From positions 1 through 64,000 of IMG/VR virus record IMGVR_UViG_3300023210_000017: a DNA stretch of 64,000 nt; one strand, given 5' to 3'. This DNA comes from a virus. A program made the translations under genes and the position numbers. Positions 1 to 64,000 of the stretch are shown here, one piece after another. Each line of letters begins with the position of its first letter. The first letter of the stretch is position 1. The notes under the pieces were generated by a model. That model had not been told where the DNA came from, did not search any database, and was given only the letters and a program-made list of their open reading frames with translations.

Positions 1-362
1 CTATGTTTCAAAGTACCTCATTTAATCAAGATGTCAGTGATTGGGATGTGAGTAATGTTACTAATATGCGATTTATGTTTGCTACTTCTCCATTTGACCA
101 AGACCTAAGTAACTGGGATATTTCAGGTATGCTTGTTCCTGGAGCTGGAGGTAGTGCTAATAAAATGTTTTATGCGTCATGTTCATTTTCAACTGCAAAC
201 TATGATTTACTATTAGTAGGTTGGAACGCTTATGTAGTACCAGGAACAACTGGTATACAATTTACTGCATGTGATGCAAAATATTCTGCAGGTGCTCCAG
301 CAACAGCAAGAGCGAATATGATTAGTTTTGGGTGGATTATTGGGGACGGTGGTCCGGTATAA
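1..362 (+). CDS. BspA-like (DUF285) repeat protein, C-terminal part
   Basis: The reading frame is open from the left edge, so the N-terminus lies outside the window. The visible 120 residues begin with two leucine-rich-type units of the BspA/DUF285 kind: the phrases FNQDVSDWDVSNVTNM and FDQDLSNWDIS, each following an MF. The tail has the ending usual for these proteins (LLLVGWN, a tG-x-x-F stretch, then GWIIGDGG). BspA-type repeats are best known from surface adhesins of Bacteroidota and protists. On a phage the likely role is in a head or tail fibre that contacts the host surface; that is inference from its place directly before the head genes. It ends 26 bases before the next gene, in the same direction. 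The family call is fairly secure, the role is not. Confidence 0.8.
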   Translation, partial: MFQSTSFNQDVSDWDVSNVTNMRFMFATSPFDQDLSNWDISGMLVPGAGGSANKMFYASCSFSTANYDLLLVGWNAYVVPGTTGIQFTACDAKYSAGAPATARANMISFGWIIGDGGPV

Positions 363-388
363 AAAAAAATAATAAAAAATAATAAAAT

Positions 389-919
389 ATGAGAACATCT
401 TTAAATAAAACAACTGAATTTACAAATTTAAGCGCTTCTAAAATAATTGCTTCAGAATCAGTCGGTAAAGATATATTAACTAAAGCTTATACAACTAATG
501 CTGCTGCAAAGGTAGCAGGGTTAAGTAAAGGTGATATATATCATACAGCCGGAGCTTTAAAAGTTGTATTTAAACTTGTAGATCCAGTTTTTTCTGGAGA
601 GATACCTACTGGAAATTTAGGTCAAGCCCAAATACCACCATTACCACCATCACCATGGACTACTGCTGGTACAACTATTGGAACTGGTATAACTACTGGT
701 CAAACTATGACTGGTTTAACGAGTGGTGCTACAGCTGATGTAAATGTACAAATTGTAAGTGGTTTAATTGCAGTAAATGTACAACTTGTAAATTCTCAAA
801 CTTTTGTTGTTGGTGAAACTGTTTCAATACCTCCATATAGTTGTGCAGGATGCCCTGACTCTGAATGGTCAGCACCACTCTTATATGTTCTTAAAATTGA
901 AGATTTTATTAACGTATAG
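389..919 (+). CDS. Small head-region protein, paralogue of the protein encoded after the capsid gene
   Basis: A 176-residue protein of unknown function. Its first ~65 residues match the whole 69-residue product at 4071-4280: both have KTTEFTNL, SK-x-IAS, VGKDIL, NAAAK-x-AGL, then GD-x-YHTAG. Small domains with an AGL-x-x-GD-x-Y-x-T core are common near phage capsid genes, and a decoration or fibre-linked role is plausible but unproven. After the shared domain comes a Pro/Gly/Thr-rich segment (TGQTMTGLTSGATADVNVQ) that looks like beta-structured repeat, and a short C-terminal part with CAGCPDSEW. The start follows an A-rich leader, as for its neighbours. It ends with TAG, showing that TAG is a normal stop here. 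The following 156 bases hold no gene. Confidence 0.75.
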   Translation: MRTSLNKTTEFTNLSASKIIASESVGKDILTKAYTTNAAAKVAGLSKGDIYHTAGALKVVFKLVDPVFSGEIPTGNLGQAQIPPLPPSPWTTAGTTIGTGITTGQTMTGLTSGATADVNVQIVSGLIAVNVQLVNSQTFVVGETVSIPPYSCAGCPDSEWSAPLLYVLKIEDFINV

Positions 920-1075
920 CATGCAAACAATAAACTTAAAATATATATACATAAAATAACGTTAGCTATATAACTGTAAAAAACTTAAACTTTATTTCAA
1001 ATAATATAAGTTTATATAAAAAGAATGACTTATATTATATGTATAAGTTCATTACAAACAATTAAACCAACAAAA

Positions 1076-2353
1076 ATGAGTGAAACTAATAGCGTGGATA
1101 CAACAGTAACAAAAGAAGAAATTAATATTGATGAGCTCTTTGGGCCCAGCGGAGACAATGTAACTTTACCAGAAGATACAAAGCCTAACATGATGGATCC
1201 AATTAGACCACCTGTTGATATGACTTTTGACCAACCTATAGATAAAGAAGAGGTATCAGAAGAAGAAGATTCTACTTTACCAGATGCTGAAACTAAGCAT
1301 ACAGATGAAGAGATTAAAACTAAAGGAGAGGATATCATTGCAGGCATAGAAGGAGAAGATGAAGAAGAAGATGATTTAGAAAAACCTGAAACCAGAGGTA
1401 GGAAAACTATATCTGGAATGAATGACCTAATAAGCTCACTTGTAAAAAAAGAAAAACTCTTTGCATTTGATGATGACGGAAAATCATTAGAAGACTATAA
1501 TGCAAAAGACTTTGAAGAATTAATTGAAGCTAATATAGAAGAAGCACGAGCTGAAGTAAGACGTGAAACTCCTAAACAGTTTTTTGATGCTCTTCCTAAT
1601 GAATTAAAAGTTGCAGCAAGATATGTTGCAGACGGTGGTACAGATTTAAAAAGTCTTTTTAAGACATTAGGTCAGGCAGAAGATACATATGATCTTGATT
1701 CAACTACAGAAAGAGGTCAAGAACAAATTATAATGGAATACTTAAGCTCTACGGGCTACGGTACACCAGAAGAAATTAATGAAGAAATTGAAATTTGGAA
1801 AGATCTTGGTAAGCTTGAAAGTCAAGCATCTAAGTTTAAACCAAAATTAGATAAGATGCAAGAAAAAATTGTTGGTCAAAAATTACAAGAACAACAATTA
1901 AAGCAACAACAACAAGCTGATGCATCTAAACAATATATGTCAAATGTATATAATACATTAAAGGATGGTAAGATAGGTGATATAAAAGTTGATAAAAGAA
2001 CTCAATCTATGTTATATAATGGATTAGTTCAACCAGCGTATCCATCAGTTAGTGGTAAAAACACAAATCTACTAGGACACTTATTAGAAAAATATCAATT
2101 TCAAGAACCAAATTACACATTGATCACTGAAGCATTATGGTTACTTTCAGATCCAAATGGATATAAAAGTAAAATAATGGAGAAAGGTGCTCAAGCTAAT
2201 ATTGCAAAAACAGTTAGAAAGTTAAAGACAGAACAATCTAATAAAACCTCAAGTTCTCTAGGTGTGCAAGAAACAGAGAAAGAAGCTAATAGGTCAAAAG
2301 GTAGAACTTCAAAAAAGTTATCCAGACCTAATAGTATTTTTAAAAGGATTTAA
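1076..2353 (+). CDS. Probable scaffolding / capsid assembly protein
   Basis: This is 425 residues from the start chosen here (MSETNSVD). An in-frame ATG lies 51 bases upstream at 1025, but the downstream one has the A-rich leader typical of this phage. The first ~110 residues are strongly acidic (runs such as EGEDEEEDDLEK). The middle is helical, with a glutamine-rich coiled-coil stretch (LQEQQLKQQQQ), and the C-terminus is basic (SKGRTSKKLSRPN). No enzyme motif is seen. An acidic, coiled-coil-rich protein with a basic tail immediately before the major capsid gene is the usual form and place of a phage scaffold, whose basic tail binds the capsid protein. The call rests on composition and position, since scaffold sequences are poorly conserved. 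Confidence 0.6.
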   Translation: MSETNSVDTTVTKEEINIDELFGPSGDNVTLPEDTKPNMMDPIRPPVDMTFDQPIDKEEVSEEEDSTLPDAETKHTDEEIKTKGEDIIAGIEGEDEEEDDLEKPETRGRKTISGMNDLISSLVKKEKLFAFDDDGKSLEDYNAKDFEELIEANIEEARAEVRRETPKQFFDALPNELKVAARYVADGGTDLKSLFKTLGQAEDTYDLDSTTERGQEQIIMEYLSSTGYGTPEEINEEIEIWKDLGKLESQASKFKPKLDKMQEKIVGQKLQEQQLKQQQQADASKQYMSNVYNTLKDGKIGDIKVDKRTQSMLYNGLVQPAYPSVSGKNTNLLGHLLEKYQFQEPNYTLITEALWLLSDPNGYKSKIMEKGAQANIAKTVRKLKTEQSNKTSSSLGVQETEKEANRSKGRTSKKLSRPNSIFKRI

Positions 2354-2397
2354 TAATCAAATAATATAAATTAATAACAAACAAAAAACAATCAATT

Positions 2398-4017
2398 ATG
2401 GCAACTCCAGTATTAAACAATGGAATTTTCTTGCGGGACACTCAGTACAACGCAAGCTCTCATGTTGATTCTTATCACTTATCTAATATGCTCGGTTCTT
2501 CTGAGCCTATGGATATGGGACCTGTTGATTTATGGGCAATGACACAAAAAGTGGAAATGCCTTTATATCAAATGGCTTCTTTTGGTGGAAAGAATACAAT
2601 CATGGTAGACAACGCTCGTGGTGAGTACAAATGGCAAACACCAATTGCTCAAGATTTACCGTTTATAGTTTCAAACCTTGAAGCAGCAAATGATCTTGGT
2701 GCAGATGGTACTACTTTTAGAATTAAACTTTCTAAAAGGACTTTTGGACATGGTGACATTATTACTTATGATAAGTATAATGGACTTGAAATGTACATTA
2801 CAGCAGAAGATATTATCCCTGCAGGTGATGGATTCATTTACACTGTTCAATTAGTAAACAATAACAATGCAGCTTCTTTAGACGCTTCTTTGTATTTGGT
2901 TCCAGGAACTAAGTATTTTAGAAAAGGTTCTGCTAGAGGTGAATATGGAGAACGTTTCTCTGATATTGAAACAGGTTCTGGTTTCCGTGAATTCTACAAC
3001 TTTGTAGGTGGAGCAGAAGCACACGTACATTATTCAATTTCTTCTAGAGCAGATTTAATGCTTAAAGGTGGAATGAGTGCTGATGGTACAGTACCGGTAA
3101 CTGAGATCTGGAGAAATTTTGATCAAGATCCTAATAATCCATCTGTTTCTTCTATTGAAGAATTAGTAGGGAATATGGGTAAAGCAGGTGCTAGAGATGC
3201 ATTTGAAAATGGAACTCTTTCAAAAACTTTTGTTACAAACATGGAGGCAGCTCACTTGAGCAAGATTGCTAATGATATTGAAACTTACCTTATGTGGGGT
3301 AAAGGTGGTAGAATTAGACAAGATGGTCCAGATGATATTAGATTATCAGTTGGTCTTTGGTCTCAATTAGACAACTCATTTAAAAGAGTATATAACAAAT
3401 CTAGTTTTACACTTGATATGTTTAAATCTGAATTATATAACTTTTACCAAGGTAAAGTTGAATTTAAAGGTCCAGATCCAAAACGTCAACTTATTGTACA
3501 AACAGGTATTGGTGGTATGCAACTAATTAACAAAGCTATTGCTGATGAAGTATATGGTTCTGGATTAGTTCAAAATGCTTCTGATATTGGTGCAGTAACT
3601 GGATCAGGTATGGATTTAGATTATGGTTTTGCTTATACAAGCTTTACTATTCCTTTCCTTGCTAACGTTAAGTTTGTACTTAACCCAGCATTTGACAACT
3701 TACATACAAATGATATTGAGAATCCATTAATTGATGGAAGACCATTAAGCTCATTTAGCTTTATTATATTTGATGTAACTGATGAAGGAAATGACAACAT
3801 TCACTTGTTGAAACTTTCTTGGGATAATCAACTTAAATGGTTCTACCAAAATGGTACAATGGATTATATGGGAAGAACGCAAGGATTTGCTTCTACTGGA
3901 CAATTCAATGGTTACAGAGTTTATATGACTCAATGTATGCCAGCTATTTGGGTGAAAGATCCAACTAAGGTTCTGAAAATTGTAATGAGAAACCCAGTAA
4001 CTGGAGGATCATTCTAA
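2398..4017 (+). CDS. Probable major capsid protein
   Basis: A 539-residue soluble protein without signal peptide or membrane segment. It lies 44 bases after the scaffold-like gene and is followed at once by the strongest terminator in the window, as expected for a very abundant product. The N-terminus (TPVLNNGIFLRDTQYNASSHVDSYHLSNMLG) followed by a long alpha/beta body with PNNPSVSSIEELVGNMGKAG and a late PVTGGSF ending fits a HK97-fold capsid protein of a large Bacteroidota phage. Crassvirales capsid proteins are about 490-540 residues and lie at this point of the gene order. I recognise no sharp diagnostic motif, so the call rests on size, order, codon quality and the terminator. It could in principle be another major head protein. 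Confidence 0.7.
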   Translation: MATPVLNNGIFLRDTQYNASSHVDSYHLSNMLGSSEPMDMGPVDLWAMTQKVEMPLYQMASFGGKNTIMVDNARGEYKWQTPIAQDLPFIVSNLEAANDLGADGTTFRIKLSKRTFGHGDIITYDKYNGLEMYITAEDIIPAGDGFIYTVQLVNNNNAASLDASLYLVPGTKYFRKGSARGEYGERFSDIETGSGFREFYNFVGGAEAHVHYSISSRADLMLKGGMSADGTVPVTEIWRNFDQDPNNPSVSSIEELVGNMGKAGARDAFENGTLSKTFVTNMEAAHLSKIANDIETYLMWGKGGRIRQDGPDDIRLSVGLWSQLDNSFKRVYNKSSFTLDMFKSELYNFYQGKVEFKGPDPKRQLIVQTGIGGMQLINKAIADEVYGSGLVQNASDIGAVTGSGMDLDYGFAYTSFTIPFLANVKFVLNPAFDNLHTNDIENPLIDGRPLSSFSFIIFDVTDEGNDNIHLLKLSWDNQLKWFYQNGTMDYMGRTQGFASTGQFNGYRVYMTQCMPAIWVKDPTKVLKIVMRNPVTGGSF

Positions 4018-4024
4018 ATTAACT

Positions 4025-4050
4025 GGGGAGGTTCGCCTCCCCTTTTTTTT
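4025..4050 (+). terminator. Strong intrinsic terminator after the capsid gene
   Basis: A perfect 7-bp GC-only-but-one stem (GGGGAGG / CCTCCCC) with a TTCG loop is followed by eight T. It starts 7 bases after the capsid stop codon. Such a GC-rich hairpin is striking in this AT-rich genome. Confidence 0.95.
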
Positions 4051-4070
4051 AACTTTAAAATTTTAAAATT

Positions 4071-4280
4071 ATGTCAACGTTTCCAATAGCAAAGCCTTCA
4101 GGCAAAAAAACAACGGAGTTTACAAATCTAGATGTTTCAAAAATGATTGCATCTACAGGAGTAGGTAAAGATATTTTGATTAGAGATTATCTTGACAATG
4201 CTGCTGCAAAAACAGCAGGATTAATAGATGGTGATTTATACCATACTGCAGGATTTGTAAAAATAGTATATACAGCTTAA
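4071..4280 (+). CDS. Small 69-residue head-region protein, single-domain paralogue of the 389-919 product
   Basis: It consists of just the domain shared with the protein encoded at 389-919 (KKTTEFTNL, SKMIAS, VGKDIL, NAAAKTAGL, GDLYHTAG, then KIVYTA). No function can be read from sequence. Lying just behind the capsid gene but beyond its terminator, it would be made from read-through or from its own promoter. A capsid decoration or plug protein is one possibility. It is followed by 121 non-coding bases containing a 7-bp hairpin (4303-4322) and a palindrome near a promoter-like box. Confidence 0.75.
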   Translation: MSTFPIAKPSGKKTTEFTNLDVSKMIASTGVGKDILIRDYLDNAAAKTAGLIDGDLYHTAGFVKIVYTA

Positions 4281-4343
4281 TTAGGAATACTCAATTAACT
4301 TTTGTTAGTGTAAAAACTAACATTAGAAATATTAATTAATAGT

Positions 4344-4364
4344 GTACATAATTATGTACTTTTG
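4344..4364 (+). promoter_or_regulatory. 16-bp perfect palindrome overlapping a Bacteroidota-type -7 box
   Basis: GTACATAATTATGTAC (4344-4359) is its own reverse complement. Its right end overlaps TACTTTTG (4357-4364), an exact match to the Bacteroidota -7 consensus TAnnTTTG. No clear -33 TTTG lies at the usual distance. The site is 38 bases before the 4402 start. A promoter with an operator is a reasonable reading. Confidence 0.45.
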
Positions 4365-4401
4365 AGTAAATAATAATTAATAATTTAAAAACCAATTAAA
4401 A

Positions 4402-5418
4402 ATGAGTGATTACACAATTGTAGAAAAGTATCAACAAGGTAAAAAAGAAACCGTGGCTATACGCCCTTATCTAGATAATGATAGGGAAAATATGGGTCTA
4501 GAAACATACGGTATGTCTTTACATGAAGGTGTGTGGCATCAAGAATCTTTAGCATGTTTAGAAATGAATGGTGTTAAAAGATATGTGACCGGACTAAATG
4601 AGTTTGCTCCAGAAGTTAAAAAATTAGCTCCAGGAGATAGAGAGATTAAAATTAAAGAAATTAGAAAAGCTGTAGCTCAACTTGAAGCTGAACTTGCTGC
4701 AAATATAATTGATCCAGAAGATAAAGATTTTTGGAATCATGTAACTCTCTTAAAGCCTGACAATGATAAATTTTGGTCTAGAATAGAATTAAGATGTGGC
4801 AATGAGCCTGTTTATTTAGATCCTACAAAAGATCCATATGATTTAATTAAATTATATGCTATCAATGCAGGAGGATTTTCAATGATATCTAAATCTTTAA
4901 AGGATGCTAAAAAAGCAGCCAACCCTAAGAAGTTTTATTTAGATCAAGCACAAGAAACTATTTCTACAAGAACAGAATACACCAAACTTAAGAATAAGGC
5001 TCTAGTAAAATTAGAAGGTTTATATACAAAGGATAATGGTAAGCTAATGTATGTAGCTAAAGTAATTGACTCAGATAGCGTTCAATATACAGCTTCAACT
5101 CAATTAGACATTATTTATGAGAATATGGATTCACATATTCAAGGAAAAGGAACGGAGTCTAATAAGAAAAGAGCGGCTGAAGAATTTATTGCAGCAGCTG
5201 GTGATACTATGAAGAATCTTAAAATTAGAGCTCTAGTTAAAGATGCTATGTTTTATAGATTCATACTTATAAAAGCAACAGGTTGGATTGAAACTTTAGA
5301 TAGCGGTATTAGATTAGGTAAAGTACCAAGTGAAGTTGTTACATTCTTATCAAATGCTGAAAATGATGAAGTTTTAAAATCTTTGATGAATAAAGTTGAA
5401 CCTTACTGGAATGCATAA
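4402..5418 (+). CDS. Conserved-looking virion-region protein, function unknown
   Basis: A 338-residue, mostly helical, charged soluble protein with no catalytic motif, signal or membrane segment that I can see. It includes an acidic/basic helical part (APGDREIKIKEIRKAVAQLEAELAANI), a central part with DPTKDPYDLIKLYAINAGGFSM, and a C-terminal part rich in charged helices. It starts after the palindrome/-7 box and sits 3 bases before the next gene, so the two are probably co-translated. Being between the capsid gene and a probable neck gene, it is most likely a structural or assembly factor of the head or neck. I do not recognise the family. Confidence 0.7.
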   Translation: MSDYTIVEKYQQGKKETVAIRPYLDNDRENMGLETYGMSLHEGVWHQESLACLEMNGVKRYVTGLNEFAPEVKKLAPGDREIKIKEIRKAVAQLEAELAANIIDPEDKDFWNHVTLLKPDNDKFWSRIELRCGNEPVYLDPTKDPYDLIKLYAINAGGFSMISKSLKDAKKAANPKKFYLDQAQETISTRTEYTKLKNKALVKLEGLYTKDNGKLMYVAKVIDSDSVQYTASTQLDIIYENMDSHIQGKGTESNKKRAAEEFIAAAGDTMKNLKIRALVKDAMFYRFILIKATGWIETLDSGIRLGKVPSEVVTFLSNAENDEVLKSLMNKVEPYWNA

Positions 5419-5421
5419 ACA

Positions 5422-6126
5422 ATGAATAATTCTACAATTCAAATAAAAATCAAACAAAGGCTTAATAAATTAGACAGCAATGACTATGATAATATTGAAA
5501 CTTGGCAAATAACTGAAGCTTTCAATAAAGCCGCAGTAGAATGGTCCAGAAGACAGCTTCATGGTGGAAACATTTATAAAGAAGGTGATGAATATTCTAA
5601 AAGACGTATTGATGATATGCAAGTATTATTAGAAGAACTTCCATTAACAGGAGTTCAGTCAACAGAATATTTTGAAACAACTAATTTTCCTATTGATAAT
5701 TATCTAGAATTTAAAAGAGTTGCTGCATATTTCAAAGATGAATGTTGTCCAAAAAGACAAGCTAAAGTTTATTTATCTGAAGAAGCAAATGTTGAACTAA
5801 CTTTAAGAGACCCTCTTAAAAGACCTGACTTTGAATGGGCTGAAACATTCTGTACTATATTAGGAAATAAAATCAGGATTTATAATACTGATGAATTTAA
5901 TATTGTAGATCCTATTTTAACGTATTATAGAAGACCTACTTATATTCAGGTTACAGGCACATTAGATTCTTATACAGGTTTAATTTCTACAGTTGATGTA
6001 GAGTCTGAATTTAAAGATGATATTGTAGAATTAATATTAGATGAAGCAGCTTCAATTATATCTGGAGATATAGATAACTATACTCAAATGCAAACAGCTC
6101 AACAAGCAGCAGAAAGATCTAATTAA
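5422..6126 (+). CDS. Probable head-tail connector / ring protein
   Basis: A 234-residue protein. The start TIQIKIKQRLNKLDSNDYDNIETWQITEAFNKAA is a helical bundle typical of phage head-completion and adaptor proteins: short N-terminal helices with W-x-I-x-E-A-F-N-K-A. It is followed by a beta-rich middle (YLEFKRVAAYFKD, NKIRIYNTDEFN, ILTYYRRPTYIQ) and a C-terminal helix with ELILDEAASIISGDIDNY, the usual end of such connectors. crAss-like phages have several ring proteins of 200-300 residues between portal and muzzle, and this one fits that class. Which ring it forms cannot be told. It follows the 4402 gene by 3 bases. Confidence 0.6.
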   Translation: MNNSTIQIKIKQRLNKLDSNDYDNIETWQITEAFNKAAVEWSRRQLHGGNIYKEGDEYSKRRIDDMQVLLEELPLTGVQSTEYFETTNFPIDNYLEFKRVAAYFKDECCPKRQAKVYLSEEANVELTLRDPLKRPDFEWAETFCTILGNKIRIYNTDEFNIVDPILTYYRRPTYIQVTGTLDSYTGLISTVDVESEFKDDIVELILDEAASIISGDIDNYTQMQTAQQAAERSN

Positions 6127-6138
6127 AAAAAACAGAAA

Positions 6139-6169
6139 TACTTTTGGATAATAATAATATTATTATTAT
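6139..6169 (+). promoter_or_regulatory. Second TACTTTTG box with adjacent AT palindrome
   Basis: TACTTTTG (6139-6146) repeats the exact -7-like octamer found before the 4402 gene. It is followed by a perfect 22-bp A/T-only palindrome (6148-6169) made of ATA/TAT units. The gene at 6225 begins 79 bases after the octamer. The palindrome may simply be low-complexity DNA. Confidence 0.35.
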
Positions 6170-6224
6170 ATTATATATGTGCAATGAAGCACAAACTTTT
6201 ATTTATAACTAAAAATTAAAAAAA

Positions 6225-7454
6225 ATGGCTTATTTTAATCATTCATTTTGTAAAAGCTGGTTAGCGGTAGGTGCTGCTCCAGCTGACACTACAGCTACTT
6301 CTGCTTTTACAGCAGGACAGATGGCTCTTGTAGATGGAACAACCTATTTAGTAGATACTCCAGCAGATATTTCAGCTGCGGGACATCATGCTTTATTAGT
6401 AGGTGGTAACTTTCACCCAGCTGATTCAATTGGTAACAATCCAGGACATGGAGGATATCAAGAATCAATTAAATCTAAAGGTATTAACTTTAGATATGTA
6501 TCAAGACTTGGTGTTGCAGCTCCTGTAGCTCCAGCTCAAGCAACTGCAGAAATTTGCGTAGGTTCTACTTGCGCTCCTTGTGGATCAAATATGTTTGTAC
6601 GTATTGATGTTAAAGGTTCTCCTGCATTACGTTTCTTAAATCACAATGCTTATGCAATTGGTGATAGTTCAGGAGATGCTGCTGCTAATGGTGGGCCACT
6701 TCCAGGACTTTGTTGTGCAACAGGTCAAGAATATTTAGATCCAGCAATGGCTTTAGCTGCTTCAATGCAAATGCTATTAGCAGATCCATTAATCATGCCT
6801 TTTGTTGCTGAATCACCTACTGCTGGTATAGTAGTTACAGTGGCAGCAACGCCTACTACTTACACTATTGCAGAAATTTTAGATGGTACTTATACACCTT
6901 CTACTGATCCAGTAGGTGATGAAGTTAGTGCTTGTGCAACTGTTATAGGAGCATACGTTGATACTAAATTTGGAGATTGTTCTTTTGATACTAGAGATCA
7001 CTACAACAAAGAACCTGTTCAAATTATTGCATCTATTTTAGATGAAACAGGTAATCCTTGTAATGACTGTGGTGTTTTAACTACTACTCCAGGACAAATG
7101 CCTCAAACTTCAGGTGAAACAGTTCTTAGACAATTGTTATTAACTGAAAGATACATGCAAAATCCTTTTAATCAAGGAAATAAAGATTCTTCAAGAATTC
7201 AAGAAATTGAAGGATTTGATCCAATTAAAGGAGCTGTTGATAGAAGCATTAACTACCAGGTATATTACTTGCAACATAGTGTTCCTAGATTTAACAATCC
7301 AAGTGGAGTATTTGATAATGATCAATACTTATATGAGATTTTTGTTGATCCAGCGGATGCAGCAGGTATTGCAAATATGGATGCATTATGGGCAGCAATT
7401 TCAGCTCAAGCTGTAGCTCTTGGTAATGTTGTTCTTGTAGAAACAGGACTATAA
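6225..7454 (+). CDS. Probable major virion protein, class unassigned
   Basis: A 409-residue protein beginning MAYFNHSFCKSWLAVG. It is rich in Ala, Gly and Thr, with many short beta-type segments and an unusual number of cysteines for a phage structural protein (CVGSTCAPCG, GLCCATG, CNDCG). It stands alone between its own promoter-like box and a strong terminator, the arrangement used for highly expressed virion proteins. Candidates are an auxiliary capsid protein or a tail tube/tail-hub-like protein. The N-terminal pattern is one I associate with Bacteroidota phage structural proteins, but I cannot name the fold. The start is supported by an A-rich leader directly before the ATG. Confidence 0.65.
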   Translation: MAYFNHSFCKSWLAVGAAPADTTATSAFTAGQMALVDGTTYLVDTPADISAAGHHALLVGGNFHPADSIGNNPGHGGYQESIKSKGINFRYVSRLGVAAPVAPAQATAEICVGSTCAPCGSNMFVRIDVKGSPALRFLNHNAYAIGDSSGDAAANGGPLPGLCCATGQEYLDPAMALAASMQMLLADPLIMPFVAESPTAGIVVTVAATPTTYTIAEILDGTYTPSTDPVGDEVSACATVIGAYVDTKFGDCSFDTRDHYNKEPVQIIASILDETGNPCNDCGVLTTTPGQMPQTSGETVLRQLLLTERYMQNPFNQGNKDSSRIQEIEGFDPIKGAVDRSINYQVYYLQHSVPRFNNPSGVFDNDQYLYEIFVDPADAAGIANMDALWAAISAQAVALGNVVLVETGL

Positions 7455-7480
7455 AATAAAGTCTAATTATACTTAAATTA

Positions 7481-7517
7481 AAAAAGGTGAGATATTATGT
7501 CTCACCTTTCTTTTTTT
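7481..7517 (+). terminator. Intrinsic terminator after the 6225 gene
   Basis: An 8-bp stem (AGGTGAGA / TCTCACCT, 7485-7492 and 7500-7507) with a 7-base loop is preceded by an A run and followed by TT, C and seven T. The A run could pair with the T run. Confidence 0.93.
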
Positions 7518-7529
7518 CTACTCTTTTTT

Positions 7530-7548
7530 TTTGTATATTATTAGTATA
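7530..7548 (+). promoter_or_regulatory. Class-1 phage promoter-like motif
   Basis: TTTGTATATTATTAGTATA lies 33 bases before the start at 7563, directly behind a terminator. It differs at one of 19 positions from the sequence at 31535-31553, also just before a gene. A shorter relative is at 19008. Recurrence at operon starts suggests a promoter. Confidence 0.5.
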
Positions 7549-7562
7549 TAAATCTATTTACT

Positions 7563-8114
7563 ATGGCTGGAAAGCATGTTTTAAGTTTAGAAGTTGCTAC
7601 TGCTTCATGTGAAATCTTATCTGTAAGGGACACCAGTCAGTATTCTTCATCACTTCCTATAGATTGTCCAGAATTATTAATTACAGTTCCTGGATTTAAT
7701 GCGCCTGCTTTAATTGACGTGGAACCAAATTTTAATTTAAATTTAACTGCTTGTGCATTAGGTGTACAATTAACAGGCTGCAATGTTGCAAATACAGAAC
7801 TTCCTGATGGTATATATATTATAAGATATAGTGTAGCTCCAAATACTAAAGTATTTGTGGAGTATAATCATTTAAGAACAACAGCTATTTTAAATTCATA
7901 TTATGAAGTAATATGCGGATTAAACTTAGCTGATTGCGAACCTTCTTCAGAAAAACAAAAATTAATTAATGAAGTAAATTATATAAGACTTTTAATTGAT
8001 GCTGCTGTAGCAGAAGTAGAATATTGCATTTCACCAAATAAAGGAATGGAAATGTATAACTATGCATCAAAACGCTTAAAGAAAATATTATGTTTAACTA
8101 GCGGTAATTGCTAA
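7563..8114 (+). CDS. First gene of the appendage cassette, function unknown
   Basis: A 183-residue protein with a beta-rich first half (ELLITVPGFNAPALIDVEPNF, GIYIIRYSVAPNTKVFVEYNHLRTT) and a helical second half ending in a cysteine-containing tail (CISPNKGMEMYNYASKRLKKILCLTSGNC). The layout, a beta sandwich plus helical stalk, resembles small adaptor proteins of Bacteroidota phage tails, but I recognise no family. It opens the 7.5-17.6 kb transcription unit behind a terminator and a promoter-like motif. The next gene starts 12 bases after its stop. Confidence 0.7.
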   Translation: MAGKHVLSLEVATASCEILSVRDTSQYSSSLPIDCPELLITVPGFNAPALIDVEPNFNLNLTACALGVQLTGCNVANTELPDGIYIIRYSVAPNTKVFVEYNHLRTTAILNSYYEVICGLNLADCEPSSEKQKLINEVNYIRLLIDAAVAEVEYCISPNKGMEMYNYASKRLKKILCLTSGNC

Positions 8115-8126
8115 AAAAAAAAGAAA

Positions 8127-8474
8127 ATGGCAGTAGTAGATATGTATGGGAATAAAGGACCTGGAGGACCTGGTAAAGGGAAGAAAAAGGCAATGAAGAA
8201 GACAAAGTATAGTAAAAATGCTAAGTCTTGTAGTGGCAATTTTAAAAGTAAAGGTAAGTCAAGTTGTGGACCAAAAAAAGATGGTGTAATCAAAAAAGTG
8301 GTAAGTAAAATAAAAGCTGGACCAAAAAAGAAAAGACCAACAACAACAACAACAACAACGTCAAAAACAGCTAAAGGAAGAATAGGAACGCCTGTTAAAA
8401 GAAAAAAGAAAGAAGAAATTGTAGTATCTACACCAAGTTTTAGTTCTAAATCAAAAAACCCAAGGTTCTTATAA
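8127..8474 (+). CDS. Very basic lysine-rich small protein
   Basis: A 115-residue, low-complexity, highly basic protein. It has Gly/Lys clusters (GKGKKKAMKKTKYSK, GPKKKR, VKRKKKEE), two conserved-looking cysteines (KSCSGNF, SSCGPKK) and a poly-threonine run coded by a CAA-phase repeat. Composition resembles nucleic-acid-binding tails, so binding to DNA or RNA, or charge-based attachment in the virion, is possible. There is no recognised domain. It has an A-rich leader and is co-directional with its neighbours. A 150-codon reading frame on the opposite strand here is only a shadow of its biased codons. Confidence 0.6.
   Translation: MAVVDMYGNKGPGGPGKGKKKAMKKTKYSKNAKSCSGNFKSKGKSSCGPKKDGVIKKVVSKIKAGPKKKRPTTTTTTTSKTAKGRIGTPVKRKKKEEIVVSTPSFSSKSKNPRFL
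8338..8358 (+). repeat. (CAA)7 trinucleotide repeat
   Basis: Seven perfect CAA units inside the lysine-rich gene encode a run of threonines. Such a repeat is prone to slippage in steps of one codon. Confidence 0.9.
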
Positions 8475-8485
8475 AAACTAATAAT

Positions 8486-8659
8486 ATGAATTGTGCTCAT
8501 TGTAATAAAGGATTTACATGCGGATGTCAGAAGACAAAAGCTGCAGATAATAAAACTGTTCATAAAACATGTTTAACAGTTTATAATACCAAAGCAAATG
8601 TTAAATCAGATCCTTTGACAGAAAAATTAAATATGGCAAGGTTAAATCTTAGTAAGTAG
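8486..8659 (+). CDS. 57-residue cysteine-rich small protein
   Basis: This short gene reads MNCAHCNKGFTCGCQK and continues to a C-terminal SDPLTEKLNMARLNLSK. The first 14 residues hold four cysteines in a C-x2-C-x5-C-x-C order, which could bind a metal ion or be disulfide-linked. The same kind of Cys-rich beginning is found on four later proteins of this cassette (14198, 15069, 15833, 17249). Here it stands on a very short body, as if it were the tag alone. The start follows an A-rich leader 11 bases after the previous gene. The TAG stop shares one base with the GTG start of the next gene, which suggests translational coupling. Function unknown. Confidence 0.65.
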   Translation: MNCAHCNKGFTCGCQKTKAADNKTVHKTCLTVYNTKANVKSDPLTEKLNMARLNLSK

Positions 8660-8907
8660 TGGATAATGCGGCTAAAATAAAATTAGAGACAGAATTTGCT
8701 AATGCAGCATATCAAGACTTTAAATCCAAAAGATTTGGTCTTACAGCTTGTTGTTATTATGATCTTCAGGCTATATATATTAAAAAGCAGTGTTGTAATT
8801 GGGAAGAAAAGAAAGCTTCATGTGTGTCAGAAGTAAAGGTGGAAATTGAAACAGAACTTAGTGTTTTAATTTCAACAGAATTAAATGATGTATTAATAGT
8901 TGAATAA
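8659..8907 (+). CDS. Small helical protein of the appendage cassette, GTG start
   Basis: An 82-residue protein read from GTG, overlapping the previous TAG stop by one base. No ATG is available near the N-terminus in this frame. The sequence is helical and contains paired cysteines (LTACCYYDL, KQCCNWEEKKASC). This kind of small helical protein with CCYYD-like content also appears in fibre cassettes of other Bacteroidota phages as I remember them, but I have no name for it. It may be a chaperone or adaptor for the fibre encoded next (11 bases downstream). Confidence 0.6.
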   Translation: MDNAAKIKLETEFANAAYQDFKSKRFGLTACCYYDLQAIYIKKQCCNWEEKKASCVSEVKVEIETELSVLISTELNDVLIVE

Positions 8908-8918
8908 AATTATAAAAA

Positions 8919-10337
8919 ATGAGTATTAAGTATAGTGAAATATTTTCAGCTAATCAAGTTCTTTCTGCTGGACCAAATGATATAATTGTTATTGCAGTTG
9001 TTGATGGAGCTTCTTCAACCGGCTACACAACAAAAGCAATTAAGAAATCTAATCTAATTGCAGATCCTTTATTTACAAGTTTAACTACAGTAGGTACAAC
9101 AGGTGCATCAACTCTAGTTTCAGGAGTATTAAATATTCCAACGTATGGTGGAGGTATAGTTGACTCTGTTACGGGTTTAAATACAGATAATTCAGATCCC
9201 GTAAACCCTATTATTAAATTAGCGGTTGATGCTGTTACAATTACGGGAGCGGGAACAGTTGCAGATCCTTTAGTTGCTAGTGGACAAGGTTTAGGTGTGA
9301 TTGATCAAACTTTAATTGGTAATAGAACTGTAACTATGGCCGGGTTTGATTTAATATTTACTTCAGTGGGTGATCCATTCATGCTTTTTTTAGATGCACC
9401 AGGAGGTAACGTAGGTATTGGAAATGCACCTTCACTAGGTAAGTTGCATGTTGATGGCACAATTGCATCAAACGATAATTTATTGCTAAGAGATAGCGGT
9501 AATGGAAATAGTGGTATCTTAACTAGAGAGGCGTTAGTAACTTCAGATCAAACTTGGACACTGCCTGACAATACAGGAACTATTGCTTTATTATCTGATA
9601 TACCGGCTATTACTGGAGATGGTATTTATGGAGGTAATGGTACTATACCAGCTGCTGTAGTTGCCACACTGACAGATAATATAGAACTTGCAGCTAACTT
9701 TGTTGGTGAAGCTGCTTTTTCAATTAGCAATACAGGTTTATTAGGTAGATCTAAAATTAAAATAGTTGCGGGTACTGAATCCATGAACCTATATACTACT
9801 CTTGCTCAAGGACATATCATTAGTTCAAATGATCCCAATGGATTACATATAGACTCAACAACTGCAAACGTTACCATAAGCACTCTAGCAGGTACAGTTA
9901 TAGAAGGAACCGCAGCAGGAAATGTTAAGATGTATGGAGGAACAGATTCTAATCTATTTCATTTAGTAAATTCAACTGATAGAATACAAATAGGAACAAA
10001 TGCTGGTCTTCCAGTTAAGGTGTCAATTAAAAATACAAATGCATCAGATGATGTTTTTACTGCAATTAATAGTATAGGTACATTGGGTATGACATTTAAA
10101 GAAGACGGATTACTTTTTATAAATGATAAAATTTCTGTTGGAAATGCAAGTCCATCTTCTGCTTCTAGAATACAAGCATTGGGTGATATTGAAATTACAC
10201 AAACTACTGCATGGTATTATTTAGGAGATCCTACTACAGATGGCTCATGGAGATTTGGAACAAATGCAGGAGCGGATTTCTTACACCAAAAAAGAGAAGT
10301 TGGAGTATGGGTAACTAAACAAACAATTGCAGCATAA
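8919..10337 (+). CDS. Tail-fibre-like protein
   Basis: A 472-residue, beta-rich, Gly/Thr/Asn/Ser-rich protein typical of trimeric phage fibres. Residues ~53-77 carry the fibre phrase SLTTVGTTGASTLVSGVLN-IP-TY, nearly repeated in the protein at 15069. Further along are fibre-type phrases such as VGIGNAPSLGKLHVDGTI, WTLPDNTGTIALLSDIP and RIQALGDIEITQ, common in proteins that end in beta-helix or tailspike-like structures. No chaperone or peptidase domain is seen at the C-terminus, which ends KREVGVWVTKQTIAA. It should be a distal appendage protein that contacts the host. Which appendage it belongs to is unknown. Confidence 0.8.
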   Translation: MSIKYSEIFSANQVLSAGPNDIIVIAVVDGASSTGYTTKAIKKSNLIADPLFTSLTTVGTTGASTLVSGVLNIPTYGGGIVDSVTGLNTDNSDPVNPIIKLAVDAVTITGAGTVADPLVASGQGLGVIDQTLIGNRTVTMAGFDLIFTSVGDPFMLFLDAPGGNVGIGNAPSLGKLHVDGTIASNDNLLLRDSGNGNSGILTREALVTSDQTWTLPDNTGTIALLSDIPAITGDGIYGGNGTIPAAVVATLTDNIELAANFVGEAAFSISNTGLLGRSKIKIVAGTESMNLYTTLAQGHIISSNDPNGLHIDSTTANVTISTLAGTVIEGTAAGNVKMYGGTDSNLFHLVNSTDRIQIGTNAGLPVKVSIKNTNASDDVFTAINSIGTLGMTFKEDGLLFINDKISVGNASPSSASRIQALGDIEITQTTAWYYLGDPTTDGSWRFGTNAGADFLHQKREVGVWVTKQTIAA

Positions 10338-10362
10338 TATAAATAAACCAAAAAAATAAAAA

Positions 10363-10557
10363 ATGTCATTAGAAAAAACAGCTAACACAGAAGAGTTAAC
10401 TCTTAAAAATTTAGAACAAGTTTTTATTCTTGCAAGATTGCAAATGGTTAATTCAAGACCAAATGATAAAGATGGATTAATACATCTTATAAATTTTGAA
10501 ACACAGGTCTTAGAAAAGATAAAGAAATGTGAAGAGTGCAGTATAGAAAAAGAATAA
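10363..10557 (+). CDS. Small 64-residue helical protein
   Basis: A short acidic/basic helical protein (LTLKNLEQVFILARLQMVNSRPNDKDGLI ... EKIKKCEECSIEKE) with a C-x2-C near the end. It has the usual A-rich leader and lies between two fibre-type genes with 25- and 20-base gaps. A fibre assembly helper is conceivable, but nothing in the sequence shows it. Confidence 0.6.
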   Translation: MSLEKTANTEELTLKNLEQVFILARLQMVNSRPNDKDGLIHLINFETQVLEKIKKCEECSIEKE

Positions 10558-10577
10558 AATAATTATATATAGAAACT

Positions 10578-13500
10578 ATGATACCATCAAATACTAATAC
10601 AACAGCGCCTTGTAGTCCAATTTCTTCAAACTGTGTAGTTTGGCAAGGTCCTGATATTGCATGTATAGCATTATGCAATGGGGATTCAGTTAGTGATGTA
10701 GTAGCAGCATTAGCAACAAAGCTTTGTGAAATAATTGACTCAGCTTGTGATTGTAATCCAGATCTTGCTGGTTTAGATTTAAAATGTACATTGGCTGCAG
10801 GAGCATCTACTCCAGAAACATTAGAAGAAACAATTCAAATTATAATAGATTTTGTATGTGCTCAAGCTTTAATAGAATCTAACATTCCAGATTTAACTTT
10901 ACCGGATTGCCTGCAATATAGATCTTGTGAGTCATGTCCTTTAATTACAGAACTTCCACTTGCAGAGTGGGCGCTTTTAATTGGAACGGCAATTTGCAAT
11001 ATGGAAGATGCGATAGGGAGAACTAACATTGCTATTAATAGTATTAATATTAGACTTGCAACACTTGAAGCTTGCGTTTTACCATGTAATTCACTTGATA
11101 CAATAGATATGAAGATAGTATCATCTTGTCTTTTTAAAGGTCAAGAGGTTACTTCATCTACTTTACTTTTAGCTCTTGAAACAGAGTTTTGTAAGACGTT
11201 AGAATCAGTAGGTAGTTCAGGGCAAGTAGGTGAAGCAATTAGTGCTCAGGGAATACGTGCTACAGATAAAAGGTTAACAACTGCAGGAACAATTGGGGAT
11301 ATAGCCGGATGGAATACTTCTCCTGCGAATTTAGCTCAATCTGTTTCAAATGAATGGAGGATGATAGATGAGTTATATTCAGCTGTTGCTAGCATACAAG
11401 CTAACGCACCCACTCAATGTGATGGTGTAAGTTTTATTTTTACATATAATGTTATAGATAGTTCTGGTACTGGTATTGTAGATAAAGTAAATTTAAATTT
11501 TCAAGGAACTATACTTCCGCAAGGTTTTATAGATTGTGGTGGATCAACTGTAATTACAATCACTGATTCTAATGGTAGTTTTGTAAATCAAGCTGTTACA
11601 GTCTCTAATTTAACTGGCGCAACGGGAGGAGCTAATATTGATATTACATCTTTAAATAGATTGCAATCATTAAGTTTAAGTATTCCATTTTGCGTTACAG
11701 ATGGTGTTTCACAATGTGCAGACAAACAACAAGTTATCATCCCGTTAACTGTCCCATGCCCTACAGTTACCGTTACTGGAACTAGTCTTGGTATTGGTGT
11801 AAGTTTTGTAAATCTACTGGGACCTACAGTTTCATATAGAATATCAGCAACAAGTATTACTACTGGTGTAGTAATAGGCAATGTGTTACTCAATAATCAA
11901 TCAGGACAAGTAAGTTATACTTTTCCAAAACCTCTTGCAGGAGAAACATATTCTATTGTAGTATCCGTTGAGACAGAAGGAGTCAGCATGGTTACGTGTC
12001 CAGCCCAAACAACAACTATACCTGGAGCTACATGTATTGATTTAGAAGTAACTACACCTTCAACAAGTGTTCCAGTTACTGGAGATATTTATTTAGGCTT
12101 ATATGATGATGGTCCAGCTATAACAAGATATTGGTATGATCCTAATACAGCAATAATTAAATCAGAAAATGTTGGCGCAACCGTTCCTTGTGATTCACCT
12201 ATATTATCAAATCCTGTAATGGATTATTTAGGTACTCCAGGGGATGTTGAAGTAACCGTTAGTTATGGTACAGAACCTTCTCCTGTAAGTGCTGAAATAT
12301 CATATAGTGTAAATGGAATAACTTATATAGGTTCAAATGTTGGTATAGATGGCTCAAGAATAATTGCAACAGGGCAAACATCCGGTTCAGTTTATATACA
12401 AGTACAAACAGCATGTACTGGACCAATAGTAAGCGTCCCTTCAATTATAAGATATGATTTTGCAACAGGAGTTTGGACAACAATTCAAAGTCCTGCTGAA
12501 TGCGCTATTACTTCTATAACTACAGGCTGTCCTGCAGGTATTGAAGTTGCAAGACAATTTTTAAACTGCGGTCCTTCTACATATACTGTATTTGGTGGTT
12601 CTGCAGATAGTTATTGGTTTTATATTGGAAAAAGAGAGGTTGCAAATGTTGGAACAAGATATATTTATGCTGGTTGGGATAATGCAACTCAATCTGTAAG
12701 AACTATAGTTGAATGCTGTACTTGCCCAACTTTTATATTAACAGATCCAATTCAAGTATTATGTGGACATGATGGTGATTCAGTTACTGTTACAGTACCG
12801 TACGTGCTAGGATCAGGTGAACCTGAAATGACAATTTTTACTAATCCAGTTCTTGGTACAGTAGTTCAGGGCACTAATACTAATGAATTTATTTATACAG
12901 CAATTAATCCAAGTGGTGGTTCTGATTATGCAGATACTTTTCAAATTCAACTTCAACCTTCTGTTCCAGGAGCAGGAGCATGCTCATTAGCAACTGCAGT
13001 AATTCAAGTTCAGTATAAAAATTCTAAAACTAAATTAAGATATATTGATCAAGATTTATATGTATATATTAATGCTAATAGTTATACTGCTGCACAAGGA
13101 ACGTCAATTCAATTAGGTATATCAGAGTTAATTAATTATTGGATAGCTGAATTTGGATATTCAGGAAATGTTTACTTTATTCCAACAGATGATCCACGAT
13201 GGGCAAGCTATCCTAAATCTTTTGTTGATGATGGAGCAAGTTGGCTTCAATCTGCTAATTTAAGTTGGCAAGCATTAGAGGCGTTACCAACTTCATGGTC
13301 TGGAGGAGTACCTGTATATAAAAATGCAGCAATGATGTTGATTCTTTCTAATAGTTCTGAAGGAGCTTATCATGACTCAACTTTAGCTGCTGGATATGGT
13401 AGTGGTCTAACAGCACAACCTACTCTTGAATATAAAGAAGATTATGATGCGCTTAAAGATATGCTTACCGGCACACAATCTAGCATATGGGCTCAAAATT

Positions 13501-14180
13501 TAAACATTACTCAAAATCAAATTATAGAAGGTTTAAGCATAGTATTATATCCTTTAACTGTAAATGATTCTGGTGGTGCTGACGCTGCAAACATACTTCA
13601 AATGATGGCTGCTTATACTGCACAATTAATTCCACCAAGTAAATATGGAATTCCTACAGCGGTAGATGTTACAAGTTTTATGTTGCAAGGATTTGCTCCA
13701 ACGATGCCTTACACGGGCGCTACTACACCTACTAATACAATAACTCAATTATTTGATAATGCAGGTTTAGGAATGCTTGCTTTGTTAGATCAAGAAAATA
13801 GCTCTGAAATAATAAATGAAATAAGTCTTGGTACTAATACACAATTTACTGAAACATTAACAAGAGCAATAAAAGATGATGCTAACGCATATCCAGCAGC
13901 AACTATACCTACATCAAATATATTTGAGGTAGGAGATTGTGCTAATGGAGATGTATATTATGTTAGAATACCAGGTTACTTATGTGGTAATATTGGCAAT
14001 GGTACAATTATGAAATTAACAAATAATGGAGCAACTTATCCAGCAAGTGGTGGAAGATTAAGTTGGGACACCTTAACTTCTAAATGTATTACTATAAATG
14101 ATAACTGTTCTGCTGGACCTTTTGAACTTATTGCTAACTTAGATAGTACATATACAGAATGTATTCTTTGTACACCTTAA
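10578..14180 (+). CDS. Large multi-domain appendage protein
   Basis: A 1,200-residue protein with many cysteines. Residues ~19-50 (NCVVWQGPDIACIALCNGDS...VVAALATKLC) match residues ~43-70 of the 14198 product (NCVSWPGPDICEFDIKIGD). This shared part is probably the piece that attaches both proteins to the virion. Residues ~90-250 are helical. From ~280 to ~810 the sequence is a series of beta-sandwich-like segments, similar in feel to Ig/FN3 repeats (for example TVTVPYVLGSGEPEMTIFTNPVLGTVVQG). Around residue 818 begins an alpha/beta part (RYIDQDLYVYINANSY ... VYFIPTDDPRW ... AAMMLILSNSSEGAYH) with a weak likeness to a von Willebrand A fold. The C-terminus has CILCTP. A host-binding or adhesion role is likely. 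Confidence 0.75.
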   Translation: MIPSNTNTTAPCSPISSNCVVWQGPDIACIALCNGDSVSDVVAALATKLCEIIDSACDCNPDLAGLDLKCTLAAGASTPETLEETIQIIIDFVCAQALIESNIPDLTLPDCLQYRSCESCPLITELPLAEWALLIGTAICNMEDAIGRTNIAINSINIRLATLEACVLPCNSLDTIDMKIVSSCLFKGQEVTSSTLLLALETEFCKTLESVGSSGQVGEAISAQGIRATDKRLTTAGTIGDIAGWNTSPANLAQSVSNEWRMIDELYSAVASIQANAPTQCDGVSFIFTYNVIDSSGTGIVDKVNLNFQGTILPQGFIDCGGSTVITITDSNGSFVNQAVTVSNLTGATGGANIDITSLNRLQSLSLSIPFCVTDGVSQCADKQQVIIPLTVPCPTVTVTGTSLGIGVSFVNLLGPTVSYRISATSITTGVVIGNVLLNNQSGQVSYTFPKPLAGETYSIVVSVETEGVSMVTCPAQTTTIPGATCIDLEVTTPSTSVPVTGDIYLGLYDDGPAITRYWYDPNTAIIKSENVGATVPCDSPILSNPVMDYLGTPGDVEVTVSYGTEPSPVSAEISYSVNGITYIGSNVGIDGSRIIATGQTSGSVYIQVQTACTGPIVSVPSIIRYDFATGVWTTIQSPAECAITSITTGCPAGIEVARQFLNCGPSTYTVFGGSADSYWFYIGKREVANVGTRYIYAGWDNATQSVRTIVECCTCPTFILTDPIQVLCGHDGDSVTVTVPYVLGSGEPEMTIFTNPVLGTVVQGTNTNEFIYTAINPSGGSDYADTFQIQLQPSVPGAGACSLATAVIQVQYKNSKTKLRYIDQDLYVYINANSYTAAQGTSIQLGISELINYWIAEFGYSGNVYFIPTDDPRWASYPKSFVDDGASWLQSANLSWQALEALPTSWSGGVPVYKNAAMMLILSNSSEGAYHDSTLAAGYGSGLTAQPTLEYKEDYDALKDMLTGTQSSIWAQNLNITQNQIIEGLSIVLYPLTVNDSGGADAANILQMMAAYTAQLIPPSKYGIPTAVDVTSFMLQGFAPTMPYTGATTPTNTITQLFDNAGLGMLALLDQENSSEIINEISLGTNTQFTETLTRAIKDDANAYPAATIPTSNIFEVGDCANGDVYYVRIPGYLCGNIGNGTIMKLTNNGATYPASGGRLSWDTLTSKCITINDNCSAGPFELIANLDSTYTECILCTP

Positions 14181-14197
14181 TAATAAAATAAAAAAAA

Positions 14198-15064
14198 ATG
14201 GCTTGTAATTGTACAAAATGTAATTCAAATAAACCATGCGGTTGCTTAGATCCTGCATTAACTAATCCTTGTTCATATACAGATTGTTGTGATGGAGAGA
14301 CATGTGAAGAAATATCTTTGGCAAATTGCGTATCTTGGCCTGGTCCAGATATCTGTGAATTTGATATTAAGATAGGAGACAGAATGGATGAAGTTATTAA
14401 AAAACTTATTTTAGCAACTTCTCAAACAAGCTGTATAGCAACATTTTCCGGAGCATCTGTATTATTTGAAGATTCTGTAGAAGAACCTTCAGGTTGTGTA
14501 ACAAGAACATATACAGTCACTTATTATAAAGAATCACCCGGAGGTCCTAGTGTTCCTGTAGATACTATAGTGTTTTCAACACCTCCAATATGTCCTGATA
14601 ATTCTCTTCATAATGATTTTGTTGGAGAGGGTGCAATTAACCTTACATTATCATTATTGGGCAGTAAGACGTATACCATGCCAGCAAACACTTTAAATCA
14701 GGTTGGAGATGTGCTTTCGGTTAAAGGTGCTGTATTAAAAAATACAAATAGCATTACTGATATTATAAATGTAACTATTGGTGGTGGTGATATAACTAAT
14801 GAGACATCCTATTTGTTTAGCTCAACAAGTCAAGAAATTGCACACATAAGTATTGATTTCACTTATTTAACTAGCACCACTTTTAATACTAGACTCAATA
14901 TTGATTTTGCAGATCTTGTCCTTGGTATTGTTAGGGAATCAATAGTTCTTGATAGTATACAGACTCTAAGTGCTTCACAAGACTTTTTAGTAGACGATAT
15001 AACTATACAGTTGCTAGGTCAAGGTTCATTTACTGCTTTAGATCTTCAAATTAATAAAAAATAA
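14198..15064 (+). CDS. Appendage protein with Cys-rich start and GPDI anchor motif
   Basis: A 288-residue protein. Residues 1-36 are rich in cysteine (MACNCTKCNSNKPCGC ... CSYTDCCDGETC). Residues ~43-70 carry NCVSWPGPDIC followed by IKIGDRMDEVIKKLI, the same motif as in the 10578 protein. The rest (from ~80) is beta-rich with ITDIINVTIGGGDITNE and DILTIQLLGQGSFTALDLQINKK-like strands, resembling a fibre head or collar domain. The next gene follows after 4 bases. It probably forms part of the same appendage as 10578, with attachment through the shared motif. Confidence 0.7.
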   Translation: MACNCTKCNSNKPCGCLDPALTNPCSYTDCCDGETCEEISLANCVSWPGPDICEFDIKIGDRMDEVIKKLILATSQTSCIATFSGASVLFEDSVEEPSGCVTRTYTVTYYKESPGGPSVPVDTIVFSTPPICPDNSLHNDFVGEGAINLTLSLLGSKTYTMPANTLNQVGDVLSVKGAVLKNTNSITDIINVTIGGGDITNETSYLFSSTSQEIAHISIDFTYLTSTTFNTRLNIDFADLVLGIVRESIVLDSIQTLSASQDFLVDDITIQLLGQGSFTALDLQINKK

Positions 15065-15068
15065 AAAA

Positions 15069-15809
15069 ATGGCAAATTGCAATGATAAAGGATGCCCATG
15101 TCCACCACCTATAACTATTCCAGGATTAAATGGTGTAGATGGCACAGATGGAATAAATGGAACTGATGGAATAAATGGAACTGATGGAATAAATGGAACT
15201 GATGGCACTAACGGTATTGATGGAACAAACGGAACAAACGGTACAGATGGAACTAATGGGGCTGTTACAAGTTTAACTACAACTGGTACTTCAGGAGCAT
15301 CAACTTTATTGGGTGGAGTGTTAAATATTCCGAGCTATGCAACAGGTGGTTTTACTCATTACTTAGGAGAAGATTTTGACGGTGGAATTATTTATCACTT
15401 GTGGAAAGATAATCTTGGTGTAGAACATGGCTTAATAGTAAATAAAACAGAACAATTAACTACAAACTGGCAAGCAACAGGAACTTTAACCGGTGCAGAC
15501 AGATCAGAAGATGGTGATTTTAATACTAACTTAATGACACTTAGTGACGCTGAAACTTATGTTACAAGTTTAGGAGCAGGTTGGTACTTACCAAGTATTG
15601 ATGAGTTAAATTTATTATATGACAACAGGTTTAATACCAACAAAGCATTACGTGCAGGAGGAGATACCTTACTCTCAACAACAGCTTACTATTGGAGTAG
15701 CACGGAGTACAATACGACAACTGCGTTCATCTTAAATTTCATCTTTGGAACCTCGGCCAACATCAATAAGTCCAATGCCTACAGTGTTCGTGCAGTTAGG
15801 GCTTTTTAA
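15069..15809 (+). CDS. Collagen-like receptor-binding protein with Lcl/DUF1566-type C-terminus; probable DGR target
   Basis: A 246-residue protein in four parts. Residues 1-14 form a Cys-rich start (MANCNDKGCPCPPP). Residues ~19-64 are collagen-like Gly-X-Y repeats (units GTDGIN, GTDGTN). Residues ~67-90 hold the fibre phrase SLTTTGTSGASTLLGGVLN. Residues ~97-246 are a Lcl/DUF1566-type domain (GGIIYHLW, GWYLPSIDELNLLY, YYWSSTEY, VRAVRAF), a family with a C-type-lectin-like fold. The last ~40 codons differ sharply from the rest of the gene: many end in C and look like AAC codons changed at the first two positions. This is the signature of a DGR variable repeat. It is probably a trimeric host-receptor-binding tip whose binding surface is diversified. 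Confidence 0.85.
   Translation: MANCNDKGCPCPPPITIPGLNGVDGTDGINGTDGINGTDGINGTDGTNGIDGTNGTNGTDGTNGAVTSLTTTGTSGASTLLGGVLNIPSYATGGFTHYLGEDFDGGIIYHLWKDNLGVEHGLIVNKTEQLTTNWQATGTLTGADRSEDGDFNTNLMTLSDAETYVTSLGAGWYLPSIDELNLLYDNRFNTNKALRAGGDTLLSTTAYYWSSTEYNTTTAFILNFIFGTSANINKSNAYSVRAVRAF
15147..15200 (+). repeat. Three perfect 18-bp tandem repeats coding collagen-like Gly-X-Y
   Basis: The unit GATGGAATAAATGGAACT is present three times without mismatch, and diverged copies follow to about 15260. It encodes D-G-I-N-G-T. Copy number could change by slippage and alter stalk length. Confidence 0.95.
15690..15809 (+). other. Probable variable repeat (VR) of a diversity-generating retroelement
   Basis: The segment codes YWSSTEY ... 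VRAVRAF at the C-terminus of a C-type-lectin-like domain, the classical place of a VR. From 15726 to 15782 ten or eleven codons end in C (kinds TTC, ATC, ACC, GCC, AAC, TCC, TAC), all reachable from AAC by change at positions 1 and 2. Unchanged-looking AAT, TTT and GGA codons lie between them. The rest of the gene prefers codons ending in A or T. No reverse transcriptase or template repeat was seen in the window. Confidence 0.75.
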
Positions 15810-15832
15810 ATAATTAAATAAAAAAATGAATT

Positions 15833-16165
15833 ATGGCAAATTGTGACGATAAATGTGGATGTCCACCCCCTGTAGTAATTCCTAGTACTAATGTAGGTCC
15901 AGAAGGTCCTCAAGGGATACAAGGGATAGCAGGAAATGATGGTATAGACGGTACTGATGGTACAGATGGAACTAATGGAGCAAACGGAACAGATGGAACA
16001 GATGGATTATTTGGTAGAGGTATAGCTGTATTTATACAAAATACAGAACCAGATCAAACAGATTTTAATACTAACTATGGAACTATTGATGGATTTGGTG
16101 TAAACGGAATACCGGGAAGTAATACATTTAAACCAGGAGATCTTTGGATAGAAATTTGTCCTTAA
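15833..16165 (+). CDS. Short collagen-like appendage protein
   Basis: A 110-residue protein starting MANCDDKCGCPPPVV, nearly the same tag as the preceding gene product. This is followed by collagen-like repeats (GPEGPQGIQGIAGNDGIDGTDG and onward to GTDGLFGRG) and a short beta-rich end (GVNGIPGSNTFKPGDLWIEICP). The near-identical beginning suggests duplication from the 15069 gene, with the Lcl domain replaced by a short cap. It is probably a stalk-like virion appendage that assembles as a trimer. An ATG seven bases upstream in another frame leads to a stop after six codons and is not the start. Confidence 0.8.
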   Translation: MANCDDKCGCPPPVVIPSTNVGPEGPQGIQGIAGNDGIDGTDGTDGTNGANGTDGTDGLFGRGIAVFIQNTEPDQTDFNTNYGTIDGFGVNGIPGSNTFKPGDLWIEICP

Positions 16166-16188
16166 TAAAATAAATAAAAAATTACAAC

Positions 16189-17193
16189 ATGGCTTGGGGT
16201 GTAGATTTTGGTATAGCAGAATTAAGAGAGTTTGGTTCAGATCCTATTAATGGAAATACAGGTGGTGGTACTTTACTAAGTGATTTCTTTGGTGCTCCTT
16301 GTGGTTATCCAAATAATCAATTTAAGATTACAATAACTTTATTTGGAAACAAAGAAGGAGCTGATTTAGGACAACCTTTAACTTGGGCTGATGTTAATAC
16401 CGTAAAGATAAGATTTTATAGTGCATTCCCTGCAAATGTTAATCATTGGTTTGTTGTACAGGTAAATGCATCAGAATTTGCATGGACTGTTGGAAATACT
16501 GTCTTAACTATTCCAGAAAATCATGTTTTTTCTTCTGGTATTATTAATGTGGGCTATAATGGGCCTTGTAATTTAAATCCTTCCGAACTTTACAGTCTAA
16601 CAGTTGGTCCAACGTTTTCACAACCAAATATATTTAATGTTTTTGATCCTAATGATCCGTTGATGATTTTTGGTTGTCCTAATTTTCCAGAATGTACTTT
16701 TTCAACAAACAGGAATCTTCAGGTAATTGTTCCCTCAATAAATGGACCTTGTGCTATTTCAAGTCTTTCTATAGTTGAGAGTTTTCCATGCAATCCTGAA
16801 ACTAATACTTATTCAGTAACAGTTGAAGTAACTTATACAAATGCACCTGCTGCTGGAAATCTAATTGTAAATGGTCAAACTTTTGCAATAACATCAAGTC
16901 CCCAAGATTGCCTATTAACAGGACTACCCGCAGATGGACTTCCTGTTGATGTAACAGCTATCTTTGGTGCTGAACCCGCTTGTAATTTGACAGTTCCAGG
17001 TTTATATACTGCTCCTAACTCTTGTTCTTGTGTAGAAACATATCAAATATTTGATGGAACTAATTGGGTAAACCCCTGTGACTGCAATGTTAATATTATG
17101 GATAGTACCAATACTTGGCAAAGAGTGGATCCAGCAAATTGCCCAACTAGATATTGGGATGGTACTCAATGGGTTTTAATTGAATGCCCTTAA
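16189..17193 (+). CDS. Beta-rich appendage protein with repeated Trp/Cys C-terminal motifs
   Basis: A 334-residue protein without a recognised family. The first ~165 residues look like a beta sandwich (FKITITLFGNKEGADLGQPLTW, VKIRFYSAFPANVNHWFVVQVN). The middle resembles an Ig-like domain (CAISSLSIVESFPCNPETNTYSVTVEVTYTN). The end has two short related units, DGTNWVNPCDC and DGTQWVLIECP, each of the form DGT-x-W-V. Such small W/C units are common at the tips of Bacteroidota phage fibres as I know them. It is co-directional, with short gaps to both neighbours, and most likely belongs to the same host-contact structure. Confidence 0.7.
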   Translation: MAWGVDFGIAELREFGSDPINGNTGGGTLLSDFFGAPCGYPNNQFKITITLFGNKEGADLGQPLTWADVNTVKIRFYSAFPANVNHWFVVQVNASEFAWTVGNTVLTIPENHVFSSGIINVGYNGPCNLNPSELYSLTVGPTFSQPNIFNVFDPNDPLMIFGCPNFPECTFSTNRNLQVIVPSINGPCAISSLSIVESFPCNPETNTYSVTVEVTYTNAPAAGNLIVNGQTFAITSSPQDCLLTGLPADGLPVDVTAIFGAEPACNLTVPGLYTAPNSCSCVETYQIFDGTNWVNPCDCNVNIMDSTNTWQRVDPANCPTRYWDGTQWVLIECP

Positions 17194-17248
17194 TAAAAAT
17201 TATATAATATCAAATTTAATAATACAAATATTTAAAAAAAAAAGAGTT

Positions 17249-17575
17249 ATGCCAGGATGTACACCATGTAACGAATGCACCAATTACGGAGAAGAGACGG
17301 CTTGCTTAAGCCCTATTAATTTATCATTCATAAGTTTAACAAGTATGTCAGTTGGTCTTACTTGGGATGTAAGCGCTAATGCAATTAACTATAATGTTGA
17401 ATATAAAGAATCAACAAGTTCAACTTGGATTATATTATCTCCTATTCCAGCACCAACAAATGCTATGACTGTCATTGGATTAACTCCAGATACAGAATAT
17501 GACTTTAGAGTTAGTGCAGAATGTGCAGCAAAATCATGCTACTCATTGACAGTTAGAAAAAAGACTTGCCTTTAG
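17249..17575 (+). CDS. Fibronectin type III domain protein with Cys-rich start
   Basis: Starting at MPGCTPCNECTN, this is a 108-residue protein. An in-frame ATG at 17180 would add 23 hydrophobic/basic residues and overlap the previous gene; the 17249 start has the A-rich leader and the Cys-rich beginning shared by this cassette. Residues ~25-105 form a single FN3 domain: a first strand region with SPINLSFISLTSMSVGLTW, the phrase YNVEYKES, then the FN3 hallmark LTPDTEYDFRVSAEC. FN3 domains are common in phage tails and are thought to bind surface sugars. It is the last gene of the cassette and is followed by terminators. Confidence 0.85.
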   Translation: MPGCTPCNECTNYGEETACLSPINLSFISLTSMSVGLTWDVSANAINYNVEYKESTSSTWIILSPIPAPTNAMTVIGLTPDTEYDFRVSAECAAKSCYSLTVRKKTCL

Positions 17576-17637
17576 AATTATATTGTAGATGCTTGCAATA
17601 GCATGGATATATTAATCACAATATTACTATAACAGAG

Positions 17638-17702
17638 GCAATAATTTGTTGGTTTTTTATTGCTAAAGTTTGGAAGCCTGGTTAACGCTGGGCTTCTTTT
17701 TT
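17638..17702 (+). terminator. Hairpin plus intrinsic terminator closing the appendage operon
   Basis: A 7-bp stem GCAATAA / TTATTGC (17638-17644, 17657-17663) is followed by GAAGCC / GGCTTC (17673-17678, 17691-17696) and six T. The second hairpin is the better terminator. Both lie in the 171-base gap before the metallophosphoesterase gene. Confidence 0.85.
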
Positions 17703-17721
17703 AAATGCTATTGGTATATTC

Positions 17722-17742
17722 ATAAAATATTTATTAATTTAG
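17722..17742 (+). promoter_or_regulatory. Class-2 phage promoter-like or leader motif
   Basis: An AT-rich run ending TTTATTAATTTAG lies exactly 4 bases before the ATG at 17747. The same string with the same spacing is found before the 38515 gene. It follows a terminator, so a promoter, or a translation leader, is likely. Confidence 0.45.
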
Positions 17743-17746
17743 TGCC

Positions 17747-18973
17747 ATGAAAAATATTAAAAATAAAGTTAAGGATACATTTAGGTGGAAAAAAAGTGCT
17801 GATTATTGTTCAAAAAAATTAGGCATATCTAAATCAGAATTTTTAAGATTAAAAAAAGAAATTCAAAAAGAGTGGATAAATAAAAAGAAAATTTTAGGAA
17901 AAAAGTATAATGGAACTAATGCTGATATATCAGTAGATCTAGAAAAAGGAGAAGCTAGAATTTCTGGAAGATCTACAAATGAAGCAAAATCAGCTGAAGA
18001 AATAATTACAATTTTAAATATTGATACTACCAAATGGAAGCTTTCTCAATATTGGAATAAACAAATGTCTGATCATTGGCGTATATCAGCATTGGTTACT
18101 CAAATTAAAGAGACTGAAAGTGATCACTTAAAAGAACTTTTAGAAAATTGGCATCCAAAGAAATATACAATACCTGATTTAGCTAAAACAAAAAGATATT
18201 CAATATCTCCGGATAGAGAACAGGTTTGTGGAGTAATGTCTCTTCAAGACATACATTTTGGAAAAGAAGGAAATGAAACAGTAGATAAAGACTTTGAAGA
18301 TACAATCATCAACCTTATGAAAAGAGGTACAGCTGCATATAATATTGAAGAATTATTCTTTGTTGTAGGGGGCGATCTAATCAACATGGATACATTTCAT
18401 GGTACAACAACAAGTGGAACACCTGTAGATAACTGTAGTACAGCTACAGAAGCTTATATACAAGCATTTGATGCAATGATTTGGGCTATTGCATTTTTAT
18501 TAACTTATGTTAAACATATAACTATAGTTTATATACCAGGTAATCATGATAGATTATCTTCATTTCATTTAGTACATGCTTTATCTAAAGCTATAGATTC
18601 TGATAAAATAACTTGGGATGTTAAATATGAAGAAAGAAAAGTTCATGTATGGCATAAAAACTTTAATGGTTTTGAACACGGTGATAAAAAAAGTAAAAAT
18701 ACACCTTTAATTTATGCTACAGAATTTCCTAATGAATGGGGTAAAACTGTTCATAGAACTTTGTTTACAGGACATTTTCATACAGAACGTAAAATAGAAT
18801 ATATGACAACTGCTGAAACAGCAGGCTTTATACATAAAACACTACCAAGTCTTGGTAAAACAGATTACTATCATTATAGTAATAAATTTGTTGGAAATAG
18901 GAGATCTGGTAAATTAGAATTACAATCTCCAACTAAAGGAAATATAAGCGAACTAACTTATACAGCAGATTAA
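17747..18973 (+). CDS. Metallophosphoesterase
   Basis: A 408-residue protein with all the signature blocks of the calcineurin-like phosphoesterase family in order: DIHFGK (D168, H170), GGDLIN (D210), GNHD (N266-D268), EHGDKK (H311) and GHFHTE (H343, H345). These residues bind two metal ions and hydrolyse phosphomonoesters or phosphodiesters. The substrate is unknown; nucleic acid is one option because residues ~10-50 form a helix-turn-helix-like part (DYCSKKLGISKSEFLRLKKEI). It sits between the appendage cassette and the connector genes and starts a new transcription unit. Similar enzymes occur in several crAss-like and Bacteroidota phages. All catalytic residues are present, so it should be active. 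Confidence 0.92.
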   Translation: MKNIKNKVKDTFRWKKSADYCSKKLGISKSEFLRLKKEIQKEWINKKKILGKKYNGTNADISVDLEKGEARISGRSTNEAKSAEEIITILNIDTTKWKLSQYWNKQMSDHWRISALVTQIKETESDHLKELLENWHPKKYTIPDLAKTKRYSISPDREQVCGVMSLQDIHFGKEGNETVDKDFEDTIINLMKRGTAAYNIEELFFVVGGDLINMDTFHGTTTSGTPVDNCSTATEAYIQAFDAMIWAIAFLLTYVKHITIVYIPGNHDRLSSFHLVHALSKAIDSDKITWDVKYEERKVHVWHKNFNGFEHGDKKSKNTPLIYATEFPNEWGKTVHRTLFTGHFHTERKIEYMTTAETAGFIHKTLPSLGKTDYYHYSNKFVGNRRSGKLELQSPTKGNISELTYTAD

Positions 18974-19007
18974 TATACAAGGTTTAACTTTTTTAAGTGC
19001 TGTTTTT

Positions 19008-19024
19008 TTTGTAAATTATAAATA
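19008..19024 (+). promoter_or_regulatory. Possible class-1 promoter-like motif, diverged
   Basis: TTTGTAAATTATAAATA lies 23 bases before the 19031 start and resembles the motif at 7530 and 31535. The T run just before it (19002-19010) could also help termination after the previous gene, although no strong hairpin is present. Confidence 0.35.
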
Positions 19025-19030
19025 AGTACC

Positions 19031-19597
19031 ATGAATAATACTTTTAAAAAACCAGATCTTAATGCTCCTAGATTTAGAGAGAAAAAATTAGGTCTGTTAA
19101 ATAAAAAAACAATAAAGGAATTTAAAACCAAATACCCTTTATATGAAGAGATTGACAATGGTAAGTTGAAGGAAATAATTAAATTATATAACAAGGCATT
19201 GTGGAATGGTGTAATTAAATTTAGAGATGGTGTTGAGCTACCTAATTCATTAGGTTATTTATTTATAGGAACATGTTCTCCTTCAAAATATAAAAAGCAA
19301 AATATCAATTATGCAGATTCTACAAAACATGGCAAAATGCTTCAAAATGATAATTGGGAAACAGATGGTAATTTAGGTAAGATATTTTATACAAATGTTT
19401 CAGCAAAATATAAATTTAAAAATAGAGAATTATGGAAGTTTCAAGCTACTAGGGAATTTAAAAGAACGGTAGCTAAAGAATATCCAAAAGATTATACTAA
19501 GTATATAGTAATACAAAACAAATATAAGATTTCACATTTGTATAAAGATACTACAAGCAAAGCATCATTAGATGCGTATAATGAATTTGAAAAATAA
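19031..19597 (+). CDS. Unrecognised 188-residue protein
   Basis: A basic, soluble protein with no signal or membrane segment. Notable parts are a helical N-terminal half (LLNKKTIKEFKTKYPLYEEID, LKEIIKLYNKALWNGVIKFRDG), a beta turn with GVELPNSLGYLFIGTC, and a Lys/Tyr-rich end (VAKEYPKDYTKYIVIQNKYKISHLYKD). I do not know the family. It lies 57 bases after the metallophosphoesterase gene and 6 bases before a probable ring protein gene, so it may act in assembly or be expressed together with the connectors. No catalytic motif is visible. Confidence 0.7.
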   Translation: MNNTFKKPDLNAPRFREKKLGLLNKKTIKEFKTKYPLYEEIDNGKLKEIIKLYNKALWNGVIKFRDGVELPNSLGYLFIGTCSPSKYKKQNINYADSTKHGKMLQNDNWETDGNLGKIFYTNVSAKYKFKNRELWKFQATREFKRTVAKEYPKDYTKYIVIQNKYKISHLYKDTTSKASLDAYNEFEK

Positions 19598-19603
19598 ACA
19601 ATA

Positions 19604-20278
19604 ATGGCAACAAAAATAAATGAAGCTATATCAAGAGTAAGGGGTCAGGTAAAAGCTGAAGTCCAAGATGCGTTTGTTACAGATAGATACTTGTATAGTC
19701 TAATAGTAAAGTATGCTCAAGTTTTGATGCGAAGGCAAGACTTTGCTAATAAACTTATGAAGTTTAATGCTGTATGGAAAAGTCTTCCATATATAGAGTT
19801 GATTGATGTAGATAAAGTAGAAGCACACTGTTCTGGAGTACAAAGCCATTGTACTGTCAAAAGGAGTAAAGAAAAAATTCCTGAAATGATAGAAGGTTAT
19901 TGGGGACCATTAATTAGGACGGTAAGTTCTATTGATAGTTCCATAGAAGCTCAAGCAACTCAACCGGGTACTTTCACTTCAATAACTAAAACAACTTCTT
20001 TTAAATATAACAATACAAAGTATTTTTGGTTTTTAGATGGTTATATCTATTTACCAAATATTGATTGGGATGCAGTTAGACTTGAAGGTGTTTTTGATGA
20101 TGATATAGGAGCATGGCTTTGTGATAAAGCTGAACAATGTGTTCCTAGATATGAGCAAGATATGAATATTCCTGAATCATTATTTGCTGAGATTGAAGTT
20201 CAGGTAGTCCAAGCAATGATGATGACAGTTCAAATTCCAGTTGTAGATGGAGATAATAAAGTAGATATAAATAGATAA
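19604..20278 (+). CDS. Probable ring / head-tail connector protein
   Basis: A 224-residue protein with a helical N-terminus (INEAISRVRGQVKAEVQDAFVTDRYLYSLIVKYAQVLMRRQDF), a beta-rich middle (YIELIDVDKVE, KYFWFLDGYIYLPNIDWDAVRLEGVF) and a C-terminal helix. The middle has the pattern of crAss-like neck proteins: a short 'fflldgyiyl' strand pair followed by VRLEGVF. Order (just before another connector and the muzzle-like gene) supports the same. It starts 6 bases after the previous stop and ends 3 bases before the next start. The name 'ring protein' is by analogy with the neck described for crAss-like phages. Confidence 0.65.
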   Translation: MATKINEAISRVRGQVKAEVQDAFVTDRYLYSLIVKYAQVLMRRQDFANKLMKFNAVWKSLPYIELIDVDKVEAHCSGVQSHCTVKRSKEKIPEMIEGYWGPLIRTVSSIDSSIEAQATQPGTFTSITKTTSFKYNNTKYFWFLDGYIYLPNIDWDAVRLEGVFDDDIGAWLCDKAEQCVPRYEQDMNIPESLFAEIEVQVVQAMMMTVQIPVVDGDNKVDINR

Positions 20279-20281
20279 GAT

Positions 20282-21190
20282 ATGAGCCTATCACATAAAT
20301 ATAGAACCTTTGAATCATTATATGAAGATGTAACTGTTGACTTTGCAAACTATGCACTTGAAAATATGATTGATCCAGCACCTTTAATTAAGGTTGCAAC
20401 TAGAGTTAATTATGATCTTGGATTGAAGATTCATAGAACTCATGAAGTAGTTTTAGATGTAGAGCATGGAAAAGTTAAACTACCTCAAGATTTTAATTTT
20501 TTAAATTATGCGTTTAGATGTGGTGAATATACTATTGCAGATAGACCTCCATCAGGAACACATGTAGAAACATTTAATGATGTACCTTATGTTCCAGCTC
20601 CAGGTGAGTCTGGCCCTTGTGAAGATCCTACTTGTAGAGATGTATGTGTGATTAAAACTTGTGATGGTAAAAATGAACATCAATTAGTTCAAAGAATAGC
20701 TCCAGCTAAGTGGAGAACATTTACAGCATTTGCATCTTTAAGGATTCAAAATGTTAATAATAAAGTATGTGATACTTGCGTGGATGTTGGATTACAAGCT
20801 TCAGATATTGCTGAAATAAAAGATGGTTTCTTACTTACAAGCTTTACTACAGGTAAAGTTTATCTTAGCTATCAAGGAGCAATGGAAGATCATAATGGTA
20901 ATCTTTTAGTTTTAGATCATCCTTATTGTAATGAATATTATGAGTATGCATTAAAGGAAAGGCTACTTGAAAACATGCTTTTTGCTGGAGAAAATGTTTC
21001 TCAACAATTAGGTCTTATTACACAAAAGTTAAGAGCAGCTAGAAACAATGCATTGAGCTTTGTTAATACACCAGATTTTGCAGAGATGCGTAAACTATGG
21101 AACTTAAACAGACGAGCTCAACATCATAATTATTATAATATGTTTTTAAGTCATCCTCCAGCTGGAAACCCTAGTTATAATCTTTCTTAA
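20282..21190 (+). CDS. Probable ring / neck protein adjoining the muzzle
   Basis: A 302-residue protein. Helical start (RTFESLYEDVTVDFANYALENMIDPAPLIKVATRVNYDLG), then a beta-rich central part with LDVEHGKVKLPQDFNFLNYAF, several cysteines (CEDPTCRDVCVIKTC, CDTC), and a helical end (LRAARNNALSFVNTPDFAEMRKLWNLNRR). The phrase 'v-x-G-x-v-x-LP-x-dF' is common to phage neck proteins. It is packed between the 224-residue connector and the giant muzzle-like gene (2 bases), so translation is probably coupled. As above, the exact ring it forms is unknown. Confidence 0.65.
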   Translation: MSLSHKYRTFESLYEDVTVDFANYALENMIDPAPLIKVATRVNYDLGLKIHRTHEVVLDVEHGKVKLPQDFNFLNYAFRCGEYTIADRPPSGTHVETFNDVPYVPAPGESGPCEDPTCRDVCVIKTCDGKNEHQLVQRIAPAKWRTFTAFASLRIQNVNNKVCDTCVDVGLQASDIAEIKDGFLLTSFTTGKVYLSYQGAMEDHNGNLLVLDHPYCNEYYEYALKERLLENMLFAGENVSQQLGLITQKLRAARNNALSFVNTPDFAEMRKLWNLNRRAQHHNYYNMFLSHPPAGNPSYNLS

Positions 21191-21192
21191 AA

Positions 21193-24100
21193 ATGGCAAA
21201 AAAAAAGAAAAGTAATCCGCCTTCAAATTCTGGATCCCAAGTTGAAACAAACAGTTTTTCTAAGGGAATGCAGAAAGATATTTATTCTGGACTTGTCCCA
21301 AAAGAACAATGGGGCCATGCTAGAAATGCTGCAAATAATTCTGTAGATGGAGATATAGGTATAATAGGAAATGAGCCTGCTAATATAGAATGCGCTAAAG
21401 TTCCATATACTATAATAGGTGCTATACATAGATACGGAGATCAATGGGTTATATTTTCAACAGATGATACTAGTTCTGAAATAGGTTTATTTGATGATAG
21501 CAAATGTGAATATGATCTTCTTGTTAATGATCCTTGTTTAAACTTTAATAGAAAGTATTTAATTACCGGGGCATCTAAAGAAAATTATGATTGCACATGG
21601 CAAATATATTGGGATGATGGTAATAATCCATCAAGAACTTTAAACATTGATGATATACCTTACATACAAGAAGTGGTTTCTGCACCAGGGGCAGATTGCA
21701 TCTTATATGAGGATACAAGTGTATTGAATTGTGAAAAAATAAGATTGGCTCCTTTAATGGATGTGCCTTGTGTAAAACTCACAAAAGCTAAAGATGGTGG
21801 ACAATTAAGAAATGGATCCTATAGAGCATATATAGCATATACAGTAAATGAACAAAAAGTAACAGATTATATAGGTGTATCAAATATACAAGCATTATTT
21901 TCACATGACATTAATGGAGGTTCTTTAGATATTGAAATAAGTAATTTAGACAAAAATTTTGAGTATTATGAATTAGTTATTCTTTCAGATAATCAAGGCC
22001 AAAAAGATGCAAGAAAAATTGGCATTTATAGTACAGAGCAATTTAATATATCAATTGATTTTATAGATCCTGCATTAACGGCTATAGGTGTAGAGCTTTT
22101 ATTTTCAAGAAGTCCTGCATATGAAAAATCAGAATCAATGTATGTTGTTAATGATTGGTTAATAAGACAAGGACCAACAGAACAATTTGATTTTAACTAT
22201 CAACCTTTGGCTAATAAAATTACAACTAATTGGGTTGTTGCAGAATATGATGCAAATTATTATTTTAAAGGAGGAAATGAAACGCAGTTTATGAGAGATG
22301 AGGTGTATTCATTTTTTATAAGATGGATATATAATACTGGTGAAAAATCATCATCATATCATATTCCTGGTAGACCACCTTCTGCATCAGCAAAAAATCA
22401 ATTTCAGCAATCAATGTCAAGTGGTGGAGATATAGGAACTGCACCTGGAATAAGCTTAGGTGACCCTGAATATAATTTTCAGATTTTTAATACAGCAGAA
22501 GCTACGCAGGCTCAAGGTGGACCTGGTACTCCAACAGGTAATGGAGGAACAATTATTCAAAGAGGTACGATGGCCTATTGGCAATCAACAGAAAAATATC
22601 CTGCAACTAAGCCAGAAATATGGGACTCATCTTATGTTGATCCTATAACTGGAGTAAATATTGGAGATACTTCTAATCCAAATTTTGATTTGTGTGGTAA
22701 AGAGATAAGACATCATAAGATGCCAACAGAAGAAACCCATCCTTCTTTGCATTTATCAGCTGGAAATGGAAGTACAATAAGATTGCTGGGCGTTGAGTTT
22801 TCAGATATAACCAGACCTAGATATAATGATGGAACCTATATTGAAAATATAGCAGGGTATGAAATTTTAAGAGGATCTAGAGAAGGAGCTAAATCTATTT
22901 TAGCAAAAGGTCTATTTAGAAATATGAGAGAGTATGAGATACCTGATCAAGATGGAAACACACTCGGACCTACAAAAGGACTATACCCAAATTTTCCATA
23001 TAATGATTTAAGAGATGATGTTTATCATTATGATGGAAGTAGAGCTAATCAAAGTGGTAACTTTGGAGGCAGTGGCCCTGGCTATAATCTTTTTGCTGTA
23101 GATCCCTTACCTAGAACAGATGGATGTGCAGATGGTCTTTATGGGCCAACTAATAATAAGGCTTCTTTAACTAAGTTTCCTCCTCTAACTGGATTTAGAA
23201 GAGATGTATTTACATTTCATTCTCCGGAGTTAATGTTTAGAAAACCATTTTTAAATCCTTATGAGATTAGAATATATGGAGCTGTTTCTGGAGTTAGTGA
23301 AGGGCATTTTATAAAATCAGAAAAGCATCCTCAGAACAAACTACTTAGAAATGCAGGTGCTCTTATAGCTGGTATTCTTGGGACAGGATATGCTATTAAT
23401 CAATTGCAAGGAACACAAGAAACTGTTGTGGAAAGTGCTGAAAATGCTGGAGCACCATATCTGCCTGCTTGGGTTATGGGAGGATTTGGTTCTTCTGGTT
23501 CAAATTTCCTTGGATACAATTCATACGCTGCCGCTGCTGCCGCTGCTCAAGGCGCTAACTCAGGAGCAAATAGCGGCTTTCAAATTGCTTTGCAGGAAGC
23601 AACTAAACTTACAGATTTATTTGGAGCTGGTGGAGCCACTTCAGATGGGGCTCAAAAAGTGTTTGGTATTGCACAAGCAGCAATAGTTTCTCCTGGAATG
23701 GTCTCTGGAGATATACAAACAAAATATGTAAAAGATTCAGATACTTCAGGACTAAATATTATATTTAAAGCACTACTAGGTTTTATAAATTCAGGAGCTC
23801 AAATTGCTATTGGGGCTCAAAAAGTTATAGATTTATTATACAATCTTGTATCACCTGAAGATTTTGCATATAAACATAATTCTGCAGGTCTTTTTGCTAA
23901 TTACCATAAAACTAGAGAAGGCACTACATTTAGAGCTAGAAACAATTTATCAAATTATATAGGAAATGTATTTCAAAATTTTAATCCTAATTCAATAAAT
24001 GCCGCAAATAATACTTTGGCAAATCAATTTAAAATAAATAATTTATTTAGACCAGATACTGTAGCAATTCAATCTCATATTGATTTGCCAATACCTAACG

Positions 24101-27100
24101 GTCCTAATGGATTGGGTGCACCAGCAGATAGATCTAGGTATGTTATAGGGGGAGATAGTCAAGGAAATGCAGATCCAGGTTGGATGGCTAATCCAGAAGG
24201 TAAGCAGTACAAGCCTATTTCTGCATTGTATGGAGCTTTAAAATTTAATTTTGAAAATCAATATGGACAACTTGATGGGATAAAGCAAGTTGTAATGAAT
24301 GATTGTATTTATGAAATTGATTTAGAAAGACCAGAAAGAGCCTTATATTCAACAGGTCCTATATTTACAGGTGATACATATGTTGGTAGATATAGTGAAA
24401 AAGTTATAATGCCCATATTTAGTGATTTTCTTTTAGGGCAACCAGATCAATTTCCATACAACTACCTACAAAGAATTAATATACCATATCCAAGGTATTG
24501 GATGGACACAAGAAAATTTGATACTTCAAAATGGGCTAATCTTTTAAATATTATTGGACAGGGAATATTAGGTACTGGCGGTGCTATGCAGAATCTTCTT
24601 CCTAATGATCTATTTTATTTAGATAGAGGTGAAAACAATTGCGTAACTGGATTAGATTCAGTATTGGGAAATGACGATGATGGAAATAGTTTATTTGCAA
24701 TGAAAGTGGGCGCTATGTACACCCATTGTAATGGTGTATTAGACTTCTTTGTTGAATCTGAAATAAACCTTGCAAATAGAGATTGGGATAATACTCCACA
24801 GGGAAGGCATTATGATAATTTTAGATATCAAGCATATGATGAAATGTTTCATGCTGAAATAGTAAAGGAAGATAATGTTTATAAATATGATTATTCATTA
24901 AGCGCAAGTAGATTTCTTACAAATCTTACAAAGGGTGCTGGAAATGTTCAGCCCAGAGATTACAATCCTCAAATAGCCGAGACGTGTTTTTCACATTATC
25001 CTAAAAGATTAATATATTCATTACAATCTCAGAAGGAAGCAAAGAAAGATTTTTGGCGTGTATTTTTGGTTAACAATTATAGAGATTTTAAAAATCCAGT
25101 TAATGTAATTAAACCTATAAATAAGAATGGCGCTATTATATTTTTTCCATATCAATCTCCTCAAATGTTTCAAGGAATTGATACATTAGAAACAACAGAT
25201 TACAATACAAAAATAACTATTGGAGATGGTGGTTTATTTAGCCAACCTTTTCAAAATTTAGTTAATTCTGATATATCAAATGAATATGGCTCATGTGAAA
25301 GTCAGAGGGGTGTTATTAATACACCTTATGGTTTCTTCTTTATATCACAGGCTCAAGGTAAAGTGTTTCAACAGAAAGGTCAGGGTTTAAATGCTATTTC
25401 AAATAATGGAATGAAATGGTGGTTTAATAAATATTTACCATCTAATTTAATTAGACAATTTCCAGAATTAGAATTTAGTGAACTTGCAGATAATACAGTT
25501 ATAGGAGTTGGGTGTCAAATTACATATGATATTACAGATGATATAATGTATGTATGTAAGAAAGATTTTGAATTAAAAGAAGAATGGCTAGGTCAAGTTA
25601 TATTTGATACTGAAGAAGATTGCTTTGTAATTCTAGATAATATTTCAAATCCTAATGATAGTCACAGCATACCTGCTAAAAGTGTTTTTAAAACCACTTT
25701 AATGTACGTGTGTCCGGATTGTAATACTCTTGTGGGTGGCTTTGCAAATGGTATAACTACTTTTGATGCATCAGATCAACAAGGTTGCTTTGATGCTGCA
25801 GAAAAGGGTTGTGGATCAGATGTACCGCCACCAACACCAGTAAAAACATGCATTGACATAGGAGATCCTTTATATTTTGATGATTGTTCATGGACTGTGA
25901 GTTATGATCCTAAAGTTGAAGCTTGGATATCATTCCATGATTGGCATCCAGAACTCTGTTTATCTAGTATAAATCATTTCCTTACAACAAAGACAGGTAT
26001 TACAGATGATCCACAATGTCCTCCAAATTTTGTATATAATTCAGTTACAGGAAATTGTGAACGATTGATTGATGAAACTGTAAATGCAGTAGTTTCTGTA
26101 GATGAGATTCCTACTGTAGGAGAAGGATGTCCTGATGGATTTACGTTTAATCCAATAAGTGGAGAATGTGAAAATATTGTAATATTTGATATTAATTGCG
26201 CTGGATCAGAAGAAGTAGTAGCAGCAACTCCTTCTGCTGAATATGGTAAATTTGGAGCTAGATTTTATACAGATGTTATATCAGAGTCATCTTTAAATTT
26301 ACCAGTTGAGGCATTTGGTTCAAGTTTTGGAACAAATAATACTTATGAATTGCAATATTCAAATGGCACTACGTATGAATTTGATAATTTCCAGTCTCCG
26401 CCAATAGTACCTGTTAATCCATACAATAATCCATTATGGAGTGGTGCAGGAGGAAGATTAAATGCTGGTGGTGTATGGACAGGTCTTCCGAATGATGGTA
26501 ATGGTTGCTTCGCTCCACCTTGTGGAGAATGGATTGGATTTACACAGTGTATTGAACTTCCTGCAACAAAGACATATTGTGTGGGTATAGCTGCAGATAA
26601 TCAAGTAAGGTTTACTATAAATGGCACCATAATAGTTCACTTGGATGGTAATGATGGTAGAAATTTTTATAATTGGCACGTAATTCCAATTGCCCTTAAT
26701 GCAGGTGTAAATATTATTACACTTGAAGGATATAACCAGGCAAGTATTGCTTCATTTGCTGCAGAAATTTATGATGCTACACCTCTTGAATTAGCAAATA
26801 TGACAACAGTTGCTGAATTAGAACCTGTTATAGTATTTTCTACAGAGAATACTATTGATAATGGATTCTTTCAGGTAGGAGAGACAGTGGGATGCGATTG
26901 TCCTAATGGAGGTGTTTTATCAAATTGTACAGGAGAACTCCAATGTGTTGAAATTGAAACTTCACCTCTTGTTTCAGGATGCGATTGTCCAGAAGGTTAT
27001 ACTTTAGTATACTGGAATCAAGTTGAACAAAATTTTACATTGCCAACTGGAGATTGTATAGATGATGAAATACCTCCAATTTGTAGAAAGGTTGAATGCA

Positions 27101-27876
27101 TTTGTCCACCAGGTCCTGATCCAGATTCAATAGTTACTCAATCTGGTACTTGTGATAATGTTTATCTTGCTGGACCAAATGGAGATCTAACTTATGTAAA
27201 TCCAGATCCAGCACGTTGTACTTTCAATGCACTACAAGAAGAACCTGCTAATTTTAAAATAGGAGGCATCTGGAGACATAATTATAGATGTGATTTATTT
27301 GCAAACTATTATAATGTAGATTATCCATGGGAAGTAGAGCTTATAGAAAGTACAGGTCAAAATGTATTTACAGTTAGAAGTCTTGAATACCAATTAGAAA
27401 GCTATGTTTATAAAGGAGATTTATTTAATGGCTGTAGTGATGATAGATGGCATGATTTAGATTTTAACTTTGATGAATCAATTATATATAATACAGAGCA
27501 AGTATCTGGATTATTAAAGTTAAATTTAGATCCTGTAGGAAATCCTTTAGCTGGATTAACTTATCCTATTATAAATAGTAATGATATAGATATATTATAT
27601 TCTAAGGTAGAACAGAAATATAGATTTAATCAATTTTGGGATGTTACTAATGACAGAGGTGAATTTACAAATGCAGAACAAGAAATACTAATGACTCAAT
27701 GTAATGGTTATATTAGAGATCTTAATTCTGCTAACTTAAACTACAATAAAGCGCAAGGCCAACGTAAAAAGTTCAGACACTATTATAATAAGATTATCCT
27801 AAGAAGAGTTCTATCAAATAATAGAAAAATGTTATTGAAGTTAAATAACACTAAGTTAAATTTATCATATAGATAA
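21193..27876 (+). CDS. Giant muzzle-like tail protein (P22 gp10 / stabilisation-type N-terminus)
   Basis: A 2,227-residue protein. After a basic start (MAKKKKSNPP) it has SFSKGMQKDIYSGLVPKEQW ... ARNAANNS ... IGIIGNEPAN, the pattern by which crAss-like and P22-gp10-like tail proteins begin. This is followed by propeller-like repeats (YLITGASKENYDCTWQIYWDDG). Around residue 720 is a short hydrophobic stretch (NAGALIAGILGTGYAI), and at ~779 a run of alanines. Residues ~1600-1660 have two small cysteine units (CPPNFVYNSVTGNC, CPDGFTFNPISGEC). Residues ~1685-1875 form a jelly-roll domain resembling PA14/carbohydrate-binding modules. The last ~350 residues include more Cys-rich units. Gene order after two connectors agrees with a muzzle role at the tail tip. 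Confidence 0.75.
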   Translation: MAKKKKSNPPSNSGSQVETNSFSKGMQKDIYSGLVPKEQWGHARNAANNSVDGDIGIIGNEPANIECAKVPYTIIGAIHRYGDQWVIFSTDDTSSEIGLFDDSKCEYDLLVNDPCLNFNRKYLITGASKENYDCTWQIYWDDGNNPSRTLNIDDIPYIQEVVSAPGADCILYEDTSVLNCEKIRLAPLMDVPCVKLTKAKDGGQLRNGSYRAYIAYTVNEQKVTDYIGVSNIQALFSHDINGGSLDIEISNLDKNFEYYELVILSDNQGQKDARKIGIYSTEQFNISIDFIDPALTAIGVELLFSRSPAYEKSESMYVVNDWLIRQGPTEQFDFNYQPLANKITTNWVVAEYDANYYFKGGNETQFMRDEVYSFFIRWIYNTGEKSSSYHIPGRPPSASAKNQFQQSMSSGGDIGTAPGISLGDPEYNFQIFNTAEATQAQGGPGTPTGNGGTIIQRGTMAYWQSTEKYPATKPEIWDSSYVDPITGVNIGDTSNPNFDLCGKEIRHHKMPTEETHPSLHLSAGNGSTIRLLGVEFSDITRPRYNDGTYIENIAGYEILRGSREGAKSILAKGLFRNMREYEIPDQDGNTLGPTKGLYPNFPYNDLRDDVYHYDGSRANQSGNFGGSGPGYNLFAVDPLPRTDGCADGLYGPTNNKASLTKFPPLTGFRRDVFTFHSPELMFRKPFLNPYEIRIYGAVSGVSEGHFIKSEKHPQNKLLRNAGALIAGILGTGYAINQLQGTQETVVESAENAGAPYLPAWVMGGFGSSGSNFLGYNSYAAAAAAAQGANSGANSGFQIALQEATKLTDLFGAGGATSDGAQKVFGIAQAAIVSPGMVSGDIQTKYVKDSDTSGLNIIFKALLGFINSGAQIAIGAQKVIDLLYNLVSPEDFAYKHNSAGLFANYHKTREGTTFRARNNLSNYIGNVFQNFNPNSINAANNTLANQFKINNLFRPDTVAIQSHIDLPIPNGPNGLGAPADRSRYVIGGDSQGNADPGWMANPEGKQYKPISALYGALKFNFENQYGQLDGIKQVVMNDCIYEIDLERPERALYSTGPIFTGDTYVGRYSEKVIMPIFSDFLLGQPDQFPYNYLQRINIPYPRYWMDTRKFDTSKWANLLNIIGQGILGTGGAMQNLLPNDLFYLDRGENNCVTGLDSVLGNDDDGNSLFAMKVGAMYTHCNGVLDFFVESEINLANRDWDNTPQGRHYDNFRYQAYDEMFHAEIVKEDNVYKYDYSLSASRFLTNLTKGAGNVQPRDYNPQIAETCFSHYPKRLIYSLQSQKEAKKDFWRVFLVNNYRDFKNPVNVIKPINKNGAIIFFPYQSPQMFQGIDTLETTDYNTKITIGDGGLFSQPFQNLVNSDISNEYGSCESQRGVINTPYGFFFISQAQGKVFQQKGQGLNAISNNGMKWWFNKYLPSNLIRQFPELEFSELADNTVIGVGCQITYDITDDIMYVCKKDFELKEEWLGQVIFDTEEDCFVILDNISNPNDSHSIPAKSVFKTTLMYVCPDCNTLVGGFANGITTFDASDQQGCFDAAEKGCGSDVPPPTPVKTCIDIGDPLYFDDCSWTVSYDPKVEAWISFHDWHPELCLSSINHFLTTKTGITDDPQCPPNFVYNSVTGNCERLIDETVNAVVSVDEIPTVGEGCPDGFTFNPISGECENIVIFDINCAGSEEVVAATPSAEYGKFGARFYTDVISESSLNLPVEAFGSSFGTNNTYELQYSNGTTYEFDNFQSPPIVPVNPYNNPLWSGAGGRLNAGGVWTGLPNDGNGCFAPPCGEWIGFTQCIELPATKTYCVGIAADNQVRFTINGTIIVHLDGNDGRNFYNWHVIPIALNAGVNIITLEGYNQASIASFAAEIYDATPLELANMTTVAELEPVIVFSTENTIDNGFFQVGETVGCDCPNGGVLSNCTGELQCVEIETSPLVSGCDCPEGYTLVYWNQVEQNFTLPTGDCIDDEIPPICRKVECICPPGPDPDSIVTQSGTCDNVYLAGPNGDLTYVNPDPARCTFNALQEEPANFKIGGIWRHNYRCDLFANYYNVDYPWEVELIESTGQNVFTVRSLEYQLESYVYKGDLFNGCSDDRWHDLDFNFDESIIYNTEQVSGLLKLNLDPVGNPLAGLTYPIINSNDIDILYSKVEQKYRFNQFWDVTNDRGEFTNAEQEILMTQCNGYIRDLNSANLNYNKAQGQRKKFRHYYNKIILRRVLSNNRKMLLKLNNTKLNLSYR

Positions 27877-30800
27877 TGGAAAAGAAGTATAACAATAAGG
27901 AGAGTAGAGGTTTGCCTGGTGGACCTAATGAAGTATTTTCATATGTGACAGGTGTATTTTCTACAGATGGATATAGAAGTGATAGCCAAGATGTAAATAA
28001 TCCTTTTAACGTTATACCTTCAGGCAACATTACTATGAAAGAACGAGATGGTAGACCTTTAAGGAAGGGTCCATTATTAGGTGTTGATAATTTAGGCAAT
28101 AAGAAAATAATGCGTCCAGGCCAAGACTATCAATTCCCCGGTGATGAAGTTACTGAGATACCTATGGCACAAGATGGTAAGACTCTTAGTATGGAAGATC
28201 AAGTTTATTCAAGGTTTCCTGCATTAAGAAATATGGGTGAGGTTACATTTAAAGCTGATCCTGAATTTACAAGGGAGGCTACAGGTGTTGGAGATATAGA
28301 ATATTTTGGTCCTGGAGAAGATAGAACTCAAATAACATATCCAAATAATTTTGTTTATAAGCATCCAAAAGTAGGTACACATGGTATTGTTTATAATCCT
28401 GAAACTAATAATGCTCAAGCTATAGCTTTAGACATGCTACATGGCTTAGGTAAAGATGATAAGAATTATGAAAAACTTAGAAATGAGTTTGGTGAAAGTT
28501 ATATGAACTCTATATTCAGAGAAGATTTTGAAAGAGACGTTAAAATGTTTAAAGAAGAAATTGGTGAAGATAAGTTTAATGAATGGTATGATGATGATAA
28601 AGATTATTTCAATCAGAGTTATGTTGATGGTATTATACGTAATTTACTTTTTGAAGGATCTCCAGAAGATTTTAAAGAATCTAGATATTGGGAAGGGGCA
28701 AGAGAAGGTTATTTAAGTCAACCAGAACTAAAAGAAACATTTAATGCTTTAGAAGGTTATCTAAAAACACCAACTGAAAAGCATGGTGGATCAATAAAAG
28801 AAAATGCAGATAAAGAAAATAGTAAGTCTATTTTATATAACTGGGAAAAGCCAAAAACTCCTGTTATGAATAGACAAGCTGCTATGCCAGATTGGTTTAA
28901 GTATGGTGAATTACTAGCTAGGAGTAAAGAACCTACAGGTAAAGGAGGTTACGCTTTTCAAACTAACATAGATATGCCCACCAAAAAGATTCCTGATGGT
29001 AATATGGATCTCAGAGGGATTGGAGTTAACTATAAATTTCCTATAGGTAAAAGTTGGAACGTCAATCCATCTGCTAATTTAACTAATGTGCAAGGTAGAG
29101 GTTTTGGTAATCAAAAATTATATTCAACTACAATACCTGGAGCAGGAATAGGTTTAAACTTTAAGCCAAATAAAAATTCTAATTTAAGTTTAGGTTTAAA
29201 TATGAGTTCTGTTATAGGTAAACCTATTAATAACGAATTTTCTAACGCAAAAGCTACCATCAAATATAATTTTAAAACAGGTGGTGATTCTCCTGAAGAA
29301 AAAGCATGGATGTCTGAATATAAGTTTACAGATGCTGATTTTGATTTTTTAAATAATGATAAATCATATTGCCCTAATGGTGGATGTTTAAAGCAAGCTC
29401 AAACTGGTACAGAAACTGAGGCCACAGAACCTGCTATACCTAAAGAGGAATCCTATATGGGAGATCTTTTTATTTCAGGTGTAGATTTAGAAAAATTAAA
29501 TTCAACACCTGATTTAGATATAAATGAGCTGCCTGAAGAGTTATGGGATAAACAGGTTGGAAGAGGAGACTCTAAAACCTATAAGCAAGTGGCAGATGAC
29601 AATAATGGAATAATTCCATGGAGGTATCTTGACACAGAAGAGAAACGTTTAGCTAATCAATATTATTGTACTACAGAGGGAGGTTGTTTAGCAAGCTCTT
29701 ATAATGCATATGATGCGGTAGTTGGTCAAAGATATCCATCAAATGAATTTTTATCTGAAGCAAAATTAAAGGAATCTTTAGGGCTTCAAAGTGCAAGTAA
29801 AGAGAAATTGGGTTATCCATATTATGATGATGGCGTATTAATGCAACAGGATCCTGATAAGTCAAGTGGATTTACACCTGTTTCAGAAGGAACTAAAAAT
29901 TGGATAGAATCAGTACCATATTTTAAACATACTAGAGAGGGTAAAACAAAGCTTGATTTTACAGCAGATAGTTGGGATACCCATGGTGTAATGGTTGAAA
30001 ACAAAGGTAGCAATATTTTTACAGCTTCAGATGATGATATTAAAAATAACAGAAATAAGTTTGCAAATTTATCTGAAAAAGAAAAGCAAAAGCTTTATGC
30101 TCAAATGACTCCAGGTACAGTTGTATCATTTACAAGTCCTTTTGGTGCAAGTGATGGTAATTTAAGAATAGGTCTTAATGATAAGTATGGTTTAGGTAAT
30201 TCAAGTCATAGTGCTCAAGTTGTTGGTTATGCTGAAGATGGTGTTCCAATTATATTTGACTATGGTGTGTATAGACGTATAGATGATGATGATGCAGCTC
30301 CAGTATACGGTGATATGAATACTTTAAGTAACATCACTATACCTAAAGCGCATATAGGTAAAAATCTTGAATGGGCTAAGAAAAATGGTTACTTTGACAA
30401 AGAAGGACCTGGAGAATTAGATTTTGATTTAACCCCTTTATATGATGAGAAAAATGCAGATATAGATGAATTAGAACCATTTTATAATGCATTAAAAACT
30501 AACAAGCGTTCTTTAATGGATGATCTTAATATTAAATCTGAAAACTATGACATGATTGCCAAATCATTAATTGGCATAACAATGGAAGAGACAGAAGGTG
30601 GTTCTGGATTGCAACATAATATTGAAAATAAAATGTTTAGTGTAGGTCAAGACAGTATTGGATTAACTCAGCTAATGTGGTCTAACATTGAAAATGATCC
30701 TAAGTTAAAAAAAGTAGCTGCAAAATATGACATTACTAAAAAAAGTGATTTAAAAGACTCTGACAAAAGTGCTATTGCTTCCATGATATATGGGCATAGA

Positions 30801-31505
30801 AACTTTTTATCAGCTAAAGAAAATTATAAAAAGGGTAAAGGAAAGCCTGGTATAAGAACATATAAAGCATCTGATAGCTGGAAAACTACTGCTAAACAAT
30901 ATGCTTTAAAAGATCCTGTATATGATGGATATACATTTAGAACAGAAGAAGGTGTGGAAGTAGATTTCTTTACAGGTGCTAATGATGTTTGGAATCCTTT
31001 TTATGGTGTAGGTATGGATAAAAGTATAGAAAATATTCAAAGTCAATTTGAAAAAATAGCACCCGGTAAATATAAAGTACGTGAAGAAGATGGAGAGTAT
31101 GTTGTTGATAAAACTACATTGGGTAATGGTAGGATTAATAAAGAAACAGGAGAACTAGAAGATCTTACAGACTCTGAAATATTTTCATATAATTGGAATT
31201 CACCTTATAGCTTATCTTCAGGAGATGCCCAAGGTGGTGCAGCATATGTAGAGGGTATACAAAATATAGGGAATCTTATACAAAAAAAGGTTGGAGGTGA
31301 GATTGCACGTAATCAAACTGTTTTAGAAAAGTTTAATTCAGGGGGAGCTAAAGAACTTAAATTATATAAAAATTATTTTAATGGAAAGGTGAAGAATGAA
31401 AAGGCACGTAAAAATTATGATAAACTTAATAGAGTTTATTACAAAGATGCTAAGGCTAAAAAAATGTCTTCACCTAATTATATATTAACGCATGTAATTA
31501 CATAG
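27876..31505 (+). CDS. Large virion protein with C39-like peptidase and lytic-transglycosylase-like domains
   Basis: 1,209 residues; the ATG overlaps the previous stop by one base. Residues ~600-800 look like a papain-like, C39-type cysteine peptidase: C604 in GGCLASSYNA, H778 in SSHSAQVVGY and D795 in PIIFDYG. Residues ~895-1000 resemble a lytic transglycosylase (GH23-like): E904/E905/E907 in MEETEGGSG, then DSIGLTQL (926-933) and AIASMIYGHRNFL. Such a pair suits cutting cell-wall peptide and glycan during entry. The region from 370 to 460 has beta strands like an outer-membrane barrel (LTNVQGRGFG, GIGLNFKPNKNSNLSLGLNMSS). GG and AQ-G motifs recur as in the next two proteins. Functions are inferred from motifs only. 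Confidence 0.72.
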   Translation: MEKKYNNKESRGLPGGPNEVFSYVTGVFSTDGYRSDSQDVNNPFNVIPSGNITMKERDGRPLRKGPLLGVDNLGNKKIMRPGQDYQFPGDEVTEIPMAQDGKTLSMEDQVYSRFPALRNMGEVTFKADPEFTREATGVGDIEYFGPGEDRTQITYPNNFVYKHPKVGTHGIVYNPETNNAQAIALDMLHGLGKDDKNYEKLRNEFGESYMNSIFREDFERDVKMFKEEIGEDKFNEWYDDDKDYFNQSYVDGIIRNLLFEGSPEDFKESRYWEGAREGYLSQPELKETFNALEGYLKTPTEKHGGSIKENADKENSKSILYNWEKPKTPVMNRQAAMPDWFKYGELLARSKEPTGKGGYAFQTNIDMPTKKIPDGNMDLRGIGVNYKFPIGKSWNVNPSANLTNVQGRGFGNQKLYSTTIPGAGIGLNFKPNKNSNLSLGLNMSSVIGKPINNEFSNAKATIKYNFKTGGDSPEEKAWMSEYKFTDADFDFLNNDKSYCPNGGCLKQAQTGTETEATEPAIPKEESYMGDLFISGVDLEKLNSTPDLDINELPEELWDKQVGRGDSKTYKQVADDNNGIIPWRYLDTEEKRLANQYYCTTEGGCLASSYNAYDAVVGQRYPSNEFLSEAKLKESLGLQSASKEKLGYPYYDDGVLMQQDPDKSSGFTPVSEGTKNWIESVPYFKHTREGKTKLDFTADSWDTHGVMVENKGSNIFTASDDDIKNNRNKFANLSEKEKQKLYAQMTPGTVVSFTSPFGASDGNLRIGLNDKYGLGNSSHSAQVVGYAEDGVPIIFDYGVYRRIDDDDAAPVYGDMNTLSNITIPKAHIGKNLEWAKKNGYFDKEGPGELDFDLTPLYDEKNADIDELEPFYNALKTNKRSLMDDLNIKSENYDMIAKSLIGITMEETEGGSGLQHNIENKMFSVGQDSIGLTQLMWSNIENDPKLKKVAAKYDITKKSDLKDSDKSAIASMIYGHRNFLSAKENYKKGKGKPGIRTYKASDSWKTTAKQYALKDPVYDGYTFRTEEGVEVDFFTGANDVWNPFYGVGMDKSIENIQSQFEKIAPGKYKVREEDGEYVVDKTTLGNGRINKETGELEDLTDSEIFSYNWNSPYSLSSGDAQGGAAYVEGIQNIGNLIQKKVGGEIARNQTVLEKFNSGGAKELKLYKNYFNGKVKNEKARKNYDKLNRVYYKDAKAKKMSSPNYILTHVIT

Positions 31506-31534
31506 CTACGCTTATTAGCAAATATCCTTATTTA

Positions 31535-31553
31535 TTTGTATATTATTAATATA
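31535..31553 (+). promoter_or_regulatory. Class-1 phage promoter-like motif
   Basis: TTTGTATATTATTAATATA lies 29 bases before the 31564 start and differs at one position from the motif at 7530-7548. It is in a 58-base gap that separates two transcription units. Confidence 0.5.
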
Positions 31554-31563
31554 GATTATCATC

Positions 31564-34500
31564 ATGGATTTAAAAAGCATAAATAAAAAAAGTTTAAATG
31601 GAAAGCCATTTCATAAAATGCCAGATGGATCTTGGATGCCCGGCACAAAGCATATGAAAAAAGGCGGAGAACTTGAAGAGACTGTTGTTAGTGAAAAAGG
31701 TTTTGATTATAAAAAAATCTATGATGCTAGTTCTGGTACAACAATGTATTATACAAAACCTTCAAGAGGTAAAAATTGGAAAGATCTTCAAGATGGTAGA
31801 AACAATAGAACATTAACTGTTGTTAAAACAAAAATATTTAAAGATGATTCTTTAAAAGAATTAAAAGAAGGTGGAGATTCTGAAGAGAAATATATTCCAA
31901 CAATAGATGAAATTAAAAAAGGCGGTTACAAAGTTAAGGTAATAGCGTATGCTCCAAGTAAAAGCATGCCTCCTGGACATACAGAAGCTATACTCATTGA
32001 TAAAAATGGAAACCCTGTTGATTATTATTATGATAAAGATGATAACAAAAAAGAAGCCTTTGTAAATAGATGGGAAGAAGGAGGAGATGAAGGATCACAA
32101 TTTGATGATGATGCTGGTTGGGATAATAGAAACAAAAGCTATTTTAAATCTAAATCTATAGAAGCTTTAAATAAAAAGATTAAAGCAAACAAGTATAATA
32201 GAGCAATGGATCTAAATTTAGATTCTGATCAAATTGAAAATTTTTTAAACAGCACATCATTAGAAGGCGGCCTTGATTATAACTTCATGGAAAATAATTG
32301 TGCTGACGGTGTATGTAGAGCTTTTGGTTTAGACTCAGATAAAGTTGGAGGAACATTTGGCACACAATGGGTAGGAACAGAACCACAACAAGTATTTAGC
32401 CAATTGCAAGAAAACTATAAAGATCAAATTTCAGGTAAAGTAGTAGGAGAGCAAATGTCTAGAGAAGACTTTGTAAAACAAGCTGCGCTACTTGGAGCAG
32501 GAAATGTAGATGGGATAGGAGGTACTATATTACAAGGTATTGCAACACAACAAGTTAATGACCCGACCAGTCTTCTTAATGCAGCGGGGAATGCATACAA
32601 AGCTGGAAGATATGTAAAACAAAAACTGGAAGATTCTGCAGATTTTGTAGATGAAAATACAGATTTTTCTTCTGAAGGGGTGAGTAATTTTTTCCCTTGG
32701 TGGGGTAATACAATTAATAGCGTATTTGGAGGAGATGAAAATTATTGGAAATATTCATCTCAAAAAAGAGCAGAAGCAGCAGCTAGAAAAAAGAAACGGG
32801 ATGCAGATAATTGGGCCAACCCTGTTATAATAGATCCAACTTTAATGCAAGGTGATGAAACAAGGCAGGGCCCAGCATTTACTCAACCATTTAATTTAAA
32901 AGAAGGTGGACAATTACCTACAGCGCAAAATGGAAATGGTAGATATTCAGATTTAACTTCTAGGTATGGTAGTTATAATCAATGGAATCAAAGCAATGAT
33001 AGGTCTGTTAGAGCGCCTGTTCAAAGCGCTTATTTGCCAATGAACTTAGGAGCAAGAGGTGATGTGATAGGTGCAGTTTCCACTCTTGTTGAAGGTGCTG
33101 GAAGATTATTTGGCGGTAAAGATAGAGATGGAGATGGGCTAATGGATGGAGCTTTTAGAGATAATAAAGCTAAAAGAAAAAGACATAAAGCTAGAAGGCA
33201 ATTAGAAAAATCTCAAAACTATGATTATAAAGTTACAGCTGATCCTAATGATCCAACTAAATATGTAGATTCATCAACAAATCTTTACAATGCTAGTAAG
33301 AAAAAAAATCCTGAATCTTTGCAAACTGTTGATAGTTGGAAAGGTGAGTTAAATGAAGATAATACATTTTTAGACTTTGATGTTGCATCAAATCAATATA
33401 CGGCTAGCTATATGGATCCTGATCTTATGTCAAAAAATAAAAAACTTAGACCTACTAATACTGTTAAAGATTTTCAATCTCGTAAAGAAAAGCTGGATAC
33501 TGGCAAGTATAATGAACTTAGCTTATTAGGTCAAGATGCTGATGCATTTAATGCTGCTAATGACATACCCGAAGGTACTACATTTGGCATGAATGAAAAT
33601 GGTCAAAGTACATATTATGCGCCTAATGCACAGACAGAAGAAGAAAAAACAAATTACTATAATACAATGATGATGAAAAAATTTGGAGGACACATGCAAG
33701 AAGGTGGGCAACCATCTCCAGAAGAAATGGCAATGATGCAGGCTCAACAAGAACAAGCGCCACAACAACAAGCACCGCAAGAAGGTGGTGAAGAAGCTGT
33801 AGTTCAACTTATGGAAGAAATAAAAGGAGCTCTTGAAGGTGGTGCTAAACCACAAGAAGTAATGGTGCAGTTAATACAAAGTGGTATGCCGCCTGAATCT
33901 GTGGCTCAAGTATTTGTACAATTAGGAATGCCCGAAGATCAAATAGGTCCAGCTATAGAACAAGCAATGACTCAAGCTCAAGGTCAGCAAGGCGCTGAAC
34001 CTTCTGAAGAAGAAATGATGGCGGCTCAACAATCACAAGCTGGAGCACCTGCTCCACCAATGATGAGATATGGAGGTGGAGATTCACCTTTTGCGGAAGC
34101 ACATCCATTGTCTGCATTTGCATATGGTGGTGATAACGATTATGTTGAAACAGGAGAAGGACTTTTAGATGAAGATAACTTTATTAAAACTAAACGTAAA
34201 AGAAATGGAAAAATTAAACAAAAAGAAATTTCTGAAAAAAGATTTAATAGAATTCAAGATAGATATGAAAGAAAAGGTGGACACGATGGTGGAGATAACC
34301 CCAATGTAGATAACACTGTTAATAGAAGAGGTAATAAAAGTGTTTCTGATATGAATGCTGGAATACCTTGGGAAGATTATACACGACCTAGCTTGATAAG
34401 ACCTCAGTTAAGAACTCCTTATGAACGTCCACTTGCTATGGTTGAACCTGACCTAATATTTGATGATCCTTCAACTATAGAAGCACCAGCATTTAATGCA

Positions 34501-35337
34501 ATGCAAGAGTTGAATAGTGCTGATGCTCAATACTCACCGACCCCTTCTTTTATTAGTAGTTCTGATCCTATGGCTGCTGCTATGGCAGCAGATGCTACAA
34601 GTACTCCATCATTTGCATATGGTGGTCAAGCTCAAGATGGAACTGAAATAAATCCAGCACAATTTGCAGCTGAACAAGATACATATGCAGCATCTGAAGG
34701 AGATCCTATGGCTCAACAAATGATGCAAGAGTCTAATCCACAAGGTGGTTCTGGAGATTTAATTCAAGAAGTTTTAGCAGCTTTATCACAAGGAGTAGGT
34801 CCAGAACAAGTATATACTAAAATAATGGAAATGGGCATTGATCAAGAGCAAGCTGGTCAAATTATACAGCAAGCTATGGCAATGATGAATCAAGGTGGAC
34901 CAAGTAATCAAGCGCCTGCTGAAGATGATGGATATGCTCAAATGCTTTCACAGCTTCAAGATCAAAGAGATTCTTTTAAGAATGAATATAGAAGAGATGT
35001 AAATAAATTAGGTGGAGGTGCAGCTATGCAAAATGCTCAGAATGGTACTGGTAGAGTTGTAAAATCAGACACAACTAAAACATCTAAATTTTGGCCTAGA
35101 GAAAAAACATCTGCTATTTTTAATGAATTTCTTGGACAGGGTTATAGTGCAGAAGAAGCTAGAAATAACATATACAATATGAATGTAATCTCTGAAAAAG
35201 ATTATGATTTTGTTAGAGGGTTGGGAGCTAAAAAGAAAAAATTAAAGAAAAGAGGTGGTCAATCAGATTCTGTAGAATTAACTACTAAGCAAATTGCTCA
35301 AATAATCGCTGCAGGTGGCAGTGTTAAATACGTATAA
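31564..35337 (+). CDS. Large cargo-type virion protein with NlpC/LRAT-like cysteine-hydrolase domain
   Basis: 1,257 residues. Residues ~120-260 show a His-first, Cys-later pattern as in LRAT/DUF4105-type papain-like enzymes: H139 in PPGHTEAILID and C246 in NFMENNCADGVCRAFGL. The rest is low in order: a Lys/Arg-rich part (KAKRKRHKARRQLEKS), then Gln/Glu/Met/Ala-rich helical parts with two related units (EEIKGALEGGAKPQEVMVQLIQSG and IQEVLAALSQGVGPEQVYTKI). The motif (K/R/F)-x-GG with a following AQ-x-G recurs about ten times (for example LKEGGQLPTAQNG, FAYGGQAQDG, LGGGAAMQNAQNG). The ends of the gene bracket a clear operon start and a 1-base gap to the next gene. The role is inferred: injected virion protein. 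Confidence 0.7.
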   Translation: MDLKSINKKSLNGKPFHKMPDGSWMPGTKHMKKGGELEETVVSEKGFDYKKIYDASSGTTMYYTKPSRGKNWKDLQDGRNNRTLTVVKTKIFKDDSLKELKEGGDSEEKYIPTIDEIKKGGYKVKVIAYAPSKSMPPGHTEAILIDKNGNPVDYYYDKDDNKKEAFVNRWEEGGDEGSQFDDDAGWDNRNKSYFKSKSIEALNKKIKANKYNRAMDLNLDSDQIENFLNSTSLEGGLDYNFMENNCADGVCRAFGLDSDKVGGTFGTQWVGTEPQQVFSQLQENYKDQISGKVVGEQMSREDFVKQAALLGAGNVDGIGGTILQGIATQQVNDPTSLLNAAGNAYKAGRYVKQKLEDSADFVDENTDFSSEGVSNFFPWWGNTINSVFGGDENYWKYSSQKRAEAAARKKKRDADNWANPVIIDPTLMQGDETRQGPAFTQPFNLKEGGQLPTAQNGNGRYSDLTSRYGSYNQWNQSNDRSVRAPVQSAYLPMNLGARGDVIGAVSTLVEGAGRLFGGKDRDGDGLMDGAFRDNKAKRKRHKARRQLEKSQNYDYKVTADPNDPTKYVDSSTNLYNASKKKNPESLQTVDSWKGELNEDNTFLDFDVASNQYTASYMDPDLMSKNKKLRPTNTVKDFQSRKEKLDTGKYNELSLLGQDADAFNAANDIPEGTTFGMNENGQSTYYAPNAQTEEEKTNYYNTMMMKKFGGHMQEGGQPSPEEMAMMQAQQEQAPQQQAPQEGGEEAVVQLMEEIKGALEGGAKPQEVMVQLIQSGMPPESVAQVFVQLGMPEDQIGPAIEQAMTQAQGQQGAEPSEEEMMAAQQSQAGAPAPPMMRYGGGDSPFAEAHPLSAFAYGGDNDYVETGEGLLDEDNFIKTKRKRNGKIKQKEISEKRFNRIQDRYERKGGHDGGDNPNVDNTVNRRGNKSVSDMNAGIPWEDYTRPSLIRPQLRTPYERPLAMVEPDLIFDDPSTIEAPAFNAMQELNSADAQYSPTPSFISSSDPMAAAMAADATSTPSFAYGGQAQDGTEINPAQFAAEQDTYAASEGDPMAQQMMQESNPQGGSGDLIQEVLAALSQGVGPEQVYTKIMEMGIDQEQAGQIIQQAMAMMNQGGPSNQAPAEDDGYAQMLSQLQDQRDSFKNEYRRDVNKLGGGAAMQNAQNGTGRVVKSDTTKTSKFWPREKTSAIFNEFLGQGYSAEEARNNIYNMNVISEKDYDFVRGLGAKKKKLKKRGGQSDSVELTTKQIAQIIAAGGSVKYV

Positions 35338-35338
35338 T

Positions 35339-38300
35339 ATGCCTAAAATAAAAAATACAAAACATAGAGTTTTAATATCTAATCTTCCTAAAGGGTTTGA
35401 ATTAGTTGATGGTGAATTAGTAAAAAAAGCACATGGTGGTTTAGTTACTGGAGATCAACATAACTATGGTTTAGTTACATTTAATCCACACGCAGGTGAT
35501 TCAGAAAATGATAGAGATGTAGATGTAAGATATAGTTTATCTTCAGTGCCTAGAGATGCTGCTAATATAGAAGCTGAAGGAGGCGAGACTGTATTAACAG
35601 ATCTTACTAATGATGGTAACTATGGATTGTATGATATAACAGGACCTAAACATTCTAAAGGTGGTGTACCAATGTTCTTACCTGAACAATCTTTTATTTT
35701 TTCTGATACAGAGAAGATGAAGATGGATAAAACAGAGCTTGCTGAATTTGGAATTGAATCTAAAAAGAAGATGACCCCAGCTAAGGTTTCTAAAAAGTTT
35801 GATTTAAATAGATACTATGGTTTATTAAATAGTGAATATGCAGATAAGACACAGGCAAATTCTGCAGAACTTATGCTTACAAAAAATTCAGAGTCTCTTT
35901 CTAAATTAGCATTTGGTCAAGAATTGAAAAAGGATTTTGAAGAAGGTGTTCCTGTAGCAGCTCATCCATATCTTAATTCTATTGGTATAGATCCAATGGA
36001 GTTTACTGCACAAGTAGAACAAAGACAACAAGGTGGCCAAGAGCAAATGGGTGAAATGAGATATGGTGGTATATTACGTAAAGCACAAGTGGCTGGACCT
36101 GCTCCTTGTCCAGAAGGACAAGAATGGGATGATGCTGTACAGGCGTGTGTATTAAAAGAATCAACAAGCGAACAACCAAATGGTCCATTTGCTCCACAAA
36201 ATCAATATACTTCTTCAGCATATTCTGAGTATGAAAATGATGACATAAATGATGGTACTTTACCTGCAAATCCTGGACAATTTGGACTTACTCGACCTGA
36301 AACTCCTGCTGTTGAAACTCCTACTTATGGAGCGCCAACTGTAGAAAGAACAAATAAAAAAGGAATGGGTGCAAGAATGGAGCAAGGATTAGATAGATTT
36401 ATGGATAGTCCTGGAGTGGATAAATTTGCAGAAATTGGATCTTTTGGTGTAGCAGCTGCAAATGTTGGGAATCAAATAGCTCTTAATACTAAAGGTGAGC
36501 AAGCTAAACAAGATATGCTGAAAATGAGCATGGTAGATAATTCCGTTGGTGTTGTAGATTATGATCCAAATGCTCTGGGGTACACGGGTGTACAAGAAGG
36601 TCTTATAAATAAAACCCTGCAAGGTCAAGGTCCTTCTGGATATAATGGTTACTATGGAGAAGATGGGATGGAAATACCAAAGGCTCAAGAAGGTACAGAA
36701 ACTGGATATTATGATGTTATGGGAAATTGGTACCCTATTGATAAACCATTATCTACCGGAACTGATTTTGCTATGGTAAATGGATTTAGTGCAACGAAAG
36801 AAGAGTTAGATCAATTTGTAATAGATCAACAAGCTGAATTTGATAGACAAACTGCAGAATTAAACGGTACTCCAGCAAAAGCAGAACAACTATGGGAATC
36901 AGGCAAAACATATAAAGGTGGTTCTCCTGAATGGAATCAATGGTATATGTCTGATAATGCTGAACAATATAGAGATGATAGATATACTGCATATAAAGCC
37001 CGTAGGGAATCAAAAGGTTTAAAATCTTTAGATGCAGATGCTTACCACGATATATATCTAAGAGGTCAAAAGCAAATTAATGCTATACAACAAAGGTATG
37101 AAAGTGATCCAACTACTTTAACAGATAAAAAGTGGGATGCAACTCAAAATGATTTCTATAACGAGCAGATTGACCTTTTAAATGCAGATATAGAAGCTGC
37201 AAATACTGCAGGTCTAGCAGCAGATCCTGACTATAAAGCAAAACCTTTATATAAAGGATTATCTGATAGTGAGGTTGGTGATTTTCAATCAGGATATATA
37301 GGAGGAAAGTTTCTTCAATCTAATATTGGCGGTACTTCAAAAGATTTAGTAGACATGATTCATAAAGGTGTCAATGATCAAACTGTTAATGTAGGTGCTG
37401 ATACTTATAACATATCACCAGAAGATAAGTGGTTTGGAGATACAACGGTTGGACAATGGGAAGAAAAAACAATACCCACCTATAATGAAAAGACTGAAAA
37501 ATGTGAGTGTGAATTTGAAGGTCAGACATTTGAAATGACACCACTTAATGATGGCGGCTGCCCACCATGTCCTGAAAAAGAGCAAAAAATATTAGATGAT
37601 GCAGAAGTACCTGAAGAAATAGCACCTACTGCAAAGGTTCCTTTTATACAAGACATTTTAAAGTTAAGATCTATTGCAAATAGGAAAAGAGATTTATTTT
37701 TACCATGGGAACCTGCTGAACGAAAGGTACGGTATGAAGATGTATTAGAAGATCCAACTAGAATAATAGCTGCTGCAAATTCAGATGCTAATGCAGCAAT
37801 GCAAGCAGCTGGAGCATTTGCTGGACCACAAGCTTTAGGAGCAAGAACTGCTGCTATTCAAGGTCAAAATGCTAGAGCTATTGCAGATCAAGTTGGAGCA
37901 GTTAATCAAAGAAATGTTGCAACTATTAATAGAGGTAATGCAGTTAGAGGTCAATTTGAAGATTCATATAATCAAAGAAGTAATGCTAGCAATAAAAGAG
38001 TATATGATAATACTATGAAAGCCCTTCAAATAGGAATGGATGAGCAAAACTTTGATAATGAGCAATATATAGATCAATTGGGTAATACAATTACAAATGC
38101 ATCACATGCATATAATGATAACTCATTGAGAGATTATTATGGTTATAATCCTTTAAAAGGTGGAGATGTATATCAAAAAGGAAGCAAAGCTTTTAAACCT
38201 GTACCAGAAGTAGATAGATTTGCACATGTAGATAAAGCTGGTGAAATAGCAAAGCGTTATAGACTAGCTACAAATTCAGAACCATCTAAAGAAATGATGA

Positions 38301-38455
38301 ATTATTTAATGGGTATAGAATCAAGCAAAAAGTCAAATTCAAATGAAACATATGCTCAGAGAGAAAGAAGAAATGAACAAGGCGCAAGCAGAAAAAAAGG
38401 TGGAGCAATGAAAGCATGGGCATCTCCATTTTACACAGGAAAGATGGGTGTTTAA
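35339..38455 (+). CDS. Large cargo-type virion protein (conserved GPKHSKGG family)
   Basis: Starting at MPKIKNTKHRVLIS, one base after the previous stop, this is 1,038 residues. An alternative GTG start at 35315 would overlap the previous gene and lacks a leader. Residues ~60-120 carry a block (EAEGGETVLTDLTNDG, YDITGPKHSKGGVPMFLPEQSFIFSDT) that I know from large virion proteins of many Bacteroidota phages. A Cys unit CPEGQEWDDAVQAC and the motifs YGGILRKAQ and IPKAQEGTETG follow. The C-terminal quarter is helical with an Ala/Gln-rich stretch (AANSDANAAMQAAGAFAGPQALGARTAAIQGQNARA) and ends SRKKGGAMKAWASP. No enzyme motif was found. It is probably injected or packed in the virion with its neighbours. 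Confidence 0.72.
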   Translation: MPKIKNTKHRVLISNLPKGFELVDGELVKKAHGGLVTGDQHNYGLVTFNPHAGDSENDRDVDVRYSLSSVPRDAANIEAEGGETVLTDLTNDGNYGLYDITGPKHSKGGVPMFLPEQSFIFSDTEKMKMDKTELAEFGIESKKKMTPAKVSKKFDLNRYYGLLNSEYADKTQANSAELMLTKNSESLSKLAFGQELKKDFEEGVPVAAHPYLNSIGIDPMEFTAQVEQRQQGGQEQMGEMRYGGILRKAQVAGPAPCPEGQEWDDAVQACVLKESTSEQPNGPFAPQNQYTSSAYSEYENDDINDGTLPANPGQFGLTRPETPAVETPTYGAPTVERTNKKGMGARMEQGLDRFMDSPGVDKFAEIGSFGVAAANVGNQIALNTKGEQAKQDMLKMSMVDNSVGVVDYDPNALGYTGVQEGLINKTLQGQGPSGYNGYYGEDGMEIPKAQEGTETGYYDVMGNWYPIDKPLSTGTDFAMVNGFSATKEELDQFVIDQQAEFDRQTAELNGTPAKAEQLWESGKTYKGGSPEWNQWYMSDNAEQYRDDRYTAYKARRESKGLKSLDADAYHDIYLRGQKQINAIQQRYESDPTTLTDKKWDATQNDFYNEQIDLLNADIEAANTAGLAADPDYKAKPLYKGLSDSEVGDFQSGYIGGKFLQSNIGGTSKDLVDMIHKGVNDQTVNVGADTYNISPEDKWFGDTTVGQWEEKTIPTYNEKTEKCECEFEGQTFEMTPLNDGGCPPCPEKEQKILDDAEVPEEIAPTAKVPFIQDILKLRSIANRKRDLFLPWEPAERKVRYEDVLEDPTRIIAAANSDANAAMQAAGAFAGPQALGARTAAIQGQNARAIADQVGAVNQRNVATINRGNAVRGQFEDSYNQRSNASNKRVYDNTMKALQIGMDEQNFDNEQYIDQLGNTITNASHAYNDNSLRDYYGYNPLKGGDVYQKGSKAFKPVPEVDRFAHVDKAGEIAKRYRLATNSEPSKEMMNYLMGIESSKKSNSNETYAQRERRNEQGASRKKGGAMKAWASPFYTGKMGV

Positions 38456-38490
38456 ACTTTAAAAGTGTTTTTAATTTGTTTTTTAAACCT

Positions 38491-38510
38491 ATAAAATTTT
38501 ATTAATTTAG
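38491..38510 (+). promoter_or_regulatory. Class-2 phage promoter-like or leader motif
   Basis: ATAAAATTTTATTAATTTAG lies exactly 4 bases before the ATG at 38515. It shares its last 13 bases and the spacing with the motif at 17722. A TTTG sits about 12-16 bases further upstream in a T-rich stretch. Confidence 0.45.
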
Positions 38511-38514
38511 CAAT

Positions 38515-41500
38515 ATGGCAACTTACGTACCAGGAGTACCACAATATTTACCAACATTTAAACCATTTACACCGGACTTTAAATACCTATCTAATGTAGT
38601 AGATGCAAAAGAGCAGAAGTATAATTCTAATCATAAAGCATTAAATGATTTATATAGTAAAGTAGTGTATGGAAATCTTTCTAGGGAAGACACTAGAGAA
38701 ATGAGAGATCAGTTTGCTGAAAACTTAGGTCCAAAATTACAACAAATTTCAGGAATGGATTTATCCATGATGCAAAATGCAGAAGCTGCAAAATCTATAT
38801 TCAACCCTTTCTTTGAAGAAGACCTTATTGTTAAAGATCTTGTAACAACTAAAACATATAGAGAGCAAATGCAGGAAGCTGAGTTATTGAGAAATAATTC
38901 AGATAAAGATCTTCGTGAAATGTACTGGCAGACTGGAGTACAGAAAATGCAATATGAAATGGAAGATTTTGTAAATGCAACTGAAGAAGATGCAATGAGA
39001 ATGGCTGCACCTAAATATACTGCAGATGCAGATCTTCATGAAATGGCTATGGCTGTATTAACAGAATCTGGTCTTGAGACTGGGGATATTTCAGAGTTTT
39101 CTAAAGATGGTATGTGGAAAATAACTAGAGCTAATGGAGATCTTATTAGTAGAGAGGCATTACAGTTAGTTCAAAAAACACTTAAAGATGATCCTAGAGT
39201 TATAGATGCATATCATGCTAAAGCTTTTGTAGAATCAAGACAGTTTGCGGATAATGGTATAAAAGAAGGAAAATATCAAAATGTTAATGAAGGTCAAGTT
39301 GCTTGGGCTGCAGATAAAATATCTGATATAGAAGCACAAATTGCAGAACAAAATAAAGGTTTAGTAAAAGAAGAAAAAGTTGCTCAAAATACAGCAACCT
39401 CTTGGGATGTATATAGAAATGAGCATGATCTAATAAAAGGAAGTAAAGAAGCAAAACTTGCTAGAGAGTCTTGGTCAGTTGTTAATGCTATAAAGCAAAA
39501 AATAAAAAGTAACAATGCTGCACTATCTGATACTAAAAGTGTAGATGTATCAAACCCAGAAGAAGTAGTTCCTGAGAATAAACAAAAGCTTTTACATAGA
39601 GCATACGGTTTAATGATGAATTTAAACATGGAATCTGATCTTCAATCAGCAGCTTTAATATATAGTAATATTGGTAAAAAGATTGATTTTGAAGCAACAG
39701 AACTTCAAAAAAATAAATATCAAATGGCTCAAATAGATAGACGCCATGAAAATGCAAAAAAATTAGCAGATTACAATAGAACGAAAGACAAGGAGGCAAA
39801 TGCTGTAACTGGATTTGAGTTTATTGATGAAGCTGTAGGAGCTGCCGGTCAACTTAATACACATACTGCAAAAATGGTAGATGGTAAACTTGCTTTACAT
39901 ACAGATACACAAGCAGACCAAGATGCTAAATACAATAAGCAGGATGATATATTAATGCGAAATAAAATAGACATAGCTTTAGGAGGATTAGCTGGTCTTG
40001 ATAAAGCTGGTAGCACAACTGCTTTATATACTGTACCTGGAATAGGTAAAGATAAAACTATGAATCAGCTACAACAAATAATGAAAAATGGTTTAAGTAG
40101 TGGCAATGAATCAATCATAGCTGCTATAGATGCAGAATATTATAGAATAGAAGATTTATTTGATGCTAAAGATGCAGAAGTAGCAGCAGCATCTGATGGC
40201 AAACCTTATCCTAAAAGCGAGCATTATCTTGCATTGAGAGGAGGTATGATAGATATTGAATCACATCAAGGTGCAATAGATGCTGCTGATTCAGCAGTAA
40301 AAGCATCTCTTTCTAGAAACCTTAATAGATTAGCAAATACTGCATTAGACCAGGTTGACGGGCAAGAAGAAGCTGGAGCAGCAGTAAAGCAATATATGAA
40401 TTCTAGTGGCCCTAGTATTTTTTATGAAGATGCAGAAGGTAACACTCACAGGTATACAGAAAAAGAATTTGTTAATGTATTTGCTGATTGGGCTCAAAGT
40501 GATAAAAATAAAACTAATGTAAGAAATACATCTTTTGATGATAGTAGTTTCTGGAGTCATGATGGAAGTGAGCAAACCGTAAATGAAGATGGAGGTGCAG
40601 CTAAGTTTGGTTATGGTCAAAATAGACCTGTACTTGGAACAAGTGTAATAAACATAGCTCATAGATCTCCTGGTGGTGGTGGAGGTATGGATCCAAATGC
40701 TGGATCTCACACGGTAACTAATTATGGAGATTATGATGGAGACTTTTATTTTCAAAAAGATTTAGCTAGAACACAAGCTGAAACAATATATAAATCTCAA
40801 TATAACTTAGCAAACAATTCTGCAACTGGAGCATTAGAAGGAGAATTTGGAGTAGAAGGATCAATGTTTGAAACACCAGATTTTAATCAATTTTTAAAAG
40901 GTGTTGATATAGCAAATATGACTCCTGGAGATATTGCTTCAAATCCAAGTTATATAGCTGTTGTAGATCCTGCAAATGCAGATCCAAATGGTGCAGGTGT
41001 AGATTTTTTAAAAAATATACACTATGCAACACAAGTTGATGCTTTTGGAACAGATGTATATATGAATGATGTAGCATTCAATGAGCATCAAGCGAATGAA
41101 GGAAAATTTCTGAATGCCGATGATCAAAATTCAGAAATACTTGATCCTGCTGATGATGATTCAGCTGGTCAAGCAAATTTTGATGCTGGTCAAGCAATAT
41201 TAAAAGATTATTACATGGAGATAAAAAGATTGCAGGGAGCGGGAACTCCTACTAAATCTGACTATCCAATAGCTACAATACAATATTTCCCAGCTTGGAG
41301 TGCTGATGCAAATGATTTTAGTGGTGGTAAAGCAGGCTATACAATTACATTTGGTGAAGATTATATGGATAAACATAGAAAATCAGGTGGTATATTAGAT
41401 GGCCTATCAGGAAGTAATGGTGGTAAACCTTATGTATTAAATGTTGTAATTCCTAGTGAAAACGATCATAATGTTAGGAAAGCGGGAGAAATGAATTTTT

Positions 41501-41874
41501 CATCTGTTGCTGCACAGGTAGCTTCTAGTACAAACGGAGGATATCAATATGTAGCTCCTTTAGGTGGATCCTTGAATATTACTCAAACTCATACTGGCCA
41601 ATTTCAAATAGACTATTCAGCATTACAATTTGATGCTGATGCTGCAGGAAAAGGAGAAAATATGTGGAAATCTGTTCAAGAAACAAAACTAATGGAATAT
41701 AAAGGGGTGCCTATAACATCTCTTGATAGAAGATATTTAGATTATTTTGTAAATGAATATAGAGGTTTACTTGATAATAATGGAATAACTAATGAGGCAG
41801 ATAGAGCTAGTTGGTTAGCTTCACATCCAGAAATGAAAGTAGAAGGTCCAACATATCAATATGATTATAAATAA
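38515..41874 (+). CDS. Large crAss-like virion protein, function unknown
   Basis: 1,119 residues. It starts MATYVPGVPQYLPTFKPFTPDFKYLSNVVDAKEQKY and goes on with LSREDTREMRDQF and GMDLSMMQNAEAA. I recognise this beginning from large virion proteins that precede the polymerase gene in crAss-like phages. The first ~450 residues are almost wholly helical and charged, with long coiled-coil-like segments; the remainder mixes helical and beta parts, with a Gly-rich loop (SPGGGGGMDPNAG). No catalytic motif or membrane segment is evident. It starts a new transcription unit together with the two giant genes downstream, so it is probably packed and delivered with the polymerase. Confidence 0.72.
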   Translation: MATYVPGVPQYLPTFKPFTPDFKYLSNVVDAKEQKYNSNHKALNDLYSKVVYGNLSREDTREMRDQFAENLGPKLQQISGMDLSMMQNAEAAKSIFNPFFEEDLIVKDLVTTKTYREQMQEAELLRNNSDKDLREMYWQTGVQKMQYEMEDFVNATEEDAMRMAAPKYTADADLHEMAMAVLTESGLETGDISEFSKDGMWKITRANGDLISREALQLVQKTLKDDPRVIDAYHAKAFVESRQFADNGIKEGKYQNVNEGQVAWAADKISDIEAQIAEQNKGLVKEEKVAQNTATSWDVYRNEHDLIKGSKEAKLARESWSVVNAIKQKIKSNNAALSDTKSVDVSNPEEVVPENKQKLLHRAYGLMMNLNMESDLQSAALIYSNIGKKIDFEATELQKNKYQMAQIDRRHENAKKLADYNRTKDKEANAVTGFEFIDEAVGAAGQLNTHTAKMVDGKLALHTDTQADQDAKYNKQDDILMRNKIDIALGGLAGLDKAGSTTALYTVPGIGKDKTMNQLQQIMKNGLSSGNESIIAAIDAEYYRIEDLFDAKDAEVAAASDGKPYPKSEHYLALRGGMIDIESHQGAIDAADSAVKASLSRNLNRLANTALDQVDGQEEAGAAVKQYMNSSGPSIFYEDAEGNTHRYTEKEFVNVFADWAQSDKNKTNVRNTSFDDSSFWSHDGSEQTVNEDGGAAKFGYGQNRPVLGTSVINIAHRSPGGGGGMDPNAGSHTVTNYGDYDGDFYFQKDLARTQAETIYKSQYNLANNSATGALEGEFGVEGSMFETPDFNQFLKGVDIANMTPGDIASNPSYIAVVDPANADPNGAGVDFLKNIHYATQVDAFGTDVYMNDVAFNEHQANEGKFLNADDQNSEILDPADDDSAGQANFDAGQAILKDYYMEIKRLQGAGTPTKSDYPIATIQYFPAWSADANDFSGGKAGYTITFGEDYMDKHRKSGGILDGLSGSNGGKPYVLNVVIPSENDHNVRKAGEMNFSSVAAQVASSTNGGYQYVAPLGGSLNITQTHTGQFQIDYSALQFDADAAGKGENMWKSVQETKLMEYKGVPITSLDRRYLDYFVNEYRGLLDNNGITNEADRASWLASHPEMKVEGPTYQYDYK

Positions 41875-41883
41875 AATTTAATA

Positions 41884-44800
41884 ATGGAAGATATCATTTT
41901 AAATAATCAGGTTCCAAACAATCCTGTTGGAGTGCCAGATGATCAATTTAATTTTCAAACAATTTCAGAATTAGAAGTTCCGCCAAATTTAGCAGAATTT
42001 GATAAATCTTTAGATCCTGAATATGAAGTAATGTTGGAGCAGCAATCTGCTTTAATTAATAAGTTTGCAATGGCTGCAACTCATAATTATAATTCTCCAT
42101 ATCCAGCTCCATCAACTGGAGGTTATAATACAGCTAGTCAACAATCTGCACCAAATCCTCATACATTGCAAGGTAAGTTAAGATTATTTTCTGATGTAGA
42201 TAAACAAGATCCCGTAGTTAAAGAACAGGGTATGTTTGGAAGTAATGTAGTAAAAATAGCAGATCCTGTAGTTTCTGGAATTAGACAAAGTAATTTTGAT
42301 AGATTCTATGCTTCCCCTGCTTATGGTAAACTAGGTTGGCATCCTCATGCTAACATGGAAGAATACTATAATGAACGTACTACTTGGTGGGATGATACTT
42401 CAAGAATGCTTGGTGAGTTAGGTGCATTAACTGGAACTGGTTTTTTAAGTGGTTATAGAAGTTGGGGTGATTTGGATAGTGTTATGGATCTTCAAAGTGC
42501 TGTTGAGTATGAAGATGCAATAAGAATTGGTTCTTCTTCTAAAGATGGTTTTGGTGCAGGCTTTAATAATTTTCTTCTTAATGCTGGTTATACATTTGGT
42601 ATTATAGGTTCAATTGCTTTAGAAGAAGCTGCATTATTTGGTCTTGCTGCAATACAAGGAGGATTAAATCCTGCATCTGATGCTATATTAGCGGCAAGAA
42701 CTGCATCTAATGCAAGTAGATTAGCCAAGCTTGGTAGAAGAGTTGCAAATAGTTTTTCAGTTGGTAAGTTGGCTCAAGGTACTAGAGCTATAGTTCAAAA
42801 TTTAAAAAGAATAGAGAATGCAAGAGATTTTTATAGTGTTGCTAAAGCTGGTGGAAATGTATTAGGTAAAATGCTTATTCCAGAAACTATGTCAACTTTT
42901 AAAAATCTTAAAAGTGCTCAGAAAGCTGGAGAGAATTTAACCTGGATGGCAAGAAGTTCTAAAAAACTTGGAGGATTTTACAGAGATGCTAGGTCTATGA
43001 ACTTTGCATTATCAGAAGGTAGAATGGAAGGTGGTTCAGTTTATAAAAGCCAACTTTCTGCAAATTATGCTATTCAAGCAGAAAAAAATAGAAGAGAAGG
43101 TTTAGGAGATGTTACTTCAGAGCAAATGAAAGCGTTAAGTGATCAAGCATTGGAGGCTGCTTTTGTAACAAGTTCATGGAATGTTCCGGTTATTTATTTA
43201 TCTAATCAATTACTACTAGGAAATGCTTTTGGAGGTTTTAAAAGATCTCTTAGTCAAATGGCTAGAGATAATATTAAAGGTGTTGGTAAGAGAATTCTTA
43301 AAACTAAAGCTACACTTGAAGGAGCAAAAGGCGCTAAAAAAGTAGCTAGAGATGTTTTTGAAAAAGTAGATGATAGTTTTATGGATTGGAAATATCTTAA
43401 AGCTAAGGTTAAAGCTGGAGGTGCAAAAGGTGGGGTTGTAATGGCTGCTGGTGCAGGTCTAAGATTTTTTGCAAATAATGTTGCAGAGGGTGCTCAAGAA
43501 CTTTATCAAGAAGCTGTATCTGCAGGTGTAAAAGATTACTATACTAGTTTAATGCGTGATCCAGCAAATTCTAACATTCAGCAAATGAAAGCATCTGCAC
43601 AAGCAGGTCTAGGTGAGCAATGGAGTGGTCAAGGTTTAGAAACATTTATGTCTGGATTTTTTATGGGAAGTGTAGTAAGCGGACCACAAAAATTAGTATT
43701 TCAAGGAATACCAAATCTTTATCAAGCTAAGTTTAATAAGACTGAGTATGCTGAATACAAAGCAAATAAAGAAAAATTAGTAGATGCAACACTTAAGTCA
43801 CTAAATAGTAGTTGGAATTCACAACAAGAAAGTGTTGATTCAATGTTTGACACAGATACCTTAAATTTTCTAGAGCAAAAGCAAGCTGCTGAAGCTATGG
43901 AAAGTGCTACTATGCAAGATAATGTATTTGATTTTATGGATGCTGGTGATACGGCAAGATTTTCAAGTCTGCATAGAATGTTTAGTACAGGAAAAGAAGA
44001 CTTCTTTAAAGAGCAATTGCAAGATTATTTAACTATGTCCGATGAAGAATTAGGACAAGCTTTTCCTGCAGAAGCAAAAGCAGCTAAATCTGGCAAGCTT
44101 AGAAATAAAATTCAAAAGCAGATAAAGAATATTGATGTAATGCGGGAGATGTATGATAAGCATAATGAGGATATGGTTAATCCTTATGATCCTGCTGCAT
44201 TTACCCCAGGCTCTAAAGAACATACTGAAGAATCATATAAACATCTAGCTTTTAATCACGCTAAGATGCTATTCATGTTTACCAAAGATGGTTTTTTAAA
44301 AGCCGGAGAAAGAGCTCAAAGTATTTATAATAAATTAGAAAGTGATCCAATAATAAAAGAATTAGCTGCAAATGATATAACAGTTCTTCTTAATAAAGAT
44401 ACTTTACAAAAAGAAATTAAACAACTTGAGGAAGAAATCCCAGGGCTAGGTGAAGCAGGGACCAAGCTTCTTAAAAAGGATAAAGAGAAAAAATTAGAAA
44501 AGCTTAAAGCTATTGCAGAAGTATTATATGCAAATGAGAATCAAACACTATCAATAAAGGATAAGCGTTTTGATAGAAGAAAAACTAGCAAACTTATGCC
44601 TAAAGTTTTAGACTATTTAAAAATGTTAGCTAAAACTAAAAAAGATTTTGTTGATGAATCAAGAATAAAAGAAGTGATTAACATGATTATAGATCATAAT
44701 CATTTATCAAATAGACAAAAGGTTTATGATAAGGCTATACAATTTATGACCAATCCTAAAGAGTTAGATCTTATTGTTAGAAGAAGTGCTGAGTATATAA

Positions 44801-47800
44801 AGTTTGCACATACAGATAAACTCAATCTTCAAAAAGAATTAATTGAAAAGTTAATTTTAAGAAAGGAAATAAATCAATTACTAAATGAATTGATGAAGTT
44901 AGATGTATATGTTGATCCTAGTGAAATGTTAATGTTTAATGAAACTGGAGACTCTAAACATCTTAGAACATTTCATACAGAAGATGGAATATTAAATGAA
45001 ATAGATGATCCAGTTTTGTATAATAAAGTACTTAGTATAATAGATGTATATAGACAAACTTCTGGAGTTCAAGAAAAAATTGATGCTGAAAAAGCTGCTG
45101 AAGCTGAAGCTGCTCAATCTGGTACACAGAGTGCAGATACTACAAAAAGTAAAATTGATGAATTGCTTGAAGAAGAAGGTATTAAAGCTCCTGAAGTTAA
45201 AATTCAAGGTAAAGCAAAAAATGAATCTCCTGTCTTAGATAAAATTATAAACTCTAGATGGATTCAATATAGAGCTATGCAGGCAAATCTAGGAAATGCT
45301 CCTGTTACTTTAGAAGAGTTTTTAGAAACAGCTATTGCAAAAAATATTATAACTGCATATACTGGTTTAAAAAAACTATGGTATCAGAGTTTAATCAGTA
45401 TGGAGAATGAGCAGATAAGAATGCTTAAGTATACTACTGATAATGGGTTTTTAAATTGGCTATCTCTTCAAGAAGAAAATCCTATAGTTTTCAAAATATT
45501 AGATGAAAGTAATTTAGATTTTAAATTCTTTTTGCCTGACTTTGAAAAACAGAAAGGCGAGCAAGCTGGTAAAGAAGATGGGGAAAAAACATTTAAAGGT
45601 TATACTGGAAATAATGTAGAAATAATTGAAATAGAAAGTATAGATATAAACACAAAAGAAAAAACTACATATTATCAAATACGTCAAAAAAATGGAGACT
45701 ATGTTGAAGAAAGTATATCAGATTCTGTTGCTCCAGGCAATCCAACTTTATCTTTTACAGATGCAGCTGTAGCTAAACAAATAGCTGCAAAAATAGATCC
45801 TTTAGTAGTTAACCTTGATGCATATGAATTCGGAGGACAGACTCTTCAGTATGGTATGAGAATAAAGGATGTAAAAACAGGCAAGCATTATATTGTATTG
45901 GCAAATCCTTCTGATGTTAAATCTGGCAGAATATATGTTTTAAATGAGGATTCTTCATATTTATTAGCTAGTGATAAACGTACTAGAAATGCAAGTGTTG
46001 AAAAAGGAAAAGATGGTAAAAGAGGATTAACTGAAGCTGAATTTCAAGCACGTTTTAAAGTAGAAAAAATTAATCTTGGTGCAACCGCTTTACCTAAAGG
46101 AGCAAGTAAGTTAAGACTTGATTCAGCAACCAGTTTAATACCACATAAAAATGATAGAGGTACTAATACTGAAGAAGGAAAAGTATTAGCATTTAGAAGA
46201 TATGCATACATTGTTCAAAGATTATCTAAAGAAGAATTAGAAAGTTTAGAAGTTGAAGTAACAACAAACTCAAATGGTGGAGCATTCATCCGTCAATTTA
46301 AATTAGATAAAGAAGGAGCTGAACCAAATCCTTTTATAGATGCAACTAGCGCCCCTTATAATATTGCAATTAAAATGCCTGAAGCATTATCAAAAAAAAT
46401 GAATAAGCTTCTTTTAGCTGAAAACCTAAATCCAACTAAGGATGGTATAATAGGATATATTCCAAATGGTGATGTAATATTAAAAGATAGAAAAACCGGA
46501 GAGGTGATCAATCCTTTAAATATACAAGGAGATCAAATTTCAGATTTATTTAGCACTTCAAAAGATAGTGAGGTAGCAGCAAAAGAAATCCAACAAAGCT
46601 TTGCTATTCAGTATACTATAATGAATGCAATAAAAGATAAACTTGATGGTGCATCTGAAGGAACATTTAGTTTAACAGATATAGGTGGAGTTAATTTTTC
46701 AACTACACCTGGGTATATAGAATTTCTTAAAAAAGGAGAAACTGTAAGAATTGATCAACTGCATCATAATACAGTTGATGGTAAAGTTGTGATTTTAAAG
46801 AATACTAAAAGAAGAAATAAAAAAGGAGAAGCAAGTATTAGTACAGCATTTACACCAATGGGTTTACCTGTTGAAGAAGAATTGGCATTTGAGAAAAAAA
46901 TTAAATCTGAAATGAATGATCAAAGTTTAAACATATGGGATAGCGCAACTAATGCTGGAAGATATGTTATGATTGTTAAACAGGATAATGGCGTATACTC
47001 ATATTTTCCAATTAAATCTGATAAATTAGAAGCTGAAGAATTAAATACTTTAGCTGATGCATTAATTAAACAATCAGCAACAACAGCAAAAGAAAATGTT
47101 GAAACTAATGAAGATGGTGAAACTAAAGTAAAAGATTTATCATATAGTTCTGCGTGGAATCAAGATTTAAATAATGGAGAAATTGAAGGTATTTCAGGAT
47201 TCTATATAGCTTCTATACCGGGTTATTCTTTTGATATTAATATAACAGCAAAAGGTGGGATTCAAGTAAAAATTTATGATAGAGCTGGAAATGAAGCTAT
47301 ATCACTTATAATGTCTAATGTTTCTGATATAGCTCAATATGCTGGTGCTGAAAATAAATCTGATTTAATAAAAGATTTATTTGAATTAGTTAATGAACAA
47401 TTAAAAGATGCTCCTAGTAAATTTACAAAAAAGACTTCTGATGCTAGAAAGAAAGTTATAAGAGATGCTTCTAAAAATATAAGTTTAAATCTTGACTCTT
47501 TAAGAAAATCATTTTCTCAAAAAACAAAAGCTAAAGACATTATAGATAATGTAGTAACAACAGTATCTCCAAGTATTAGAGCAGGTGCAAAAATAATATC
47601 TAATGTAGATGGTGTAGATGCACAACAAATGATAGCTGCTGGTGTAACTGTAGGACCTTCAGTTCCAACTGCTGGTACATTTACGCCAACTGAAACTTTT
47701 ACAGATGCGGATGGAAAGCCTATACCTAAAGGACCTGAAACAACTACAAGTAGTGAAGATTTAGATATTGATCTAGCTTTACTTTCTGATGAAGCGTTTA

Positions 47801-50800
47801 AGGAAATGCAAGATAAAGAGTTTATAAGCCTGACTAATAATCAAAAAGATTTTATTGCAGATAAAATAGCAAAAGACGGATTAACTAGTTTATCAAACAG
47901 AGAGTCTCAGGTAATGGAGTCATCTTATAGAGATATAATTAATGGAAAGGTTGCTAAAAAATTAGCAAGTAAATCTTCTACTGCATCTGATCCTAAAAAA
48001 TCTACATCTGAAAAAGAAGTGGTGAATTTAAGAGCAGAGTTGGAAAAAGTAAAATTAGAAATAGAAGCACGAGAAACAGAGCTTTTTGATAATAAACTTA
48101 CTAATGCTGAATATATGCAGCAAATAGATCCAACTTCTAAAATATATGATAAAAACTTAAAAAAATTAGTAAAAGAACGCAATAGCATTCTTTCAAAACT
48201 TGGAGCAAATAAAGTTATATCTGATGATTTAACTACTGAAGAAGTTGCGCACATAGATGAGTTTATACAATGGGCTGCTGAAAATCTACCTGACTTTATT
48301 ACAATAGAAAATATTGATACTTTAGGTAATAATATGAAATCTGGCGGTCAAAGAGTTGGATCATTTGTAATGGCACTTAATAATATAGCCGGTAAACAAT
48401 CAATTAACGGAACTATATATGCAGGTACATCAACAAGACACGCATACCATGAAGCATTTCATGCTATATTTGAAATGCTTTTAACTGAAGATCAACAAAA
48501 CCAATATTATAAAATTGCTAAAAAAGAGCTTCTAGGTAAATTGAAGTCTCAAGGTAAAAGTCTTAAGTCTGCATTAGAAGAACTTAAAAATTCTGATATA
48601 GATAAATATAAAAGATATTCTAAAGAAAAACTAGAAAAGTTATTGTATGAGGAATATATGGCAGATGAGTTTGAGCTGTTTAAGCAAAATCCAAAAAGCA
48701 CTAAAACTGATTCTTGGATTAAGTCTTTGTTTAATAAGATTATTGAGTGGCTTAGAAATGTATTGGGTACTTATAATGCTACTGAATTGCGAGTTTTATT
48801 TGAAGAAGTTAATGCAGGCAAGTTTAGATCTGGCAAAGTTCAATCTAATCCGTTTACAAATGAGGCTGCGTCAGGCGTTACTTTGGATGTCAGTAAGATA
48901 ATTAGAAGTAAAACAGTAAAAGGAGAAGATGGTTTTGAGTATAGTGTAAGTTTAGATCCAGATGTAGGAAGAGGTATGGTGTCTTCTATTGCAGCTAGAG
49001 TTATAATGCTAGAGTTAGAGAATGAAGATCCTAATTTCAATATAGCAGATGCGGTTACAACTTCAATTGATCTTTATAGAGATCTTTATAAGCTTGATAA
49101 TCCTCAATATGAAAATCTTTCAAAAGCTCAATTTGATCTTTTAATTGCAATAAATAATTCATTTGAAGATTTTGGATATGATTTTTATGAAGCAGTTATA
49201 GATGAACTTAAACTATATGATATAAAACTTGAACTCAAAGAAGAAGAAGATTCAACATGGGAAGAGGGATATGGATTAAGATCTACAGGAGAATATGATA
49301 AAGATGCTTCTCAAAGTGGAGGAGTTAGATCGTTGCCATCTTTCATAAGAAAATATATAGGTACTACAACTATTAGTGAAAAAGATATCTTTGGTCAAAC
49401 TGTTTTAAGAACTTATGAAAATGACAAAGGTGAGACCGTTAATGAAAATATTATAACAGCTGTAGATTTTAGTGCAGCTTATTCAGGATTTTTAAAAGCT
49501 GCTAGTGGCAAGTCTGATCCTGTAACTATATTGCAATCATTATATCTTTTTAGTATTGACAATCCACAAACAAGTGCGGTTGTACAAAGGTTGTTCAATG
49601 ATTTAGGTATAGTATGGGAAGGCCAACTTGAACAAGGTGAACTACCAGGAAAAATCAAACAAAATGGTTTATTCCAAGCTATGCTTAAAGGATTTGAAAA
49701 CTTTAAAGTTGATTACCTATTTATACACAGAGTGCTAGGAAATGGTAAGAATGATCCAAATTCAGGTAAAGTTGTAACATATGATGCAGCTAATAGAGAT
49801 GATGCTCATGAGCAAATAGCAAGATGGACAGATAATTATAAAATGTTACGTAAACAATTTAATTTAGATCCAAGCTTAAGCAAAGATCTTTCTGATAAGT
49901 TAAATGAGTTAATGAAATATTTAGATTCTGATAATAAACAAGAAGAAATATCAGATAAAAAATTAGGAGATATATCTAGAGAATTTGCAAAATTATTAGA
50001 AAGTACTTTAGGTATAGTGTTAAGTCCAAGATATATTGCGTTTAGTATTGCTTCTAACTTAGTTATTGCAACTCCTTATCAAGATGCATTACTTAGATCT
50101 CAAAAAGATATTGTACCTATACAACATAAAGTTATAGAAGAATTACGTATTGGTGTTGATAATAATGCTGATATCATGTCTGAAACTGAAGAAGGTTTAT
50201 ATGGCAGACTTAGAACAATGGCTTTAGGTAATGCACCATTTGATGAAAGAATAGGTGCGTCAGTATTTAGAAATCCTAATGGGGATTTAGTATATGCACA
50301 TCAACTTCCTACATTCCACCTTAAAAGAATAGCTTCATTAAATGATGTTAAAGGAAAAGGTGCTGTTATTGCAGACTTAGCTGAAACAGATCCTTTTTTA
50401 GCAATGAACTTTTTAGTAAAAAGTGAAGCTATGCAGAAGCTTTCTGCAGAAGGTAGATTGAAAATTACTAGACTTTCTGGTTCAAAATCAAGTAGATCTA
50501 TTGAAAAAGATGAAGCTGGAGGTATAACAGAGACATATGATAAAAATGAAAAAGGAACTGTATATGGGGATTATAATCCTCAAGAATTTATAGTTGGTTT
50601 ATTAAGTGCTTATATATCAGGTGTTAATCCTAAATCAGGAAAAGTAAATGATGTAATAGTAGAAACTGAAAAGGATGGAGAAAAAAGTGTAGCAATAGCT
50701 CCAGTTTTACTTAGAGTGATTGAAGCATCTAATACAGGAGATATGATAGGATTACCTATTATAAAAGCTATATTAAAAAGTTCTTCTGGAAAACCTAAAA

Positions 50801-53800
50801 TTACTCAAGAGGCTATTGATGCTCTTGCAGGAAATGTTGAAGCTGAATTTAATAGAATAATGTTGGAGTTAAATCCTGAGACAGCTACATATAATCCTGA
50901 GACAAAAGAAGGTGAATTAATTGTAGGAGCTAATGCAGATAAAACTGGTCAAAATTTTGATATAAACGGAAGAGCCTTTCAATTTACTAATAATAAATTA
51001 ATTTTAGAAAATGCTATCAAGAAAGCTTCCATAGATACTTCAACAGCTAATATTGAACATAATGTTGAACTTGTAGAAAGAATTAAAGAAGGTACTCAGA
51101 CAATGTTTATAATGTCTAATGCTGGAGCTACATTTTCAAATTTTAAAACATCTGATCAAATTAGAAATGTATCTATACAAGGTAGGCTAGGTGCTAAAAA
51201 AGCAAATAAGAAAAAAGGCATAAAAGCTCAACCTAAACAATTAGTTGGAGATCCTACATTAAGAAGAGTTAAATCTTATGGTAAGATAAGTGTTGATGGC
51301 TTAAATGAAGGTCAAGTAATAGAAAAATTTGGCAGTGCTTTACATGTTGATAAAATTCCAGGTGCTAAAAAAGATCATATAGTTGCTATTGCTGGTAAAA
51401 GATATTATGTAGAATCTTTAGAAATAAAAGAATTTTTACAAGGTAATAGAGAATCTTATTTATATGAAGTACTTGAAGATGTAGATACATCAGAAGAAGT
51501 TGAACAAGCTGCAACTGAAGGATTTGCTAATAGATTAGAAACATTATTAAAAGATAATGCTAAACTACCTAAAGATAAACAAGTAGCTTATACATTAGAC
51601 TCAGCATTAAAAGCTATTGGGGAAAGCAGAAAAACTTTCAATGAGTTTATTGAAAGAAGAATGGATGAAAACTTTAAAGAGTTTGAAATTGAATTAAATA
51701 AACAATTTCCTAAAGGGGGATTACCTAGATTTATAGATGAAGGTTTAGTTGGATCTACTACAGCTGGTAAAGATGGAAGTTTTGCAAAAGCAAATGAAAA
51801 ATTAAATTTAACAAATAATGCAACGCATAATTTAAAGCAAATATTTATAAATGATTTTATAAATACTACAGCTATAAATGATATTTTATTAGGAGATCAG
51901 ACATATACTCTTAAAGATGCAGTTGATGCAGTTAAAAGAGCAAAGATGCAAAATGCTGCATACTACAGTGCTGAAAGTAAAATAGCAGCTCCAGAAATGG
52001 GAGTTAAAAAAGCAACTAGTAAAATATCTTTATTTGCAACTACAGATCCTGTAGGAACTTCTATTCATACAGGTAAAGATATTGAAATAGCAGATGCTCA
52101 AAACTATATGACTGTTAAAGCATTTAGATATATGTGGTTTGGTTTTGGAAAGCTTACTCAAACTCAATCTAATTTAATTGATAAAATTGAAAGAGGTGAA
52201 GATATACCAGTAGATGATATATTTGGTGCAGCAGGTGCAGCAAAGAAACAAGAAATGCTAAACTCTAAAAAACTTGTTTATGGTGATGGAAGAACTTTTG
52301 ATAAAATGTCTATTGTCCCTCTTACTAAAGCGTTGACTTCTATTAAAAATGAACAAGGCCAATGGGTTGCAAACCCACTTAGAGCTAGACTTCATAATAT
52401 TAGAGTTAAGATGGAGCAGTTTGAGCAAACTAATGATACTATTGCAATAACAGCTCCTTTATCAGCTCTTAAGATGTTAAAAAAGAATGTCACTCTTATT
52501 GATGATTTTAGTGGAGATAGTGGGGCAATCTGGCAATCTGATTCTAAAGTTTCAGGACCTGGGGGTTCTTTTGACTATATGGATAGATTTGTATCAACAA
52601 ATGCTTCTGAGTTATCTATAGATCAATCTATGGAACTTGACACTAACTTTATGGGACTTCAGGTTTTAAATCCTTCTAATAAGATGGAGATAGTAGATCC
52701 TACTCAAATTAAATCAATAATAACCGGAGAACAAGATGATAGTGTTACTGTAATAGTAGACGGTAAACCTGTTTCTATAGGAAAACTTAGAGATCAATAT
52801 AATAAAGCTACATCAGATAGAATGTTGGGTAAGCATTTAAATAAAAGAAATTTAATATTTTCTTTTGATCCTGAGTATGCTTCAGATGAACTTCATAAAA
52901 GCATTAAAGAAGGTGCAATAAATGTAGACTTATTTAATTATTTACAATATGCTCAGACTAGTTTGGAATCATCTCAAAGTGCAAGTGATCTTATTGAGTT
53001 CTTTACAACTGATGAGGATACAGGTGAGCAAAAATATGAACTTAATAATCCAATTGTAATAGCAAAATTTGAACAATTGTTTCTAAGCTATTTTAGTAAA
53101 GGAGTAACAGCTGAAAAATTGCCTGGTACATCTGCAGCTTTAATGTCTGATTTTGGAATGAATGTTTATAGAAGAGTTATAAGCGTAGATGAAAAAGGAC
53201 ATCCGTTAGAACAAGAAATAATTAGATCAGATGATTTCTTAAATAACTATTCTCAAGAAGATCTTATTGCAAGAGGAGATAAACCATTAGACTTTTCAGA
53301 TGATAAAAGTTTTGACACACTTAAACTTGAAGTAGAAAAAGCAAAAGGAAAAGGTGTAATAATATTAGATAGACTTAGATCTGATATGACTGAATTTAAA
53401 GATGGAAAATCTACAAAAATAAAATACAGTGAGTCATTGTTACCTGCTCATTCTAAAGAAGCATACACATTAGTAGATCAGGTTCCATCAAAACAAATAC
53501 CAGATGTACTTTCAAAAATGTTTGGTATACGTATTCCATCTCAGGATAATCATTCTACAGTGAATATTAAAGTTGTAGATTTCTTACCTGTCTTCTATGG
53601 TTCAACAATTGTTTCTTCACGAGAACTAGTTGAGGTATCAGGGGCCGATTTTGATATTGATAAACTTTATATTCAAATGAAGGATTATTATGAAGATAAT
53701 GGAGAATTTAAAGAATATTCAGATTCACATGAAGATTATATTAGATATGTAAATAAACAAGTAAACAAACAAGGGAGTATATATAATGAAGCTTTATTAA

Positions 53801-56800
53801 AATCTCAAAAAGGAATGGATGAAAGTGTTGATGACAGCACTATGGATTCTTTCAAAAAAGAGAAGTTAACAGCAGCCAGCATTAATGCTTTAACTGAATT
53901 AAAATTACCTAGATCTAAAGCTGAGTATGACGCATATATTAAAAAGAATGATAGAATTCCATATGCAGGTGCTTTAAATAATAAAATATTAGATTTAAAA
54001 ATAGCTTTAATAGGTAATGACGGTGTAACAAAATCTATGAATGGTAATTCACCTATATCATATGAAGCCGCAGATATAGAGATACTAACTGATGTATGGA
54101 AAGAAATTTCAGAAGCACTTCCACAGTTAGCTGAATTGGTTAATGAAGATGGGATTAATGCTAATGATTTATTTGGTAAATGGAAAGGATTTACAAATAA
54201 TAAAGCGGGTGCTAGATCAATTGGAGCTGCAGTATTACCAAACTTATATCTAAGTTTAATGCAAGAATATGAACTTGAATTTAACTCAGTAACAGTTGCT
54301 GGTAAAACTTTAGGTACTAAATTAACTTTTGATAATAAAATTTTTAGAAACTTTAGAAATAAAGATGAAAATGGTAAATCTACAACTAGAGAGTTAAAAG
54401 AAGATGGCACTGAAGGTAGAAGAAAGCAATATATAATTTCTGCATTAATTACAGCAATGACAGATAATGCTAAAGAAAGACTTGCTGCTAAATTAGGATT
54501 AAGTAGAAATTCTTTAGCTGTTGTTACTAATATGGTTGCAATGGGTGTTCCAATTAAAACTTCTATATTATTAATGAATCAACCTCAAGTGAAGAGAGTG
54601 TATGAATTAGAAGCATTATCTGGTGATGAAATTTTTAGTGTTACTAAGGTAATGGAAGAAATGGTTTCAGCTCTTGAAGGTGCTGTAATGTCTCATCCTT
54701 CAACTATTAATATTGAAGATATAAATGTTAATCAAAAATCATTGACTGAAGCAATTGATGACCCAAGTTTAGCTTTTGATGATATTTCAGATTTCTTTGA
54801 TAGTGCAGATGACTTAGATTCAAAAATAAATAAAGCTATTGAATCAGGAAAAAATATTAATCCAGAAAATATGGTTAGAGATATTGCCATATTAAATCAA
54901 TTTTTAGAAGCTGCTAAAATTGCAAAGTTTACACGAAATTTAGGAGCAATATTAAATTTAACAGGTGGATATGGTAAAAATTTAGCTGAATTTACACAGA
55001 TTGACAATGCTATAAAAGAACTTGGTTTAAATTTAAGTGATGCGGAATATAATAAATTGCCTATTTCAAAATCTAAATTTACTAAAAGTAGCAAAAGTAA
55101 TTCAAAATTGACTGTAAAGCCAATAATGGATGTAAGAAAGATATTTAAAGGTAAGGCATGGCAAAGTACACTGCTTAATGTATATTTAGAATTTTCTAAA
55201 AATTTAGCACCTAAAGTATTTTTATCTGAAAGCAGAATATACAAAGCAATGTATAATTCAATAATTGATCAGATGGAAGGCTTTGTATCAAATGATACTA
55301 GAGATGTTATTAAACGAGATCTTTTATCTTACATTACATTAAAAGCCTGGGTAAAGTTATCCGTTGAGTCTAGTTCAAGTGGTTGGGCCAATTTGAATAA
55401 TGACATGATTTATGAAGAAGGTGAAAGTAGTATAGGAAACATTGTAGAAAAAGCAAGAGAAGCAAACGGTGCTACATACAATGCGTTTTTAAATGATTTC
55501 ATTAAGATAGAAAGAGCATCAGATGAAAATAATAAAATAGGAATAACAACAATATCAGCAAATACATTAACACCGTTAAATGATTTTCAAAAAATTAATG
55601 TTCAAAATGGATTTAAAGAATTGTTTGTAAATCCTGAAACTAGAGAATATGCTGTTGCAATTTTAAATTATCTAATGGTTAAAGATGGATTGCAACCTAC
55701 ATATAAAACATTGTTGACAGCTGTTTCACCAAGTATGCTTGGACGATATCTTGAAAGTATAACAACAGTGAGAGAAGCTGTTGCAAGAGAAGAAGATTCC
55801 AATCAACTTTTTCAATCAGTATTTGGCATGAGTGCTAGTGAATTAAGATCTGATTTTACAGTTAACTATTTAGCTTCTGTAAAAAATAAAAGATTTGTTC
55901 AACAAAAAGGAGAAGGAACAGCTATTCCATCATATAATCCTATATCACAAGCTATTACTACATCAACTATTTCAACTGAAAAAGTAATATCTCAACCTAA
56001 TACACTTTTTGTTATATTTGATAATGAAGATGGGCTTGGTTCAACTGATGGTGGAATTGTAAGAGATCAACCTAATGTTTATAGAATAAAAATTAAAAAG
56101 AATATAACAAATAATGCAGGTAGTTTTTATACAGAGGATGAAGTTACTGCTAAAACAATAGAGTTAACAAACTCAATAAATCAATTAGAAAAAACTGCAG
56201 AATTATTTCCTGGCGGTATAGTTTTTCCAACAAAAATGGAGGATACTATTAGAAAAGCTTTTAGTGAAAATAATCCAAAAATGCATGATGATTTAGCTAT
56301 TTTATTGCAGGAAAAGTTTGCGTATAGAATGAATGGTGTAAAAACAGAAAAGCAAAAAAATGCGGCCCCTGTAAATAAAAAAGCTGTTAAAAGTCCTATA
56401 TATATAAATAACTCTAAAGAAGTTCCGGTGTTAATCATTGATTTAAATAAAAATGTAGGTAAAGAATTTTCACCAAAATCAAATGAAGTTCAAGAAAGAA
56501 TTCAACCTAAAGCTAAAAACTCTGCAGAAAGAAAAACTTTTAAAGATAATCTTTATAAAGTGAATGTGGCCGGATTTAAAAGTGTAGAAGTTGTAAGAAA
56601 TAATATTCAATATCAAGAAGTATTATTACCTGCAATGATTAAGGTGAAAGGTCAGCTATTTCAATTAGTAACAATAGCCGGAAGTCAATTGGGAGATCAA
56701 TCTATTTTAGATAGTCTTGGTGTTTTATCAGGAAACTACGCTGAATATATTGCAGTACCTGATATGGGTAGTACTGGAGCAACAGCAGTAGGATTTGTAT

Positions 56801-57489
56801 TTCCAAATCTTAAAGAAACTAGTGAAGTTCAAAAGGTTATTAAAGAAGCTAATCCTAATTCAGAAGATGGTGGTAATAAATTTACAAAAGATCCAATACC
56901 ATCACAAGATTATACGCAAGGAGATTATCCAGCAATGGATGCTATACTTGAACAAAAATATGAAGAAATGTCAACTGTAGCAAAATCAGTTAATATTCAG
57001 GTACCAACATATGAAGAATTTATTTTATTAGATACGGCTCAAAAAGCAATTAAAAATTATTTAGATACAATATCTGATTCTGATTCTCAAGTAACTTATA
57101 CTAATGGTTCAGTTACAGTTAATGGAAATCCATTAAATGATCTTAAAGCAGAAATAGAAGAAGCTGGTGGAGGTAAAGCTGAAGATTCTTTTGATATAGG
57201 AGGTCAACCAGCACAACCAGCTAGTGAGGTTGAAGGTAAAAAAGAAGATTCTTTTGATATTAATAATACTGAAGGTGTAGCAAATGAAAATGAAAGTGAT
57301 ATATTTGGGAATTCTTCTGAAACTACATTAATGTTAACAGAATTTTATGATAGTTTGACAATACGTCAAAAACAAATATTAGCAACATTTGAGATTAAAT
57401 CAACTAAAGATTTAATTAAAGAAAGTGAAAAAAATCAATATGGTACAACAGAAGAATTTATTGAAGAGATTAAACAATGTTTTATTTAA
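41884..57489 (+). CDS. Giant virion protein with zincin and virion RNA polymerase domains
   Basis: 5,201 residues in one unbroken frame. Residues ~220-260 and ~400-560 contain hydrophobic helices (NAGYTFGIIGSIALEEAALFGLAAI). At 2189-2193 is HEAFH within AYHEAFHAIFEML, a zinc-metalloprotease signature; EEYMADEF near 2256 could give the third ligand. Residues ~3800-4200 hold the polymerase core: RIPSQDNHS, KVVDFLPVFYGSTIVSS and then SGADFDIDKLY, with D3922, D3924 and D3926. DFDID is the catalytic, metal-binding motif reported for the crAss-like virion RNA polymerase (phage phi14:2 gp66), related to two-barrel polymerases. The enzyme would enter with the DNA and transcribe early genes. The zincin could process this or neighbouring proteins. 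Functions outside these blocks are unknown. Confidence 0.85.
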   Translation: MEDIILNNQVPNNPVGVPDDQFNFQTISELEVPPNLAEFDKSLDPEYEVMLEQQSALINKFAMAATHNYNSPYPAPSTGGYNTASQQSAPNPHTLQGKLRLFSDVDKQDPVVKEQGMFGSNVVKIADPVVSGIRQSNFDRFYASPAYGKLGWHPHANMEEYYNERTTWWDDTSRMLGELGALTGTGFLSGYRSWGDLDSVMDLQSAVEYEDAIRIGSSSKDGFGAGFNNFLLNAGYTFGIIGSIALEEAALFGLAAIQGGLNPASDAILAARTASNASRLAKLGRRVANSFSVGKLAQGTRAIVQNLKRIENARDFYSVAKAGGNVLGKMLIPETMSTFKNLKSAQKAGENLTWMARSSKKLGGFYRDARSMNFALSEGRMEGGSVYKSQLSANYAIQAEKNRREGLGDVTSEQMKALSDQALEAAFVTSSWNVPVIYLSNQLLLGNAFGGFKRSLSQMARDNIKGVGKRILKTKATLEGAKGAKKVARDVFEKVDDSFMDWKYLKAKVKAGGAKGGVVMAAGAGLRFFANNVAEGAQELYQEAVSAGVKDYYTSLMRDPANSNIQQMKASAQAGLGEQWSGQGLETFMSGFFMGSVVSGPQKLVFQGIPNLYQAKFNKTEYAEYKANKEKLVDATLKSLNSSWNSQQESVDSMFDTDTLNFLEQKQAAEAMESATMQDNVFDFMDAGDTARFSSLHRMFSTGKEDFFKEQLQDYLTMSDEELGQAFPAEAKAAKSGKLRNKIQKQIKNIDVMREMYDKHNEDMVNPYDPAAFTPGSKEHTEESYKHLAFNHAKMLFMFTKDGFLKAGERAQSIYNKLESDPIIKELAANDITVLLNKDTLQKEIKQLEEEIPGLGEAGTKLLKKDKEKKLEKLKAIAEVLYANENQTLSIKDKRFDRRKTSKLMPKVLDYLKMLAKTKKDFVDESRIKEVINMIIDHNHLSNRQKVYDKAIQFMTNPKELDLIVRRSAEYIKFAHTDKLNLQKELIEKLILRKEINQLLNELMKLDVYVDPSEMLMFNETGDSKHLRTFHTEDGILNEIDDPVLYNKVLSIIDVYRQTSGVQEKIDAEKAAEAEAAQSGTQSADTTKSKIDELLEEEGIKAPEVKIQGKAKNESPVLDKIINSRWIQYRAMQANLGNAPVTLEEFLETAIAKNIITAYTGLKKLWYQSLISMENEQIRMLKYTTDNGFLNWLSLQEENPIVFKILDESNLDFKFFLPDFEKQKGEQAGKEDGEKTFKGYTGNNVEIIEIESIDINTKEKTTYYQIRQKNGDYVEESISDSVAPGNPTLSFTDAAVAKQIAAKIDPLVVNLDAYEFGGQTLQYGMRIKDVKTGKHYIVLANPSDVKSGRIYVLNEDSSYLLASDKRTRNASVEKGKDGKRGLTEAEFQARFKVEKINLGATALPKGASKLRLDSATSLIPHKNDRGTNTEEGKVLAFRRYAYIVQRLSKEELESLEVEVTTNSNGGAFIRQFKLDKEGAEPNPFIDATSAPYNIAIKMPEALSKKMNKLLLAENLNPTKDGIIGYIPNGDVILKDRKTGEVINPLNIQGDQISDLFSTSKDSEVAAKEIQQSFAIQYTIMNAIKDKLDGASEGTFSLTDIGGVNFSTTPGYIEFLKKGETVRIDQLHHNTVDGKVVILKNTKRRNKKGEASISTAFTPMGLPVEEELAFEKKIKSEMNDQSLNIWDSATNAGRYVMIVKQDNGVYSYFPIKSDKLEAEELNTLADALIKQSATTAKENVETNEDGETKVKDLSYSSAWNQDLNNGEIEGISGFYIASIPGYSFDINITAKGGIQVKIYDRAGNEAISLIMSNVSDIAQYAGAENKSDLIKDLFELVNEQLKDAPSKFTKKTSDARKKVIRDASKNISLNLDSLRKSFSQKTKAKDIIDNVVTTVSPSIRAGAKIISNVDGVDAQQMIAAGVTVGPSVPTAGTFTPTETFTDADGKPIPKGPETTTSSEDLDIDLALLSDEAFKEMQDKEFISLTNNQKDFIADKIAKDGLTSLSNRESQVMESSYRDIINGKVAKKLASKSSTASDPKKSTSEKEVVNLRAELEKVKLEIEARETELFDNKLTNAEYMQQIDPTSKIYDKNLKKLVKERNSILSKLGANKVISDDLTTEEVAHIDEFIQWAAENLPDFITIENIDTLGNNMKSGGQRVGSFVMALNNIAGKQSINGTIYAGTSTRHAYHEAFHAIFEMLLTEDQQNQYYKIAKKELLGKLKSQGKSLKSALEELKNSDIDKYKRYSKEKLEKLLYEEYMADEFELFKQNPKSTKTDSWIKSLFNKIIEWLRNVLGTYNATELRVLFEEVNAGKFRSGKVQSNPFTNEAASGVTLDVSKIIRSKTVKGEDGFEYSVSLDPDVGRGMVSSIAARVIMLELENEDPNFNIADAVTTSIDLYRDLYKLDNPQYENLSKAQFDLLIAINNSFEDFGYDFYEAVIDELKLYDIKLELKEEEDSTWEEGYGLRSTGEYDKDASQSGGVRSLPSFIRKYIGTTTISEKDIFGQTVLRTYENDKGETVNENIITAVDFSAAYSGFLKAASGKSDPVTILQSLYLFSIDNPQTSAVVQRLFNDLGIVWEGQLEQGELPGKIKQNGLFQAMLKGFENFKVDYLFIHRVLGNGKNDPNSGKVVTYDAANRDDAHEQIARWTDNYKMLRKQFNLDPSLSKDLSDKLNELMKYLDSDNKQEEISDKKLGDISREFAKLLESTLGIVLSPRYIAFSIASNLVIATPYQDALLRSQKDIVPIQHKVIEELRIGVDNNADIMSETEEGLYGRLRTMALGNAPFDERIGASVFRNPNGDLVYAHQLPTFHLKRIASLNDVKGKGAVIADLAETDPFLAMNFLVKSEAMQKLSAEGRLKITRLSGSKSSRSIEKDEAGGITETYDKNEKGTVYGDYNPQEFIVGLLSAYISGVNPKSGKVNDVIVETEKDGEKSVAIAPVLLRVIEASNTGDMIGLPIIKAILKSSSGKPKITQEAIDALAGNVEAEFNRIMLELNPETATYNPETKEGELIVGANADKTGQNFDINGRAFQFTNNKLILENAIKKASIDTSTANIEHNVELVERIKEGTQTMFIMSNAGATFSNFKTSDQIRNVSIQGRLGAKKANKKKGIKAQPKQLVGDPTLRRVKSYGKISVDGLNEGQVIEKFGSALHVDKIPGAKKDHIVAIAGKRYYVESLEIKEFLQGNRESYLYEVLEDVDTSEEVEQAATEGFANRLETLLKDNAKLPKDKQVAYTLDSALKAIGESRKTFNEFIERRMDENFKEFEIELNKQFPKGGLPRFIDEGLVGSTTAGKDGSFAKANEKLNLTNNATHNLKQIFINDFINTTAINDILLGDQTYTLKDAVDAVKRAKMQNAAYYSAESKIAAPEMGVKKATSKISLFATTDPVGTSIHTGKDIEIADAQNYMTVKAFRYMWFGFGKLTQTQSNLIDKIERGEDIPVDDIFGAAGAAKKQEMLNSKKLVYGDGRTFDKMSIVPLTKALTSIKNEQGQWVANPLRARLHNIRVKMEQFEQTNDTIAITAPLSALKMLKKNVTLIDDFSGDSGAIWQSDSKVSGPGGSFDYMDRFVSTNASELSIDQSMELDTNFMGLQVLNPSNKMEIVDPTQIKSIITGEQDDSVTVIVDGKPVSIGKLRDQYNKATSDRMLGKHLNKRNLIFSFDPEYASDELHKSIKEGAINVDLFNYLQYAQTSLESSQSASDLIEFFTTDEDTGEQKYELNNPIVIAKFEQLFLSYFSKGVTAEKLPGTSAALMSDFGMNVYRRVISVDEKGHPLEQEIIRSDDFLNNYSQEDLIARGDKPLDFSDDKSFDTLKLEVEKAKGKGVIILDRLRSDMTEFKDGKSTKIKYSESLLPAHSKEAYTLVDQVPSKQIPDVLSKMFGIRIPSQDNHSTVNIKVVDFLPVFYGSTIVSSRELVEVSGADFDIDKLYIQMKDYYEDNGEFKEYSDSHEDYIRYVNKQVNKQGSIYNEALLKSQKGMDESVDDSTMDSFKKEKLTAASINALTELKLPRSKAEYDAYIKKNDRIPYAGALNNKILDLKIALIGNDGVTKSMNGNSPISYEAADIEILTDVWKEISEALPQLAELVNEDGINANDLFGKWKGFTNNKAGARSIGAAVLPNLYLSLMQEYELEFNSVTVAGKTLGTKLTFDNKIFRNFRNKDENGKSTTRELKEDGTEGRRKQYIISALITAMTDNAKERLAAKLGLSRNSLAVVTNMVAMGVPIKTSILLMNQPQVKRVYELEALSGDEIFSVTKVMEEMVSALEGAVMSHPSTINIEDINVNQKSLTEAIDDPSLAFDDISDFFDSADDLDSKINKAIESGKNINPENMVRDIAILNQFLEAAKIAKFTRNLGAILNLTGGYGKNLAEFTQIDNAIKELGLNLSDAEYNKLPISKSKFTKSSKSNSKLTVKPIMDVRKIFKGKAWQSTLLNVYLEFSKNLAPKVFLSESRIYKAMYNSIIDQMEGFVSNDTRDVIKRDLLSYITLKAWVKLSVESSSSGWANLNNDMIYEEGESSIGNIVEKAREANGATYNAFLNDFIKIERASDENNKIGITTISANTLTPLNDFQKINVQNGFKELFVNPETREYAVAILNYLMVKDGLQPTYKTLLTAVSPSMLGRYLESITTVREAVAREEDSNQLFQSVFGMSASELRSDFTVNYLASVKNKRFVQQKGEGTAIPSYNPISQAITTSTISTEKVISQPNTLFVIFDNEDGLGSTDGGIVRDQPNVYRIKIKKNITNNAGSFYTEDEVTAKTIELTNSINQLEKTAELFPGGIVFPTKMEDTIRKAFSENNPKMHDDLAILLQEKFAYRMNGVKTEKQKNAAPVNKKAVKSPIYINNSKEVPVLIIDLNKNVGKEFSPKSNEVQERIQPKAKNSAERKTFKDNLYKVNVAGFKSVEVVRNNIQYQEVLLPAMIKVKGQLFQLVTIAGSQLGDQSILDSLGVLSGNYAEYIAVPDMGSTGATAVGFVFPNLKETSEVQKVIKEANPNSEDGGNKFTKDPIPSQDYTQGDYPAMDAILEQKYEEMSTVAKSVNIQVPTYEEFILLDTAQKAIKNYLDTISDSDSQVTYTNGSVTVNGNPLNDLKAEIEEAGGGKAEDSFDIGGQPAQPASEVEGKKEDSFDINNTEGVANENESDIFGNSSETTLMLTEFYDSLTIRQKQILATFEIKSTKDLIKESEKNQYGTTEEFIEEIKQCFI

Positions 57490-57499
57490 GTAAATAATT

Positions 57500-60400
57500 A
57501 TGGCAACGTGTATAAATAAGAACCTTAGTGAATTTAAAGAAGTGGCCAAGGTTATGGGTTCTCCTATTTTAGCAAATAGTTTAATAGCGTCATGGCAAAT
57601 ATTTAATAATAATGATTCAATTCCAACAGTAGTTGAAGCTCTAGCTTTTCATAAAAAAACAAAGTCATTTAGTACTTTAAAAATAAATGAGTTTACTGAA
57701 GCGTTATATGCTAATTTAGTTAGAGAAAAAATACTAACTAAATTTAAAGGTGATTATTATATTGTTTCTTCACAAAATAGAATCTTTGATCCTAATATAA
57801 GAAAGTTTAATAAAGATAGATTATATAACTATTTAAGAATAAATAATATAAATAGTGAATCTGTAGTAGAGACTACAAAAGGAAAAGGTTTATCAATAAA
57901 AATTAATAAAACTTTATTTTCACCAAAAGATATTATTCCTGAATCTAGAGGTTTTAATACTCCACAAACAAAAGAAGTTGTAAGACATTTGATAAGAATG
58001 TTTCCTAAAATGAGAGTGAAGATGTTTTCAGTTAAAGATGCTAAAGCTTTACATGATGCCTTGCCTTCTTCACAAAGATCTAAAGTAAATTTTAATGAAG
58101 TAAGATCTTTCTATATAAATGGAATGGCTATTTTAATTGAAGGTAGAGTTACAGATGATGTTGCTATTGAAGAAATCTTACATCCATTTATTGAAGCAGT
58201 TTCTTTAGATAATACAGCATTGTTTGATGGTTTAGTTAAAGAAGCTAAAAAAAGTTTTCCTGAATTATGGGAAGGTATAAAAGATTCATATAATGATAAT
58301 AAAGAGTTTAGTGAAAAAGATAGAAATTTAGAATTAGTAACTCAAGCTCTATCTAGACATTTCAATAAAGAGAATAAAGAAAATGGTACAGTAACATTCC
58401 GCAACAGAGTAAAAGATTTTTTAGATTGGTTTCTAAATATAATAAAAGATCTTCATGAATATATAGCAGGAAAACCATTGACTGTTGGCATGATATCTCC
58501 AAATGCTACTTTAACAAGCATTGCAAAATTATTAAATACTGAAAGTATTGAATTTAAATTATCTACGTTACCAGAGAAAAAAATAAGATATAATTTATCT
58601 CCAGAAAAAAAGCAGGTTTATGATTATATATCTGCAAGAGGGAATAAAGTTCAGCAATCAATTATAGAAACAATGTTTCATGCTGGTGTAAATTCACCTA
58701 AGCAAGTTGGGTCATTGGCAGCATCTACTATTACAGATGGAGATCCTATATTAGTTTTAGATGAAGCTACACACACCTATCAAGATATTAATGATTTAAC
58801 TAGCAAGTGGACAAGCGCTACAACAGCAATTAATGGTAAAATGTCTGATGAAGTTAAAGCTGAAATTCAATTAAATTTAGATTTAGGAAATGATTTTGAT
58901 TCAATATTAGATGGTTTAGCTACAGATAAGTCATTAGAAGAAATCATGCCTAATCTTAAAGTTTTAAATCAAGAACAATCTGGAAAAGCTTATGCGGCAT
59001 TACAAGCTAATTTAGCATTACTAACGCAAGACGGTAGTATAGCAATACCTCAAGTTGTTGTTTATGATCAAGCAACAGGAATGGCGGGTAGTATTGATTT
59101 ATTATTAGTTAAACCTAATGGGACACTTAAGATAGTAGATCTTAAAACTTCACGTACATCTATTAGTGAAAAGAAAATTGGAGGAAAACTTAAGTATGAC
59201 ACTATAAGTGAGTATGATACTCTTAACGAGGATAGTCTTTTAGCACAAAAAGGATTAGCTAAAGAACTTAGTAAAAGACAAAAGCATAATCTGCAAGTAA
59301 ATCTTTATAGAAGGATGTTAGAAAATATGGGTTATACCATATCTAATGAAGAAGGTGCTACTAGCACAATGCATATTAAAGTTGATGTGACAGGCCGAGG
59401 TAAGGAACAAAAGTTCAAAGGTGGGTTTACAACTGAACAATGGATAGAACATCCTATAAGTCAAAATCAGTTATATGTAGATGCAATTGTACCATCAAAT
59501 GTAAATCAATCTAAAAAAGAAAAAATTAATGAGGCTACATCAGAATCTCCTGAGTCTATTCAAAGTTTTAATTTAAATGAAGAAGACCAAAAGCCGGATC
59601 CAATAGATGTAGACTCTTCTGGTAAGAATTCAGATATTGCATATGAAGTTATAGGTCAATCTTTAATGAATTATCAACTAGGTCTTGTTAAGAAGCAAGA
59701 AGTTATTAATGCAACTCAAGGTAAAGCATTTCTTGGCCGTCATCAAACAACAGCACAATTAGAAGAAAGTGTATTAAATGCAATTAGTGCAGTTAATATA
59801 GCATTAGCTGGATCACCTACAGGTAGATCTAGAACTTATACAGCATTGTTAAGAGATTCTTTAAAGCAAATTAATGAATTTCAAGCTTATGTTGAAGATC
59901 CTGCAAATTTTGGAAAACCTGAGTATATATCTTATGTATTAAATTTTGATAAGTTCTTATCTACTTTTGAAGGACTATATGCTATTAGTAATGCTAAAGG
60001 ATTAAATTCATCACAAAAAACTTTAGTATTACAGCTTCAAACCAAAGCAAATGAAATGGTTGGAGTTGGTGGTTTTGATAAATATTCTGAAGGAGTTATT
60101 GATAAAGCGGTAATGTCATATGTAAGAAGCACTGTTGAAAATACATCTGAAAGAGAGTTTACCAAAGATCAGTTAGATGAGTTATTGCAAATGGGTGAAG
60201 AGATGGGGGTTGTTGATTATCAAACAAGAGATATGGCTACTGCAGAAGATACCCTTTTAGCAGTAATGGATAAAATATATAAAATAAAAAAACAAGAACT
60301 TTTAGATAAAATACAAACTAGAGAAGGTGGCATAAGACGAGCTGCTCAAAAGCTTCAAGAATTAAGCGGTATTACAAATATAGAAAGCCCAAAGCAACTT

Positions 60401-63205
60401 AAGAAGTTGTATGAGTTTATGTTAATATTTGATAAAGATGGTGAATTTTCAGGAAGATATGTTCAAGAACTAGGAGAAGAATATCAAAATAAACAAGATG
60501 AATTAAGAGCTCCTTTATTTGATGAACAAGGTCAACCATATCAGTTTAGAGATATTACAGATCTTGCAACAGCAAAACCTGAAGATATTGAGTACAATAA
60601 AAAACTTGCAAAAAATAAAAGATTATTTGGAAAGTTTTTTAATGCTGAAACTAAAGGTTTAAATGATCAACCTGTACCGGGAGAATATCATAGTTATACT
60701 GAAGAATTTAAAACTGCTAGAAAAATTCATGAATATTTTGTACCAGTTGGTGAAAATGGATATTGGAAAAGAAGAAAAAACATAAGTGATCAAAATTGGT
60801 CTAAATATGAATCTAAATATTATACTACAGGTGTTGACAATGAAGGCGTAACTATAGCTTTAAAAGATCAAGATGGTAATTATACAGGTGCAATTAAAAA
60901 AGATTTTCTTTTTCCAAAAGTTAAAACTGAGTATAGAATAGCTAGATTAGATTCAGGATACCCGTCTAATAAAGATATGCGTAGTGAGCAATTTAAAGCT
61001 ATACAAAATGATAAAACAGCATTAGGTTTAGCACGTAAAGAATTTTATGATTTATTTAGGTCCCAATATGAAAATGAACTTTTAACTAAATTACCAAAAG
61101 CCCAAAGAACTCAAATGTTAGGAAGAGTTCCATTAATAAGAGGGAGAGTTACTCAAGACTTAAGAGGTAAAGGTATACCGTTTGCAAAAGCATTTGCAAA
61201 AACAAGTAAAGGTGTAAAAAATCTTTTTACAACTACATCACAACAAAGAACTTTACTTACAGATGAAAAGAATAACATCATAGATACAATGCCTATATTT
61301 TATACTGGTAGACCAGCAGATGATAAACAGCTTGTTGATATAGATGAAAGAATTCAATCATTAAATCAAGAAAGAAAAGAAGGTAAAGTAAAATTTCAAG
61401 AATATAAAGATAAAATAGCTATTCTTGAAGGTGAGCGTGTAAAAATAGAAAGTAAGCCAACTAGAGGTGAGTTAAACTTAGATATGGGGAATGGCTTATT
61501 AAAGTTTGCATCAATGGCAGAACATTATGAAACCATGAGTACTGTTGAGGATACGTTCAAAGCAATGCTTGAGGTTATAAAAAGAAGAGAATATCAACCT
61601 GCTGGTGGAAAAACTAAAACTCGTGTTAAAAAAGCACTTGGATTTGAGGCAAAAGGAGCAATAAAAGGAGTTGATTCAAATGTATTAAAGCGGGCTAAAA
61701 AGTGGATGTCTATGGTCTATTATGATAATGATCAAATGACTAAAGGATTTTTTGATAAAGCGGCTGATGGATTAATTCAATTTTCATCTTTATCATATGT
61801 TGCGTTTAATCCATTTGGTAACTTTAATAATTATGTTCTTGGTAGACTCAATGATAATATAGAAGCAATAGGGGGTAGATTTTTTGGTGCTACAGCGTAT
61901 GGTAAAGCTTCTTTAGAGTGGAATAAAAGAGCTCTTCCTGATATGATTCATAGATTATCTTCAATGGCCCAAAAGCCTTTATGGAAAAATGATTATGATC
62001 CAGAAATGCCAACTAGTAAGTATGAAGCATTTGTAGATCTATATAGAATGATGGATTCTGATGTAGAAATAAGAGAATCTGGTTCTACTATAGATAGAGC
62101 TGGTAAATCTTATTTTAAAAGATTTATGGAATGGGGTTATGTAATGCAAGATGCTGCAGAGTGGAATGTTCAAAGTAAAGTTGGTATAGCAATGTTGATG
62201 GATACCTTTATTAAAAATAAAGAAACTGGAGAAATATTATCACTTTATGATGCACATGAATTTGACTCAGCAACTAAAGGTGTAAGATTAAAAGAAGGTT
62301 TTACAACAATAGTAGAAATAGATAATAAAAATTTAGATGAAAATAGTCAGCCTCAATTAATAAGAGAAGTTGAAGAATATGGAGATCAATATAGATATAA
62401 ACTTAGAAATAAAATACGTGAAGTAAACAAACAAATACACGGTAACTATTCATCTGAAGATAGAATGGTTTTACAATCTAGCACAGTTGGTAAATTAGCA
62501 GCTCAATTTCACAAATGGGTTGCACCTGCAGCAAGAGCAAGATTTCAAAGAGAATATTTTGATGAAAACTTAGGTTGGATGGAAGGTAGATATTTAGGTT
62601 GGTGGAAATTTGTAGCTTACTCTTCTAGTCAAGTTGCTAAAGGAAATTTTAAATTTAATAAATTTTCAGATGGGTTTTTAGAAGATCAAGGTTTTATAGA
62701 AGGAGGAAGTAGACAAGATAACCAAAGAGCAAAAGATAAGTTATTTGGTTTTTATAGAACTATGGGAGAAATTGGAATTATGATGATGACCATGGTAGTC
62801 AAAGAATTAATGGCTGCTAGTATGGGAGATACTGATGATGATGATGAGATTACAAGAAAGTTTAAAAATATAGCTTTATACCAGGCAGATAGAACTTTTA
62901 AAGAATTAATTTTATTTACACCTTTTGGAGGAGATCAAATTTATCAAATGGTTAAATCTCCAATTGCATCTACAAGAACTATGGGTGAATTAACTCAAGC
63001 ATTGTATTCAACTATTGAAACTCCATATCAATACTTTACTTCATCTAATAATGAATTTTGGTCAAATTCAAGTGTAGTTTATCAAAGAGGAAGCAGAGCC
63101 GGTAGCCTTAAGTTGGTTAAAGAATGGCAAGATGGTATGATTATTTTATCTACTATTAAAAAATGGGAAAATTTTAATGATAGGCATGATTTCTTTATTA
63201 AATAA
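57500..63205 (+). CDS. Giant virion protein with PD-(D/E)XK nuclease-like domain
   Basis: 1,901 residues, 10 bases after the polymerase gene. Residues ~425-610 have the layout of a RecB/Cas4-like PD-(D/E)XK nuclease: an entry motif HTYQDINDLTS, then GSIDLLL (D533), KIVDLKTS (D547, K549) and the late Q599-x3-Y603 in LQVNLYRRM. Residues ~220-300 look like a degenerate zincin (EEILHPFIEAV, later ELVTQALSRHF), lacking the first histidine of HExxH. The C-terminal third is helical, with one membrane-like stretch (MGEIGIMMMTMVV) followed by an acidic DTDDDDE. The nuclease may act on host or phage DNA at entry or in packaging. It ends inside the terminator hairpin, so this is the last gene of the operon. 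Confidence 0.8.
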   Translation: MATCINKNLSEFKEVAKVMGSPILANSLIASWQIFNNNDSIPTVVEALAFHKKTKSFSTLKINEFTEALYANLVREKILTKFKGDYYIVSSQNRIFDPNIRKFNKDRLYNYLRINNINSESVVETTKGKGLSIKINKTLFSPKDIIPESRGFNTPQTKEVVRHLIRMFPKMRVKMFSVKDAKALHDALPSSQRSKVNFNEVRSFYINGMAILIEGRVTDDVAIEEILHPFIEAVSLDNTALFDGLVKEAKKSFPELWEGIKDSYNDNKEFSEKDRNLELVTQALSRHFNKENKENGTVTFRNRVKDFLDWFLNIIKDLHEYIAGKPLTVGMISPNATLTSIAKLLNTESIEFKLSTLPEKKIRYNLSPEKKQVYDYISARGNKVQQSIIETMFHAGVNSPKQVGSLAASTITDGDPILVLDEATHTYQDINDLTSKWTSATTAINGKMSDEVKAEIQLNLDLGNDFDSILDGLATDKSLEEIMPNLKVLNQEQSGKAYAALQANLALLTQDGSIAIPQVVVYDQATGMAGSIDLLLVKPNGTLKIVDLKTSRTSISEKKIGGKLKYDTISEYDTLNEDSLLAQKGLAKELSKRQKHNLQVNLYRRMLENMGYTISNEEGATSTMHIKVDVTGRGKEQKFKGGFTTEQWIEHPISQNQLYVDAIVPSNVNQSKKEKINEATSESPESIQSFNLNEEDQKPDPIDVDSSGKNSDIAYEVIGQSLMNYQLGLVKKQEVINATQGKAFLGRHQTTAQLEESVLNAISAVNIALAGSPTGRSRTYTALLRDSLKQINEFQAYVEDPANFGKPEYISYVLNFDKFLSTFEGLYAISNAKGLNSSQKTLVLQLQTKANEMVGVGGFDKYSEGVIDKAVMSYVRSTVENTSEREFTKDQLDELLQMGEEMGVVDYQTRDMATAEDTLLAVMDKIYKIKKQELLDKIQTREGGIRRAAQKLQELSGITNIESPKQLKKLYEFMLIFDKDGEFSGRYVQELGEEYQNKQDELRAPLFDEQGQPYQFRDITDLATAKPEDIEYNKKLAKNKRLFGKFFNAETKGLNDQPVPGEYHSYTEEFKTARKIHEYFVPVGENGYWKRRKNISDQNWSKYESKYYTTGVDNEGVTIALKDQDGNYTGAIKKDFLFPKVKTEYRIARLDSGYPSNKDMRSEQFKAIQNDKTALGLARKEFYDLFRSQYENELLTKLPKAQRTQMLGRVPLIRGRVTQDLRGKGIPFAKAFAKTSKGVKNLFTTTSQQRTLLTDEKNNIIDTMPIFYTGRPADDKQLVDIDERIQSLNQERKEGKVKFQEYKDKIAILEGERVKIESKPTRGELNLDMGNGLLKFASMAEHYETMSTVEDTFKAMLEVIKRREYQPAGGKTKTRVKKALGFEAKGAIKGVDSNVLKRAKKWMSMVYYDNDQMTKGFFDKAADGLIQFSSLSYVAFNPFGNFNNYVLGRLNDNIEAIGGRFFGATAYGKASLEWNKRALPDMIHRLSSMAQKPLWKNDYDPEMPTSKYEAFVDLYRMMDSDVEIRESGSTIDRAGKSYFKRFMEWGYVMQDAAEWNVQSKVGIAMLMDTFIKNKETGEILSLYDAHEFDSATKGVRLKEGFTTIVEIDNKNLDENSQPQLIREVEEYGDQYRYKLRNKIREVNKQIHGNYSSEDRMVLQSSTVGKLAAQFHKWVAPAARARFQREYFDENLGWMEGRYLGWWKFVAYSSSQVAKGNFKFNKFSDGFLEDQGFIEGGSRQDNQRAKDKLFGFYRTMGEIGIMMMTMVVKELMAASMGDTDDDDEITRKFKNIALYQADRTFKELILFTPFGGDQIYQMVKSPIASTRTMGELTQALYSTIETPYQYFTSSNNEFWSNSSVVYQRGSRAGSLKLVKEWQDGMIILSTIKKWENFNDRHDFFIK

Positions 63206-63238
63206 AAATAAAGAGGACTACCACATCCTCTTTATTTT
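63205..63238. terminator. Perfect bidirectional intrinsic terminator between convergent genes
   Basis: A 13-bp perfect stem (AAAATAAAGAGGA / TCCTCTTTATTTT) with an 8-base loop has A-rich and T-rich feet, so it can work in both directions. The left arm includes the last base of the stop codon of the 57500 gene. Confidence 0.93.
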
Positions 63239-63287
63239 ATTTTTAACATAGATATTATCTACGTTATTTATATAGCTAGCGATTAAT

Positions 63288-64000
63288 CTATTGAATTTCA
63301 CAAGCACCTCCTGCACAGGCTAGTTCACCTGTAAGGTTTGTTTCATCTTTTTCTTCTATTACTTTAGATAAGTCAATTTCTTTAAGATATTTTAACATCT
63401 CATTGTACTTCTCTTTTGTAATGTCTTGAAAAGGTGCTTGCTTATATGTACCACCGTTATGCGGTAAAACAGATAATCCATTATAAGAATCTCTATTTTC
63501 CCACATCCATTTACCAGCTAGGTCCCAATCATCTTCTTTTAAAGATATTGTGGCTGAAACATTATGGGTATTTGAACCAGTCCTATGACCAGGTTTAATC
63601 CATTCTGCTGCAACTCTCTTAACTCTTTCTAAAAGAGCAAATGGGGATTCAGTTCTCATTATTGCTCCTTCTGGAGCTTTTTGAGGAATGCTGATAACAG
63701 CAGTGGTATGAGGACTAAAAAACTCATCTTCTACCAATGCTGGGATGTTCTTAGAAAGATACTCATATATAGCTTCAGTCTTACCAACCCGTAGAGTACG
63801 AATATAATAATCATTATGCCATGCATGAATACCAGAACTTGTTCCTAAAGTTAAAGATGTAGTGCCCGCAGGTTTTACAGTTGTTGTTCTAGCAGACTTA
63901 TTGATTCCAATAAGCTTTGCTACTCTAGAGTTTTCTCTTTTTACAACATCTGCAGCTTTAGGCATATCATATGTTAAAACAGATCCAGATCCAATTCCTG
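63288..64000 (-). CDS. nrdJ: Class II (B12-dependent) ribonucleoside-triphosphate reductase, C-terminal part
   Basis: On the minus strand the frame is open from the right edge (reading ...GIGSGSVLTYDMPKAAD), so the N-terminal part lies outside. About 237 residues are seen. They contain PAGTTSLTLGTSSGIHAWHNDYYIRTLRVGK, a block close to the active-site barrel of the reductase, then NVSATISL and GLSVLPHNGGTYKQAPF. The end is ELACAGGACEIQ, with the C-x4-C cysteine pair that shuttles electrons at the C-terminus of the monomeric Lactobacillus-type enzyme. It makes deoxynucleotides for phage DNA synthesis with adenosylcobalamin and needs no oxygen. It is probably the end of the replication/metabolism module that runs in the opposite direction. 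Confidence 0.9.
   Translation of the reverse strand, partial: GIGSGSVLTYDMPKAADVVKRENSRVAKLIGINKSARTTTVKPAGTTSLTLGTSSGIHAWHNDYYIRTLRVGKTEAIYEYLSKNIPALVEDEFFSPHTTAVISIPQKAPEGAIMRTESPFALLERVKRVAAEWIKPGHRTGSNTHNVSATISLKEDDWDLAGKWMWENRDSYNGLSVLPHNGGTYKQAPFQDITKEKYNEMLKYLKEIDLSKVIEEKDETNLTGELACAGGACEIQ

What the first reader, a model, noticed from the sequence alone, without database searches (positions are those of the whole stretch)
15690..15809. Variable repeat of a diversity-generating retroelement in a collagen-like receptor-binding protein
The last ~40 codons of the 15069 gene show a clear mutational pattern. Kinds TTC, ATC, ACC, GCC, AAC, TCC and TAC are all AAC with changed first or second base. 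They sit between untouched AAT, TTT and GGA codons and are followed by an unvaried GTT CGT GCA GTT AGG end. The rest of the gene uses A/T-ending codons. The protein context (YWSSTEY ... VRAVRAF in a C-type-lectin-like Lcl domain) is the classical DGR target. Placed on a collagen-like stalk with a Cys-rich base, it would make a rapidly changing host-recognition tip.
Basis: partly seen in the sequence, partly recalled or inferred. Interest (0 to 1): 0.87.

Follow-up and report, generated by a model that had tools for sequence, protein, structure and literature searches.

The report
Phage fibre tip with borrowed hypervariable repeat
A virus of Bacteroidota bacteria (a crAss-like phage) carries a collagen-stalked adhesive protein whose last ~35 codons bear the mark of a retroelement that randomises DNA at adenines, but no such retroelement was found on the ~80% of the genome we have, and in sister phages the same segment matches a template in a bacterial genome, hinting that the phage borrows a bacterial diversification machine.

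Summary
The last ~35 codons of the 15069-15809 gene are the most C/G-ending stretch in the 31% GC record: GC3 21/35 against 15/35 for the next-best gene and 0.14 on average. The protein is Cys-rich base + collagen + Lcl_C domain; AlphaFold pLDDT 96, best PDB match the Legionella Lcl domain.

It is a DGR-type variable repeat (VR): homologous Lcl genes elsewhere sit beside intact TR+RT, differing from the TR only at adenines (L119 0 non-A/14 A; L125 0/21).

"Phage with its own DGR" is not supported. No RT and no template occur on the 93.7 kb record. That record lacks ~20 kb relative to a complete relative, so a cis DGR is not excluded. No RT was found in 97 related or Lcl-bearing phage contigs.

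In six sister phage contigs the VR matches the TR of a Chitinophagaceae MAG DGR at 369/396 non-A sites, while 128/270 A sites differ and the gene upstream is only 44-62% identical. So the VR was rewritten or swapped from a bacterial-type template. For the window's own VR no cognate TR was found. Strain pairs have identical VRs.

The parts
15069..15809 (+). Collagen-Lcl fibre/adhesin gene (246 aa), the VR-bearing target protein
   Evidence: translation; Pfam Lcl_C E 1.9e-10 and Collagen E 4.3e-8; absent from the complete relative G026, whose flanking genes are ~450 bp apart
15069..15122 (+). Cys-rich N-terminus MANCNDKGCPCPPP, probable anchor; a similar N-terminus in the neighbour 15833-16165
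   Evidence: anchor role inferred
15123..15263 (+). Collagen triple-helix repeats (G-x-x)
   Evidence: Pfam PF01391 residues 19-65
15342..15806 (+). Lcl C-terminal C-type-lectin-like domain
   Evidence: AlphaFold pLDDT 96.4, pTM 0.91; Foldseek best hit 8q4e, Legionella Lcl CTD, E 1e-8
15687..15707 (+). Conserved 5' shoulder of VR (TAC TAT TGG AGT AGC ACG GAG)
   Evidence: near-identical at DNA level in bacterial TRs and phage VRs
15708..15785 (+). Variable repeat core: NNC-rich codons, DGR signature
   Evidence: genome-wide maximum of C3/GC3; aligned to L119 TR: A sites changed 18/46, non-A 14/65
15783..15806 (+). Conserved 3' end AGT GTT CGT GCA GTT AGG GCT TTT (IMH-like position)
   Evidence: conserved among VRs and TRs; IMH function inferred by position
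14198..15064 (+). Adjacent Cys-rich protein of the same fibre cluster; upstream boundary of the inserted cassette
15833..16165 (+). Second short collagen-like protein without VR, in the same insertion
   Evidence: Pfam collagen E 3e-6; absent in G026

Best explanation
The gene encodes a collagen-stalked Lcl lectin-like fibre protein of a crAss-like phage, present as an insertion between conserved virion genes. Its last ~35 codons are a DGR variable repeat: DNA once written by adenine-mutagenic reverse transcription from a Bacteroidota-type template repeat. The phage record carries neither template nor RT. The most likely source is therefore outside the phage: either a host chromosomal DGR (bAvd + TR + RT next to a secreted Lcl protein) writing the phage VR in trans during infection, or recombination of the phage VR with the host's already diversified VRs. 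Both give the phage bacterial-DGR-made binding tips without its own retroelement. Shown: the signature in this gene; DGR status of homologous genes; rewriting or replacement of sister-phage VRs from a template like that of L125. Inferred: that the same happened to this window's VR, that the route is retrohoming in trans rather than recombination, and that the protein binds the host surface.
For: VR block is the genome-wide C3/GC3 maximum. Closest domain relatives (up to 64% aa) are secreted Bacteroidota proteins; two sit in intact DGRs, L119 (bAvd Pfam E 1.8e-20, TR, RT) and L125, with 0 non-A and 14/21 A differences between TR and VR. No RT on the record or in 97 related or Lcl-bearing phage contigs, several over 100 kb. 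Sister phage VRs against the L125 TR: L258 15/45 A vs 1/66 non-A; L221 24/45 vs 3/66; L210 22/45 vs 5/66; L215 25/45 vs 6/66; L003 and L005 21/45 vs 6/66, while their upstream coding DNA is only 44-62% identical to L125's gene. All other bacterial TRs fit these phages much worse. Of these, L003, L221 and L258 are crAss-like by gene content. Closest viral RTs lie in contigs with no crAss-like genes nearby. DGR retrohoming in trans onto a phage VR has been shown in Bordetella with TR/RT on a plasmid (PMC3240598).
Against: No cognate TR for this VR was found; its best TR (L119) still differs at 14/65 non-A sites, so the A bias is weak (18/46, p 0.036 before correction for choosing the best of 13). 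The record lacks ~20 kb, so a cis RT is possible. VRs of strain pairs are identical, so no ongoing diversification was seen. At shared residues the window's VR is not clearly fresher than its upstream domain relative to L113 or L119.
Confidence: 0.5

Rival explanations
1. Fossil/passenger: the phage captured the Lcl domain, VR included, from a bacterial DGR target gene. The VR keeps the NNC mark but is no longer written and will drift to phage codon usage.
For: Incomplete codon amelioration of the upstream Lcl part (C3 0.14 against 0.053 genome-wide); frozen, AT3-ending versions of the domain in other phages (L203-L206, L211, L227), conserved between relatives; VR identical between strains; closest domain relatives are bacterial.
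Against: Sister phages show the VR replaced after the rest of the gene diverged; the VR block is far less ameliorated than the upstream part of the same domain (GC3 0.57 vs 0.20).
Confidence: 0.33
2. Ordinary cis DGR of the phage: RT and TR lie in the ~20 kb missing from the record (terminase/portal side).
For: The record is incomplete relative to G026; complete DGRs are described in gut crAss-like phages (PMC7290462 and PMC11054128).
Against: Complete close relative G026 (MCP 95.5% identical) and the other related contigs have no RT; known DGRs keep TR and RT close to the VR, and here 15 kb upstream and 77 kb downstream hold neither.
Confidence: 0.14
3. No DGR involved: codon bias of a conserved beta-strand region or of a recent GC-rich gene transfer.
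For: The domain is of bacterial origin.
Against: The contrast is confined to the VR block within one domain and coincides with VRs proven by TR pairs in homologues; homologues without recent DGR history lose it.
Confidence: 0.03

Closest known systems
DGR of crAss-like phage LMMB and Epsilonunovirus (PMC7290462, PMC11054128)
   Same: crAss-like phage, fibre/receptor-binding target with a C-terminal C-type-lectin VR; VRs without TR or RT are common there too (80 of the analysed genomes with VR, 30 of these with TR)
   Different: Those have TR and RT, or remnants of them, next to the target gene; here neither lies on 93.7 kb, the target is a collagen-Lcl protein, and the nearest templates are bacterial
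Bacteroidota chromosomal DGRs L119 and L125 (secreted Lcl protein + TR + RT; bAvd shown in L119)
   Same: Same Lcl domain, same VR position, similar VR shoulders
   Different: Target has a signal peptide instead of a collagen stalk; RT and TR adjacent
Remote VRs of nanoarchaeal DGRs (PMC4372165)
   Same: VR with A-directed history away from any RT; fossil or remote diversification not resolved
   Different: Within one cellular genome; here phage VR and bacterial template
Legionella collagen-like protein Lcl (PDB 8q4e)
   Same: Lcl C-terminal domain, best structural match; collagen stalk (from general knowledge)
   Different: Bacterial adhesin, no DGR link tested here
Bordetella phage BPP-1 Mtd DGR
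   Same: Adenine-mutated lectin-like tip of a phage fibre; works with TR/RT supplied in trans (PMC3240598)
   Different: Own cis DGR

Membership tests
Diversity-generating retroelement (complete) | DGR-type reverse transcriptase | tested here: not met
   none on 93.7 kb by PF00078 or DGR-RT HMM; record incomplete
Diversity-generating retroelement (complete) | Template repeat matching VR except at A | tested here: not met
   none on record; no exact TR-pattern match in viral or genome collections
Diversity-generating retroelement (complete) | Accessory avd gene (optional) | not tested
   no dedicated search on the record; bAvd found in L119
DGR variable repeat (target site) | 3'-end segment of a lectin-fold gene with NNC-type codon signature confined to the VR | tested here: met
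   fold
DGR variable repeat (target site) | Differences from a template concentrated at A | tested here: inconclusive
   own TR unknown; best relative TR 18/46 A vs 14/65 non-A; clear in six sister phages
DGR variable repeat (target site) | Population variation at A sites | not testable with these tools
   no reads; strain pairs of sister phages show identical VR
Lcl_C domain (PF07603) | Score above gathering cut-off and fold | tested here: met
   41.5 vs 34.9 bits; 8q4e E 1e-8
crAss-like phages (Crassvirales) | Ring proteins 1/2 and syntenic virion genes | tested here: met
   CrAss_Ring_1/2 above cut-off; synteny with a complete 112 kb relative

The most novel reading that the evidence does not exclude
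Crassvirales of environmental Bacteroidota carry 'orphan' variable repeats in collagen-Lcl fibre tips that are rewritten in trans by the hosts' own chromosomal DGRs, so the host's surface-diversification machine also diversifies the phage's receptor-binding protein.
Probability: 0.3. Interest if true: 0.86.

Novelty: new variant of a known kind. Interest (0 to 1): 0.6.

Why it matters
DGR surveys look for VRs next to an RT (Roux et al. 2021, PMC8144416, state that remote targets are missed). If phages carry DGR targets without the machinery and take their diversity from bacterial templates, phage host-range evolution is coupled to the host's own adhesin diversification and the number of DGR targets is underestimated. 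The claim can be tested with metagenomic reads and a two-plasmid assay.

Tried and rejected
Template search on the whole record with A-tolerant ungapped scoring and blastn-short: nothing. Degenerate TR patterns in GTDB and IMG/VR: nothing. Relatives by the neighbouring 334-aa protein: none. DGR RTs in related bacterial orders gave further TRs, none cognate to this VR. Rejected: 'codon bias of a recent GC-rich transfer', because the contrast is confined to the VR block. Also rejected: treating absence of RT as proof of trans action, because the record is ~20 kb short.

Full report
What is there. The window is bases 1-64000 of a 93,688-base virus record. It is a crAss-like phage: CrAss_Ring_1 and _2 score above Pfam cut-offs, and gene order follows a complete 112,134-base relative with a 127-bp terminal repeat (G026; major capsid protein 95.5% identical). 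Gene 15069-15809 encodes MANCNDKGCPCPPP..., collagen repeats and an Lcl_C domain. The predicted fold is confident (pLDDT 96.4) and best matches the Legionella Lcl C-terminal domain (8q4e, E 1e-8). G026 lacks the gene: its homologues of the genes ending at 15064 and starting at 17747 are only ~450 bases apart, so the fibre cassette is an insertion in the window phage, or a loss in the relative.

The observation. The last ~35 codons are the genome-wide maximum of C-ending (14/32) and G/C-ending (21/35) codons over ~24,000 sliding windows; the next-best gene reaches 9 and 15. Inside the gene the contrast starts at the YYWSSTE motif (GC3 0.20 to 0.57, p 4e-5). This is what copying from an AAC-rich template with A-to-N errors leaves behind.

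Homologues prove the kind. Closest Lcl relatives are secreted Bacteroidota proteins (up to 64% identity). L119 and L125 carry a template repeat and a reverse transcriptase just downstream; template and VR differ at 14 and 21 adenines and at no other base. L119 also encodes a bAvd protein and lies among secreted-protein genes. Several other Lcl-bearing viral contigs are also full DGRs.

No DGR on this record. No RT by Pfam or by a DGR-RT profile, and no template. The record lacks the equivalent of ~20 kb of G026, on the side where the first ORF is cut, so this is not proof for the phage. However, none of 50 related contigs and none of 47 Lcl-bearing viral contigs has an RT, and viral contigs with the RTs nearest to those of L119/L125 have no crAss-like genes within 6 kb.

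Two states of the domain in phages. In some phage contigs the VR block is as AT-ending as the rest (L203-L206, L211, L227): ordinary, frozen. In others it is strongly NNC (L003/4, L005/6, L012, L210/249, L215-217, L221/222, L258; partly L243 and the window). Of these, L003, L221, L243, L258 and L012 carry crAss-like genes beside it; L005 has only a ribonucleotide reductase neighbour in common, and L210/L215 showed no shared gene but the Lcl domain.

A bacterial template for sister phages. Against 13 bacterial templates, the VRs of L258, L221, L210, L215, L003 and L005 all fit that of L125 (a Chitinophagaceae MAG) best: pooled 128/270 adenine sites differ and only 27/396 other sites. For L258 it is 15/45 against 1/66. 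Upstream coding DNA of these genes is only 44-62% identical to L125's. So the VR block, not the gene, is shared: it was rewritten or replaced from a template of that type after the genes diverged. Whether that template sits in a host chromosome, on another element or in unsequenced parts of these phages is not shown; only the L125 MAG is known to have it. L125 lies on a 4.5 kb contig of a MAG.

The window's own VR. It belongs to the L119/L117/L118 class (Phe instead of Trp...NKxNxYSVRAVRAF), but no cognate template was found; against L119's template 18/46 A and 14/65 non-A sites differ. Its origin as a DGR VR is well supported; its present writer is not known.

Evidence against rapid change. 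Five sister-phage pairs with a fresh VR (L003/4, L005/6, L210/249, L215/216, L221/222) differ at 0.03-0.76% elsewhere and not at all within the VR. Rewriting may be rare, or the samples repeats of one population.

Known context. DGRs with TR and RT are known in gut crAss-like phages, where many genomes keep only parts of the cassette (PMC7290462; PMC11054128). VRs remote from any RT were noted in nanoarchaea (PMC4372165), and the BPP-1 machinery works from a plasmid on a phage VR (PMC3240598). I found no paper in the searched library describing phage VRs written by a host chromosomal DGR; this is an absence in open-access text only.

Verdict. Observation confirmed; VR identity supported; own active DGR not supported by the record; trans supply or exchange from bacterial DGRs is the leading explanation, with fossil capture close behind.

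Noticed in passing
L024 / L025 (contig of 85 kb): Two related phage contigs with the same Lcl gene show DGR-like differences inside the VR (21/102) and 10% elsewhere; no RT on the 85 kb contig.
   Followed up: partly
L203, L204, L205, L206: A frozen, AT-ending Lcl variant is shared (4/102 differences) by phage contigs with the gene at different genomic positions (ring-gene side versus beside ribonucleotide reductase), suggesting mobility of the Lcl gene between loci.
   Followed up: no
window 9073-9147 and 15265-15339: The linker VTSLTT.GT.GASTL..GVLNIP occurs in two different genes (79% DNA identity), a shared module of fibre proteins.
   Followed up: no
window 1-362: The first ORF appears cut by the contig end; ~20 kb is missing from the record compared with G026.
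   Followed up: yes
L117, L118, L122, L128, L133: Bacterial Lcl genes with a fresh VR in MAGs where no L119-type RT was found (MAGs may be incomplete), possible remote VRs within bacteria.
   Followed up: partly
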